This document shows, piece after piece, positions 1 to 64,000 of a stretch of 64,000 bases of DNA; the first letter of the stretch is position 1; every line of letters starts with the position of its first letter. The DNA is from Liolophura sinensis (taxonomy: Eukaryota; Mollusca; Polyplacophora; Chitonida; Chitonidae). Below the pieces are notes generated by a model, which was not told the DNA's origin, did no database searches, and saw only the letters and a list, made by a program, of their open reading frames with translations. Location: NCBI RefSeq assembly GCF_032854445.1, contig NC_088300.1, forward strand, positions 14,699,570 to 14,763,569. The letters run 5' to 3'. The position numbers and the translations under genes are program-made.

Positions 1-418
1 TGTGGTTATATGATCAATCATTTCATATACTGATTTCTGTCCTGTTGTTATATGATCTGTCATTTCATACACCGACTTCTGTCCTGTGGTTATATGATCA
101 ATCATTTCATATACTGATTTCTGTCCTGTTGTTACATGATCTGTCATTTCATATACTGATTTCTGTCCTGTTGTTATGTGATCAATCATTTCATATACTG
201 ATTTCTGTCCTGTTGTTATATGATCTGTCATTTCATATACTGATTTCTGTCCTGTGGTTATGTGAGCAATCATTTCATATACTGATTTCTGTCCTGTTGT
301 TATATGATCAGTCATTTCATACACCGATTTTTGTCCTGTGGTTATATGATCAAACATTTTATATAATGATTTCCGTCCTGTTGTTATATGATCAGTCATT
401 TCATAAACTGATTTCCGC
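1..418. repeat. 42-bp minisatellite, about 10 units, running off the window start
   Basis: About ten head-to-tail 42-bp units. Because 42 is divisible by three, both strands stay open. The plus-strand frame gives a hydrophobic 14-residue repeat. One minus-strand frame gives a hydrophilic 14-residue repeat, TGQKSVYEMTDHIT. In that minus frame most differences between units fall at third positions and are silent (AAA/AAG, TCA/TCG, GTA/GTG, CAG/CAA, CAT/CAC, ACC/ACA), whereas they change residues in the plus frame. An in-frame TGA stands just before the array on the minus strand and no strong acceptor is visible there. For the plus-strand gene that follows, the array is intronic. It may be a plain minisatellite or part of an antisense repeat-protein exon. 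Confidence 0.9.
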
Positions 419-424
419 TTTCAG

Positions 425-657
425 CTTGCCCTTATGGAGATTACACCGATCACATTTCTGTCAGTAATGGAAATATAGTTACCTGTGACTTCATCAGAAC
501 TACGAATAACTGTGATTCTTGCCAATCCTCAAGACTAGGACGACAAAACTGCTGCAAGACGTGTGAGGAAGTGTGTGGGCCGGTACCGAGCAAGAGAAGC
601 CATACTAATAGGCTCAGCGACCTGATCAGAGAGCTCAAGAGTTTGATTGAGAAATAA
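425..657 (+). CDS. Terminal exon of a cysteine-rich, probably secreted protein
   Basis: The exon follows a good acceptor (pyrimidine-rich tract ending TTTCAG at 419-424). It reads in phase with the first two bases completing a codon, so the first full codon is TGC at 427, and it ends at TAA 655-657. The roughly 76 residues contain about nine cysteines, including the motif RQNCCKTCEEVC, then a hydrophilic tail with a short amphipathic helix (LSDLIRELKSLIEK). The CC-K-T-C pattern resembles cysteine-rich C-termini of secreted or matrix metalloproteases and ShKT-like modules. That resemblance is from memory and too weak to name a family. Upstream exons lie outside the window. A poly(A) signal 108 bases after the stop supports a real 3' end. 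Confidence 0.55.
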
Positions 658-764
658 ACTAAACAACATGACAACAATAACTGCAAAGTATATCAAGGAA
701 AAGTTTACTGAAAAGAGGAAAGGAATAGCGTTTAATGATATGTATGGCCATATCTTAATGTTTA

Positions 765-770
765 AATAAA
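765..770 (+). terminator. Poly(A) signal AATAAA for the cysteine-rich gene
   Basis: A canonical AATAAA lies 108 bases after the stop codon at 655-657, in an AT-rich 3' UTR with no competing open frame. Confidence 0.5.
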
Positions 771-966
771 ACGATACGTTATCTTTTTGTACAGAGACTG
801 TTTTGTTTTGGTATATAAGTGTATGTTGCTTATAAAACTGCTAACATTGGTGCACTGGGATTATCTTCAGGAGTCGAGAGGCATAAGGCGTCCCGAGACC
901 ATGAATCGGGCTTATTTACAGACCCGCGTGGTTATATGGTAGTTGCACATGTACATTAGTTCGGCG

Positions 967-1110
967 GGCCTCCGTGGCCGAGGCGCATGGTTAGCGTGTC
1001 AGTTCGGTGCAATGACCCACTCGCCACTCGCCACTCGCCAATGTGTTCACTGTGAGTTCAAGTCCAGCTCATGCTGGATTTCTCTACGTCTCTACGTGGG
1101 GTCTGTCATC
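967..1110 (+). mobile_element. SINE, 5' tRNA-like head only
   Basis: A tRNA-like head with an A-box region (GGCCGAGGCGCATGGTTAGC) and a B box GAGTTCAAGTCC at 1053-1064, followed by the start of the SINE body. The conserved 3' half is missing. A small triplication of ACTCGCC separates the two boxes. This is the same family as the copies at 17.7 kb and 49.9 kb. Confidence 0.75.
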
Positions 1111-1416
1111 CTTTTAGATCGGATTAATTAGTGAAATGATGACTTGACTGACATTTTATCCAATATATATGTTGAAGCGTATGGTATGACACCATTCACG
1201 TTCATGGATAGGCTGTTCATACTATAACCTAATATATCATGCTTTCTCGATGAGTCTAGGCTACACTATGTATGTTACTGTGACAATATTTTGTCCTTAT
1301 ATCATGCGTGGTTGTCGATTGCCATTGGCTGACCAGACGGGTTAACATTTTGACATACACTTGCCACAACTGCAGGACACTCCACACAGGGCATACGAAT
1401 CACATCAGGGGTTTAA

Positions 1417-2648
1417 ATGTCATATGCCCTGCGCAATAGAATTACCGCGCAGGATAAGGGGTATAAGTGGGATAACTCAGTTCAGCCTACTGCCGTCTGC
1501 TGGAATTCTCTGTGGCTAAAAATGGAGGATAACGTTGATGTGCCTGCATGCGGCATGAAACGAGTTATTCCAAAGTCGACAAAAAAGTGTAATTCAACCC
1601 GGGCGAGAATATTTCGCGAATACCTCCTCTAAAAAACAACAAGATGTGGATTTCAAGACATACGACCCCGTGAGTCTTAATGACTCTTTATCGCGCTTTT
1701 ACATTAACTGTCGCAAAGAGAGACGGTACTCACTACAACACAAATTCCCAAGAAAGTATCCTGTATGGATTAAACCGCTGAAAGCTCCGTCCCACTGTAA
1801 GAAATTTGACATCATCAGAGACCCGGTATTTACCGATGTAAATGAAATGTTCCAGACAGCAATTAATGAACTGAAACAACTTGGCCTTGGTAAAACAACC
1901 CATTACCCTGTCATTTGTGAAGTTGGCAGGAAGAAGATTTATTCCTCCATTCACGTCAGTCCCAAAACCCTTTATGGGTTTTTAAATAAAGTTGTATTTG
2001 ACGTGAGATTGTACTTTTGTCGACGAGGACTTGAAAACACGGAAAAGATGACAAAGGCCACATTTGCAGTGAAAATGGACAGTAGGCCTACCACTGGACT
2101 GAAATATGTTCATAAGGCTGTGGACAAAGTGACAAAAAATCAAAGAGCTTGTGAAAGATGGTGTCTCGGGTTTCATGCCAGAAGAACAAGACTCACCCAT
2201 GTGCCCAGTGGCTTTATTACAAACATAGATCGCTAAACTGCATTCCAATCTGGACAGACTCACGTCCAAACTGAGTGAACAATGTAATCTGTCCCAAGTA
2301 TATACCATTCACATCATTCGTGCCACAGGGACAACGATACTGTCATAGTTCAACTTCAGCGCGTTACAAATTTTGGCAGTCACGGGACACAAAATTTTGT
2401 CGAGCCTTGTTGTGTATCAGCGTGTATCTGAGGGTGAAAAATTGGTAACGAAGAGAGCCAAGATTGCTGGTATGTCCTCAACAAAACCTAATGTGCTTAT
2501 CTCTGGAATACAACTTCTTGCAATACTTCCCGCTAATGTAACTGCCAGCTCATTAACCGGGCCAGGAGACGTCGTCTCAGGTGATGCACTAGTTCACCCC
2601 CTCACCAGTAACCTCGATCGATGGAGAAGATATGTATGGATAATTTGA
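1417..2648 (+). pseudogene. Decayed Crypton-type tyrosine recombinase (DUF3504-like), element A
   Basis: Fragments in shifting frames line up in order with the Crypton/KIAA1958/ZMYM-type recombinase domain. They run from FREYL near 1610, through KTYDPVSLNDSLSRFYINCR at about 1655-1715 and ENTEKMTKATFAVK at about 2034-2075, then GLKYVHKAVDKVTK, GFMPEEQDSPMCPV and LSQVYT. The last is TGHK...SLVVYQ around 2382-2420, which holds the histidine box and the candidate catalytic tyrosine. There are frameshifts near 1625 and 2165, in-frame stops near 1632 and 2227, and a deletion before LSQVYT. In the arginine box, YTIHIIRAT replaces the expected NHS-type sequence. The gene is dead as it stands. Such elements integrate as mobile DNA or are domesticated as transcription-related proteins. 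No flanking repeats were identified. Confidence 0.75.
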
Positions 2649-2829
2649 ATTTGATTTTGACCTTTAGAGCATGCTGAGCGTTTATGAAGACCAGGGTGAA
2701 ATGTAACCACAGAACAATAGAGTTCTAAACTTGTCTCAGGCCAGTCGCAGAGACAAAGGTCCAGTTTTTAACAATTGCGTTTTTTTATCATTAAGAAATA
2801 GACATAACTATAAATTTAATTAGCCGTTT

Positions 2830-3041
2830 GTTTTCTAGACGAAGGCCCAAGATAAAAGCTACTTGTATATAGGCCACCTATATATATGTTGTCTGCCATG
2901 TCGACATAATTATAAATTCAACTTACTGGCAATTTGTGTTCTAGATGAGGGCCCAAGAGAAGGACCACTTGTAAGTCTATATCAGTCCCCTATATATATG
3001 TTGTTTGCTATGTTGAAAGATACTTCGTTGACCCTTGTCTG
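2830..3041. repeat. Tandem duplication, two diverged copies of about 106 bp
   Basis: The block starting TTCTAGACGAAGGCCCAAGA near 2833 recurs as TTCTAGATGAGGGCCCAAGA near 2939, and the downstream TATATATATGTTGT also recurs at the same spacing. It is non-coding. The rest of 2649-3900 shows no recognisable gene. Confidence 0.65.
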
Positions 3042-3902
3042 CTACGTCAAAGGCCTACATATACCTACATGTACATTTCCGAGTACCGATATACAAAGTG
3101 AACATAAAATGTTTACAAAGATGAATAGATCTCAGAGTTTCTAAATTCATTTACACGGTTCATCATCTAGTTGATTTTTTGCTTTAACATTTTTCACTCA
3201 TTATATTCCTAGTTGACATCGCATGCGTTTTATATAGATTGCCGGATTAAATTTGATTTGATTGGTTATTAGAATGATTGCCATTCTGGTGAAAGCGTGC
3301 TTACACGATAGATGTTGACACACGTTAGAGCTGGCCACGGATGAAGCCCACTGGTAATGAACCCCAAGGGTATATAGATAGCCTATATAAAAGTGAAGTT
3401 CACTTTATGAGGGCAAAATCGATGTCCGGTGGATATGGAGGTGTTTTAGCCTAGTATGACGAAGTCGGCTGACGTCAATTTTCTCTGTGTCGCTTGATTC
3501 CATGGCGCGTCATGGTGACGTAAATGAGCATGACGACTTAACTGAGTTCAACATTCCATAGCGCGTCATTGTGACTTTGTACCACCCGACAGTGCTGTCT
3601 ACATGCAATATAGCTTGCATGATATTTGCTAGCTCAGCTTTACGTGTACTCAAGAATGGTTTTCTATTTGAAAAATATTGTAGGAACAAAATCGCAATCC
3701 GCGTGATGGGAAGGCTAAGGGTTGACATTTCACACCCAGGGTTTAAATCCCACGGGTAACACGCGGGTAACTTAGAATATTATGGACAACACAATACCCT
3801 GTTAAACCAAAAAAGGTATTCTGTTGGAATAACAGAACAAGTCTTATATGACATATTATTATACACCTAAGTGTCCAGCGCCTACTATATTATGTAGTAA
3901 AC

Positions 3903-3939
3903 ACAACTGTCCAATATATTTAATACATTGGACAGTTGT
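3903..3939. repeat. Perfect 12-bp inverted repeat with 13-base loop
   Basis: ACAACTGTCCAA at 3903-3914 is the exact reverse complement of TTGGACAGTTGT at 3928-3939. The loop is AT-rich, and a TGACGTCA palindrome follows within about 10 bases. It lies just upstream of Crypton fragment B and could belong to the end of a mobile element. Confidence 0.8.
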
Positions 3940-3989
3940 AACTGTGACGTCACACGTACGGACTACTTTCTGTTTGTCAACAAGCAGAC

Positions 3990-4505
3990 GACACAACACG
4001 ATGTTCGTTCCTGCTCGTCCAGAAAAATCTGTGTCTCCGGACAGTCCGTTCTACCTCACACCATTTTCTGATTGTCGCCTCAAACCTGATGCAGCTGTAT
4101 GGTATTACTCCACTCCAATGGGAGAGCATCGTTTGGGAGAGGTAATAAAGAGGGCAGCCAAGGCTGCTGGACTGAAAGGGTCACCGGACACAAATCCTTG
4201 CTAGGATCCAGGAGTATGATTCTAAATTAGATCACGTAGAGCAGAAGCAAATGTCGAGTTCACTTCAGGGCAATCGCGCCTTCAGTCAACCATCTCCCGC
4301 GCTTCCACTCGCTGGCAGGTCAGCTCAAGTGCACACAAACGAAGTTTTCACGACTCCGATGTCATCAACTTCCGCACAGAATCCCAAGGATAATCAGCTA
4401 ATTTTGTCAGCAAACTCTACTTCTCTTTCGTCCTTATCCTGTAAAGATTACACTAGTCTGTTCGGTGGCACAATTTTCAATAACTGCACGTTTAATTTTC
4501 ACTGA
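3990..4505 (+). pseudogene. C-terminal part of a second Crypton-type recombinase, element B
   Basis: One frame (about 3995-4203) carries DSPFYLTPFSD, a WYYSTPMGEHRLGEVIKRAA stretch and AAGLKG, the usual order before the NHSxRK arginine box. It stops at TAG 4202-4204. The next stretch, from about 4215, gives EYDSKLDHVEQKQMSSSLQ and a Ser/Thr-rich tail ending LFGGTIFNNCTFNFH, typical of the C-terminus of these proteins. The segment with the arginine and histidine boxes is missing between them, so this copy has an internal deletion. It cannot be the missing part of element A, because the parts overlap in the family order and the sequence type differs. Confidence 0.6.
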
Positions 4506-5521
4506 AACGTCTGCATTCCTTTTCTTTACACTTCTATTTGTAAAATACCGCTTCGGCCATGTGCGCCTGACCCAGTTTTCCGTCAGCCAATGAAAGTGCT
4601 CCATTCAGTATTCCATATTCATCCTCACCCGGCTATCCGCTATTGATACGCGATATGAAATAATTAGCACGGTTTTACCCAACTTGTTTAGCGTTCGAGT
4701 TTATTTACTTACGTTTTTGACAAGTGGGTTTATAATAAATAGGTTATTGGATTGTATGGTCCTGTATTATGTAGCAATAATGTATTCTGCATGTCATCAC
4801 CCATGCATTATATTCTGATATTCTGTTCAACACGAACACGGATATGTCCTGGCGAACGTATTGCTGTCATTATGGTTAGCCCTTTCTCTTTCTACATGCA
4901 CGGCGGTATAGCGATGGCTATGAAAGCATGATGCGCAATAAAGGTAGCTTCTCCCTGTGAGTGTTCTGTCACGTCTTAGAGTGTAGCGATAATGTATTAC
5001 GTCTGAGAAATGTGTAGAGACTTCTAGACATATTTGCATACAGTGATATTTACATCTTGGCCTAGGTAGTGATATCTGGAATTAAGTTAGGCGTCTATCT
5101 TATCCCCAGGATATATAACGGCAAAAGTTTCAGTTCAAATGTTAACCTTTACTATGGTCGAACTATGGTTGAAACGGACAATGGCTTAACATGTACACAC
5201 TTGATGATTGAGGACTTGACACAATGGATAACCGTGTACGTCATAACGTTGCTCAAATCCAGTGAATATTGGCTACCGAAAAGAAAATACAAAGCCGAAA
5301 AATGCGACTTGAAAATCAGTTTAATTTGTCATAATGCTTTTCCTCATGCGTTGTATCATAATAATACGGTTGACATTTTCTTCAATATTTTAATAGACAA
5401 TTTTAATAGAACATTTTAGCTGAAGGAAATAACTTTTAACACACCATATGGCCTGAACTCCCACTTGATCGTAACCACAACAACATGTCAACAAATCAAG
5501 CAAATATTTATGGAAATTGAC
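4506..5521. other. Non-coding stretch, nothing recognised
   Basis: No gene, repeat family or RNA was recognised. Open frames here, including one of 116 residues at 5069-5419, have no motif, no splice context and the composition of AT-rich chance frames. Confidence 0.5.
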
Positions 5522-5527
5522 TTTTAT
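5522..5527 (-). terminator. Poly(A) signal AATAAA for the minus-strand exon above it
   Basis: The plus-strand TTTATT reads AATAAA on the minus strand, about 155 bases beyond the stop codon of the exon at 5680-5943. Confidence 0.45.
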
Positions 5528-5679
5528 TGAAACTGTTTATATTAAATACCGAGGTGGCATTGAGATAAAGGAAGTTGGCAAACGAAAAACCAAATTAACG
5601 AAACCATGCAAAGTAAAAGAATATAATATACTTGAACCGTTTTGGCAAATCTCGGAAATCGCATTCTAGTTCCCAGATA

Positions 5680-5943
5680 TTAGACAGCGTCCAAGATAGT
5701 TAATTTAGGAAGGGCAAACTTGTTTCTAGACTTTATGTCAAATGCATTCTCGTAAAAGTCGAACATGTTGCCTGTCTTTGCCGACTTCCATCCAATCATC
5801 TGCGTGGTTGTTAATGGGTACCGATCGGTAGGATCGAGAGCTTTGACTTTGGGTATCGGGGGCAGCTTGAAACCGAGGCTGTCGGGTTTGTCGGTAGATG
5901 ACGCTCGAGACAGCGGGGATTCCATGGCCAGTATTCTGTCAAG
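5680..5943 (-). CDS. Terminal exon of a small protein, possibly an axonemal microtubule inner protein
   Basis: The minus-strand exon begins after the acceptor TACTTTCAG (ending at 5944), runs 87 codons in phase 0 and stops at 5680-5682. It is hydrophilic and proline-rich (FKLPPIPKVKALDP), followed by RYPLTTTQMIGWKSA and a lysine-rich end. A TT...IGW-R/K-S motif near the C-terminus is known to me from small ciliary microtubule inner proteins such as the C20orf85/CIMIP1 type. The likeness is short, so the family is only a guess. An internal ATG at 5923-5925 could start a shorter 81-residue protein. I found no upstream exon, since the next sequence on that side is a SINE. A poly(A) signal follows the stop. 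Confidence 0.45.
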   Translation of the reverse strand, partial: LDRILAMESPLSRASSTDKPDSLGFKLPPIPKVKALDPTDRYPLTTTQMIGWKSAKTGNMFDFYENAFDIKSRNKFALPKLTILDAV

Positions 5944-5967
5944 CTGAAAGTACATATATAAACAGCC

Positions 5968-6195
5968 GTATATTTATTTATTTGATTGGTGTTTTACGCC
6001 ATACACAAGAATATTTCGCTTATACCATGGCGGCCAGAATTATGGTAAGAGGAAACCGGGAGGGGCCAGAGAGAAACCCATGACCATCTGCAGTTGCTGA
6101 AAGACCTTTCCACGCAAAGCTGGTTTGGAAGCCAGCATCCCAGCGACCGCATTAGTGAGAGGTTCCTGGGTCATTGCTCCGCGTTGGCGTGTTAC
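5968..6195 (-). mobile_element. SINE, nearly full length, minus orientation
   Basis: Starts on the plus strand with the (TTTA)n/TTTGATTGGTGTTTTACGCC tail. The conserved block ATTATGGTAAGAGGAAACC and the reverse complement of the tRNA-like head (CAGCGACCGCATTAGTGAGA) follow. The reading frame across it is a by-product. Confidence 0.8.
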
Positions 6196-6835
6196 GAAGC
6201 CCCTAGCTGTATGGGATATCAATGATTTTGATACATTATAAAGTGTTTGAAAGCAAAATTTGTATTCTGCGTCATTTAAGCCCTGGTCTATTAGCTGCTT
6301 AATACACATACCAATGAATTACCGAGTTACCTCCTTAATAAAATTCTCTTTTAAATCACGGCACCTGGCCACTTGTCAGGCCGCCTGACGTGAGGCCGCA
6401 ACCGAACCACTGCGTGACTCAACACGTGACTATAAGTTTACATCAGATACTAATGAGGGCAGAACGCTGAATTCGCTGGACCGTTTTCGTTCTTGAACGA
6501 AAGCTTAATATTAACATGACATTTTTTAGGTCTACACGGTTATAGTTTCCATTAGAAATTGGAGTTTATGGCGGTTATAAAATCTGTGGTGTTAATTAAC
6601 AATTTTTCGGTCATATGTCGAGGAAGGAGTCCTTAAAGTGTATGTAATGTGCTTCCTTGTTGAAGAACGGATTTCCACTGCTGTTTTATCTAGTGCTGCT
6701 TCACTGAGGCGCCTTACCGAAGGCAAGTAAGCTGCAGCACCCTAGACATTATACTGATACGGGTCAACCAGTTGTTGCACTATCCCCTTCATGCTGAAAG
6801 CCAAGCGAGTTAAAACTATCACTTTCAAAGTCTTA

Positions 6836-7015
6836 GATCATGCTGGCTTCCTCTCCGGCCGTACATGGGAAGGTCTGTCACCAGCCTGCGGATGGTCGTG
6901 GGTTTCGTCCGAGCTCTGCCCGGTTTCATCCCACCATAATGCTGGCCGCCGTCGTATAAGTGAAATATTCTTGAGTACGGCGTAAAACACTAATCAAATA
7001 AATAAATAAATCAAA
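6836..7015 (+). mobile_element. SINE, 3' two-thirds
   Basis: Contains the body CTGGCTTCCTCTCCGGCCGT, the conserved domain CCACCATAATGCTGGCCGCC and the tail ATTCTTGAGTACGGCGTAAA ending in (AAATA)n. This is one of the best-preserved tails in the window. Confidence 0.85.
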
Positions 7016-7739
7016 GTCTTAGATGTGACCCGGCCCAGGATTGACCCTGGATGTACCAAATGTCCTGGATGACATTAGACTTTTGTTGGGAAAAAGTTGG
7101 TGTTCATACACGTGTTTTTTTGTTTGTGTGTAGCAACTTACACGCATCATGGCATATGCTGGATCTGTTCAAAACATGCAGTGATGTTAATTGCAATTTA
7201 TTATGGGCGTTACTTGTCTAGAATTGCTCAAAATGCTGTGTTGTCAACACATTTAACATACAATAATATATCTCATACCCCTGTCGTCGGAGTTGGCATT
7301 TACCATATAGCAGTTGACGTAAATGATGGGAGTGTTTTTTACAGCACATGTTCTTTTGCTTTGACGCAACGATTTCTAACATTCAGAGAAGGGGATATTC
7401 AAAGATCATTTGCAAAATACATATTATCGTGCATACTTGATAAATCTGATTTCTAAAGGGTCGATCTAGCCAGTGTTCAGGTAAATGCTGTATAGTATCG
7501 GAAAAAGAACACTTCATGTACTTAACTCGAGTTTTGCATTCATATGTACAGCCTTATGACACGAGGGAGATATTATATCGTTGACGTGATATCACTCTAA
7601 TTTTAGTGTGTGATGTTCAATGCTAAAACAATGTCAGCAAGTTTTTATGTACTGATCCGATCATGTACCTCGTGCAGGCCGCTAGCCTTTCTCTCCCCTC
7701 CTCCCCCACTCTTCCTCATCTAAGCTTTCACTTAGACCA
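7016..7739. other. Non-coding stretch
   Basis: No gene recognised. A 119-residue open frame at 7097-7456 has no motif and no splice context. A pyrimidine-rich tract lies at about 7688-7716. Confidence 0.5.
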
Positions 7740-7962
7740 CTTAGACAGTGACCACGAAGCCATCTTAGACTTAAGGCAGAGTTTGAAATCACTTTAAAAT
7801 TGCTATTTCTCAGCTTACAAGGTCAAAATATTGCTAGACAACGAAAATTCAGGGTAAGTTACTGTAAAACAGATTTCAGCTAAAACAAAGGAAAGGAACC
7901 TACCAATTTAGTGACTTAAATTTTGACTTAGGTCTTAGATCGTTTCTTGGTCTCTGTCTAAA
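7740..7962. mobile_element. Foldback MITE, copy 1
   Basis: The left end (TTAGACAGTGACCACGAAGC at 7741) and the reverse complement of the right end (TTTAGACAGAGACCAAGAAA) match over roughly 45-50 imperfect bases. The spacing of about 220 bp and the lack of a gene fit a non-autonomous DNA element. A related foldback lies at 43.4 kb. Confidence 0.6.
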
Positions 7963-8778
7963 TATGAAAAATGCGTTTTCAAAGGCATATAGCATTATAA
8001 ACTAGCACCATCTATCGTTTCACCGTTTACTGTCATTTGAAGAAAGTGACTATTCAAGAATAAGAAAGAATCATACGTTGCCACATGTGAAACCAGACCA
8101 GTATAGCTTGTCATGCTCAGACTTTCATATTGCTATAGTCAGGTTTGAAATTACAAACCAAATTCTCGGGACTGAGAGCACAAAGCAGACTCATACCTTG
8201 TCATACTCGTGAATGAGAAACCCCCACCGACCCGGCCATATTCTCAACTGGGAATTGGTCTCATGGCGCACATGTTCTTTCCTGTAGTGGAAATTAACCA
8301 AATTGAAAAAAAAACAATACTAAAAAACTGACATTATCATTAAGGTCAATGTGTATTTTACAGGTATTAACACTTTATAGAAAATAAAAAATACGTTTTC
8401 ACATTTAATGTTTCGTGACAAGTTAGCGTGTTGTAATCAGCTGGCATTACTCTCCACGACAAACCATTCCAATCTCTTGATCCTACATGCTCTTCCGAAA
8501 GATACCGGGTTTTCTGATACGAGTGAAAATTGACATTTTTAGTGTAATCCATAAATGTGACTCAGGGCATGGGATACAGGGTGTGGGATAATTTCCGTAT
8601 CCCATCTTTCGTCAACAATATTGGCAGCTACTTGATTGATTCACGCCAGTTCACTGATAAAAATCAGGCAATGAAAAGCCCACACGCATCGAACTACTTT
8701 GTCACTTTTTCGTTTGCATTCAGTGCAAAAATTGGGTTAGTTTCTCGACGGACGCTCGAAACAAAAGAAATTTTTTGA
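7963..8778. other. Non-coding stretch
   Basis: Nothing recognised beyond AT-rich sequence. The 61-residue minus-strand frame at 8367-8552 was considered as an upstream exon for the 5.7 kb gene but lacks supporting splice sites. Confidence 0.45.
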
Positions 8779-8905
8779 CTAGAGTTTAATAAAGGGTCTG
8801 GTATACGGAGAGTCGGCCCGTGAGAGGTACGATAAGAAAGTGCAGAATTCAAAATGCCAGTACGATTCTGTAAATTTCCGAATCAGAAGTATTAACTTGG
8901 TCGAA
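8779..8905 (-). repeat. Unclassified interspersed repeat R2, copy 1
   Basis: Read on the minus strand, TTGAATTCTGCACTTTCTTA followed by GGGCCGACTCTCCG matches the copy at 22.4 kb (TTGAAATTTGCACTTTCTTA, then GGGGCCGATTCTCC). It is non-coding. Confidence 0.5.
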
Positions 8906-9554
8906 GTACCCATGGAAGTTATATGACCATAAATAGATGGTTGCCTAGTAATGGTTGCCGCCAAAACCGCACTTCCGATCCAAAACGCCAATTTTTCGTT
9001 CAAACCAGGCACTGTGTTTTTAACTTACTGTGTTATTTATTTTTATTGAAACTTTCAAGTATGTATTCGTATGTGCCGTCAAAACATACTTTTGTGGAAG
9101 TAAAGATATAGGCGGTCATGCATTAAATGTTAATGTGAATTAAAATGGATACGTGTTGAGGTATGATATACGTAACTTGTAGTTACATGTATAGTGAAAT
9201 CATGCGTGAATACCTGCTTGAGAGCGTAATTAGTCGTGTGTCAGGAACATGTCACGTGCAGTGGAATTATGAGCGTGAAAGCTGCATTTATTATATGTTA
9301 TTACATAACTCAGAAACTCACATTTGTGGCGCAGTGATTTCCCACAATCTACAGTGTCTAATGCAAAAAGATATATCAGTCTGACGAGAGTAAGCTACCA
9401 TTTTTCCATTTTATGACCTATACGTCGCTTCAGTGCCTGTTTGGGGCTTTATAAGTCGTGTGCTTACCTAGAGTAAAACTGAACTGAAAAAAAAAGTGAA
9501 CCTACGAGTGTGTCAGCAGCTGTCACTCAGAACTATAGCTTGCTTCGCTTCTTC

Positions 9555-9660
9555 AGGTGCACAGTTTCCTGTATTGGGGCGGATTCCCCGCGTTACCATA
9601 CCAAGTCCTTTGATACTACGAGTTGGAGATCCTCTATCTAGCCTGTCAGCGATCAGTATG
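9555..9660 (+). repeat. Unclassified interspersed repeat R2, copy 2 (diverged)
   Basis: GGGGCGGATTCCCCGCGTTA then CCATACCAAGTCCTTTGATA parallels GGGGCCGATTCTCCACCTTA then CCATACAACGTCCTTTGGAT in the copy at 22.4 kb. Open frames on both strands here (up to 107 residues) are by-products. Confidence 0.45.
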
Positions 9661-11159
9661 AACCAAACCTTTAGCGTGGTAGCACACATTTTCATTGGTC
9701 GAAGTAGAGGTGTACAGCATCTACGTAATTCACACAGAGGCAACGCATCGACCACCGAGTCTCGCATTTCCATCCAAAAAGTATATTTTAGCAACTCTTC
9801 GCGCACAAATAAACCATGAATATCGCCTTCATTGTACAGTCCTGAAACTGCTAACTTCCTCTCAATGCATCCATCCTAATTTCTTACCTTATGTACTTTC
9901 TTAGCTCTTTGATGGTTTATGTGAACAGTTGTTTTGGAACGACAGCTATCCTTGACAACGGAGATACTGTAGGAATGTATGTTCCGAAGATCCACACTTA
10001 AAACCCGAACTACATCAACGAATTTGGTACAAACTTCCACTGCGGCTGTTCTATGCCCTCATAGTAAATCCAGAACAAAATGTTGATTTTTTATGTACGG
10101 CAGTTTCCACTTTTCGCTGTGAATTATGTTAATTAGTATCTCTACGTCACTGTATCGTACTGACTTGTGTTTTCTGCAGAGGTAAAGTATAGCGAAGGCT
10201 ACGGGCCTCTACATGAGGATAGCAGGCTGGCGCATGCGTGCACTTGGTAAAGTTTGCCTATTTGTTAATACCGCTTACAGAACAGCATAGAGAAGCTCGT
10301 CTTATTTTAAAACTTCAGAAATAAAGTCCACATTTGTGGCTGGCAAACTTTGTACTGATGATGTATAGGGAGAAAGACTTCCTCTTCAAGTGAAACGTAT
10401 ATGACACCACGTTCATTTATATATACCATTATATAGCATGTCATTCACACTGTTGGACAGCCTTCATGAAGAAGCTTATACTCCATTTATATCATCGTAA
10501 AAAAGAAAACAGTGCCGCTCGCCGAGTGGCAGAGGTGTGTAAAAAAAACACAACAAGATGTTGTCCAGGTTACAGGCTTATATAATTGGGAGAAGCATAA
10601 TTCATACAGCAGGAAACCCAACGAAGTAAGGTCCTTTTGGAAATAAGGATGACTTACCAAGAATAAATGTATGTATGCTTGGGGTTTAACACCATACTCA
10701 ACAATTTTTCAGTGATATGACGACGATCAAGGATAAAACTAAAACAAATGTGAGCTAACATACAGCGTGTGTAAATGGCCCAAATGACATAAATTCACAA
10801 GGCTAAGGGTAGAGCTTAAGTACGTATGTTTTCGGTACATTCCTGTATTTATCTCAGAATTTAATTCATCCTTGCGTTAATATTTTACTGTATGCATGTC
10901 TTCAAAAGGTAATACTAGACCATTCCCATTGCCATGAATGACTTGTTTGGAAACGTACTCGGCGCCCTAGTACACCGCAAAAGAATAACATTTAGCTGAA
11001 AGTAGATATGTGGCCTCTGTGCGTGACAAAATGGTGTGTGGTCAGTTATACGATCAAATAGTTGAAATAGATGATTGTATAGAGATTGCTCATGGTTGTG
11101 TGTGTGTGTGTTTTGTTTTTTTTAATGTCAAAATCAGATCTGGCATATATAACTCTGCT
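9661..11159. other. Non-coding stretch with one short repeat fragment
   Basis: At 10,667-10,728 lies a fragment of a second dispersed repeat (GCTTGGGGTTTAACACCATA ... CAGTGATATGACGACG). Variants of it occur at about 18,101-18,222 and 27,345-27,470. A short TG-rich run is at 11,096-11,112. No gene is seen. Confidence 0.5.
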
Positions 11160-11432
11160 GAAGTGAAATATTCTTGAGGGGGGCGTAAAACGTCAATTGA
11201 GTAAATAAGTAAATAAATAAATATATCCAACTCATACACTTTATGCACATATGACATTTATATATTAAAGTCCAGCTCATGATGGCTTCCTGTTTGGTTG
11301 TACGCATAAAGGTCTGCCAGTCAGTGGATGGTCCTGGATTTCCGCCGGGTTTCTTCCCACCACAATGCTAGACGCCGTGAAATATTCTGAAGCACTGCGT
11401 TAAATTCCAATGAGAAAAAAAAAATAAATAAG
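11160..11432 (+). mobile_element. SINE pieces: a tail, then a 3' half copy
   Basis: A tail fragment at 11,160-11,224 (AAATATTCTTGAGG...GGGCGTAAAACG plus (AAATA)n) is followed at 11,268-11,432 by a more complete, diverged copy with GTCCAGCTCATGATGGCTTC and CCCACCACAATGCTAGACGC. Confidence 0.75.
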
Positions 11433-11726
11433 ACTTACATAAACACCTGAATATATCACATATCACATCCGTGAGATAATGTGGCAAGGCTTAGCAATTA
11501 TACACGTAACCTCGGTGTAAACAAAGACCTTAACATCGCTAAATGGTGCATCTTATTAAATAGAGAAGATCGATCTTACCATATTTCCTCGTTGTGCACC
11601 ACATTAAGGTTTGTTTTGGGGCGATCGCCTGCCTTGGGGGAAGCCATGCTCCCAAATCACCACCTGGACTTCTCCCACTGGTACACAACCACGTCGCTAT
11701 GGCGGTAACAGATATACAGCACGTGG

Positions 11727-11826
11727 TGACGTCATAATACTATGACGTAGCTGTCTTGTGTGACCATCTCTCAGTGACGAAGTTAACAATGTGACGTCAT
11801 AAACACTAGACGTCCCAATGACGTCA
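11727..11826. promoter_or_regulatory. Cluster of CRE-like palindromes
   Basis: Three perfect TGACGTCA palindromes (11,727-11,734, 11,792-11,799 and 11,819-11,826) plus a TGACGTA at 11,743-11,749 lie within 100 bp. TGACGTCA is the CREB/ATF-type binding site. It is over 2 kb beyond the 3' end of the ligase-like gene, and no promoter or transcript is otherwise evident. Confidence 0.45.
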
Positions 11827-13620
11827 GAAAATGAGCTATCGAACGTTTAGTGTTTGCTACATTACGGTTTATAACAACGAAGCTGTCGTAACTGGCGCCA
11901 CGTCCGCGGTAACATGAATGCAAGGCACATGTCACCGTTGTAAATCCGCTTGACAACACGCTGTGACAACTCTGCAAAACGATCCCCAGGGTTGGTCGCC
12001 AATATTCCAGTTTAGAACACATTTAGGTCTTTATCAAAAGTTATTTCTAATTGGTACATTGCTGTATAAAATCTGATAACAATTTGGAACAGTGGCATCA
12101 TGTGATGTCATTTTGGAACCCTAGCACCATCAGATATAAATATATGGTTTACATCGGATGAATGATATTCCTTCATATTTATGTAGAAAATTTGTCAACT
12201 TCAGTGTCTCTCGTACTATTCTCTAATTTTTGCGCGGTGCCAATCCACACCACCAAGGAGCTTTCAACAAATTTTCTCTACAACATATCAAAACATCAAC
12301 CTAGCATGACCGACATTTGTAAACTATTATTGTTGCGCTTTGTTACCTTGATAAAGGGTTAAAGGGACACAGAATTGCCGCTTATTGGCTGCTGTGTACT
12401 TATTTTAGTGGTTATATTCAACCGTGATTAAACTCAGGACTCTTTAACCCAGGATGTCCTATCTCCAATGTGAACCAATCAGTGAAATATCCTTATGAAA
12501 ACCTTTACTTCTGGCATAAAGCTCACGACTCTCGGAACCAAGTGTAATAAATGACACCATATGGACATGCAATGTTCCGATTATTCGGAGGTACTCATGC
12601 AACACTAGTGCATGAGGAAACATAGGACAGCTAAAATAACTAAGTTATTTATTTATTTATTTGAAGTAATGATAATATTCCTTTAATCCAGTTGCACAAC
12701 ATTTTTGTAATTTAATTCCCACAACTCTTGTGTATATTAATTACTATAATCTACGTGGTAAACAAAAATCAAGAGTGACAGAAATCAATGAAGACCCAAC
12801 TACCGTGTTTAACGTGTTTCAGTGAGATATTATCGCACGTAATACTTCATCAAAGCGTATTTACTTATTCCCTGTAAAAGAAAGGGGAAAGTTTACTTCT
12901 CACCAGTCTAAAAAGAGCCTTTCAGCTGATCCATGTAGAGCATTTTCTAACATTAACTGGTGTGTAAAGGTGATTTTGTCAGTTATAGCCAACATTTTTG
13001 CTATATCTTACTCCTTTCTGCCTTTTTTTGTCTGGCGTTTTCAGGCGTTCGTAACGTAACTCCGGTGACAATTATCAAGGAGGCTGATAACTGGCGTAAC
13101 CTTATGATGCCTTAAATGGATAAAGAATTGATTCTGACTGGTTGATTTGAAAGAGGCGGGTAGAGGCTTTGCATGGACTTACGCTGAATTTTAGGTATGG
13201 CAGATTTCTTCAATTTCTTCACTTTTAACCAATCAGTGTCGATTCAGTAGCTTATCCCTTAATACGGACGTTTCTAGTTCGAACTTTTTGTCGTTAAAGG
13301 TAAAACAGTACAATTGTACCATGTGACTTGTGAAAATGATAGGTAGCCTTTGTTGACATTAAAATGCCGATCACCTGTCTCAGCGTTTCTTCAGGAACTT
13401 CTCATGTTCCCAAACGTTCAGCTCCTCAGTTTTCTCCATGGTTCATCTTCTCCAAATTACTTTTTCCGAACCTTTTCCCGAGGCCCATGTTAGAAAATGT
13501 GAACAAAAGCAGTTACCTAACATTTTTCACATTTTTCACATGATACAGTAAGACTTTTTTGACCTATTGCGATAAAGAAATTCGAACTCGAAACTCCCCT
13601 AACGTGCAACAGCCTCCACG
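11827..13620. other. Non-coding stretch
   Basis: No gene or known repeat recognised. There is a (TTTA)n run near 12,644-12,663. The segment around 12,358 (TTAAAGGGACACAGAATTGC) looks like a MITE terminus without a visible partner. Confidence 0.45.
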
Positions 13621-13626
13621 TTTATT
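13621..13626 (-). terminator. Candidate poly(A) signal of the ligase-like gene
   Basis: TTTATT on the plus strand reads AATAAA on the minus strand, 324 bases beyond the stop codon at 13,950-13,952. It is the nearest canonical signal I see. Confidence 0.4.
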
Positions 13627-13949
13627 AGTACGCTGTATTCCGTTACTCACACTTGTTGCATTACTGCAGCAGTGGTATTTCACTAAAGCCGCTTATATTT
13701 CCACGTAACGAAAATTTTACACATACAAATTCACAGTGATCCACCAAGGCTATTAATACTTTGTTCATCGACTCTATGGGCGTCAGGGGAGATAATCCAA
13801 ATGGTCATTTGGTTCGTTACCTTTCTAGAGTCGCTACTTGGTCTCACAGTCGCTACACAATGCGAATTACTGAGTTAATACTGACGCATAATCAACTTTT
13901 GGCATGCGTTTTACCCCATGGCGTGTCATGATGCTGTACGAGTACAATG

Positions 13950-16900
13950 TTACAATCTATCTAACAAATGAGCCTTCACAATATCATACTGAATATTCTC
14001 TGTCACCTTCGAGTCTTTTTTGTACTCTGGATGATTCAGGACAAGTTCTCGGATTCTCCGGGCTACAGTCGGACGCTCTCCTACAATACCAAAAGTGGAC
14101 GAGATTGTGATACACCTCACAGAAAAGCAATATTTAATCACATATTGTTCAAACAAATCTCCATTGTATAATTAAAATATCTCTCTCAAAAAAATAAAGA
14201 AACAAATAAATAATCATTCAGTGACAAATGAAGAACGTACAAAAGAAAAGAACCGTTTAATCATTTCATTCATATTACGGAAGGTGTGGCTTTATCGACG
14301 GTGAATTATAGAAATAACAAAAAAGAAATTGGAATCGCTGAGTCCATTCTAGAAAAGATCACCAACACATATGATTTTGATTTTCATCCTATCAGAAGGT
14401 GCAGTCAGCCAATCAGCTGTAAGGACGTATCGACCACTCACCAGAAGCTGTTTGAGATATCATGTGCAGATAGCTATCAACTTTCTGTCTGACAGCCGTC
14501 TGAAGTATTCTTGTGTCCAGAAACTGGTGGACCAATGACAGCAGACCTGGGTTCATTGGCTGAAAACATGAAAACAAAAGCATTAAACAAGAAATAAAAC
14601 ATCAAAGTTTTAGCTTTTAGGAGTGTTTTTAAACTGAAACTTACCAAACATAGGCTATTGTCATTATATTTTTTTATAATATTCTCAGTTTCCCGGTGGT
14701 TTTATCAGACTGTGTCGTTTACTATTTGTCGTGTATTGAAAATGACATACATTTTCAAAATCAAAGATAAAAATAATTCTTATTATTGATATCAAAACTT
14801 ACCCGAGGAGATATACGTGTAATTAAAAACATACAGGTTTTTCATTAACCTGTAATGCTTGGTTATGCTTAAAAAAATAAAATAATAATAAATAAACCTG
14901 TATCGAACAAAGAGGCGAATATACATATTAACACACGTACGACCCAGAACTGGGCGCTTAGAGATGGTTACTTACACTCCCATTCACAATGTCGTCAATA
15001 GACATTTCCTCATACTTGGCAGAAGATGTTTTCGAGTCTGAAAGGTCAAATCACGTGGACTGTAAAGAGATTTGGTTTCGCAAGGTAATGGATAAGAATT
15101 GGTACGAATAAATTCATAATATTATGTTCAAGAGTAAGTATTACGTAAATATATAACTCATATTATTTACAATGATGTGTTCTAAGGTAAGGTAATTTAC
15201 CTATTGTTTGTTTTTAAATCATAAATCCTAGACGTAATCACCCATTATCGCAAAAGATCTGGAAGAGATGCATTGAAACTTAGCAGTAGTCAAGTTGCTT
15301 AGACCTTTAAACACGAATTAAATAACCATATGAAGTTAACTGATACATTACGTAGCAGCTTCTGCTTTTGTGAGGACCACACCCACGCTTCTAAACCTCG
15401 TCATTTACATATATTTCTAGACTAGCTTCACAAAAAGTACTTCTCGAACATTTCAGTTTCAGGTAACCCTCTAAAGACCATGTTACAATGCCACCTATCT
15501 GAGGCTGACAACTTTCATCGGATCTTTCTAGAAAGCAGTGCATTAATTTCAGAGAATTTAGGCTTCTTTTTGAGTGCAATTTCCGTTAGTCACCAAAAAC
15601 GTTTCTCCGGAAGTGAAATGCCTTTCTCCTGACAGCATCTTGGCTCAAAGATCTCTGACAATTTTCGTGTACCTGGAATAAACACAACCAAACCGCATCT
15701 GAGACCAACACTATTCATGGTTACAATATTTGTGATATATGCATAAGGAATAACAATCCAGTCTTGGCACAAATTGTGGTAGAAGGTTGTAAACCGTATT
15801 GTTACTTGATATATCATATGACCCGAAACGAATACGCATTTTGTTAAATAATGTAAATCAGGCATGGCTTGATAATGTAGTATGCTGCACGTCATTCCAT
15901 CGATCACCAACAACATACTACCTTTTCGACCTCCTGTTAAGAAGAGATTAATCTCAGCAATCCATTCCACGTTTACATGAATTGTCTGTGAGCTTACATG
16001 TCGTACTTTTGTATTTTCTAAATATGTGTAAATGGCCAAAAATATCAGAAACAGATAAATCTATAAGCCTATAATTTATTCACCACTAACCTTTGACATT
16101 GAGATAAGAAAATTGAGAGAGAAGTGTCTGATGGTCCGTGTGAGGAGAAAGATAAATACCGCATAGGCGGCGTTCTCAGAATCTGTCGGCTGCACCTGAT
16201 GAAAAGAACTGGAAATACTAAGACAAAAAAACTGTGAGCAAAGTGTTGTGATCAAGAATTACAGCCATTACTCGAGGTTATGGTATGAAATGAATCCGTA
16301 CAGATATACATGTACGTGTGCTAACATTTCAGGTCTTTCAGTCATAAATGTTTTCTTGCCATACACGCTATGGCGGAAATTTGTTTTGAAACTAAGCACA
16401 ATGCCCAAATAAAAATCAAAATAGTCGTGCTTAGCAAACTTCTGGTCAGTTCTCTGTAATTCTTAAATTGTTTTTCGCTCATGAAGACGATTTGTATTTG
16501 AACAATTTTAACCTGGCATTCTTTAATATATTACGGCAGGATCATGCTATTTTATTTGACTTATACGACTGTGGCCAGCATTATGGTGGGAAGAAATCAG
16601 ACAAAGCCCGGACGAAACTCACGACCATCTGCAGGTTGCTGACTGACCTTCCTACTTACTACCACTGACAGGCGGAACTGAAACTGTCCCTTTAAAGACA
16701 CATATACATGTACTTGTCACGGATTGGTTGATAGATTCATCAATAACGTTTCTTCTTGATTTTAAGAGTAAAAAAAAAAACTGATATCAACATAACACAG
16801 TAAAATGTTCAGAACTCACAGCCATTGGTCTGAACTCTACCCTCCATCCCAGTTTTCCGTCAGCTTGTGGGATCTTCAGACGGACATATGGCCACACAGT

Positions 16901-19900
16901 CGAGTTCATAGTCTAGGATAACAAAGATTTAAATCCAAAGATTATAAGGTGAAACACTTTTTGTTTTAGAAGTTGGCTTTCCCAACAGCAGAAAGCGCAA
17001 GTCGTTTGCATAAGTACACAGGCATTTCAAATGATCACGAACTACATCGTTTAGGGTCTTTAAGTTTGAGAAGGAACAATAGTGAAGCGTATTAACATAA
17101 ACAATTGTTAATCGTTAAATTGAAAGAATAGCCAAAAAATGCAACGGTTCAGACTGAACGTGACCTAAGAAAGTCTTGAAAATAAGACACTGATGTTTCC
17201 AAAACCGTTCAATTCATGTTCTTTGAAAAGCCGTGGAATGTTGCTTGTCAGTAAGACCTGACATGAGGATCATTAAAGTTCTCATAGTGACCTCAAATAG
17301 TTGTGTGCTGTCTTTCTCTTGGGTCATCATCTCATTTTCTTTCACGGCATAGAAGGCATGAGAAAACAAAATGGCAGTGTGCATCGCCATCCCCATGTCA
17401 ATCCCTGGTTAAAACAGAGAAGGCAGAACATATTGTATCCCGTATACCGTAAGTATATGTGTGTAGGAACACTTCTATTACCTGAGAATAAACCTGCGGA
17501 TGGCCGTGGGTTTCCAACGGGCTCTATGCGGCTTCCCTCCAGCAATGCTATAACGTACAAGTGAAATATTCTTGAGCATCGCGAAAAACACCAATCAAAT
17601 AAATAAACAAATACTACGTCATTACAGGGTTGCTAATTTTGATCTGGGGTCTCCATGGCTCGGTTGGTTAGCGCCATATCTCAGTTTAATGAACCAGGAG
17701 CCTCTCACCCATGCGATCGCTGTGAGTTCAAGTCCAGCTCATCCTGGCCTCCCTTTCCGGTACGTGGGAAGGTCTGTCAACAACCTGCAGATGATCGTGG
17801 GATTCCCCCGGGCTCCGCTCGGTTTCCTCCCACCACAATGCTGGCCGCCGTATATTTATTTTTGTTTGTTAAGCAATTCACATACCTTTTCTGACGCAAG
17901 TGTGATGGACTGGTGCATTGTAAACCAACTTAAGGTCATTATAGTGCTGGCCTTCATCGCTTAAGTACCAAGGGACCAGTCCAGATCGGGGCAACATATG
18001 TCTCACTTCACCATTCGCGTCAACCTGAAATACCAATAGGTCAACTGCATCAGTGAACACTACATAATTATGGTTACTTTACCTATCCTAAAATGTCTGT
18101 ATGTACATATGTATGTTTGAGGTTTAACGTCATTCCTGATATGTCAGGATCTCTTGGCTACAGTTGCACTTAAAACTAGACAGGAAGCTCTGTCAGCAAC
18201 CTTCTGATGACTGTGGACTGTCAGTTTTCATGGGCGGTATTCCCGGCTTAAACTAATGACTTTTGGCAAGTTAGTGACGAGCTCACGTACGTACATGCAC
18301 ACCGCATTGGTGGAAGTTTGCACAAATGGCCACACAAGCGGCATCGACTGACTTTTGTCACCAAAGCCCCACGTGTAGTGAGAGCGGAGGAATCTACAAA
18401 TCCCTAAACCTACGGTCGGGTTTTAACTCGCATTTAAACTCGCATTTAAATCGCATTTCCCGTGCGATTTCGATCGAAAGGCAAGCGCATCTATAATTTT
18501 AAGCCACGTACTCCTGAGATTGGTGAGGAAATAAAGAGGAAAAAGGCTTACCACAGGCTTTCTCTCCTCTTCTGTACGGTCATCCTGTGCCTGCAAAAGC
18601 ATCCCTAACCGGGAATCGTTTTGTTTAACAAGTCCATAAGCCACTGGTGTTGCGACAGTAAGGCAAATCTAAAATAAAGAAAACGTTATTGCAGGAACAA
18701 GGATTCAAAATCTTGAAATTTCCCACGTTAGATTGACTATAGTACACGTGTACGCGTGTACCAAGGACCGCCTTTAAAAAGCTGCCCAGACTTGCGTTCT
18801 GTATGTTTATGCGCACCAAGATCCCGCATTTGAATAGCCAGGCCCATGGCGACACTTTATATGTATACACATACAATGAATCCTTGTCGTCCTATGACTG
18901 AAAAATTGTTAAGTACGAAGTTAAACCGCAATCATTCATTCATTGTAACGTGCAACGGCAAATAGTTAACAAGATATCTCCGTGAAATGGAGAAACGCTT
19001 AAAATAAATGGGACCTAAGCTGTCTAGCCTGTTGTTCATTCCTGATTTTGCGATCATGTTTTGTGGGCAAACCGGTTTTATCCATGCATTGCAAGAGAAC
19101 AAAGGTCATTTCCGTTTGGACAAGAGTCGTCATTGCTAGGGAAAAGACTCACAGTTAAAGGCAAACATATACTGACATAAGCTATTTGCCTGATGAAAAC
19201 TATTTAATAATGTTTAGGAAAACAATTTCTTAAAAAAATAAAAATAAAAAAACTCTCAAAACATTGAAATTAGTGATGGCTTCTCCTGATCACATTGCGA
19301 CCATTGGCGTCACATCATATCTTTGCCATATTGTTTTAATACACATATACTTCATGGACCGTGTAATGAACTACTGCAAGTTGAAAAAATATGGATATGA
19401 CGCCATTGATATCTACCAGAACCAAATAGACCACGTCGAATCCAATGCACTAAAAGCATTGAAAGTAGGAAAAAAATAAATGAAAAATGGAATTGTTTTT
19501 GCTGCACACTGTTTACTAATGGCCTTTCACGTGGCGTCTACTTCATTTTAATGCTTTCTTTGCGTTTAACGATAACATACCAGTACTGGGGAGAGAACAG
19601 CGAGTTGATCGTGTAGATATCTGGCTTCCTGTAAACTCTTGGCCTGAATGGTGACCTGAAGACCGCTACAGCTCGTTGCTATGGAAATACCACCTATGGT
19701 TACGTGATCTGAGTCACAGGAAGCGCCATTATTTCCATGGCAACTCTGGGTGTTTACGTCCTGGAATACTGCCAACACAACGTTTTAAGAGAAATCTGTC
19801 ATTATTTCATGTTTTCCCCTTACAAATGGACACAGTTGGAATGGCAGAAATTCTATATGCCCAAGTTAATAACTTGTCAAACGACACAGAAAGATGCCTA

Positions 19901-22900
19901 TGAAACGGCTTAAGTTTTACAAACAGTTCATTTCCATCCACCTTCGCACATCGTTACATGTTCTTGCAAACCACAGATATTATGCAACTGTAAAAACACA
20001 GATTATTTGCATGCAAAAAATTGGATAAATAATAATGAAGATGTATTTATTGATCAGTCGATACCATATTTACCTGACATATGAAATCCATACGGTTTCC
20101 CTGTCCTGTTTTTAATGCCAGTTGCAAGACGTCTGAAAATGGTAACAACTTATAACCAAATGGTTATTTTATACTTTTTTAAAGGTAAGACAGGTTATTA
20201 AATATTGTATATATATGAAGTCAAATTTAATTCATTTGAAGAGAAGAAAACAAGTCTCACATATATCGTCGGTTTGATTTGCTAGCCAGAGAGTTGTCAA
20301 ATGAATTCCAATCTGTACTTTGCTTTATCCCATTAAGTTTGTCGTCCATTTCACGGCCGAGTCTGAAAATCAAACATTTATAATCCTTTAAAAAATTCTC
20401 TTTTGGTATAAAGTGTCGACCAACTATACATTATTTGCAGGAGCACATGACAAATCGTACCCTTCCTCCTAGATGTGGTAAACACATATAGTAAAATGAA
20501 GAAAGAAACACAGACATGTATAACTCTGCCCATTATCAACTTATGACAACAGGTAATATATGATCTATTAAAAGTAAAGTTCGACTTGACTGAAAGTGGG
20601 AACGGTTACGACTTATCTGAAATTGGGTACCGGTACAACTTATCTGAAGTAGGGTATCAGTACGACTTAGCTCAAGTTGGGTACGACTTGGCCTGCACGG
20701 GTACGAGTTTGCATGGGTTAACCCTATCCCTATTTTAGTTCCTAAGATCATTTTACCATATCATTTTATCCAACATTCTGGCATTACCAAGCCATTGAGG
20801 ATGCTAAAACATGAAGATAATGTTTTTTTTCCAAACTGACGCAGCTCCTGTAAATTTGTTCGTAGGCTTCTGGTGGTTCAAATGGTTAAACCTATGGCAA
20901 TGTATTGAGAGTTGTATTACGTTATAGATGATAACGACTGGCCACTGGATACGCTTTGACTGTACCAGAAATCACCATGAAACCAGAAATCTAGATACGT
21001 CTATGACTCAAAGAACTACAAGGGATTATATTAGTTGATCTTTTTCAATGAACTGTTGTTACTACATATTTAACAAGCAATAATTTCATTCATTATTTAC
21101 CTGGATGTTTTAAGTTTTATTTTTGTCAAACGACGCCGTTAGTATTTTTCAGTATCAACCATTATTCTACAGATTAAAGTAAAATCGTAAGCACACGTCC
21201 CATATATTGCAAACAAAATGGCGATATAGCCAGGTTACCTTGGAAACGATGCCATCGTTAGAAGATAGGTATTTGGAGGCAGCAACGATTGTACTACTTT
21301 GCGTCTGTAAACGAGAAAAGCCTGAATGTTGGATAGCACCAAGGGTTCAACTATGGTTTAAATCTCATACATTTCTTTTCCTTTCTCACCCAGAAAGGCC
21401 AAGAATTATAAGCAAAACACCTTGCGATTATTGAACTGGAAAGCCCATCTTAGCTGACGTCTGGTATACGAATGTCTGTTTCGAAAAAATTCAAATAAAT
21501 TCAAACAAAATCCACTGACAATTATTTTAAATTATTTTCAAAAAAAAATCTCTCTATATTTTGCAAAAAAAAAAAGAAGAAAAAAAAAAACACTGAAAGA
21601 TTGAAGACTATCCCAACCACAGACATATTTATACCTTTCTTCCATATTGTCTTCTACTGCTCCCAGATCTTCCAGTCTTCCACTATATGGTCGAGGCGGA
21701 ATCGTCTCCAGTTGAAATTCGGAAAACTCCGGCATTATAAAGGGAGATAATCTGAAATCGACGCATGTGGCTCAATGTGTTTGTTGTAAATAGTCAATTC
21801 TAATTCATGGTAACATGTTACTTCATTAACTAACCAGGAATACGAACTTTTAATGCACCAAAAATGAAAAAAACTGTTCTCATCATAAACTTTATGGTTA
21901 ACATTAACCAAAAACAAAAAACACCGAAATACACACACACATCAGGTTTTATGCCACTAAACACATACGTGTATAGTCTACGTAATTTCATCACTGAAAA
22001 TTCACATATACATGTAAATCTATAAACGCATTCGCAGAATGGACCTTGACATGAACTTTTTCAAGTAATGTGACGGCACCGATACCCTCTGGGTCTCTAC
22101 AGACGACCGTAGAATTTAATATTTTAAAATCGTTTTACTCGCTTGGAGAAACTGTAAAGAAATAAATCGAACTATTTCCTGGACAGTGTTGAATGGTCTT
22201 TCATCTGATATATACTTCATTTTAATGTTTTCTTTGCCTTTAATGTCGATCTCATGTAGTAAATTTACTTAAAAGCGCCTTATTGATCAACCGAAAATTA
22301 TCATTTTTGATCCAGAGTGGCTTTTTGGTGGCTTATTACTAAGCATCAACCTCGTTTACGACCATGAAACGTTTATCAAGGCGTTTCGACCAATTTTTAT
22401 ACTTCTGACCCGGAATTTTACAAAATTATGCTAGGACCTTGAAATTTGCACTTTCTTATGGTGCGTCCTTGGGGCCGATTCTCCACCTTACCATACAACG
22501 TCCTTTGGATAAATGATAGAGACAGTGATGCATGCCGTGTAATAAAGACAAGGCAAAATCATCGCTGACTGACCTGATCATTGCAGAAATGACAGCCTTT
22601 TGAAGCCGACCATAATCTTTAATAATCACATGACATGCAATAAACTGTTCCATTTTGCTCTATTGAGGAAAGGTCTTAAGCTATTAAAAATAGTGCACAC
22701 CTGCCACCCAAAATGCAGTAAACACTACTTCGTATTACTACCACACGTCGTTTAATTATTTATTATTTTCAGCATAGATCAATCCATGTTCACCTGAAGT
22801 AGTATGGGCGAAACAATTCGTGTTGAAAAAGAAGAAGAAAAACGAAAAAAAACGAAACTCAGACACCCAACGATGGCAGCGAAAAGATTTTGAGTTTGTC

Positions 22901-25800
22901 ACCATTTTCTCTTTTTCTACAACATTTTACGTCCTATTTAAGCAAAATGGTCGCTGGATGAGGCAAGCGATAACAGCCTGTTACCCCTATATGTCCCCAC
23001 TTTTGGAACTTCCCATTAATGTGTCATTGTGAAGCATGTCTAATAAAAGTGCTGCCGTAATATGAAAATCTTTTCCTGATAAGCAAGCATTATGACTTAA
23101 TGCAAAGGTCAGAGATAGAATACAGGCCATTTACATAAACAACGACAAGGTAAAACGACAAGCGCAAAATCAGTCAAGATCCATGTACTAGGCTTCGACG
23201 AAGAACGTGGAGGGTTATCTGATACAGAAACAAAGCTCCTAATGAGAAAAATGAAGGAAAAAGACCCGCCACTTTGAAACAGCACGAAAACTGGTGATGT
23301 GTTATCTTGGTGCCGCAGGCGAATCCAACACATCATCAGTGAACTATGACACTTGTCAACGAAGTATATACAATGTCACAAAATAAAACTGCGTTACCTG
23401 ACATAAACATACACCACATCATATCTGTGCTATAATATTCCTTTATTTGTGATGTCATAGCGTTCAATTTTATTGTTTTCACAAGTACACTCTTGCGATC
23501 GCTATGAGTTGCAATCCAGCCCATGTTGGTTTATTCTCCAGTTGTACATGTGTTGGTCTGAAGGAAGCTGTGCATCGTCATGGGTTTCTCTCGGGCTTTT
23601 CCCGGTTTCCTCCCACCATAATACTGGCCGCTGTCGTACACGTGAAATATTCTTGAGCGTAAAGCACAAATCAAAACAATAAATAAATAAGTCCACTCAG
23701 AAATGACATGCAATCGTGAATGACTGGGGTTTGAGTTAATACTTCGACTTTTCATTACCAACATTCGAGTTTTATGCCCTTAATGGCAAACAGGGCAACA
23801 TGAACGACAGATCTGTTAAAATATTTGTAATAATAAAAATATTGTATTTCAGCTAAAATATAATATTTTTCAAGTGAACCATAATTGTGACTCTTATAGT
23901 GACATTTTTGTGAAGTTTGATTTACTTCTTATCAGTAAAACTTAAGTGCTGGCCTTGGTCTTAAACGTGTCATTTAAAATTTCTTCTTTTCTTAAAATGC
24001 ATTTTTTCAAACCAAATTTTAGGTTCAATGGAGTATACTATTTTCTCTAAGTCTCAAGACAATTTTTAGTTATTTTTCATGCAGACAATCAATGTGGATT
24101 CTATTTGCCTTTAAATATCTGTTCCTCAGTGCGTCCGTGACATAGCGCTATTTATAAGCAAACAACTGTGAATTACTCATTTTTTCGTGTACTGTATGGA
24201 GGTGCTGTATTACATGTAAGTTCTTCCATTCCAACACGTGATTTTCACACAGCACACCCCCTCTATACATTGACTGCAAAGTGTAGACCTATGTTAAAGC
24301 GAAATGCGCTGAAATACATGTAAAACTCGGGGAAGGAATCACCTTTATTACCTTACCCATTGGCCTGTGCTAGATTCCTGGCAAGTCGCAGAACGTGTGA
24401 TGCGCACGGCAACAGGCTGGCTGACTTCTCTTCTTCATTGGTACTGACAGTCAGGTACTCAATCTGGTAAGTTAACAGTAAAGTTATTCTGGCTTAGCAA
24501 GCTTTCAGATAGATCACGTCAGTCTCCGCTCTAACACGATGTCTAAATAACTGCACGGCAGCCATAGTTAAATAAAGCGCAATAACGTAGCTTATTTGCC
24601 GCTCTGTTGTCCATGATTTGCGTCAATTCCCTTAAAGGATACGTGAAAAGATATTATAAAACATGTATAGAACATGGTATTTAGGAAAATACATAAGAAA
24701 GAAATACATATAAAAATACATAAGAAATTTCAATGAAAAAATAATTTTCATTTTTGAGGAAATGATGCCATCGATGAACATATTGTGAACGCGGGGCTAG
24801 TTTAGCGCTCCCCAATTTGAGCCCCTCGAGTTGTTTTGACAGCTATCGCCGTTGACGTCAACACCAGCAGATTACTGAATTTCCGGATTGACCTCTGGGG
24901 CCTTAGGAAAACCTAGGTTAAAGCCAATTTTATGCCCCAAGGAGAAAGCCGAGAAGCTTTTTCGTACTTTTATGTTTTAAGCCACCTCGTATATACCGTA
25001 CTGAGAAATGCAAATCGAGCGTTCCATGTATATTCTTTAATTTGTTAAACAAAAGATCGCAGTGTGGCGTTAATGCCCTAGCAACAGGAGGCCAGGATTT
25101 CATAGAAGCGCCCAAAATTTGAATGTAAAGTGGCATGATTGTCACTCTTGAAAATAGAGATGAGAAAACCCCGATACTTTACCTAAAATGGTGTCATTTC
25201 TCTCACTCTTTGTTATTGAAATCAACACGGTTGTCTACACTATGACACTACATTTCGTTTTAAAATATCACCTCCCATAACCACAAGACTTGCGCAACAT
25301 GCAGAAGAAAATTTCCTCAACCATAAGCAATTTGTTTAAAGTTATTCCTGATGAATTAGTTCCTTTTCGTTATAAACAGAATCTAGATTTGCCTCTGCAT
25401 TTCTGGATATGAATATTAACAAATCTATGTGTTCACCTCCTTGTTATCTTTAAACATATCTTATCTTTAAATAAGAAGACATAAGTATACAAAATATGTA
25501 ACCATCATCTGATAATGCGTATGATGGACGAGAGAAGTTACATGCATCGTTTAACATAACATAAACTCAATGCGCAAAGTCTAACAGTCTCCTTAAACAA
25601 GCCATTCATCGTGAATTGCTGGTGAAGAAAAGACTGGGTACTGCAAAAGATGAACAAAAGATGAAAATTACCTCATCGCCCCAAAGAAGGCCTTCGCTTT
25701 GAAGGTCCTTGTGTTTATGGTATATGTAACAGAACTGCTCGACGGCATATTGCACGGCTCGCTCTGGGAGTAGGGCTGCGTCGTCGTCCGAACTCATCAT
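13950..25800 (-). CDS. Divergent glutamate-cysteine ligase catalytic subunit paralogue, 15 exons
   Basis: Homologue of the enzyme that joins glutamate to cysteine with ATP, the first step of glutathione synthesis in the cytosol. Coding exons in transcript order: 25672-25800, 24357-24463, 21635-21751, 20261-20362, 20074-20132, 19581-19768, 18552-18668, 17886-18024, 17292-17404, 16820-16912, 16091-16195, 15594-15672, 14976-15037, 14442-14559, 13950-14080. All joins keep phase and give 552 residues. Family landmarks are WGDEIEY (40-46), the PEF...LE pair with Glu87 and Glu94, LQVTIQA...EARYLHDQL (208-227), DDRTEEER (263-270), GWRVEFRP (379-386), TDSENAAYAVF and the C-terminal ERPTVARRIRELVLNHPEYK. 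Human GCLC has about 637 residues. This protein is shorter by about 25 before exon 5, about 15 near exons 12-13 and about 30 at the C-terminus. The animal NCCLQVT motif reads CSGLQVT. The donor of exon 9 is GTCACT, which is weak. The first ATG is 25,798-25,800, with a second ATG next to it. Whether it still uses cysteine is unknown. Confidence 0.88.
16549..16668 (-). mobile_element. SINE fragment in intron 10 of the ligase-like gene
   Basis: Contains GGCCAGCATTATGGTGGGAA and ACGACCATCTGCAGGTTGCT. Both the tail and the tRNA-like head are missing or decayed. Confidence 0.7.
17490..17612 (+). mobile_element. SINE 3' end in intron 8 of the ligase-like gene
   Basis: CCTGCGGATGGCCGTGGGTT through AAATATTCTTGAGCATCGCG and (AAATA)n. 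It is followed directly by a second copy in the same direction. Confidence 0.75.
17652..17860 (+). mobile_element. SINE with intact tRNA-like head in intron 8
   Basis: Head CATGGCTCGGTTGGTTAGCG (A box), then GAGTTCAAGTCC (B box), the conserved CCTCCCACCACAATGCTGGC and truncation before the A-rich tail. With the previous fragment it forms a head-to-tail pair that ends about 25 bp from exon 8. Confidence 0.8.
20578..20715. repeat. Short tandem array of about 27-bp units in intron 3
   Basis: About five diverged units of the type GGTACCGGTACAACTTATCT-GAAGTA. It produces a spurious open frame on the minus strand. Confidence 0.65.
22395..22530 (+). repeat. Unclassified interspersed repeat R2, copy 3, in intron 2
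   Basis: Shares CTTGAAATTTGCACTTTCTT and GGGGCCGATTCTCCACCTTA with the copies at 8.8 kb (minus) and 9.6 kb (plus). Confidence 0.5.
23490..23693 (+). mobile_element. SINE, diverged, in intron 2 of the ligase-like gene
   Basis: GCGATCGCTATGAGTTGCAA (decayed B box), then TTTCCTCCCACCATAATACT, GTGAAATATTCTTGAGCG and (AAATA)n. Confidence 0.75.
24780..25110 (+). repeat. Unclassified interspersed repeat R3, copy 1, in intron 1
   Basis: The core AAGGAGAAAGCCGAGAAGCT followed by TTTTCGTACTTTTATG recurs at 42.3, 48.3 and (inverted) 49.8 kb. This copy and the 42.2 kb copy also share an upstream part (AGCGCTCCCCAATTTGAGCC, GTTGACGTCA). Confidence 0.55.
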
Positions 25801-28340
25801 CTCTGTGTTCACCGAATGTTATTCTTGGTATAACTGCTCCTCGGCCCAATACGTCTCGTACTCACGTGCTGGGATACAGTTATGACCCCAGTTACTCACA
25901 CTGTATGCTCAAGTAGACAGGTTAGTAAATAACCACAATGAGTCACCATTAGGCTTTGAAGAGTTTTTTTTTTCTGTATTCTTTTTTTATTTCACAAAAA
26001 TGTATTATTGTTAAGGACTAATGTTGTAACCTAGCCGCCAGAAGAGTAACCAGTTAGTCCGGAATGAGTCTTACAAATAATAACCTTATCATTCCTAGCA
26101 GATTTCTTTCTATATTCGGTTCTTTTTTTATATACCACACTCATGAGAATTTCGGTGATGTCAGTGAACTTAGCTCCCAGTGAAATGTTCCAGGTCCTCC
26201 GTCAACATTCCCCCAAAGGGGATCGCTTAAACATTTGGGTCATAATGGCAGTTCTCATGATGGCACTGTGTGTGTCAGCCGATTGATGGAATGGAAGGAG
26301 TGTATCAGTCTCCTCGTGTATACTTACCTCCACGGAATGTAAAAAGTGTCTTCTTGCCTAGGATTGGTTCCGAATAATTTACTTGTCATTATGTCACAAA
26401 AAAATTTACCAACTGATCTTTAAAGATCCCGTTTTGTACGTTTAGCAGTTATGTTTGGGAAGTTTTCTTTCTTTGAGAGAAAAAGAAAGATATGAATCAA
26501 CCAGAACATGTATCTGACTTCCGGATTTTAAGTATACACAAGCGAATTGGCCTTAAGACTCAGTGTTAACAATGGCTGATAGGAGCATAGAAACAGTCTA
26601 CCATCTACTGAAGCTGCATCAGTTTAAATCGGGGTGGTTTGGACAAATCCGTCTTGAAATGACTAGTTTATTCAAAAGAATTTTATTGTTGTCATCCGTA
26701 AACTATCAGAAAGTGTGATGATTGAAAGAGGAAACACTGTGATAATAAGTGTAATAATGAGTTTTAAGTTTACATCTGTCTTTTTTTATTAAACTCGGAT
26801 GAGAACATCCCTTAAACTCTCAGTTCATGACTTTCTTATTAGAAGATGGTCGTGTCAGTTAAGAATGGGAAGTGTCATTCAGGAACCTGGTACTTGAATG
26901 ACTGAATCTGCTTCAGTGTATTGAGTTGCTCTTGCAGCCTCTTCGGATGTTTCAACGAGATAAAAGCAATTTACCCTTTCGTTGGTTGAAAAGGGATGTA
27001 TCAACAAATAAGGTTTGGATTCTTTTTGGTAGACTTTGCTTCAGTTGTAACTTTCTGTATCATTTTCATTTCCTCCTGCACTCATAGATAATGTTTTTTA
27101 AATAGGTCAAAATTGAAAAAAACGTCTTGCTGGGCCTTTTTTTATCACCTCTGACTCAGTGACCGGATCATTCCCTTGCCGCCCTGTGAAAATTGTGAGC
27201 GAAATCATTTCAGACTAATCGGAGAAGAAACAAGCCTTAATGCTCTTTCTCTTCCACTTCCCCTTACTTAATAATCATTATAGGTGCCTTCTTTCTCCAC
27301 ACTCCTTTACGTTTTGCCAACTCATAAAGTCTTGTTATTAAAGAATGAATGAATCGTGATGGTTTAACGTCACTTCGGCAATATTGCTGCCATATGGTGG
27401 CGACAACATGTTTCACCGAGGTCCTATTCTGTTTACTCCGGAGAACCCACAGGAGAAGGTAGGGAGGGGGTCGTGTTATGAACAAAAAACTTATTAAGTA
27501 GGGCAGACGATAACTGCCAATCACTTCTATGATTCATTCAGAGTGGAACATGATGATAACGTTTCATCGTGATACGTCACAATAGAAAGTGGGATGCATT
27601 TAATCGAGCGTTTCTTTCTGGCTAGCATCTCGTTTCATCGCGTGATCTTGAAATGACACGTGTTTCACAAGTTGATTTGAGGGTCGCTTTATAAGATAGA
27701 ACCAACGATTTGAAAGTATTTAGTAAATCTTGTCAACTGGTTTGTCTCAAGAAGAAAACAAAAAACCATTGGTAGACATGTTGTGTGTCGTGATTGTTTC
27801 ATAAACATTAAAATGAAATTATTAATAAAAAACTCTTATTGCATGTAGCTACCACGTGGAGGGCGATGAGCAATAGACTTGCGTTATAAGTTTAGGGAAA
27901 ACAATCTTATCTATGTTATTAAAGTTTGATTTTAATAAGTTTATAACTGTTGATAAATTACTACATTGTATACATGTATGTGTATATTTACATGAATATC
28001 AGTAAATAAAAGTAACCTCGAGTGTGGAATTCGTGTTTATAAAATGTTCGACCTCAGTTCATAGTGCTTCACTTTACTTGTCGGAAAGGTGCAGGAACCC
28101 AACCATTTGATGGAAGAAAAGATTAATTTTTTTGGTTCCTTTAATTTCAATATATGTGAAAATGTTCACTTGAAGGATTAGTGTCCACATTTAGCTGTGT
28201 CTACTTTTCTTTCCCTTTACCGGCATACCAAAAATTGATCAAATTAATGACGAATGATCTCACGCTTTGTTTTACTCCCACCAAGCCCAGTCACCAGAGT
28301 TTATATACATATATTTAAAGCCTAATTTTCCCCCATGTTG
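25801..28340. other. Upstream region of the ligase-like gene, non-coding
   Basis: This should contain the promoter and any 5' UTR exon of the ligase-like gene. No TATA box or clear antioxidant response element was recognised. At about 26,890-27,085 (minus) two overlapping frames look weakly exon-like, and AATAAA follows at 26,786-26,791, but one frame has an internal stop and the other lacks an acceptor. I treat it as unresolved. Confidence 0.4.
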
Positions 28341-28553
28341 TTAAAATTTATCTGCCCGCCAGAATTTTTTTTTTATCTCGACTCCTGTCAGCCCGGCAAA
28401 GATTTGGCTGTGCTGGGTGGGTATAAAGCCCTTCCGTCTTGTGGCGTGAATCCACGCTTTCCTGTGGGCCAAATCGTCTGGAAACTTGAAAAAAGTAACT
28501 CCAGGGTTCTTCGACGACCTATTTTTACAACCGTATGCAGAACAGCAAACCAT
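28341..28553 (-). pseudogene. THAP zinc-finger domain, N-terminal part with decayed second half
   Basis: From ATG 28,551-28,553 on the minus strand the frame reads MVCCSAYGCKNRSS, NPGVTFFKFP, KAWIHATRR and PTQHSQI. This is the first half of a THAP domain, with the first cysteine pair, the conserved Pro and Trp and the basic stretch. Where the second zinc pair (C-x2-H) should follow, the frame continues FAGLTG, so these ligands are absent, and it stops after about 70 residues. No good donor lies at the break. THAP domains bind DNA and occur in P-element-type transposases and in host proteins. This is most likely a transposon relic, though a missed splice or an assembly error is possible. Confidence 0.65.
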
Positions 28554-29504
28554 TTCGTGGAGAAATTCGATATTCTTGATGTGACTTGTGTGGCTTTTTA
28601 ACACTGAACTAAATGGCTAAGCTCTGACAGCTCGTGAAGGCTGGACTTATATGACGTGATTCGCCGCAGACTACCGAGTGTTGGCGGAAAAGTACATGAA
28701 CCCAGCCTCATTATCTAGCGGTTTTAATGCCATGTTACTCAGATTACTGTACTTTTTTCAAGTATTTTTTTAAACTCAATTTAACAATATATACAGGGGT
28801 AGCTAGTTATAAATAAATAACCGGTTTAGACACCAATCTTTTAACACTGGAACAGGTTGAAGTATACAACTTTCTGTTGCGTTTTACGTTTATGTGGTGT
28901 AAGCAGCTCTGTGAAATTCATAGTTATTAATTCAAATATAACATTATATTCTTTTGATATCTATTCTTTTAGCATCCAAAAATAGAAAATGTGGAGTTTT
29001 CATCATAGTGGGAATATGGGACAATCTTAGTTACATGAATGTTTTTCTGTTTTAATCCCCACAAACCCTCACCGTACGCTATTTTGGTGTGTGTTATACA
29101 TATTAATCTGATAAACGAAAAGAATAAATAATGCACAGCCACATATATGTGAATATAAACCCACAGAACTGCTTTTTGTGTACAGTATCGAAACTATGAT
29201 GCCATCACAAATATTTGTAAGGGCCCTTCTCTCGAGGTGCTGGGTTTGTACACAGAATCTTCAGATCTCTCATGACACTGGTGACAATAAAAAACCTCTT
29301 GACATGTGGCAGATATGAACTATTTTCAACGGCACTACTATAACCTACAGCAAGCAATGACCCGTCATATCATGTGTAACCTGTTAATTGTTTTAGTTAT
29401 CCATTTTGTGGAATTGGCCTTGTGACTATTGAGCTGAAACTTCCTTACTGGTTGACGGCTGGTATACTAATGTCTGTTTCGATTATTAGATCATTTCAAA
29501 TTTA
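28554..29504. other. Non-coding stretch with a dispersed repeat at its end
   Basis: No gene seen. The segment at about 29,425-29,495 (TATTGAGCTGAAAC ... CTGGTATACTAATGTCTGTT) repeats 21,429-21,485 (TATTGAACTGGAAA ... CTGGTATACGAATGTCTGTT), so it is a dispersed repeat adjoining the MITE that follows. Confidence 0.45.
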
Positions 29505-30077
29505 TTAAAGGAGAAGAAAACTTAAAACAATGACACTATTGGATGCAAAGTGCACATTGTCTTCTATCTAGTGGTGCCTGTTGCATAATTTTGCAATTTT
29601 TCCTCGCCATACACGTAAAGTCTGAAAACGGCAAAGCTAGCATAAATCACTGAGTTCATCGCGTCCTTGACCTTTAACACCCTGTAATTTATGCTGGTGG
29701 TGTGTTGCCCCTCAGCCAATGACAGTTGCTAAAACTGCCGGCTTGTTCGTGTAAACTCGGAACCTACGTCCAACATTCCGGTTTCCAAGAGGAAAACGAA
29801 CTGTACTGTTCGCTGCCTTCTGAGAAGAAGAGTTCTACCGGAAATATACGACTGCACTTCGGCGGTTTTCGGCGGCAATTCTCCTCCCAACACACAAGAC
29901 TTCAGGATTAGTTCTTAGGCAAAATGGAGTCGCCCACAGGGGATTTTGGCACTGACTTTATTTATAATTTATCAACTTGAGATACATAGTAGAATTTTTT
30001 TCATGGCATGCACCTGCGAGGAAATGCATACTGTTTTCAATGGTATTTGTTTGATATTTAAATTTTCTTCTCCTTTA
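29505..30077. mobile_element. MITE of about 570 bp with terminal inverted repeats
   Basis: The left end TTAAAGGAGAAGAAAACTTA and the right end, read in reverse complement, TTAAAGGAGAAGAAAATTTA differ at one base over 20-22 positions. A TTA or TAA next to each end could be the target duplication. Inside there is no transposase, only a 61-residue chance frame. It is a non-autonomous DNA transposon of unknown superfamily. Confidence 0.7.
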
Positions 30078-30985
30078 AACTGGTGCCATTTTTAAAATTC
30101 GAATGGCATTTCCTGTTTATGATCTTCAGTTGTTTTCGACAATATCAGCATTCAAAACCACTCGTTCCATATAAGTGTGTATTTCTTTGTTTTCAATCAA
30201 ATGCATGCACGTTCGGATCCGATTCATTCCTTCACAAGTTATACAACAGCAATAAGCAGTGCCATGAACAATGATCGATGTGATTTTATTTAAACGAACA
30301 GGCAGGGGAAAAGTGTGATAAATTTATTTATTTATTAGTTGGGTTTTCTTTACAACAGCTGGTTCGGATGCTTAACTGTCGTGGGCAGAGAAAACGAATC
30401 AAGATTATTGGGCTCACATTTGCCTACAGACTGATTTTTTAAAAATTCCGCAAATTTAATTAAGGGACAATACTCTAGTGCGATTAATGGCAGATTTATC
30501 TCCCTTTTTGTTTTTTCAGGGGATGTTTGTTGAATTGGTGTCACCAAGCCTGACCAATCCCCTCGTGTTTCTCATCGCATTCGTTCTCTGATTGGCCCTC
30601 CCAGATGACCACAACCGCGGCTAGGAATAATCGGCAACGCCCAACATCGATGACCTTCTTAAATGAGGATGGTGAATGCTGTGTTTGACTTCAGAAATAG
30701 ACCTCACAGACGAGCACGATTGCCAAGAAAAGTGTTAATTATTAAACAAGAAAGTAAGTGATTTCTTACAGAATGAGAGTAGTTAAATGTCACAAATATT
30801 TACCAGCTATATCCTTAACGATATGTAGATGCTTTGGATGCAAAACCACAGTGGATGCAATAGAAATTCTTATTTGTTATAATGCATGTGTAATGCAGTC
30901 TGTCTTTGTGTTTCATTACGTTATGTGAACAGATATATTTCCACCATGGCAGAGCTTACTTCTCCTGTTTCGAAGATGTGCTGTG
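30078..30985. other. Non-coding stretch
   Basis: No gene recognised. A (TTTA)n run lies near 30,320-30,336. Short ORFs on both strands have no recognisable motif. Confidence 0.45.
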
Positions 30986-31105
30986 GTGATATCTTGAAAT
31001 ATATCTGTGGTGATATCTTGAAATATATCTGTGGTGATATCTGTGGTGATATCTTGAAATATATCTATGGTGATATCTGTGGTGTTATCTTGATACTGTT
31101 AGACT
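30986..31105. repeat. 24-bp tandem array
   Basis: About four to five units of TGTGGTGATATCTTGAAATA-TATC, including truncated 12-bp half units. The plus-strand frame GDILKYIC through it is a by-product of the in-phase period. Confidence 0.75.
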
Positions 31106-31544
31106 ATAGGAAAGGAAAGGGTTCCTCTCCTGACTTCCATAAAACTATACCGTACAATACTAAACCTGTGGTGTAAAATACAATTTGAGACTGAGGTGCT
31201 TCAAATATAGCAAAGTCGTGATATAATTAATAATTTTGGATGCTACATTGAATCCTACTCAAAAGAACAAAGTTTTGTTAGTAAAGTGACCCGGAAGTGC
31301 AATTACAGCTAAGACAGACAAGACTGTATCACACACCTTACCAGGGACTCGGATCGCTATCAATGGAGAATACTTGCCTCATTTTTGTAGATACTTCAAG
31401 TTCAGTATGAAAACGCAGGTATATAGGCTATTGATCTTTGGTAAGTCAGATCTTGTGTCACTTAAGTCCATTAAAGGAAATAGTTTTTGAACTTGCACAA
31501 TAATTGTATTAATGTAGTGCACAATATTGTAGAATACAGGCTCT

Positions 31545-31632
31545 GCACGGTTTCCTCCCACCATAATGCTGGCCACCGTCGTATAAGTGAAATATTCTTT
31601 CGTACTTCGTAAAACACCAATCAAATCAAATG
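31545..31632 (+). mobile_element. SINE 3' fragment
   Basis: CGGTTTCCTCCCACCATAAT, GGCCACCGTCGTATAAGTGA and AAAACACCAATCAAAT, without the body or head. Confidence 0.75.
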
Positions 31633-32329
31633 AATACAGAATAAAATCCCACATATGGACGAAATTGTTGTCAGCATGTCTGACACAGGACAAGCCACAG
31701 TCAAGAAAACTTCAAAATTCAATCTTGCTTTATAGATGTATAAAACGAAACGCTCTAATAAACCACTGAGCTTGGTTTGCACTGTACTTAGTCCAAGCTG
31801 AGACCAGCCATAACGTGTAGCTAGCTGGCTACAGCAGCGCCGTCTTAGGGCGTTGGTATCAGCAATGCAAGACTGACTGCAAAAGCAGCGCCATAAGTGT
31901 TCGTCGTATTCAAAAATCCACGATTAGCCGGGCTGTAAGGGAATTTAACAATCCACAGAAACACAAACCTTAGCTTTATATTTACGGACATTATTGCATT
32001 TGACCACTTTTCCTGTGTAACAAAATAAACCATAGCTAAACAATGTGTTAATGCCTTTTCGTGGTTTTGGAAAGGGGAAGTTCCTAGATCGCAAAGAGAC
32101 TGATATGAAGACGTATCATCAACATGTTGACCGATACAAAATTCAAAACATTAACTTATAAGCTATACTTACGATGTTATTTAAAGATCCATATAATTCT
32201 GGCATATAAACTGTAAATACACTGGGCAGAGAAAAAAAAACTCTTTTGAGAAAGAAAGTTTCCTGAACTGATAATGGCTTTGTGTTTTTATCAATCCCCA
32301 GGTGCCGTGAAGGCGAGTTTCAAATATGA

Positions 32330-32545
32330 CACATGAGTATGTGTGTAATAACGCCGTGGGGCCTCGCTGGGGACGGATTAAGGGTATGGATGTTAACATG
32401 AGGTAAACTGACACAGGGGTCGGCCGTTAGGGCTGAGGTCCTGTGGAGACGGGCTGGTAACCAGACGCTTTGCACGGAGCGGGAACTAGCCACATACTGT
32501 TCTGGAGGCCACAACGACAGCCGCAAGATTAGATCCGGACACACG
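32330..32545. other. GC-rich block, possibly conserved non-coding or exon
   Basis: This stretch is clearly GC-richer than its neighbours. It is open on the minus strand for 85 codons, but no motif or good splice pair was found. It could be a regulatory element or an unrecognised exon. Confidence 0.3.
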
Positions 32546-32739
32546 ACAAAAAAATGAAAATGAAATCTGTAAATCAAAAGACTTCTAAGAGCTTTTAAGT
32601 GTAGGTGACACGTCTAAAGGGAACTCTTGAACAGTTCTTTAAGATATATTTCCGAACGCGTGCTTATGTCTTGCTGCCTCACGTTGTAAGCGATACGGGA
32701 ACTATTTCCAAAGCAGGCTTATACTTACCACTAATCAGA

Positions 32740-32900
32740 GAGGTCAAAGAGATCACAGGTTCGAATCCAGCCCTCGCTATTTTTTCTCTGCCTTTAATTC
32801 CGCAGATTTGTCAGGTACACAGAAAAAGGTGGTTGTTTGATCGATTCTGGCATTCCACTTTACTCCACCTATCAACCTGTATACCGTTGAGTAAGTGAAA
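32740..32900 (+). mobile_element. Relic of a tRNA-derived SINE of another family
   Basis: A perfect RNA polymerase III B box GGTTCGAATCC at 32,758-32,768 inside AGAGATCACAGGTTCGAATC, with no cloverleaf around it. The downstream body ends near GAGTAAGTGAAAGATTTCTG. It is a SINE head rather than a tRNA gene. Confidence 0.4.
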
Positions 32901-33111
32901 GATTTCTGGATAGAACATCAACACCGATATGTACGCAGTTATAATAGGATGCGTAGATGCTGTTGCGCCGTACAGGATAAATTACATAAATATTTTTGAG
33001 TGCGCGGTGGAAATGATAACCCAAGAAACGCATTCATTAGATGAATGTCCGCTTTTCCGAGTAGCGCGTGATTTGCGTCATATAAATGTCCGGTACTCCA
33101 TGTAGAGCATG

Positions 33112-33222
33112 ATTTATTTATTTATTTATTTATTTGATTGGTGTTATACGCCGTACTCAAGGATATTTCACTTATACGATGGCGGTCAACATTATGGTGG
33201 GAGGAAACCGGTCAGAGCCCGG
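33112..33222 (-). mobile_element. SINE 3' fragment, minus orientation
   Basis: A (TTTA)n run, then GATTGGTGTTATACGCCGTA and ACATTATGGTGGGAGGAAAC. It stops in GGTCAGAGCCCGG, just before the 41-bp array. Confidence 0.8.
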
Positions 33223-33239
33223 AGATGTAGACCGTGGTG

Positions 33240-34590
33240 TAAATTAGATTAATGTTCAATACTCTTTGGAGAGCGTGATTTTCATCAAATAAATGACCAG
33301 TACTCCATGTTGAGCATGGTTTACATCATGTGATTGTCCAGTTGTCCGTCTGGGGCGTGATTTTCATCAGATAAATGTTCAGTAATCCGTGTAGAGCGTG
33401 ATTTTCAACAGATGAATGTTCAGTACTCCGTGATGTAAATCAGATAAATGTTCAGAACTCCGTGTAGAGCTTGATTTTCACCAGATCAATGGTCAGTACT
33501 CCGTTTAGGGCGTGATTTTCAACAGATGAATGGTTAGTACTCCGTGATGTAAATCAGATGAATGTTCAGAACTCCGTGTAGAGCGTGATTTTCACCAGAT
33601 CAATGGTCAGTACTCCGTTTAGAGCATGATTTCACCAGATCAATGGTCAGTACTCCGTTTAGAGCTTGATTTTCACCAGATGAATGTCCAGTACTCCACG
33701 TAGAGCGTGATTTAAATCAGATGAGTGTTTAGAACTCTTTGTAGAGCGTGATTTTCATCAGATAAATGTCCAGCACTTTGTGCAGAGCGTGATTTAAATC
33801 ATATCCATGTTCAGTTCTGAGTGTAGAGCGTGATTTTCATCAGATAAATGTCCAGTACTCCGTGTAGAGTGTGACTTACATCACATGAATGACCAGCACT
33901 CCAAGTAGACCATGATTTAAATCATATCCATGTTCAGTTCTGAGTGTAGAGCGTGATTTTCATCAGATGAATGTTTAGTACTCTTTGTAGAGCGTGATTT
34001 TCATCAGATAAATGTCCAGTACTTTGTGCAGAGTGTGATTTAAATCATATCCATGTTCAGTTCTGAGTGTAGAGCGTGATTTTCATCAGATGAATGTTTA
34101 GTACTCTTTGTAGAGCGTGACTTACATCACATGAATGACCAGTACTCCGTGTAGAGCGTGATTTAAATCATATCCATGTTCAGTTCTGAGTGTAGAGCGT
34201 GATTTTCATCAGATAAATGTCCAGTACTCCGTGTAGAGCGTGATTTTCATCAGATAAATGTCCAGTACTCCGTGCAGAGCGTGACTTACATCACATGAAT
34301 GACCAGTACTCCGTGTAGAGCGTGATTTAAATCATATCCATGTTCAGTTCTCAGTGTAGAGCGTGATTTTCATCAGATAAATGTCCAGTACTCCGTGTAG
34401 AGTGTGACTTACATCACATGAATGACCAGCACTCCAAGTAGACCATGATTTAAATCATATCCATGTTCAGTTCTCAGTGTAGAGCGTGATTTTCATCAGA
34501 TAAATGTTCACTACTTCATGCATGCAGAGCGTGTTTTTCGTGAGAATAATCTTCTCCGTTCAGATTGTGATTTATATTGAGTGACTGCCC
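33240..34590. repeat. 41-bp minisatellite with higher-order structure, about 32 units
   Basis: The monomer is GTAGAGCGTGATTTTCATCA-GATAAATGTCCAGTACTCCGT. Variants with TTTAAATCATATCCATG and with CTTACATCACATGAATGACC alternate with it, giving roughly 123-bp three-unit blocks in the second half. A period of 41 is not a multiple of three and the array is not coding. Confidence 0.9.
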
Positions 34591-34899
34591 AGTACTCCAT
34601 CCATAAAAATAATCTGCTGGAATAGAACAGAATAAATTCTACCATTACTCAGAGAACAGGTTTTCTTCAATTTAAGGGTAGGAATGATATGAATCATAAC
34701 AAGAATATCCATAACAATGTGCAATATCGCATCAAAATATGGACCAAATATTGAAACTTTCATATGAAATCTAATATCTTAACATCTGTCTGTATACACC
34801 CTGTCTGATTCATATTTTTATGTCTTCTGATGTGTAATTTTCCTGGTCCGTCCATTAATGTCCTCAACTGTTCCTCTGTCTAGCCTCTGGAAGATTGTT

Positions 34900-35520
34900 T
34901 TTCTCCAGCCATTGTTTGTGCTGTACGTGTGATAATGGTTGTTTTATGGCCGTGCTTTGATATGGATCAAAGCGTCGTGTGTTGTTTGTCACGTGTAAGG
35001 CGTATGCATTTAGCCTGATGCTCATTTCAGCCCCTTCCTATCCCACAGATGGAGTATAAGTGCGATTGAATTACCCCACCAGTATTACTAAGGTATGACC
35101 AGGGAAAGGCAAAAAATAGAAAGTAGAGTTAACGCTTGATTGTTGTGAAGTAAGCGGAGCCTTGTTAGCATCTGGAATGCCATGTCCGTGTTATTGCTCT
35201 GTTAATAACGCTTTTCACTTTTGAAAAGATCAAACCTCTTTCATAGCCCGGAGCTCATGTTGAACCTACGGGAATGACAGGCCTCGCCGTCCGTTAAGCT
35301 GATATGATTATACATCCCCCTGTAAATATTTTCTCACTGACGACATGATTAAAGCCCTGACTCTCTCATTCTGCGGGTAGTTTGTTGCCATTTATCCTGC
35401 CCACATAAATGCCAGTCTCCTTGTGGCGGGGCAGGTAACTGGTACCTAGGGCACTCTTAACTTCCCCCTGGGGCAACTTGCAAAGCTTACAGGCCCCTAC
35501 TTGACTTCCGCTTGACCAGT
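34900..35520. other. GC-richer non-coding island, candidate regulatory element
   Basis: About 600 bp that is less AT-rich than its surroundings, without repeats or splice-bounded frames. It includes CATGATTAAAGCCC and CCCACATAAATGCC. Its appearance, non-repetitive and compositionally distinct, fits a conserved non-coding element. Nothing here proves conservation. Confidence 0.25.
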
Positions 35521-35529
35521 TACTTCGAC

Positions 35530-36900
35530 ATATTGATCGTATCATTGTCTGTAAAGATGCACACCGCTCTGAAATTGCTTTGCGACATAGTTTTTAATTT
35601 CTTGGCCATTTTCACATCTTTAGCGGATATTTTTCCATTCTCCTCCGGATTGGCGTGAACTATTTCAACTTGGCTCGAGTACCTTCTAAAATCCCACAAA
35701 CAATGTGGGTGTCGCTTTTAATATATGAAGTCCTTGTAGACTGTGCAGAAAATTAGAGCTACCTTAATTGCATATAGTTTTCCTTATATAAATGGCAAAA
35801 TTAATGAAACAAGTATTCTTTCTATTCACCGAGTTCAGGGACGAAACAGAACCGAATTTTCTGTCGACACAATGATTATAAATGCTGATGAACAGTGTTG
35901 TAAACAGATAACGTTCCCGATTTCAAGTGAAGAATGCCTGCTTTTCTCTTTATACAAAAGCTCGTATGTTTTTAGACTAAACTATCTTCAATCAAATGAC
36001 AATTATCGGTTAGTATACACCATATTTACGGCTCACGGAGTGAACAAGATCCGCGCGAACAGGATATGCGCGAAACAGGATCCGCGTCTGTGTTCAGTTA
36101 ACCTCATTTAGAGGCAGTATTTTTTGTGTGTGTGTGATCTTTAACAACTTTACCACGGATACACCCTTGCAAGCATTTCCTGGACAATATCATAATTGAC
36201 ATGTTTATAATTTGTCAAAGCAGTGACTACATATGAGATTACAGCTCAGTTCACACAATTAATTGAAACTAGGTCAACAGTTAATAAATCGCAGTTATCA
36301 CATTTTTTTTTTTATTTAATTCCTTTAAAACCATGGTGCTACTGGGTGTCTAATTTGTTGATATTTAAGCTTTTACACCAACAGATAGAAAAACAATCTA
36401 TCTGAGGTAAATTGACAAGATTACCGCGTCGTCGCCTTAGCTATACTTTTATTGGAATATTGAAACACAGATGATAGAATAAATGCCAGGACATGTCCAT
36501 ATGTATATTGATGTCATATACAGGAGCCTTCGGTATATTGCTGCCCAAGTATGGATAATTAAAGATGAAAGGCCTTTTCCATACACTATTTAATGTCACA
36601 ATCATAAAAAATCTGTTCTTTCTTACAATACCAACGTATGGTTGCAATTCCGAAGAGATTGCTTCTTTAATGATATGTATATATAGCCTGTAAACACTGT
36701 CTATATATGCACACAAAAATGTCCTTTCCAACATGTGCATCAGCATAGATATTTTTCTTTTATACGAACGTCTTTGACACTTTCAGGATGGACGTAAGTA
36801 ATTTTTTTGCATCCACATATTTGACACTCAGCATCGACATTTTCTGCATCGACTTATCTGATAATTTCTGCTCGTTGTATGTAACGTTTTCTATATCAGA
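35530..36900. other. Non-coding stretch
   Basis: No gene recognised. The 122-residue plus-strand frame at 35,743-36,111 and the 101-residue minus-strand frame at 36,441-36,746 show no motif and lie in AT-rich DNA. Confidence 0.4.
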
Positions 36901-36904
36901 CTCT

Positions 36905-37690
36905 GTATGACACTTCAAACATGCATCAGCGTATGCATCGACAGAGACATATGTTACGCTTTCTACATCAGACTATATGTGACACTTCAAACATCAGCGT
37001 ACCCGTATGTGAAAATGTCGGCGTAGATGTATGTTATACTTTCTACACCGGACTATATGCGACACTTCAAACATCAGCGTACCCGTATGTGAAAATGTCG
37101 ACATAGACGTATGTTATACTTTCTACATCAGACTATATGCGACACTTCAAACATCAGTGTACCCGTATGTGAAAATGTCGACATAGATGTATGTTATACT
37201 TTCTACACCGGACTATATGCGACACTTCAAACATCAGCGTACCCGTATGTGAAAATGTCGACATAGATGTATGTTATACTTTCTACACCGGACTATATGC
37301 GACACTTCAAACATCAGCGTACCCGTATGTGAAAATGTCGACATAGACGTATGTTATACTTTCTGCATCAGACTATATGCGACACTTCAAACATCAGTGT
37401 ACCCGTATGTGAAAATGTCGACATAGATGTATGTTATACTTTCTACACCGGACTATATGCGACACTTCAAACATCAGCGTACCCGTATGTGAAAATGTCG
37501 ACATAGATGTATGTTATACTTTCTACACCGGACTATATGCGACACTTCAAATATCAGCGTACCCGTATGTGAAAATGTCGACATAGACGTATGTTATACT
37601 TTCTACACCAGACTATATGCGACACTTCAAACATCAGCGTACCCATATGTGAAAATGTCGACATAGACGTAAGTTACACTTTCATCGACG
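36905..37690. repeat. 80-bp minisatellite with three-unit higher-order pattern
   Basis: About nine units of 80 bp that contain GACACTTCAAACATCAGCGT and ATGTTATACTTTCTACACCG. Two unit types, with CTACACCGG or with CTACATCAG/CTGCATCAG, follow the order B-A-A-B-A-A from about 37,120, a 240-bp higher-order repeat. The outer units are more diverged. Confidence 0.92.
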
Positions 37691-40118
37691 TATGTGACAA
37701 CTTCAGTATAGATGTGTGACAATTCCAGCTTCGGCGTACAGAATCAGCGAGAACCCTTCAATTTGAGTCTTAAAACTAAGAGGTTTTAAACTCATTCTTA
37801 GACACAGCTTCAAGCTTTAAGAAGATTCTGGCCTCAGTAATGGCAAAGTGCAATATTCAAATTTTAATGATATTTTCCATAGAAGTCACAAGCACACATA
37901 AATCCTGTAAGTACGTCTAGCTCGAAGTAGTGATGTTATGACTTATGTTTTTTGTTCTGCATTTTTTTTATTGTCTTTCATATTTCGATTGTTGCAGTTA
38001 TCGTGTTTGTTCCAGTTATCATTATTTCGATTCCCGCCCATAACTCATCTCTACGTCCCTTGTTCAATACACTATACAGGTGGCATCACCGCATGTTTTC
38101 TCTGCTCCACAACAGCTTAGTTTGGCAGACCCACTGTAGCGACTGATATAGCCGACCGCTCCCTGACACCGGGTGTCCATTGGAGAAGGCTAGTGTCGAA
38201 TGCTAGATTAAAAAGCGGTTATGAGGGACAAAAAGTGTCAATTGAGAACAGCGCGCACAGATGCAATTAACTGGCTAATTTCGTCTCGTCTCGTGGATTC
38301 GCAGTTGGCCGATGGTCTTTTGATGAGCAGAGTGTCGTGTTTCCATATATGCCCTCTCCTCAGCTCGGCTTACACAGCTCCCTTATTACTGGGAAGGGGC
38401 GGGCAGCACGGGCTAACGTCAACAGGTAACAATTACTGTCATCTGCCTACAGGTAGGGGGGCACTTACCTGAGGAAATCGTTCAGTGACGTCACAATCCA
38501 GGTTTAGGAATTCTGTTCCAGGACTCTCGCTGGTTTATTCTTCTTAGGCGCCTCTCTCCTCGCAGCCGATTGGACAGGTGACTAGTGAACTCACGTGACC
38601 AACTAAACTTCTGTCTGGTCCGGCTGCAGCTTTAAGGATTCAGGAGATTTGTCATGTACCTGGTGAAAGAGGATGAGCTTTGCTTTTCCTTCACCCATGC
38701 AAACCGCTGTCGTCAGAGTGATATATTCTTAAATATGGCGTTAAACCCCACTGCAAAGTATATACGTGAAATTCATTAGGCAATGCATTAATTAATAAAC
38801 CATAAATAAATCATTTCTGTTTCAGTTAAAGCTGTGTTATGAGATAGCTTCTTTAAGAGGTGGCCGACATCTGAAATCAAATCCATGAGACGAAGATGGG
38901 AAAATTTTAAGCTACATGAATTCATTTCAATAGTGTGTCATAAAGTAGTACATAGCCGTGTATACATCACTGCGTATGAAAGAGGATTATTTATACTTGA
39001 AATACTTCTGTACTATTGAGCATGAAGAGATAAACTCATTCACCAGGTGCTTAGCAACTGCTGTATATTTGTGCGTCAGTTAATTATGAAATACGGTACA
39101 GAAAAACTACAGTTTGAAACACCAGCCAACCGGAATATAGCCGGAGACTCTTGCTTGACGTATGTGCTTGTCTTATATATTTACTTTCTTTTCCTTATAC
39201 AGAGTTTTTTCTATAATTTATCAATATCAGATATAGCTTCGTGGAACCAGAATAACGAGGTGTGGATCGAAAGTAGATACAGTAATATTCTCAAAACAAC
39301 CCTAACATTATCGGGACTTGACCCCGATACGAGATATGGTACGAGATCAGCTCATTCCTTTCCTTCAAGTTTCAGGTATACATGTAGTTTATTCTTAAGT
39401 AGATTTTAGGGGGCGGTTGGGATAGAAGAGGGAATGGTAGAGGTAGGGTGAAGTTAGTCGCGTCACTGACATTTCGGAACAATTATAATCCACCCCAAAC
39501 TATGACATCATATGTGAAAGAAAACGACAACTTTGTGTAGCATGCCATTATGCCTTGTACACCCAATGGTAAAAATTAAATATATAATACCATGAAATAT
39601 CATAATGTGCAGGCATTTTTGTTTTGTTGTTTTTTGGGGGAAGTTTTTGAGCCAAGTAAAATGTATTTTAAATGTTGGATTTCACAAAGGTCGTTTGGAA
39701 CCTAATGGGAACCAATGACGATTCAATAGATTCATCTGTTTTGCAGTACAGTCCTTAATGATCTTTCACATACCTAATGGTATCAGATCGACCATTAACT
39801 GATCAATCCTTGGTCTTATGAATGAGTCTAGAAGAACACAAAAATTCTTTCAGACAGAGCTGATAAAAGTCGTCTGTGTAGCTTTGCTAGGATCAGTCAA
39901 TTCACATTAACATTGTATATTGTAACGTTTGCACTGTTTGCCACGATATGGTGTTAAGCCATAGCCATGCATTTATTGTTTCCGTAATGGGTGTTTTCAC
40001 CTTTTAAATTTATCAAATTTGTCTATTCCCTCCACCTTTCTTCAAACACATGCATGGTACCTATCCATACAAGTGTCAGATCATGAAGCTTTCTGAATGT
40101 TGTATCGGCTTTTATTCA
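37691..40118. other. Non-coding stretch with a GC-richer block
   Basis: A GC-richer stretch lies at about 38,130-38,660 (CTCAGCTCGGCTTACACAGC, GGTTTAGGAATTCTGTTCC). A short repeat-like segment at 38,705-38,760 ends ATATGGCGTTAAACCCCACT. No gene is seen. The 120-residue frame at 39,047-39,409 has no motif. Confidence 0.4.
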
Positions 40119-40318
40119 TTTATTTTGTTTATTTGATTAGTATTTTACCCCGTACTCAAGAATATTTCACTTATGCGACGGCGGCCAGCATTATGGTGGC
40201 TGGAAACCGGGTAGAACCCGGGGGAAACCCACGACCATCCTCAGGTTACTGGCAGACCTTCCCACGTACGGCCGGAGAGGAAGCCAGTATGAGCTGGACT
40301 TGAACTCACAGCGAGTAT
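40119..40318 (-). mobile_element. SINE, nearly full length, minus orientation
   Basis: Tail TTGATTAGTATTTTACCCCG, core GGCCAGCATTATGGTGGCTG, body CCACGTACGGCCGGAGAGGA and the B-box complement GGACTTGAACTC. The A-box end is missing. Confidence 0.85.
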
Positions 40319-40559
40319 CGACTTTTAATCGCTGTGCTTGCATTACAATGTATGTGTTATATGTGCGTCAGTGGATTGGGGGTGTATTATATCCCATCTG
40401 ATGCCAGTTGTGCTTTCGGCATTTACTAAAGAGCGGAAGTTGTCGACGAAAAAGAGACTGGAGATCACAGAGTTAGATGGGAAGAGCCTTGGATCCATCA
40501 AAATATTCAAACCTCATGGCGACTTTTGAAGTTGGCATTTGTGTTTTGGTAAATTCGTC

Positions 40560-41300
40560 GACAATATTCTTTTCCAGGAGACTCCCTAGTGAGGCTGTAT
40601 CTTGACAAAGACAGAGTGTGGTGTGGTTTTCTGTGTCCGTCCCTGATATTGACCCTTGGCTATTCCGGGGCAGACAGTCTTTGAGGTGATCCAACTTCAA
40701 ACTGTCCATCTGTTTGTCTCTACGGTCAAACACTTGGCCCCTGGCCGTATATCAGTAAGTTAGCGTTTACACCCGACACACGACGGAAGACTACGGCTGC
40801 TAATGGCCTGTCCGTACGGCGGTACACTTTCCTAGACCGTCCATTGTCCCGCCCGAGGTGGAATTACACCCTGTGTGATGTGAACGCACGGAGGCCCACG
40901 ATCAGTATGGCAATAAGACGGCTCTGTTACGTGGCACACGCGCCTTCCACCTTAACCAGCTACTTGGGCTTATTTCTGCTTCCTGGATTAACAAGTTTCG
41001 TTAATGGCTGTCACCTCGTCAAGCGGTAACCGGCCCCCAGCGCTCAGCCTTCTCTGTCTTACAGCCATTCCGGCCACAGCTCTTCTTGTCTTTGTGAGAA
41101 TACTCGCGGACGTTCACATTGTTTCCTCATCATGGACGAAACGATGTCCACACAAGCCAGGGCTACACTCTAAATCCACTTGCCTCGGGCTCTCTTTGAC
41201 AAAGCGGCGTCTCACATCAGCATACGGTGAACACCGGAAACGGAGTTCTTTCCGTTATGACAACAGCACAGTAGGACTTTGTTTCCCAAGAAACTAGCAT
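40560..41300. other. GC-rich island, candidate regulatory element or unrecognised exon
   Basis: The GC content is visibly raised over about 700 bp, with open frames on both strands (86 codons minus at 40,473-40,733 and 97 codons plus at 41,004-41,297). Neither shows a known motif or a convincing acceptor-donor pair. Confidence 0.3.
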
Positions 41301-41932
41301 GAAAACCTCACAAATGGCTCACATGGTTTGGCAAGCACTGTTTTTCATTTGTAGTTGTATGAATTCCTTTGAGATCTGCGTTAAAGAGCAATGCGAAACG
41401 TGCATGTAACGGAAAATTAGAAATGGTATAATGCAAACAAGAGTTGCCCTTGAAGAGTATTTCGTGCCAAGTATTATTATCTTGATATGATATAATGTAA
41501 ATTTGAAGTGATAAAATACAATGTATTTACTGCATCGTTTTGTGAAAAAAAGTTTAGAACGGAATTGTTGAAGGAATCAACAATAAGAAAATATTGCAGA
41601 TTTTATTATTAAATCGGATTTAGCCGTAGATGTGAGTGTCTCTCAAAAGATAAAGAAAATGGCCATCATCACCAATCGTCGTAAATACACGTGCAAAATG
41701 TTATATTCAGAGATGGACAACACTGAAGCAAATTTATAACAAACGCGCGTATATCATGGCAAGAGCCGTTCCAGCAAAAATGTCGAACATGGGATTTTTA
41801 GTATCGTAGTAATTTGCGCAAAATGGCACAATCATTTTTGTTTACTTACTGTTTAAATTGTAAACTCTGGGAAACTATTCTGTTTCATTATACAAATTTG
41901 ACCTCCTGTTTTATTCATCTGTGAGTTTTATT

Positions 41933-42105
41933 TATTTATTTATGTATTTATTTTTTTGTTTGTTTGTTTGTTTATTTATTTATTTAGCGTTTTACGCTGT
42001 ACTCAAGAATATTTCACTTATACGGCGGCAGCCAGCATTATGATGTGTGGAAAACGGGCAACGCCTGGGAGAGAAACTCACGACCATCCGCGGTTTCTGG
42101 GTTTT
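41933..42105 (-). mobile_element. SINE 3' half, minus orientation
   Basis: An expanded (TTTA)n(TTTG)n tail, GCGTTTTACGCTGTACTCAA, GGCAGCCAGCATTATGATGT and CACGACCATCCGCGGTTTCT. Confidence 0.8.
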
Positions 42106-42119
42106 ATAAACGGGTTCCT

Positions 42120-42400
42120 TAAAATAATCAGTCAGTGGTCGGGAATGTTCGGAAATGACGTCATCGGTCTACATACTGGGATCGCTGGACCAGCTATAAG
42201 CGCCCCCAGTTCGGGCTCTCTCCCAAACAATCAAAAGTTGTCAGTTATCACCATAATTGACGTCACCGCTGGGCGCTTTGGAAAACTGTAGTCTAAAACA
42301 ATTTGTACATTCCAAGAAGAAAGCTGAGGAGCTTTTTGTACTTGTATATGTCATAGGAAACATGTTAAACTCCATATGACGACATGTACAATGTAAACCA
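42120..42400 (+). repeat. Unclassified interspersed repeat R3, copy 2
   Basis: AGCGCCCCCAGTTCGGGCTC, then TTGACGTCACCG, then CCAAGAAGAAAGCTGAGGAG and CTTTTTGTACTTGTATATG, in the same order as the copy at 24.8-25.1 kb. Confidence 0.55.
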
Positions 42401-42590
42401 AGCTGGTCGTGAATCCTTTAACCTGCAAACAATGCTGCTTCTTGCACGGCTGACATTTCTACCTCAGTCACAGATATCCCGGCGATAAGCAGCATGTATA
42501 TCGCATCGATTCTGTTTTGGCTTTGAGGGCCGCTGAAACTGTCACTACTTGAATCACGATAAACGTTAAATTGAGCGAAAGTGTCATTAA

Positions 42591-42885
42591 ATTACAAGTA
42601 CTCTTCCACTTTTGGGTAAATATTTACAGAAAATGAGTCTGAGCTTTATTTAGAATAAAAGCAAAGGGGTTTTGTGTTTTGTGCTCAAGTGCTACATGAT
42701 TGGCCAATGAAAATCTGTTGTGAAGATCTACATCGTCAATAAATTACAAGTACACTTCCCCTTTTGGGCAAATATTTACAGAAAATGAGTCTGAGCTTTA
42801 TTTAGAATAAAAGCAAAGTGGTTTTGTTCTGCGCTCAAGTGCTACATGACTGGCCAATGAAAATCTGTTGTGAAGATCTACATGC
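42591..42885. repeat. Direct tandem duplication with 152-bp period
   Basis: Two copies starting at about 42,591 and 42,743 share AATATTTACAGAAAATGAGT, CTGAGCTTTATTTAGAATAA and GGCCAATGAAAATCTGTTGT, with only a few differences, so the duplication is recent. Confidence 0.88.
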
Positions 42886-43390
42886 GCGTGTCATCTTCCT
42901 GCAATTACCAGTCTACTAAGTATGAAAAAAAATCAGCTTGGGTAAGGTTTGGCATCAAGTATGGACCAATACTGTTGTAGATGAGGAAATGGAACCCGGA
43001 AGTCTGCGCGAAATTCTATGCTAGATATTTAGTGTGACGCTGAGGGCGTTACATCCGGAAAAGTGAATGTAGATGAGTACAATAGGTCAGCCAAATCATA
43101 TGTGGTAACAGAATGTTCTTTGCGTTAACTGCAGCTAAATAGCTGACATGTGGTAAATAGCTGACATGTGGTAAATAGCAGACATTGTAGAGATATATCG
43201 AAGGTTTAACTTAGGAAGTAAATACGGATATCTGCTTTAATTTGAAATACCGTTAACGTTATTAATTCATTTACTCATTTCACCCTCTTTCAACTGTATG
43301 CCATCTGCATCCAGCATGGAGTAAATGCATTTCCTCTGTCACACCCGCAACAATCAACAAACATTTCAATATTTGATTTTGTTAAATGCC

Positions 43391-43620
43391 TGGCCCTGTA
43401 TGGTCACGAAGCCATATTAGATTTAGGTCAGACTTATAGTCTTAACGTTTGGTATTAAATCTGATCTAAAATTTGAACTTAAATACTGATTTTTTCAGTT
43501 AAATGTATGTCATTAATGAATATAAGGCAGGTCACACGTTCAGTGCAGTAAACTGTTTTGAAGTCGACTTAATTTGCCTTAAATCTAAGACAGACAGCTT
43601 CGTGATCCTGAAGCCGTGTG
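43391..43620. mobile_element. Foldback MITE, copy 2
   Basis: The left end carries GGTCACGAAGCCATATTAGA-TTTAGG. The right end in reverse complement carries GGATCACGAAGCTGTCTGTC-TTAGATTTAAGG. The same termini appear in the element at 7.74-7.96 kb. Confidence 0.55.
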
Positions 43621-44046
43621 TCTCCATATACAACATGCTTCAGTTTCCACATTTCCAAAAGGAAATATATGTAACGTCTTATATAGTCTACCCATGCATC
43701 CGCTGGATCTCCAAAAGTTATTGTATAATCATGCAGCAGTCGATTACACCGATGTTCCTCACCCACCATCTTCACGAGGCAACATTAGCAGCGTCTAACA
43801 CTGAACATTTTACAACAGTGATTTTAAGAGTGTTTCAATCGTTTGCGGTTCGAGTTTGTTTCGTATGCATGAGATTTCCACCATCTGTAATTCGTCTAAG
43901 AGTGGATGTGACGTTCGCGGCATTGATAGGCGTATATCAAAGACACAATAGCCTGCTCTGTATACATAAAATTCTTAACCGTGCCCGTTATATTCCACGT
44001 GACTGACGAATGGCGGTGCATGATTTACTCCGGAAACAGCGATATC

Positions 44047-44226
44047 CTCCACCAACTGTACGTCTTTTAAGTGAAAAATTCTTGAGTGCAGTATTTAAAA
44101 CCAAATAAATAATACATAAATAATAAGTAATCGGTTCTCTTTTATTATAGGCCCACTGATATAAATTGCAGATATGCATTGTATATTGATTATTTATTTA
44201 TTTGATTAGAGTTTTACGCCGTACTA
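44047..44226. mobile_element. Two SINE tail fragments in opposite directions
   Basis: 44,047-44,125 ends plus-oriented (GTGAAAAATTCTTGAGTGCA then (AAATA)n). 44,186-44,226 starts minus-oriented (TTTATTTGATTAGAGTTTTA CGCCGTACT). Confidence 0.6.
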
Positions 44227-44494
44227 TATATTCATTACAATAAGATTTAAATGGCTCTGCATGCATTTCAGATAAATGTTTTATCTCCGTTACAACAACC
44301 AAATCTGTACATCACAGGCATCGGTGCATGTATTTATACTTCTTACATTTACCTGGCCAGCATTTCTGACTTCTTTACCAACAAATCAAATAAGGCCGGT
44401 CCGAATCATAATATGAATGACTGTAGTTTTCGTCACATTAGCCATTAAACAGTTTTAATGTATTTATGTATTTATGTATTTATTTATTTATTTG

Positions 44495-45240
44495 ATTTGA
44501 TTTGATTTGTTCCAACCATAACACTGGCTGCCATCGTATAAGTGAAATATTCTTGAGTGCGGCGTTAGACATAAATGAAATAAACAAATAAATGAATAAA
44601 TAAATGGCTGTGTCGTCTTGTATTAGCCGTATGCCCGCATTATGACAAGCCAGATACAAACAATTGGCTGGGGCGTCTTGTCTTGGCCATATGCTCGCAT
44701 TATGACAGGCCTGATACAAACAATTGACTGGGGCGTCTTGTCTTGGCCATATGCTCTCATTATGACAGGCCTGATACAAACAATTGGCTGGGTCGTCCTC
44801 GTCTTGGCCATATGCCCGCATTATGACAGGACTGATACAAAAATTGGCTGGGGCGTCTTGTCTTGGTCATATGCCCCCATTATGACAGGTCTGATACAAA
44901 CAATTGGCTGGGGCGTCTTGTCTTGGCCATATGCCCGCATTATGACAGGACTGATGCAAAAAATTGGCTAGGGCGTCTTGTCTTGGTCATATGCCCGCAC
45001 TATGACAGGCCTGATGCAAATAATTGGCTAGGGCGTCATGTCTTGGCCATATGCCCGCATTATGACAGGCCTGATGCAAATAATTGGCTAGGGCGTCTTG
45101 TCTTGGCCATATGCCCGCATTATAACAGGCCTGATACAAACAATTACACCCACGGATGATCGTGGGTTTCCCCCTGGCTCTACCCGGTTTCATAATGCTG
45201 GCCGCCGTGGTATAAGTGAAACACCTACCAAATAAATTAA
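44495..45240 (+). mobile_element. SINE sequence interrupted by the 60-bp array
   Basis: SINE 3' sequence stands on both sides of the array, both plus-oriented: 44,510-44,606 (CCAACCATAACACTGGCTGC to (AAATA)n) and 45,150-45,240 (CACGGATGATCGTGGGTTTC to AAATAAATT). These are two separate tails, not one element split in the middle. Confidence 0.7.
44600..45150. repeat. 60-bp minisatellite, about nine units
   Basis: Unit TATGACAGGCCTGATACAAA-CAATTGGCTGGGGCGTCTTG-TCTTGGCCATATGCCCGCAT, with point variants and a few one-base length changes. The period of 60 keeps several frames open on both strands. These are artefacts of the period. Confidence 0.92.
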
Positions 45241-47566
45241 ATGTTAATCTATTATTCAGTAAATCGGCCCATCGACGGGCTCAAACGAAAAGGAAAAGCA
45301 CTTTTTCTTTTCATTGATATGATTTTCTGTAACCCAAGGCGTACGTGGTGTTATGAAAGCAACAATTAGCATCCTTGGCGTATTCTACGCATCCAGCGGT
45401 GTATGGCAAAATCCTGCATAGACACGGTGATTATCGGCGTTTGATGGCAGAGCCTACACCCGTCAGCCCTTGGGGTAGTGGAAGACATGGGATATGATAT
45501 AATAACAGGGCCGCTTATTACTTGGGATAACATCTTTAATCAGAATCTCATCCTACAGCACTAAAGATTTTACAATGATGTGTTATATTAACCCTAGATA
45601 TCTCAATGTGGTAAGTTAGCCGGTTCTCAACTGACAGCCATTTAATCATCAAATCTGCCCGGGGGGAGGGGGTTGAGCAAAGGCAGAGCCTCCTCTTAAC
45701 TCTCGACCATTGTAATGAGGGTGGGGGTACTGGAGATAGAGAGGCGGATATGAAAGAGTATACACTGTAAATACCTGACGTCTTCAGGCATAATGTAATG
45801 ATGAAAATCAAAAATCAATTGATTTACAAGATGTTTGAAACATACATAACATGATAGCAAACCCACCTACCCTCAGAACGCTTCCTTTCTTGTGTGGGAA
45901 TAACAAAGCTATTTTAAAGATAAATATATTTTTCTCTAAATAAACATTTGATAAAAGAAGTCAATTCGAAATGTTGATTTGTTAATTTTTTAAAATAATT
46001 TGGGTAGGCCTATTTGACATACATGGTAATAATAAAGTTTCTCGAATATTTGGGGAAAATGTTTTTAATAAAACACATTCTTTTTGTCGAATTAGATAGG
46101 CCAAAAATTTCCTTGTTTACTGAAAGGACTGATTGAGCAAGAAGTCAGTCTTGACCTATGTTCAAATTAACTTAATCTGTGTCCAAATTAACTTAACCTG
46201 TGTCCAGTGTCACGACGATAGATCAGATACTGTATCGTCCAAGGACAACCATATTAATGTAACATGGCTCAACAGCCTGATCTAAGCATTTATGAACAAA
46301 TACACTTCAGTAGTAAAGAGAACGTAAATAATGATTTGGGCCACAATGAATATTCGATAAGATTAATATATCTCCAGAGAATTTCAGAGAGATGTATTAT
46401 AGGAAACAGTTTGATACTGATAAAAATAGCCAGTTATGCGACGGATAACGTATATATAACGTCAGTTGAAAACGTTTCGTGTTGGTCTACATCTATTTTA
46501 TATTTTATAACTCCATGATCTTTGCCGATTTTCCATTTAATAATTACAATACATATATATGGAAAATATTCTTCATCTGATATGAACTTATATTTATCTA
46601 CGGGCAAACATTAAACACTGAACGAACTTCACAACATGTTAAGTACATTGTGAATACTGATAGATAATGACAATGCAGTTCACCAGTTGATTAATATTTG
46701 TTACGATAATTAACAGAACTTCAAGCAGTTGACAGAACAGTCTCGGGATAGGAAACACGCCATGTGTTCAAAGGCAGTGCCAATAGTCGATAAGCAATGT
46801 CACGATTTTCCATCTATGCCGTTTGACGGAGATCCACTGAACGACACAACACTAAATAATACCGAGTGTACGATCCTGTTGATTACATATACAGAGTCCT
46901 TTAAGTTTAATGTCTGTGAAGATTCCACGCTCCATTGTAAACGTAGTGTGTTTAGTTGTCAAGGCCTTCATAAAAGCAGCCACTATAGCGATTCTCTGTA
47001 CGGTGACGCACAGTACACATGCACAGCACACGGGCGATGTCATGTAGATACATTCTGGCTATTCAGACCACACTACTCGTGCACAGCAAACACTCTCTCT
47101 ATACACGCCGCACAACCAGACCGTCGTGGGCACACTGGTGACCGTCGACTGTGTACACATGTCGACACACGATAAAGTACCACAATAAGTGGTTTTCCAG
47201 AGGCACACTGATGCCAAATGCATATATAGCGACGCCGTGTAGATCGTCAGTTTCGACACCTTGCTTCGCTACTGATGCGCATGTATAGCACAGCGACATG
47301 ATACTCTTCCTTGAACATATATATCTCTGCTTCAATAGCCTTGTCCGTGACATCAGTTACAATGTTGATATATGGAAAAGTGACGTGCGCAAACATACTT
47401 AATCGTTACAAACGTTCTTCACTGGCTAAGCAGCCTGTATCCTGTATGCTTTGAAGCAAAGTTGTTTGAAGCAAATTCAAGACACGTTGTCTGTTGTCTT
47501 GATAAATAATGCAGTTTTTTTGTCTCCAGCCCTTCATATATTACAAGCTGTTGGATATGGTGGTGA
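45241..47566. other. Downstream of the Six4/5-class gene, no gene recognised
   Basis: Part of this may be the 3' UTR of the minus-strand homeobox gene. ATTAAA on the minus strand at about 46,535-46,540 is a distant possible poly(A) signal. A 148-residue plus-strand frame at 46,729-47,175 has no recognised motif. Confidence 0.4.
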
Positions 47567-47597
47567 TGACGTCACTGTGACGTTCTCTCTGACGTCA
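47567..47597. promoter_or_regulatory. CRE-like pair overlapping the stop codon of the homeobox gene
   Basis: TGACGTCA at 47,567-47,574 and 47,590-47,597 with TGACGTT between them at 47,578-47,584. The second palindrome overlaps the TGA stop at 47,595-47,597. Confidence 0.35.
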
Positions 47598-50500
47598 CAC
47601 CGGCGGCACTGTGTGATGAAGATGATGGTGGTCGAAAGTGCTTGCGCAGCGATAGTGAGCCTGGAGCGGCTCGTTCTTCAGTAACGGAAGTGACAAGTTA
47701 GCCATATTGTTTCTCGCGTCATCCAGCATTTTGAAATTGGCCATGTGCAGGTCGTGTGATAGGGACGGCGGCATCAAAGGCTGTCCATTGTTACACATGG
47801 AGTGGAGACGGTCGTGCTTGTAATTCTCCCCATTCATCAGGTCTCTGTAAATATAAAAGTACACAAACTATATTATCAATTATTTATAGAAATTTTAATT
47901 GTTATTATTTGGTTTAATTAAAGACCATATTGCTCAAGAAAATGGAACTTTTCCTGTTGAGGACATACATTTGTTGAGGACCTCATCTATTTGCCAGTTT
48001 TACTTTCATTTATGTAAAGTTATGTCGTCAAACCTGTAAAGAGAGTACACACAGGTCGTAATATAATTCTGGTTAACTAATACTAGATTGTAAGCGCAGA
48101 GAGGATAATAATGGATACATGAAATGGTACTATAATGTTTCTGAAAGCTAAGCTGGGTAAAATGAAAAAGATTTCAGATCTATACAGAAAGCTACTTTTT
48201 CCGGACTGTCTACTGTGATCTCACTAAAACTGGAGTCTAAATATTTTTGTATTTATACAAACCAAGAAGAAAACTCAGAAGCTTTTTTGTACTTCTATAT
48301 CTTCGGATACAGCCGGAACACCATGTTTAGAAATAAAAACCAAGCCTTTCATGTAACGTTTGCCAATGCCTCATGTGTACACTTGTTGCACCATGCGTTA
48401 AACAGTTTTGTGAAATTTGTTTTTCATGAGTTATTGGTTACTAACAGAGCTGGAATGTCTTTCCTCCAGTGGAAAGATAAAAGCAAGGTTTAATGATTGA
48501 AAACAAAAGCGGTTATGTCCGTAGGGGAACAACTACGAGTTAAGATTGGCAAAAGGGATTAGAGTCAAGTGCCGTATTAAGAAGATCGGAACTGCCGGAA
48601 ACTGACATCGTGTTCTCCAAATGTCGGCAGGAAACTTCGGCTGTTGAAGAGGCGAAACGGGATTAAGAGGTCGCTTGCTATATACGCGAAGCTATTGGCA
48701 CAGCGCGGTTACCAGCTATCTCTAATTGTGCCCCGTTTTCCCTCCTGCTTTGTTGTCATGATATGTCGTATCGCTTTTCTCATAAGAAGCAATTTCGTCT
48801 AACAGTCTCCTGTGTGTGGCTGTGAGTGTCGGGTGGCCTTGTCTCCCCTTACCAACATCACGCACCTGCCTCCGATAGACAGCTCATTGTTCACCAGGCT
48901 CTGTTTGATCTACTCTTTTCACTCGAAGCAGCCTAATGTTTTCATCGACCTTCAGAATTAATTCCCGGAGATTTCCGCTGTTAAAGTCAGCCTCTGTATA
49001 TCTCATCTTGATGGGGCTAGCATGGACGTGACGGCTCACATCCTGAATGAAGTTTTAGTGTTTAGCGGTAATGGTGTGGCCAGTCTTTTCAGTTGTAAAT
49101 CGCAATCTTTCTCCATTTCCGGATAAGGTTACAACCTGAACTTCTAATTAAAATGACAAATCATATTAAGAAACATATCGTTACAAGGCTGTCAACAAGG
49201 TTGAATTCCAGTTTTCATTGTAGGTCAATGGTGTCCATTCTCTTATATATGAAAACCGAAATTAGTAATTTGTTCGGATTACAAATGTTCGGACATATCG
49301 CGTGTACCGTCCAGTGGTACAACGTAAAATGATTGATTATTAATTATACCTGACACGCTTAATGGTTTATAGGTCTATCCTATGGCATAGGGGATAGCGA
49401 TGCATGATACAGCACTGAACAGTTACAGAGTGTTACTAAACATCTGAACTTATTAAGACGTAGACAAGTCATACCGATGGCAATAAAATAATACATCACA
49501 TCTTAATAATTATAATAATAATAAGATTAATATATCGTCCTAAAAGCATAACACTGAAACATAATTTTTAATCTTTTTGTGCCCTGTATATCTCATATGT
49601 TGAACTGTGTGTAAATTTTCTTTATATACTTTTCAGGTACCGTTAGCATAAGCAGCAAATAGCGAAATGTATATGTAAATACTGTGTATTATCTGTGCAG
49701 CTAAATCTTGTGCAGTTAAATATGGCGTTTAGGATATGCCTTAACATATAAAAGTGCAAAAAAGCTTCTCAACTTTCTTCTTGGAATGTAAAAGTACAAA
49801 AACATTTAAACTACAGATTTCTTAAGGCTACAGCAGACAGTCCGGAAAAGGTTATTTATTTATTTATTTGATTGGTGTTTTACGCCGTACTCAAGAATAT
49901 TTCACTTATACTACGGAAGGGAAGAATTATGGTGACAGGAAACCGGGCAAACCCCGGAGGAAACCCACGTTGGTTGCTGACAGACCCTCTCAAGTACAGC
50001 CGGAGAGCAAGCCAGCATGAGCTGGATTTTAACTCACAGCGACCGCTTTGGTGAGAGTCTCCTGGGTCATTACGATGCGCTAACTGGCTAACCAACTGAG
50101 CCACGGAGGCTTCCAGGAAAAGGTAGCTTGCTGTGCAGATCAGAGGTCTCTTATCAGAGCATGATATCCTGAATGTACTCAAGATTGGTTGTCATGTGAT
50201 TTGTCCAAGAGATTTGTCTGAATTTCCACTTGTCTCGAAAGGTACATCAGCCAAGAGGCTATAGGCCGATTGAATTCGACGAAAGGTACTGTTAAGCGTC
50301 CTATTTTGCCAAATATGTTAACATTTTTAAATGACAAGTAACACATGTGAAAAGTGTCTTGTAAAATACATGTGTTATAGGAATGAAATAAGGTTTAATA
50401 TTTTGTAAGTTTTCTTTATATTCTTTTCAGGTACCGTTAGCATCAGGAGCAATGATGTTCTGAATGTACTCAAGATTGAGTACCGAGTACAAAATGTTTT

Positions 50501-53500
50501 TATTCTGGTTAGTGATTTAATCGTAAGCAACAATATTTGAAATTCTCAGATACCCAGCTGATGATACTATTGACTGACTGATTGATGAATTGATGAATTG
50601 GTATGTTTTAGCGAGCCAGTCTGCAGGGAGGGTGGTGTTCAGTGATAGAGGTGTGCACCGCTGGCTAATTACAGGTAGAGATCAGGTCGGTTACGTCATT
50701 TCCTTCACACCTGACACTCAGGTATTGTCCACCACTGATCACAGGTGAGCTCTCGCCTTCATCGCAGGTCAAATTACCTGCTCGGCCTTTTCCAGTGTAC
50801 AGGCTCTCTCATGGCCTTTGTCACACCTATCTCTCAAATCATCCTCACTTTAAGGTCCAGCTGCTTGACTTCTCGGCTGTCACACACAATTTGTCTTTAA
50901 ACCAAATTCACAGTTAACAACAGCAACCTGGCGTATGGTTTCACTTAATGCCATCACCCTCAGCTCCCTCTACTCCCCAGCCGTCCTCGTTGTTCGTCAA
51001 CTACTTCATCTGTTCTTAATATTGGACATTTAATCCAACCAAATTGACAATATTTGGACACTGGACCAAACGGTTAGCAGCTGTATCTTGACAAATTATA
51101 AGATTCAAGCTTTAGTGTAACTAATCTTGAAACACATTTTTTTTAACAGGTAAATACATCTGCACAACAAACAGTTTAGTATGAATAGATCCTTGAAAAT
51201 TCCGTCATCACAAAGTTGAACAACTAAATACATGTTAGCGATAAAGTTAACTTCAGTCATTTAACGTTTTCAGTACGTTACTAATAATTCATCTTGATGT
51301 TATTCGGCCGTTTGTTTGATTCAGTCCAATTCAGTGTGTCATTAGGTGTGTAGGGTGCCATATTTATTAAGAATAATCACGTCGTATCATAGTTCAATTA
51401 TCACGGTTGTAAACGCCGAAAAACTGTCTATACAATCTTTGTTGGATCCTTGTGGCACACTATTTTTCTATTTTTTGTTTTCCTATTTTTTCAGGACGAT
51501 GAATTGCAATGAATTTCAAAGTACATGTGTATATGCAACCCTCAGAAACAAAGTTTACATCTGTTGGCAGAGTTGTACGTGAAACATCACGTGTTGAAAC
51601 TCTAAATACGTGTGAATTACCTATTATCAGACACATATGGGAGACGAGACAGTATGGCCTACGCGCAACTATTCACCATAAAGCATAATCTAAAAGTAAA
51701 TGTATGATATGACAAAATGACAGTCGTGTTTATAGAAATGACGCGGACAAAGCCATAGCATCCGCTTTACATGTCAAACCCTTCACTTTGCTATTGTAAT
51801 AAAACTGTTTGCTGCTGATATTTGTAAATTTTACTCGTTGTATTTACGCACAGTCGGGTATTATACTGACAAACCGGATATGTAAGATTAAAATTATAAG
51901 CCGAAGCCCCCCTGTTATATACCACTACAAAACAATGCTTCAGGGACACTTTCGTAGTTTGACATTTTCTGTAGTAGTGGTGTATACTGACGGCCAGGTT
52001 AAAGTCATTAGAATTATTTACACGCACGACTGAGGGTGATGGAGGATAAGAAGGGGAACGATGCCTATAATCTGACCTTGTTATGATTATACACCCACAG
52101 CCGAGCTACGCCCTGTTGTCTGCCCACAAAAACCTCGGCCAGGGAAAAACCGATAAAATTATCATTTCATCGTCCGATCAAACATGGCTTATAACACCAA
52201 TCACAGCTCATTATTATTTATGAAGGCACAAAATTTGCTTCTTTGAAATCGAACACACCGGTGAGAGAGACTGTAGAAAGTAGCCGGTATAAAGTCCATA
52301 GGTGAGCTCCGCGCATGAACACTGCTGAGATTTGGCCGCAGGCCCGTTTACATCACCCATCGTATTGTACGTGTGGAGGAATACGCTCTGCAATAATGAC
52401 AGGGACTAATGTGAAAGCGGTAGTCACATATTAATACATTTACGCGTGTTACCGGCCTAGCTCTCTTATTTCTGATCAAAGTGACAGCGGACACCAAGAA
52501 ATATTAAAATCCCCTAAAGGCGTAGGTATTAGGGCTATCCCTTCTGGACTTTGATATCTAGCATTTGGACACAACCGTAAAGAAAATGGCTATAAACTGT
52601 AACACGAGTATAATATTACCTGTATGACTTTGGTCTATACCCTGAACCAGACACACTGTACACTAAGAAAAGAAAGGGATAAATTACTATTATATTCACC
52701 TACAGAAAAAACGGGAAGAAAACTAGTTCTTCTTTGAGGTGCGTGGCTGTGCTTGGAAGGGGCGTGACTCGGAGTTGAATGGAGGGACTGGGGCTAGAGC
52801 TGCTGTACAGAGAGCGGATAATGCGGAGTTAGCCGTCAGTGAAAGCCACGAGCACGATTATCGTTCATTAGAGCTAGGTGCGGCCGGAGTCAGCTAGTGA
52901 GAAAGGCAAACATTGAATCTTTATCAGAGTTTCTGCACCCAAACATTGTCAACTTCACCCTTCATGTTAAGTGCTTCAAATTATTCCCTTGGCTGCACTT
53001 GTATGTTTTCACAATGAAACTTTACGATAAGGATCTATGAGAGATGTCAGTGTTACTTTGTCGCTGACAAGCCGGGAGAAAATTGCTCAGAATTATCCTT
53101 TGAGACGAAAAGGTTACCATCTGTCTAAAGAGCAGCGAATACGTCCCGTGTTACGTCTCTTCTCCGCGATCTGACTGTATGTGGTGCGGAGAAGGATAAC
53201 AAGGTGAGCTGGTGGCACACCAAGGGGCTGGAGAGTTGTTAAACATCGACAATTTTTAAGACGTTTGTCTGAAGATTGTCGGAAAGAAAGCTGAGACAGC
53301 CTGGGCGCCAGCATGATGTCATTTGTGACGACATCTCGTATGACGAGCAAAGTGGACAAAAGCCGTTAAACACAAATTAGCTGATTTTGACACAGGCTAC
53401 CTATAGACAACCCGTCCACGAATGTCAAGCACAAAAGATGAAACATGCTTATTGACGTTACGTTGTGTAGAGTGACAATGAAGTGACTATATTAAACGAC

Positions 53501-56500
53501 TATATTATATCTTTATAAAAATTTGTGACACCAGTCCTTGATAATAGTTCAGTGATAAAAATATTCTAAAAGTGACTGACGTACATATATAATTCAAGAT
53601 ACAATCTTTACTGAGTGACGAAAACCTGTATTTAAGTGACGCAAACCTACTGATGAAAATCTAGGCGCATGTTGACAGAATGTATCCAGCACGTGACAAA
53701 ATCGATATTGCACGTGACAAAAATCTGTAATATATAACAGAAGAAATGAGAGTACATTTACCGTTAACGCGCATGTATATAAAGGATTTAAAGGAGAATG
53801 CATGTAATTTTAAGAAAACGTAAATTTAAAAAATTCATAAAAGTACTTTTTATGAAAAACATCTGTGATTTAAAGGTCCAATCACCGTAACATGTTTCTG
53901 CTGATGTTTATTTTTAGGTCATCTTTTGCCCTTTTTGTTTTGTACTAATTATACCTCTGATATAACCTAAGGTGACTCGATTGAAGTTATGGGCGGAAAC
54001 AAAATCTATATCTTCGAACAAATGCATATGTGCCTACTTATCTCTTCTATCAATCCAAATATATTCGAGATACAACACAACGCAACAATATTAACATAAA
54101 ACACCAGATAATACATTTATATTGATCCGTCAAGAGTAATAAGTGACCATAGTGCGGATTTGTGTACCAACACTAGAGCTCATGTGCGGGTTCCTGTGTT
54201 ATACACAGACAGTGTATCCAGACAGTGGGTGGGGGCCACTGCTCGAGAAGGTTCCGGCAGGCAGGCACTGAAGTGAGGCTTTCCGTTAATTAGGAAAATG
54301 GTGAGAATACTGAAGCACAGTTGTAATGACATCCCATCAGCTCTAAATAGAACCCCTACTTACAAGCGGATAAATGCCAGATTCAGCGCTTGTGATGAAA
54401 CGGTTAGATAAAGCTGGCGGTTTCGCTGAAATATATATAAATCCTACTTGCGACAAAACTTCCAAATCACGTTTCAGATTAGTGAATATATTTCCTTGTT
54501 TTTCATTTACGCAGTTATCACTTAGTAAACGTTTCTCGTTGCCATGTATGATGTCCGCGTAGCAACGGAGAGCAACAGCCTGGCTAATATATTTGCTTGC
54601 TTTATGTACATGTATAAAGGAAAAACCGTTTTATATGCCTTTTCCATCACACACATGCTATATTACAAGAAAATCTCATAAAATTTGTACAATAAAGGCA
54701 TCTTAACTTGGATTTTTAAATAAATTAGAACCCTCGCAAAGTTTATATATGTGGATAGCAACTTCTGATTTATCAGTTCTCAATGTTTCATAGGCTAAAT
54801 TATCAAGTTGAATGCTTGACAATAATATTAGAATGTACGTCGAAATTTTGCAAAGTAATAATTCAGAAGTTGCCATCTATATGTATACCCTGCGATGTTA
54901 CTCCATCAAGTTTGGTGTGCCCTTTAAATACGTTCCATAAAAAGCTACTCTTAATACCTTGTAAAGAGAGGGAAATTGCTCGTCTTCGTTTTGGAAGAAG
55001 GTATAACGTCAGATAGCCAGTTTAATCCCCGTGCTGTAAAACTTTGAGGTACCGAAGATATTGTGAAACCCTATTTAAGGAGAACCAATAGGGCGTGGTT
55101 TTGTCTCCATTTAAGACATAGAATTTCTTGAGTTTTCACAGCAATTAGACGCGCAGTTTGCTGATCATGTTCGTCCATACAGCAATGACCGTTGCCTTTC
55201 TTTAAACAGCCTCGTCTCCTCTCCTCGGAGTGTTTCGGCCTTCGCTGAGGAAATTGAGCCCCTGAGAGTGTCAACAAAGCTCAATGAGGAGTAGCCAGTT
55301 GTAGTGCCTGAAAAGGGGATTTGTAAGATTGTGCTATTGTTGTGTCTGTGTCGTGTATAGAGAACCTCTTGCCGGCCCTTGTCACCAATGGACGAGTATG
55401 AAGCCTTTCATGTGACCACCATAAACATGATAATATCAACACGTGTTGAACATTGACCGAAGCTCGGATCATCCCCTTAATCCGACTGAGAGGAATTCAA
55501 CAATGCGTCTCTCCCTGCAACCCCGTATTCTTTCTTATTTGTCTTTCCTTAAATTCGAATATACGTGTGTAAAAATTTATTAAAACTAATAACTATATAT
55601 TTAGACTCGAATCCAATGCATGTATAAGGTAAAAATAATTCCTGTGGGATACAAAGGAAAGTGATGTCCTAAATAAGTGAAGAAACGAACAAGTAAAATA
55701 CAAACATGTTTACACAATGATCAGATTATTTGGCAAAAATCATATACTGTGTTCAGCCACTCATTCACTACATACTAGAATATTTAGAAATCTAATTATT
55801 AATCATTGCAAATTCCATTAACGTCAGTTAACTAAATGTGGACTATTCGCACCGTGAACCATAGAGTTTTATGTTAAAAAAAGAAAACGCAAACAGGGTT
55901 AAATGAAATATGCCTTCTTCAAGCCCTATTTCAATAGTTCGTGGAATACCCGTGCCCAGAAAATTGCAGTACAGTACGACGGTGAGAGGATTCTCATAAA
56001 AGAATTTTAAAAAAAGTTTGATATAGTAATAAAAACAAAATAACAGAAGAATCATTCATAGAGCAGATATACATTGGCAAGTATATGGCATTAAACAAGA
56101 AATAAATACATAAATGATGAAATATCAGATATACTTATAGTTACTTACAAAAATCAAAACATCTTATGTTTAAATCCATGTATATACTTGTGGGTTAGTG
56201 GCTACCGTACTACTTTTGAATCACAACCTGTTAGGTTATGGTCTGTAACGCTCGTCATTTCGAACTGTATCTAATTCATGGACTCATTCATGGATCATGA
56301 ATTTGAAATTTGATATGGAATTCAGGCCTGGAATATCCACTGTCTCCCCGGCATCATTGAAAACTGATGACCGCTTCTCTCTTGTGTGTTACCGGCTTTA
56401 TTTCCTATAAGTATAATTAGTTAGAGCTAAACGTTGTTTTGGAAATGGATCTTGCGATTATCGACTTGGAGCGCCCTTCGCGGACTACGAATGGTATATG

Positions 56501-59500
56501 AATGTCGGACATGACGCTTATATTTATTTCTGTTTTATCCACCAACCGACAAAGACAACGTCCATTTACATTGGTATCATTTGTGTATGTAGTTTTAAAC
56601 TGTTTAAAATGATATAAGCTACAAAAATATATATCCAAGAATGGTTCAAGACTAAAGTTTCCGTCCAAGGAATAGGTGATTATATACAAACCACTGTTGT
56701 TAGCTTGTGGATCTGCCAGCATTTGCGTGCATCAGTACTGTACTGATAGATGGAAGTTAGGTAGCATAAGGATTATATGTAAAAGCATCTGGAATGTGGA
56801 AACACCGTCATTTCCGACACATTTACAAGAAAATAGATACGTTCTTCCCGCGTGTCGTTGTCCGAGTAGACATAAACCTGTGGCATTTGGAATTGGAGGT
56901 GAATGTGGTGGATAATATGAGATAGATAAAATGTCAGACAGAAGCATGGATCCCTATTACTCTGGCTCTGCTCAGATAAGACTATGACGTGAGTACTGAG
57001 TCTTGTCAGATAGGGAATCCCCAGATGTTCTGCTTGTCATTCCACCCAAAGTAGTTGCCAAAACTCGCCCCATTCATCCCTATGACCGATGTACACACAA
57101 ACTGCTGCTCTGTTGTACCAGCCACAATTTAAAACAGAAGAACTGGAACAGATTTTGACCTTAGGAAGATTCTGGAACAGCAACTGTGTGTTTTATGTAC
57201 AATGGTTTCATCACACCTTTTCATTTCAAAATAATTATTAAACCTTCTGCATTTTTTCTATGACATTAAACGTAGGCTGACACAATTATTTCTGCTTTAT
57301 TAAAGTCGATCCATCCCTTAAAAATCTTAAGATGTTTTCTCTCGTTACTTTTTCACATTTGTTTTGTTCTGAACATAACGTACCATAACGTAACGTAGAA
57401 CACACACTCCGCCAACTTGATCCCCAAGTGTGTTCTTATGAAGACAGATACATGTGCCGATGGCCTTATTTACTATCTTTAATTCATTCACTCAGTAATA
57501 CTTTTATACCTGAATACATGAATAAAGAGCAAGTCTATCTTATAAAGACGCGTCAAATTGTAAAGTTCGCTGATAAATGAAGATCACGTTTTATCTATGA
57601 GCGGAATGTCTACTTAAAATAGATGTTAAAATATAAACGAATTTGATTGTGTAAAACTTTTTTTATATAGAAACCTTTGTTGGGTAGAAATATATGAAAG
57701 AGCTACAGATAGGTAACAGTTTGCGAAATCATGGAGACAAATAAAATGTATTGAATTTTCCTTCAATGGCGAGTTATTTAAAATAAAAAAGACTATAGCA
57801 TGGAGAGGAAAACCAGAACAGCGTCAGCGGTGCCATATTTGGCCAAAGGTAACACGTAACCGGCTTCTTGTCAATTTACATCATTTCTAACTACTCAAGC
57901 AAATGCTTACACAATATCAACTTGCACGCCTTTTGTCACCATGGCTAAAACAGAATTAGGAAAACAATGTAGGGATATTCTTTCCAATTTATTGTTCCAG
58001 AATTACTCAACGTGCTGTTTTGTCATCGTAAAACAATCACATAAAAACAATGCCAAGGGTTCGGTCTGGAAATACCTTATTCAAAATGATATAAACATCA
58101 TCTACATATGATGTAATAAATTCGTCATGGAAGAACTGTTTGATACAGTTTTTGCAAAGAATTAAGTCTAAATTAAATATCTAATCACGACAGTTATTAT
58201 GAAGCTTATGTGATTACGTGTCGCAAACGTGTCCTTATTCATCATATTAAATGTTACTTAATTTCGTACATATAATTGTTTACCATGAGACATATATGCT
58301 AGGAATTTTATTCAGCTCATCCAACTGAAACCTTTCTCCTTACACAACAATTCTCAGTTTATTTCACACGATAAGAGGTGGAGTGTATTTGATTTTGCGC
58401 GTGCCTTTCAACATATGTCAAGTTCTAACCGGGTCTAATAAGACCTTGAACACAAACTAGCTGTGAATTGAGGAATTAATGGGTACTAGCGACTGTTCAA
58501 AAGGCAGCATGCAAGAGAACATTCTCACAGAGATTGTTTTACATAGTTTCGATCGTGTGAAGGTGTATAAGCTGTCTATTGAGGTGGTATAGTTGCAAAA
58601 AGGATACAGAACAGTATGGCCGCAGATTTACAACGTACACACCCAATAATTAATTACAATACAATCAGCGAGCCCGGGTAGAAAATAATCGCCTGGTCGG
58701 AGGAGAAAGAGCTATCATTGAATTATCCGGGAAGCAAGCCGGCCGTAAAATCCAGCTCTTTTTGCTGCTTCTGCTTTCCGGCTAAGGATTGCAGATGACG
58801 GAGTCGACTCATTGCTGGAGACAACATGTTTTATCCCAATGACAAAAGGGATTTCCGAACCAGTGGGTTTTTACCGTTCTTCATAGTCAGGAGTACTGGC
58901 CGTTAAAAGGCGTCTAGTCTCCTGAGGCCGTCAGACCTGGTCTAATAACGGCCTAATCGTCAGGCGGCGACTGTAAGCGATTTGAAAACAGACGTTCCCT
59001 GAGCCCTATGCAGGAATACAGACCCGCAAACAGTTAGGCCAAGAAAACACAACAACATTGCCATGACATATACTTAGAAATGACAAAATGAACCCCATTA
59101 AACTTTAATGGAATCAATAATAGACTAGTAAATATAATATAATGGCCCGCTAAGCCACGTAGAATGACATCAAATATACAATGGCTTTCCTGGGAGAGGC
59201 TTAACACCGGTGAAGAGGCCCATCTTAGGGTACAGTTACAAATGAGAAAATAACCAGAAACCCGTCTTAGAACCCAGCGTCTTACGAACTTCAAAGACGA
59301 GCTATAGTATATCCCTGCGTTTTCCATAATTATTCAGTGAGCTTGCGTCCCTAAGGGAATTCAGTAGAATGTCGCACTGGTTGTCTGTATTTTGATCACA
59401 TAAATCCTATTAGATCCTATTACACAGATTTAAGAAGTTCAGCTTATCGTTAATAATGTGATGTCTATAATTTGATTCGTTAACCAAATAATGCGTGAAC

Positions 59501-61534
59501 ACCAAATTAATTACGCCATATTAAAATCGATTAAAGATACACAAATGTACCCAATTTACTATACAAATACATGCGTTGATTTGATTACCGGCACTGATCA
59601 ATCGAGACGAGCGAAAATACTGGCTAGAGTGAGACTCGAACTCATGACCTAGGTTCCAGTGTCACCCGGGTCAGTATTTCCATTCGTCTGGATAAATCAG
59701 TGATAGAAATTATATCTACTCGTATTATTCCTTGGCGATTATTGCAAAATACATACGCTACCTCACAAATATAATAAATGTTGCCGCATTTATATCTAAT
59801 AAGCTAAAATAACGACCAAACACAAGATCAAGCACGAATAAAATAAAATAATATGGAAAATTCAATATCAATAATAATAGCAATGAATCTGAACACATTT
59901 CATGCCGAAGTGTACGTGTTTGTGGGTAATTGCTTAAATAATAGTTTTTAGGGTGAATATTTTTCTTCCAAAACTCATCTGCCTGTCGTTTTACTAAGCA
60001 ACTATATAGGTTTTTGATTCGAAATATATACATATACATGCATGTTCATTCGACAAAGGCCTCAACTGTTGCAATGTCTGGGCGGACACTCTAGAGAAAC
60101 GTCCTCTCAATGCTGGAAAATTGTATCAGTTTCTGTAGAAATTTCTTCACGTGAAGTTAAACGGTAACATTTCAATAGCAGTTTTAAGATGCGGTTTATA
60201 ATCAAGTACTCCAGAAAACACGCCTTCGTTTCTGCTGGGGATCAGCTTATACATAGATAAACAGGAAACAATGGTGTTCAGTGTTGACTATGTGAGGCGG
60301 ACAGCGCAGGGATACAGACCGCGGATTACTGCTCCATTCACCATCGAATGACGGGATTTTCTGCTCGTGTTATTTCGCTACTTTATCTCGTTTGATGGGG
60401 AGAAAATAGTTGGGATTCAACTAAATCATACATACAAAAATTGCGTTTCAAACCGCGAATGTGCCCAGAATTTAAGTGTGGCGGCATCAGGGAACATAAC
60501 TTTGATGGAATGTTCTCGTTTAGCAAACAAACTAGTTTTCTTATAGATCTTCTAGACTAGCAAGGGCACAGCGAAGGGCCAACAGGGCTCTACGGGCGAT
60601 TGTAGTGGGTAAAATGAAAGACGTGCCGGACAGAGAAAGACGACATAGGGGTTTGATTAAAAGTAAACAGGGAAAGTTTGTCTACTGTATCGGGGCGGGG
60701 CAGAATAACTGCGTATGGTTTTCACACCAGCACTATACTTAGTATTTGCTGTAATTTACAACTTACGCTCGAGTAGGATTGGGCAAGTGTGGAGTCCGGT
60801 CCCTCTGGCGACGGTTCTTGAACCAGTTGCTCACTTGAGTCAGGGTCAAGCCGGTTTTCTTCGCTAGATTCCGTTTCTCATCAGGGGTGGGGTACCTGTT
60901 GTGTTTATAACTGTCTTTGAGCACTTGTCTGGATTTCTCTTTAAAGCAATACACAGTCTCTTCACCGTCCCAGATCGTCTTGGGCAGGGGATATTTTCTC
61001 CGCAGTCTGTATTTGTCAACAGCCCCCAAAGGCCTTCCCCTTAACTTCTGTGCCTCCATGTAATGAGCCTTGTACCAAATCTGCTGCAAAAACGTGTGGT
61101 TAGAATTATCAAAACTGTGGCTCTCTAGGATAGCATACAGCTCCCTGAAGGCTCCACGGTGAAAAGCAACAGTTGCTCTTGCCTTTAAAACAGCCTCGCT
61201 ACCCCGGAGCAACTCGCTCGGCGGGTAGGGACCAGAGAAATTTGGCCAGTCTGTCAATATCACCTTTCTGTTGTAGAGCCTCGCAAACGCACGCCACTTG
61301 TTCAGGAGAAAAAGTTAAGTTTTTCCCCGAGAGAAGTTGAGAAGACCCACAAGAATCTGTTTTGTGGAGATCGTTAGATTCGACACTGCTCTGAGAGAGT
61401 TCCTGTAAAGTTGTCCTAGTGGGTGGGGAGGGTGATGAAGGGCTGGGTATACACCCGCTCACACCCTGCCGTAAACCCGACTCCTCTATGTTTCTCATTG
61501 CTGACTCCATATTCACACTCTGCATGATTTTCAT
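47595..61534 (-). CDS. Six4/5: Six4/5-class SIX homeobox transcription factor, two exons, frameshift in exon 1
   Basis: A nuclear DNA-binding developmental regulator. Exon 1 is 60,767-61,534. It starts at ATG 61,532-61,534 and holds a Ser/Pro-rich N-terminus, the SIX domain from about residue 75 ([20 protein letters not shown]) and the homeodomain ending [38 protein letters not shown] and [13 protein letters not shown] point to Six4/5 rather than Six1/2 or Six3/6. The reading frame breaks between FLWSLP and [10 protein letters not shown] at about 61,220-61,225, where one extra base in a CCCGCC run sends the frame to TAG. Removing one base gives the normal family spacing. The donor GTAAGT is at 60,761-60,766, phase 2. 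The proposed exon 2 (47,595-47,844) follows TATTTACAG and fits that phase. It adds 82 residues (LPLLKNEP, His-rich FDHHHLHH) and the stop. Exon 2 is likely but less certain than exon 1 (about 0.5). Without the extra base the protein is about 339 residues. Confidence 0.85.
48200..48485 (+). repeat. Unclassified interspersed repeat R3, copy 3
   Basis: CCGGACTGTCTACTGTGATC, then CCAAGAAGAAAACTCAGAAG and CTTTTTTGTACTTCTATATC. The inverted copy at 49.8 kb shares the CCGGACTGTCT end, suggesting a common terminus. Confidence 0.55.
48586..49035. other. GC-richer island in the Six4/5 intron
   Basis: Non-repetitive and GC-richer than its surroundings, within about 1 kb upstream (transcript sense) of the proposed exon 2. 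No splice-bounded frame. A candidate regulatory element by composition only. Confidence 0.25.
49730..49845 (-). repeat. Unclassified interspersed repeat R3, copy 4
   Basis: In reverse complement: CCGGACTGTCTGCTGTAGCC, CCAAGAAGAAAGTTGAGAAG, CTTTTTTGCACTTTTATATG. It lies directly beside a SINE. Confidence 0.55.
49853..50115 (-). mobile_element. SINE, full length, minus orientation
   Basis: The most complete copy: (TTTA)n tail, GATTGGTGTTTTACGCCGTA, GAGCTGGATTTTAACTCACA and the head complement GCTAACTGGCTAACCAACTG AGCCACGGAGGC. It can serve as the family reference, at about 260 bp. It lies in the large intron of the homeobox gene. Confidence 0.88.
50590..50910. promoter_or_regulatory. Candidate intronic enhancer with T-box and E-box motifs
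   Basis: A GC-richer, non-repetitive island. It holds AGGTGTG at 50,649-50,655, TCACACCT at 50,705-50,712 and 50,821-50,828 (T-box half sites), and E boxes CACCTG (50,708), CAGGTG (50,742) and CAGCTG (50,858). The motif density is suggestive. Function is inferred. Confidence 0.3.
52080..52560. promoter_or_regulatory. Candidate intronic regulatory island
   Basis: A non-repetitive stretch with TAAT- and TGAT-type homeodomain motifs (ATGATTATACACCC, CTCATTATTATTTATG, GACTAATG) among GC-richer segments. There is no coding frame. Confidence 0.25.
52700..52940. other. GC-rich block in the Six4/5 intron
   Basis: Contains GTGCGTGGCTGTGCTTGGAA, GGGGCGTGACTC and GAGCTAGGTGCGGCCGGAGT. Its GC-box-like content could mark a promoter or enhancer. 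No transcript structure is visible. Confidence 0.2.
53000..58660. other. Large AT-rich part of the Six4/5 intron
   Basis: No gene or known repeat copy recognised. GC-richer blocks lie at 53,130-53,360, 54,150-54,290 and 55,070-55,490. Scattered frames below 102 residues have no motif. Confidence 0.4.
58670..59040. promoter_or_regulatory. Candidate intronic regulatory island near the homeobox exon
   Basis: A GC-richer, non-repetitive island about 2 kb from exon 1, with GTCTAATAACGGCCTAATCG and ATTGAATTATCCGGG. No open frame with splice sites. Confidence 0.25.
59580..59690 (-). mobile_element. tRNA-like SINE relic, minus orientation
   Basis: The reverse complement contains the B-box-like GTCATGAGTTCGAGTCTCAC followed by TCTAGCCAGTATTTTCGCTC. 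The sequence around it does not fold as a tRNA by eye. Confidence 0.35.
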
Positions 61535-61568
61535 CACGCCGTGGACTTTTGTCAGGATGAATGGAATC

Positions 61569-61647
61569 TATATAAGAGCTCTCAGCTTATACTTGACAAC
61601 AATGTGACCGGGGCGCTTTCCCATTGGCTGGCTGCTGGGATAATTGG
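61569..61647 (-). promoter_or_regulatory. Putative core promoter of the Six4/5-class gene
   Basis: On the minus strand, CTTATATA (61,576-61,569) lies 35 bases before the ATG, and CCAAT boxes (complements of ATTGG at 61,623-61,627 and 61,643-61,647) lie about 90 and 110 bases before it. The flanking 61,610-61,720 is GC-rich. If the TATA-like site is used, the 5' UTR would be very short, so the true start site may differ. Confidence 0.35.
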
Positions 61648-61719
61648 CGCAGCGCGAGGCGTGGCCCTAGACCGAGCACGCGACCGCAGATTCCCGCAGA
61701 CAGAACACCGAAACTTCAT

Positions 61720-64000
61720 TTAACTTCCTCCCAGCGTGTGCGGTTAGGATATCTGGCTAATTTGTCATGGTTCGCTAAAACGATAGTTTGACTGCGTGAA
61801 AGTGCTTCACAACAGTTTCGAATTCAGTTGATTTTAGTCCGCTTCATTGCGTGTTAAAGAAATCATTCTAGGGATTGAGTGTATTGTTTCGCGCTATGCT
61901 GGGTTTCATTGTCCATCACTTCACGGCCGCACAGGTCGTGCATTTAAGGGGTCTCTTCTTGAAATATGTTTTTGAGTTTGGAAAGAGATGAGAGGCAATA
62001 GATACCACAGCACAGATAAACACCCTCCAGCTTTCAGTCCTGTAGCTAAATGTACCATCACACATCACCGTTACTTTATATAATCTCACCCAAGTCTCAC
62101 ATCTAGTCCTCAATTAAAACATTTATGAGTAAACCGGAAATTCACTGGGTGTCGCACTGGAATGCGTGTATATTCCTATTCACATATATGTTTTTGCTTT
62201 ATAAGATAAAGTATATTTTAATGTGAATTTTTCATTACTGAATATATAAATTACTTTGGATAGCCAATGTAGATTTTAGATCAGTAAGCTTTATTCACGA
62301 TGTATGAAATGAAAACCTATATCGCTCTGATTAGACCTGTCTATGTTATAAAAATAAATGGATGTGTTAAAAGCAAAAGGAATTCTGAAAACAACAAGAA
62401 GGAAGTATTTATGCATAAGGCTCAAGGTTACTGGTCGTATATATGTTATTAGGTGCGGTTGACATGCATGCATACGAAACATATGTGCACAGACATTTCT
62501 GCTGATTTTATTCCATTTCCATTCCATTTTATTTATTCCACGCATGAACTCAAGCACTCAGTAACTTAAGTCCGCGCAGACCTTTCGTGCATGTATTTAT
62601 TTACTCAAGAATATTTCACTTATATCACGGCCGCCATCATTATGGTTGGAGGAAACTGGGCAGAATCTAGAAGATATTTGTTAACACTATATTTGTGAAC
62701 AATCTGCGTCGCAAAAAGTCATTCTTTATATTTATAGCGCACGTAATGATACCCATAAATTCATCATATTCTGTAGGAGCCTGTAATATGTTATAACACA
62801 TCAATGTACAGCATACATATATTAAAATCATTTTTTAAAATTTAATGTACAGTCGTACAGTTAATTTATACAACACACGGACACATATACAGTACATGGG
62901 ATACCAAGATATACATGCATACAGTAGTACATCACTGTGATGAGAATGACGTGTTAACTGCGTTATATAACTACATGTATATCTAAGTATATATGGGTGA
63001 ATCGACTCATATGAATGGCCTTGTGAGCGCCCAGTTCTAACATGTTCGCATAATGCTAAACATCCAGCTTTAAAGAACGCCACTCCAACTTCGACGTATT
63101 AGTGGTAAAATGCGAAACGTTAACAACTGGTTATTACTATATAAAGTAATACAAAATCGTGATTAATATTCGAATTTTGCATGTGAGCCTTCATGGGGAA
63201 AGTGTTGGATGTTTTCAAATCAAAACATGTAGGAATTAAGGGGCCCACCTTAAAAACTTGCTAAAAGGAAATGTTCTCGGTTGTAGTCGTACAGAAAGAT
63301 CGCATTTTGTGAGCTTTCCTCACAGAGTAAGTCATATCGCATGGGGCAAATCCTGGTGGCGCAAAATCCGCAATATATCTATATCTGTCTCAGTTCCCAC
63401 GTCAAGTTCGATATATCATTTGTTTGCCTTCTACAGCTCCTCTGCCTACACTTACCAAATGCCCTTTCTGAGACCTTTTCCTATCCTATAACTCTCTGCT
63501 GTGTGCTTTTTGCATACTATACGAATGTATTTATAACACTGCAGGTCTACATAAATATGTTGCATGCTGTATACCCATACGTTATACAGTTTGGAGTTAT
63601 CTATTTTTTGTCCAGTGTGAAACTGTGAGTATTTGTTAGAAGTTGTGAAAATGTGAGGGAAAGGTAATCCCTTTCTTTATAAGCTCTCAGTTTACAGACT
63701 GGAACACAAATCTGCTCGCTTTGCTTCAAAAAGGGCTACCGACGTTTATAACAGACTCGTCATTGGCACAAGCTGTTAGATAATTTATTGAACATTTACA
63801 GTTGATCTTCTATCACATTCGCCTTCTGTGTACACCACAACATTCATGAATCTAACACGTACATGTACGTATGTATGAAAATTGTCACACATGCAACTGA
63901 GGTAATAAAAATAATACAGATTCTTCTGCTTCCTGTTTTCAAAATGTGACAAATATAAAAACAAAGCAGAAATCTGTTAGTAGAAATACTTAACATTTTA
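61720..64000. other. Upstream flank of the Six4/5-class gene, no gene recognised
   Basis: AT-rich sequence with only a short SINE piece near 62.6 kb. The final open frames (63,258-63,628) lack motifs. No second SIX gene is present in the part that can be seen. Confidence 0.45.
62597..62668 (-). mobile_element. SINE 3' fragment, minus orientation
   Basis: TTTATTTACTCAAGAATATT then CACGGCCGCCATCATTATGG and GGAGGAAACTGGGCAGA. Body and head absent. Confidence 0.7.

Follow-up and report, generated by a model that had tools for sequence, protein, structure and literature searches.

Animals are usually credited with a single gene for catalytic glutamate–cysteine ligase (GCL). Cys553 of human GCLC is presumably important for the binding of GCLM. 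Among the sequences in the PDB, that of GCL from Saccharomyces cerevisiae (3ig5, 3ig8, 3lvv and 3lvw) is the only one related to the protein described here at E up to 0.01. The yeast enzyme aligns over chain residues 25–640 with 29.9% identity and 190 bits, against 453 bits for the canonical GCLC of the same chiton. A review (PMC6875399) gives Cys553 of human GCLC as a target of modification by 4-hydroxynonenal. A duplicated housekeeping ligase of the glutathione pathway whose biochemical activity diversified within an animal lineage is reported for the glutathione synthetase-like paralogues of plant-parasitic nematodes (PMC5919673). The nematode case differs in its enzyme, which is glutathione synthetase (GSS), and in that its copies are extensively replicated and secreted; it is a precedent only for changed activity after duplication. 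In an oyster transcriptome report (PMC4892480) three GCLC transcripts are listed against one regulatory subunit and two glutathione synthases, and the GCLC transcripts may be fragments or isoforms. The term ‘cysteine ligase catalytic subunit-like’ occurs in four papers on shrimp and trout. Among the matches listed in a literature search for chiton GCL or GCLC duplicates, no title or abstract concerned a GCLC paralogue.

Gene model

The window, by which we mean the whole stretch of 64,000 nucleotides of chiton DNA that was analysed, carries a ligase gene on its minus strand (25800..13950), with 16 exons that encode a protein of 574 residues. Both this model and that of the canonical GCLC gene discussed below were assembled manually from genomic DNA alone, guided by splice sites and by homology. 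All 15 introns are of the GT-AG type and the frame of 1725 nt runs without an internal stop or frameshift. The first-pass annotation of this DNA had described a multi-exon gene of the GCL type with intact splice sites, which agrees with our model, and the landmarks it named (WGDEIEY, EARYLHDQL, DDRTEEER and GWRVEFRP) are all present in the translation. Its count of 15 exons and 552 residues has to be corrected, as it overlooked exon 4 (21239..21304, minus strand, as are all exons below). This exon of 66 nt encodes RKVVQSLLPPNTYLLTMASFPR and is in phase; its deletion from our model gives exactly 552 residues and no internal stop. We regard exon 4 as real by homology because the canonical gene has, at this place, an exon of equal length and phase that ends in the same FPR motif. 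The 15-exon model, which leaves it out, was rejected. An extra exon at about 17552–17490 was also considered and rejected; it has no counterpart in the canonical gene, where the homologous exon is the 113-nt exon 10.

Exon 1 (25672..25800) begins MMSSDDD and ends LLWGDE in phase 0, and exon 2 (24357..24463) continues with IEYLTVS, bringing the second Glu of the paired Glu. A segment of strong divergence follows exon 4 in exon 5 (20261..20362). Exon 6 (20074..20132) has the canonical length of 59 nt. Exon 12 (16091..16195) contains VQPTDSENAAYAVF, exon 13 lies at 15594..15672, and exon 14 (14976..15037) is a variable linker shortened to 62 nt from 107 nt in the canonical gene. The last exon, exon 16 (13950..14080), ends in NIQYDIVKAHLLDRL and the stop codon and is 159 nt (53 codons) shorter than its canonical equivalent. 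A possible polyadenylation signal, AATAAA at 13621..13626 on the minus strand, lies 324 nt beyond the final coding position; it is a consensus match only, the nearest of five such hexamers in 12500–13950. Scans of the window for tRNA genes and Rfam families gave no match. Contamination of the assembly was considered and is thought unlikely, the window sitting inside an 82-Mb contig.

Family membership and the canonical gene

The window protein matches PF03074, the Pfam family GCS of eukaryotic glutamate–cysteine ligases, with 332.2 bits (cut-off 25) and an E-value of 6.3e-99 over profile positions 10–368 of 372. Other Pfam families gave no match in this protein at E up to 1. A canonical GCLC gene, also of 16 exons, was located in this genome on a different scaffold (C3:10976308-11012064). 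It encodes 667 residues, scores 579 bits against PF03074 and is 62.7% identical to a provisional sequence of human GCLC, which stands for the human protein in all comparisons here; the window protein is 34.8% identical to it. The existence of this separate canonical gene makes the window gene a paralogue and not the orthologue, as had been proposed.

The genome search covered 609,464,459 bases in 632 contigs. With PF03074, 16 candidates were scored and 11 matched, all within the window and C3 loci; a protein search gave 21 matches, 20 of them at these two loci and one on contig C1 at an E-value of 2.2. These searches score the best candidates only, and a very diverged third copy could escape them. 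Pattern matches in other genome contigs (88) and in viral contigs (55) included no relative confirmed by tblastn. GSS (six matches) and GCLM (three matches, with a provisional query sequence) were each found at a single locus, which gives no hint of a second full pathway.

Two tandem arrays overlap the canonical gene. The 3′ part of its exon 15, together with the donor site, forms the first unit of an array of 9.4 copies of 127 bp that extends into intron 15 (L012:3131-4328; C3:11009131-11010328). An array of 3.6 copies of 67 bp lies over the last codons and the stop (L012:6041-6280; C3:11012041-11012280), and the C-terminal end of canonical GCLC that it overlaps may be variable.

Comparison with canonical GCLC

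The exon–intron comparison was made between the window gene and the canonical gene of the chiton only. The two share 16 exons, with all 16 exon phases equal, and each of the 15 introns has the same position and phase in both; seven exons are identical in length (66, 59, 117, 139, 113, 93 and 105 nt). This indicates that an intron-bearing gene was duplicated at the DNA level. The two proteins also have in common the PF03074 domain and the eight presumed ligand residues described below, and their identity is 34.0% over 570 aligned residues. The window protein is 93 residues shorter than the chiton GCLC and 63 shorter than the human sequence used (637 residues), figures that replace an earlier estimate of about 85. 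Relative to chiton GCLC it lacks the N-terminal MGLL..G.PL.W, the equivalent of Cys553, the IRDP of HLFIRDP and the second Cys of CxC, and its C-terminus is shorter by about 50 residues.

The strong divergence remarked upon in the first-pass annotation is borne out by the low identity and by the loss of 115 of the 235 columns that are invariant among yeast GCL and the GCLC sequences of chiton and human. Part of it was nevertheless an artefact of the earlier model, since the overlooked exon 4 carries the FPR|(L/I)G segment. The paralogue keeps the other 120 columns; random expectation for 235 columns is a mean of 13.4 kept, with a maximum of 27 in 1000 draws. In the maximum-likelihood tree the branch of the paralogue measures 1.62, that of chiton GCLC 0.34 and that of the human sequence 0.21. 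With its long branch, yet 120 invariant columns retained against about 13 expected at random, the paralogue is faster evolving but constrained. Between the window and canonical genes pN is 0.474 and pS 0.740; the latter is saturated, and both are averages over the two branches rather than values for the paralogue alone. The excess of pS, the unbroken frame and the 15 GT-AG introns are in line with the earlier argument against a pseudogene. Judged from its sequence, the paralogue is real, intact and old, and shows signs of weaker but real purifying selection.

Residues kept and lost

Thirteen positions of yeast GCL that presumably lie in the active site were compared. Ten of these (Glu50, Glu52, Glu96, Glu103, Cys264, Gln268, Arg313, Trp445, Glu470 and Arg472 in yeast numbering) are kept in the paralogue, and Cys266, Trp314 and Tyr362 are changed to Gly, Leu and Ser, respectively. 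Eight of the thirteen, namely Glu50, Glu52, Glu96, Glu103, Gln268, Arg313, Glu470 and Arg472, are presumably ligands of metal, ATP or glutamate. By alignment to yeast all eight are retained, pairing in that order with Glu43, Glu45, Glu87, Glu94, Gln231, Arg276, Glu405 and Arg407 of the paralogue. Glu87 and Glu94 sit in exon 3 (21635..21751), which contains PEFSEFQLETIPPRPYSG. Exon 7 (19581..19768) runs from VFQDVNT to SCSGLQVTIQAKSLQEARYLHDQL and holds Gln231 as well as Gly229, which occupies the position of yeast Cys266. The neighbouring yeast Cys264 is kept in the paralogue but is Asn in the human sequence used. Exon 8 (18552..18668) begins ICLTVATP and includes DDRTEEER, where Arg276 is retained and the adjoining Trp is replaced by Leu277. 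In exon 9 (17886..18024) Ser309 stands where the SRY motif has its Tyr (Tyr362 in yeast). Exon 10 (17292..17404), containing GIDMGMAMHTAILFSH, is where HLFIRDP has lost its IRDP, and exon 11 (16820..16912) ends in LGWRVEFRPMA with Glu405 and Arg407.

The position of human Cys553 falls in exon 15 (14442..14559); it is Gln517 in the paralogue, Cys557 in canonical chiton GCLC and Glu590 in yeast. As yeast also has no cysteine here, the loss of this residue alone does not prove new regulation. The N-terminal MGLL..G.PL.W is common to yeast GCL and to human and chiton GCLC; in the 3 kb upstream of the paralogue, neither M.LL nor P[LF].W was matched in any of the three frames of the coding strand.

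The invariant columns are lost unevenly along the chain. By yeast residue number, the paralogue keeps 3 of 14 in region 1–43, 23 of 31 in 44–155, 12 of 50 in 156–267, 14 of 20 in 268–305, 21 of 50 in 306–445, 29 of 40 in 446–535 and 18 of 30 in 536–667, where the borders were set after viewing the profile of kept and lost columns. In a test of clustering that uses no borders, the observed level was unmatched in 5000 permutations.

Age of the duplication

The paralogue is about equally distant from chiton GCLC and from the provisional human GCLC by overall identity. At 190 gap-free columns where these two differ, it agrees with the chiton sequence in 32 and with the human sequence in 36. The best of the three possible quartet trees places it outside both; the other two are worse by 3.4–3.6 log units and are not rejected (p-AU 0.18–0.21), and the quartet is limited by long-branch effects, by the provisional nature of its human sequence and by the chiton being its sole mollusc. 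In simulations in which the paralogue was sister to chiton GCLC, the true grouping was recovered in 45 of 60 replicates with an internal branch of 0.05 and in 55 of 60 with 0.10, the tree with the paralogue outside appearing in 9 and 3 of 60, respectively. When the simulated tree had the paralogue outside, this was recovered in 59 of 60. We thus lean, weakly, against a recent chiton-specific origin from these sequence comparisons, and the description of the gene as lineage-specific in the first-pass annotation finds no backing in the near-equal identities or in the best, non-significant, quartet.

Proposed function

Our preferred reading, to which we assign a probability of roughly 0.5, is that the window gene arose long ago from GCLC by duplication at the DNA level and encodes a putative gamma-glutamyl ligase with an altered acceptor side or regulation, probably independent of GCLM. 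This duplicate of the catalytic subunit would have been kept alongside the canonical gene under the reduced purifying selection noted above. Its protein would bind glutamate as an ATP- and Mg-dependent ligase and activate the gamma-carboxyl as an acyl phosphate, which would be handed to an amine; cysteine may still be the acceptor. The enzyme would probably work alone, needing no disulphide with GCLM, and its acceptor-side or regulatory surface would have changed. Such a change is suggested by the combination of retained presumed ligands with the loss of the Cys553 counterpart and of the greater part of a conserved block. Catalysis, independence of GCLM, the change in acceptor or regulation, and expression are all properties that we infer for the paralogue from its genomic sequence. 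The three changes among the thirteen presumed active-site positions, the missing IRDP and the long branch weigh against this reading; the long branch also fits relaxed selection or a pseudoenzyme.

The gene may instead supply a second, ordinary cysteine-specific GCL for a given tissue, stage or stress, its surface having evolved under relaxed selection with loss of the GCLM contacts. This is a possible though less probable account. Retention of the eight presumed ligand positions, good conservation of yeast region 446–535 and the finding of one GSS and one GCLM locus all sit well with it, but the en bloc loss of segments invariant in the yeast, human and chiton sequences, with 12 of 50 columns kept in region 156–267, exceeds what surface drift alone would give. 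A regulatory relative with little or no catalytic activity, binding for example glutathione, GCLM or GCLC, would explain the very long branch and the changes at Cys266, Trp314 and Tyr362. We consider such a pseudoenzyme quite unlikely: full retention of the presumed metal, ATP and glutamate positions is not expected long after catalysis was lost, and the missing Cys553 equivalent counts against a role bound to GCLM. Very unlikely indeed is a recently silenced pseudogene whose frame has not yet broken. Under neutral drift at 0.02 substitutions per site an open frame was kept in 22.7% of 1000 simulated copies, and at 0.1 substitutions per site in none of 1000 simulated window coding sequences; but the complete set of GT-AG introns, the absence of frameshifts and the coding-like GC content by codon position (0.54, 0.38 and 0.47, with the 8-kb blocks that contain the gene averaging 0.38) are at odds with a young pseudogene.

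A bolder form of the duplicate hypothesis, which we hold to be doubtful, is that the gene represents a second animal GCL branch, split off before the human–mollusc divergence and kept in chitons, that acts as a gamma-glutamyl ligase for an amine other than cysteine. If this were true, animals would own a gamma-glutamyl ligase outside glutathione synthesis. An intact second copy that retains the presumed catalytic ligands, yet has lost the Cys553 counterpart and the greater part of a conserved region, provides a natural experiment for telling the parts of GCL needed in catalysis from those behind acceptor choice, feedback and control by GCLM.

Surroundings of the gene

Of eight segments scanned, the nearest recognised one upstream of the paralogue is a THAP domain (28344–28616, minus strand, 39 bits). 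A gene of the SIX homeobox class is located at 60766–61567 on the minus strand, with an SIX1_SD domain (120 and 36 bits) and a homeodomain in two overlapping open segments. At 5683–5973, again on the minus strand, there is a weak match to LLC1 (PF14945) of 25.1 bits, under the cut-off of 27.3. Long minisatellites are found in the window at 33246–34515 (units of 41 bp), 36938–37683 (80 bp), 44598–45145 (60 bp) and 1–415 (42 bp).
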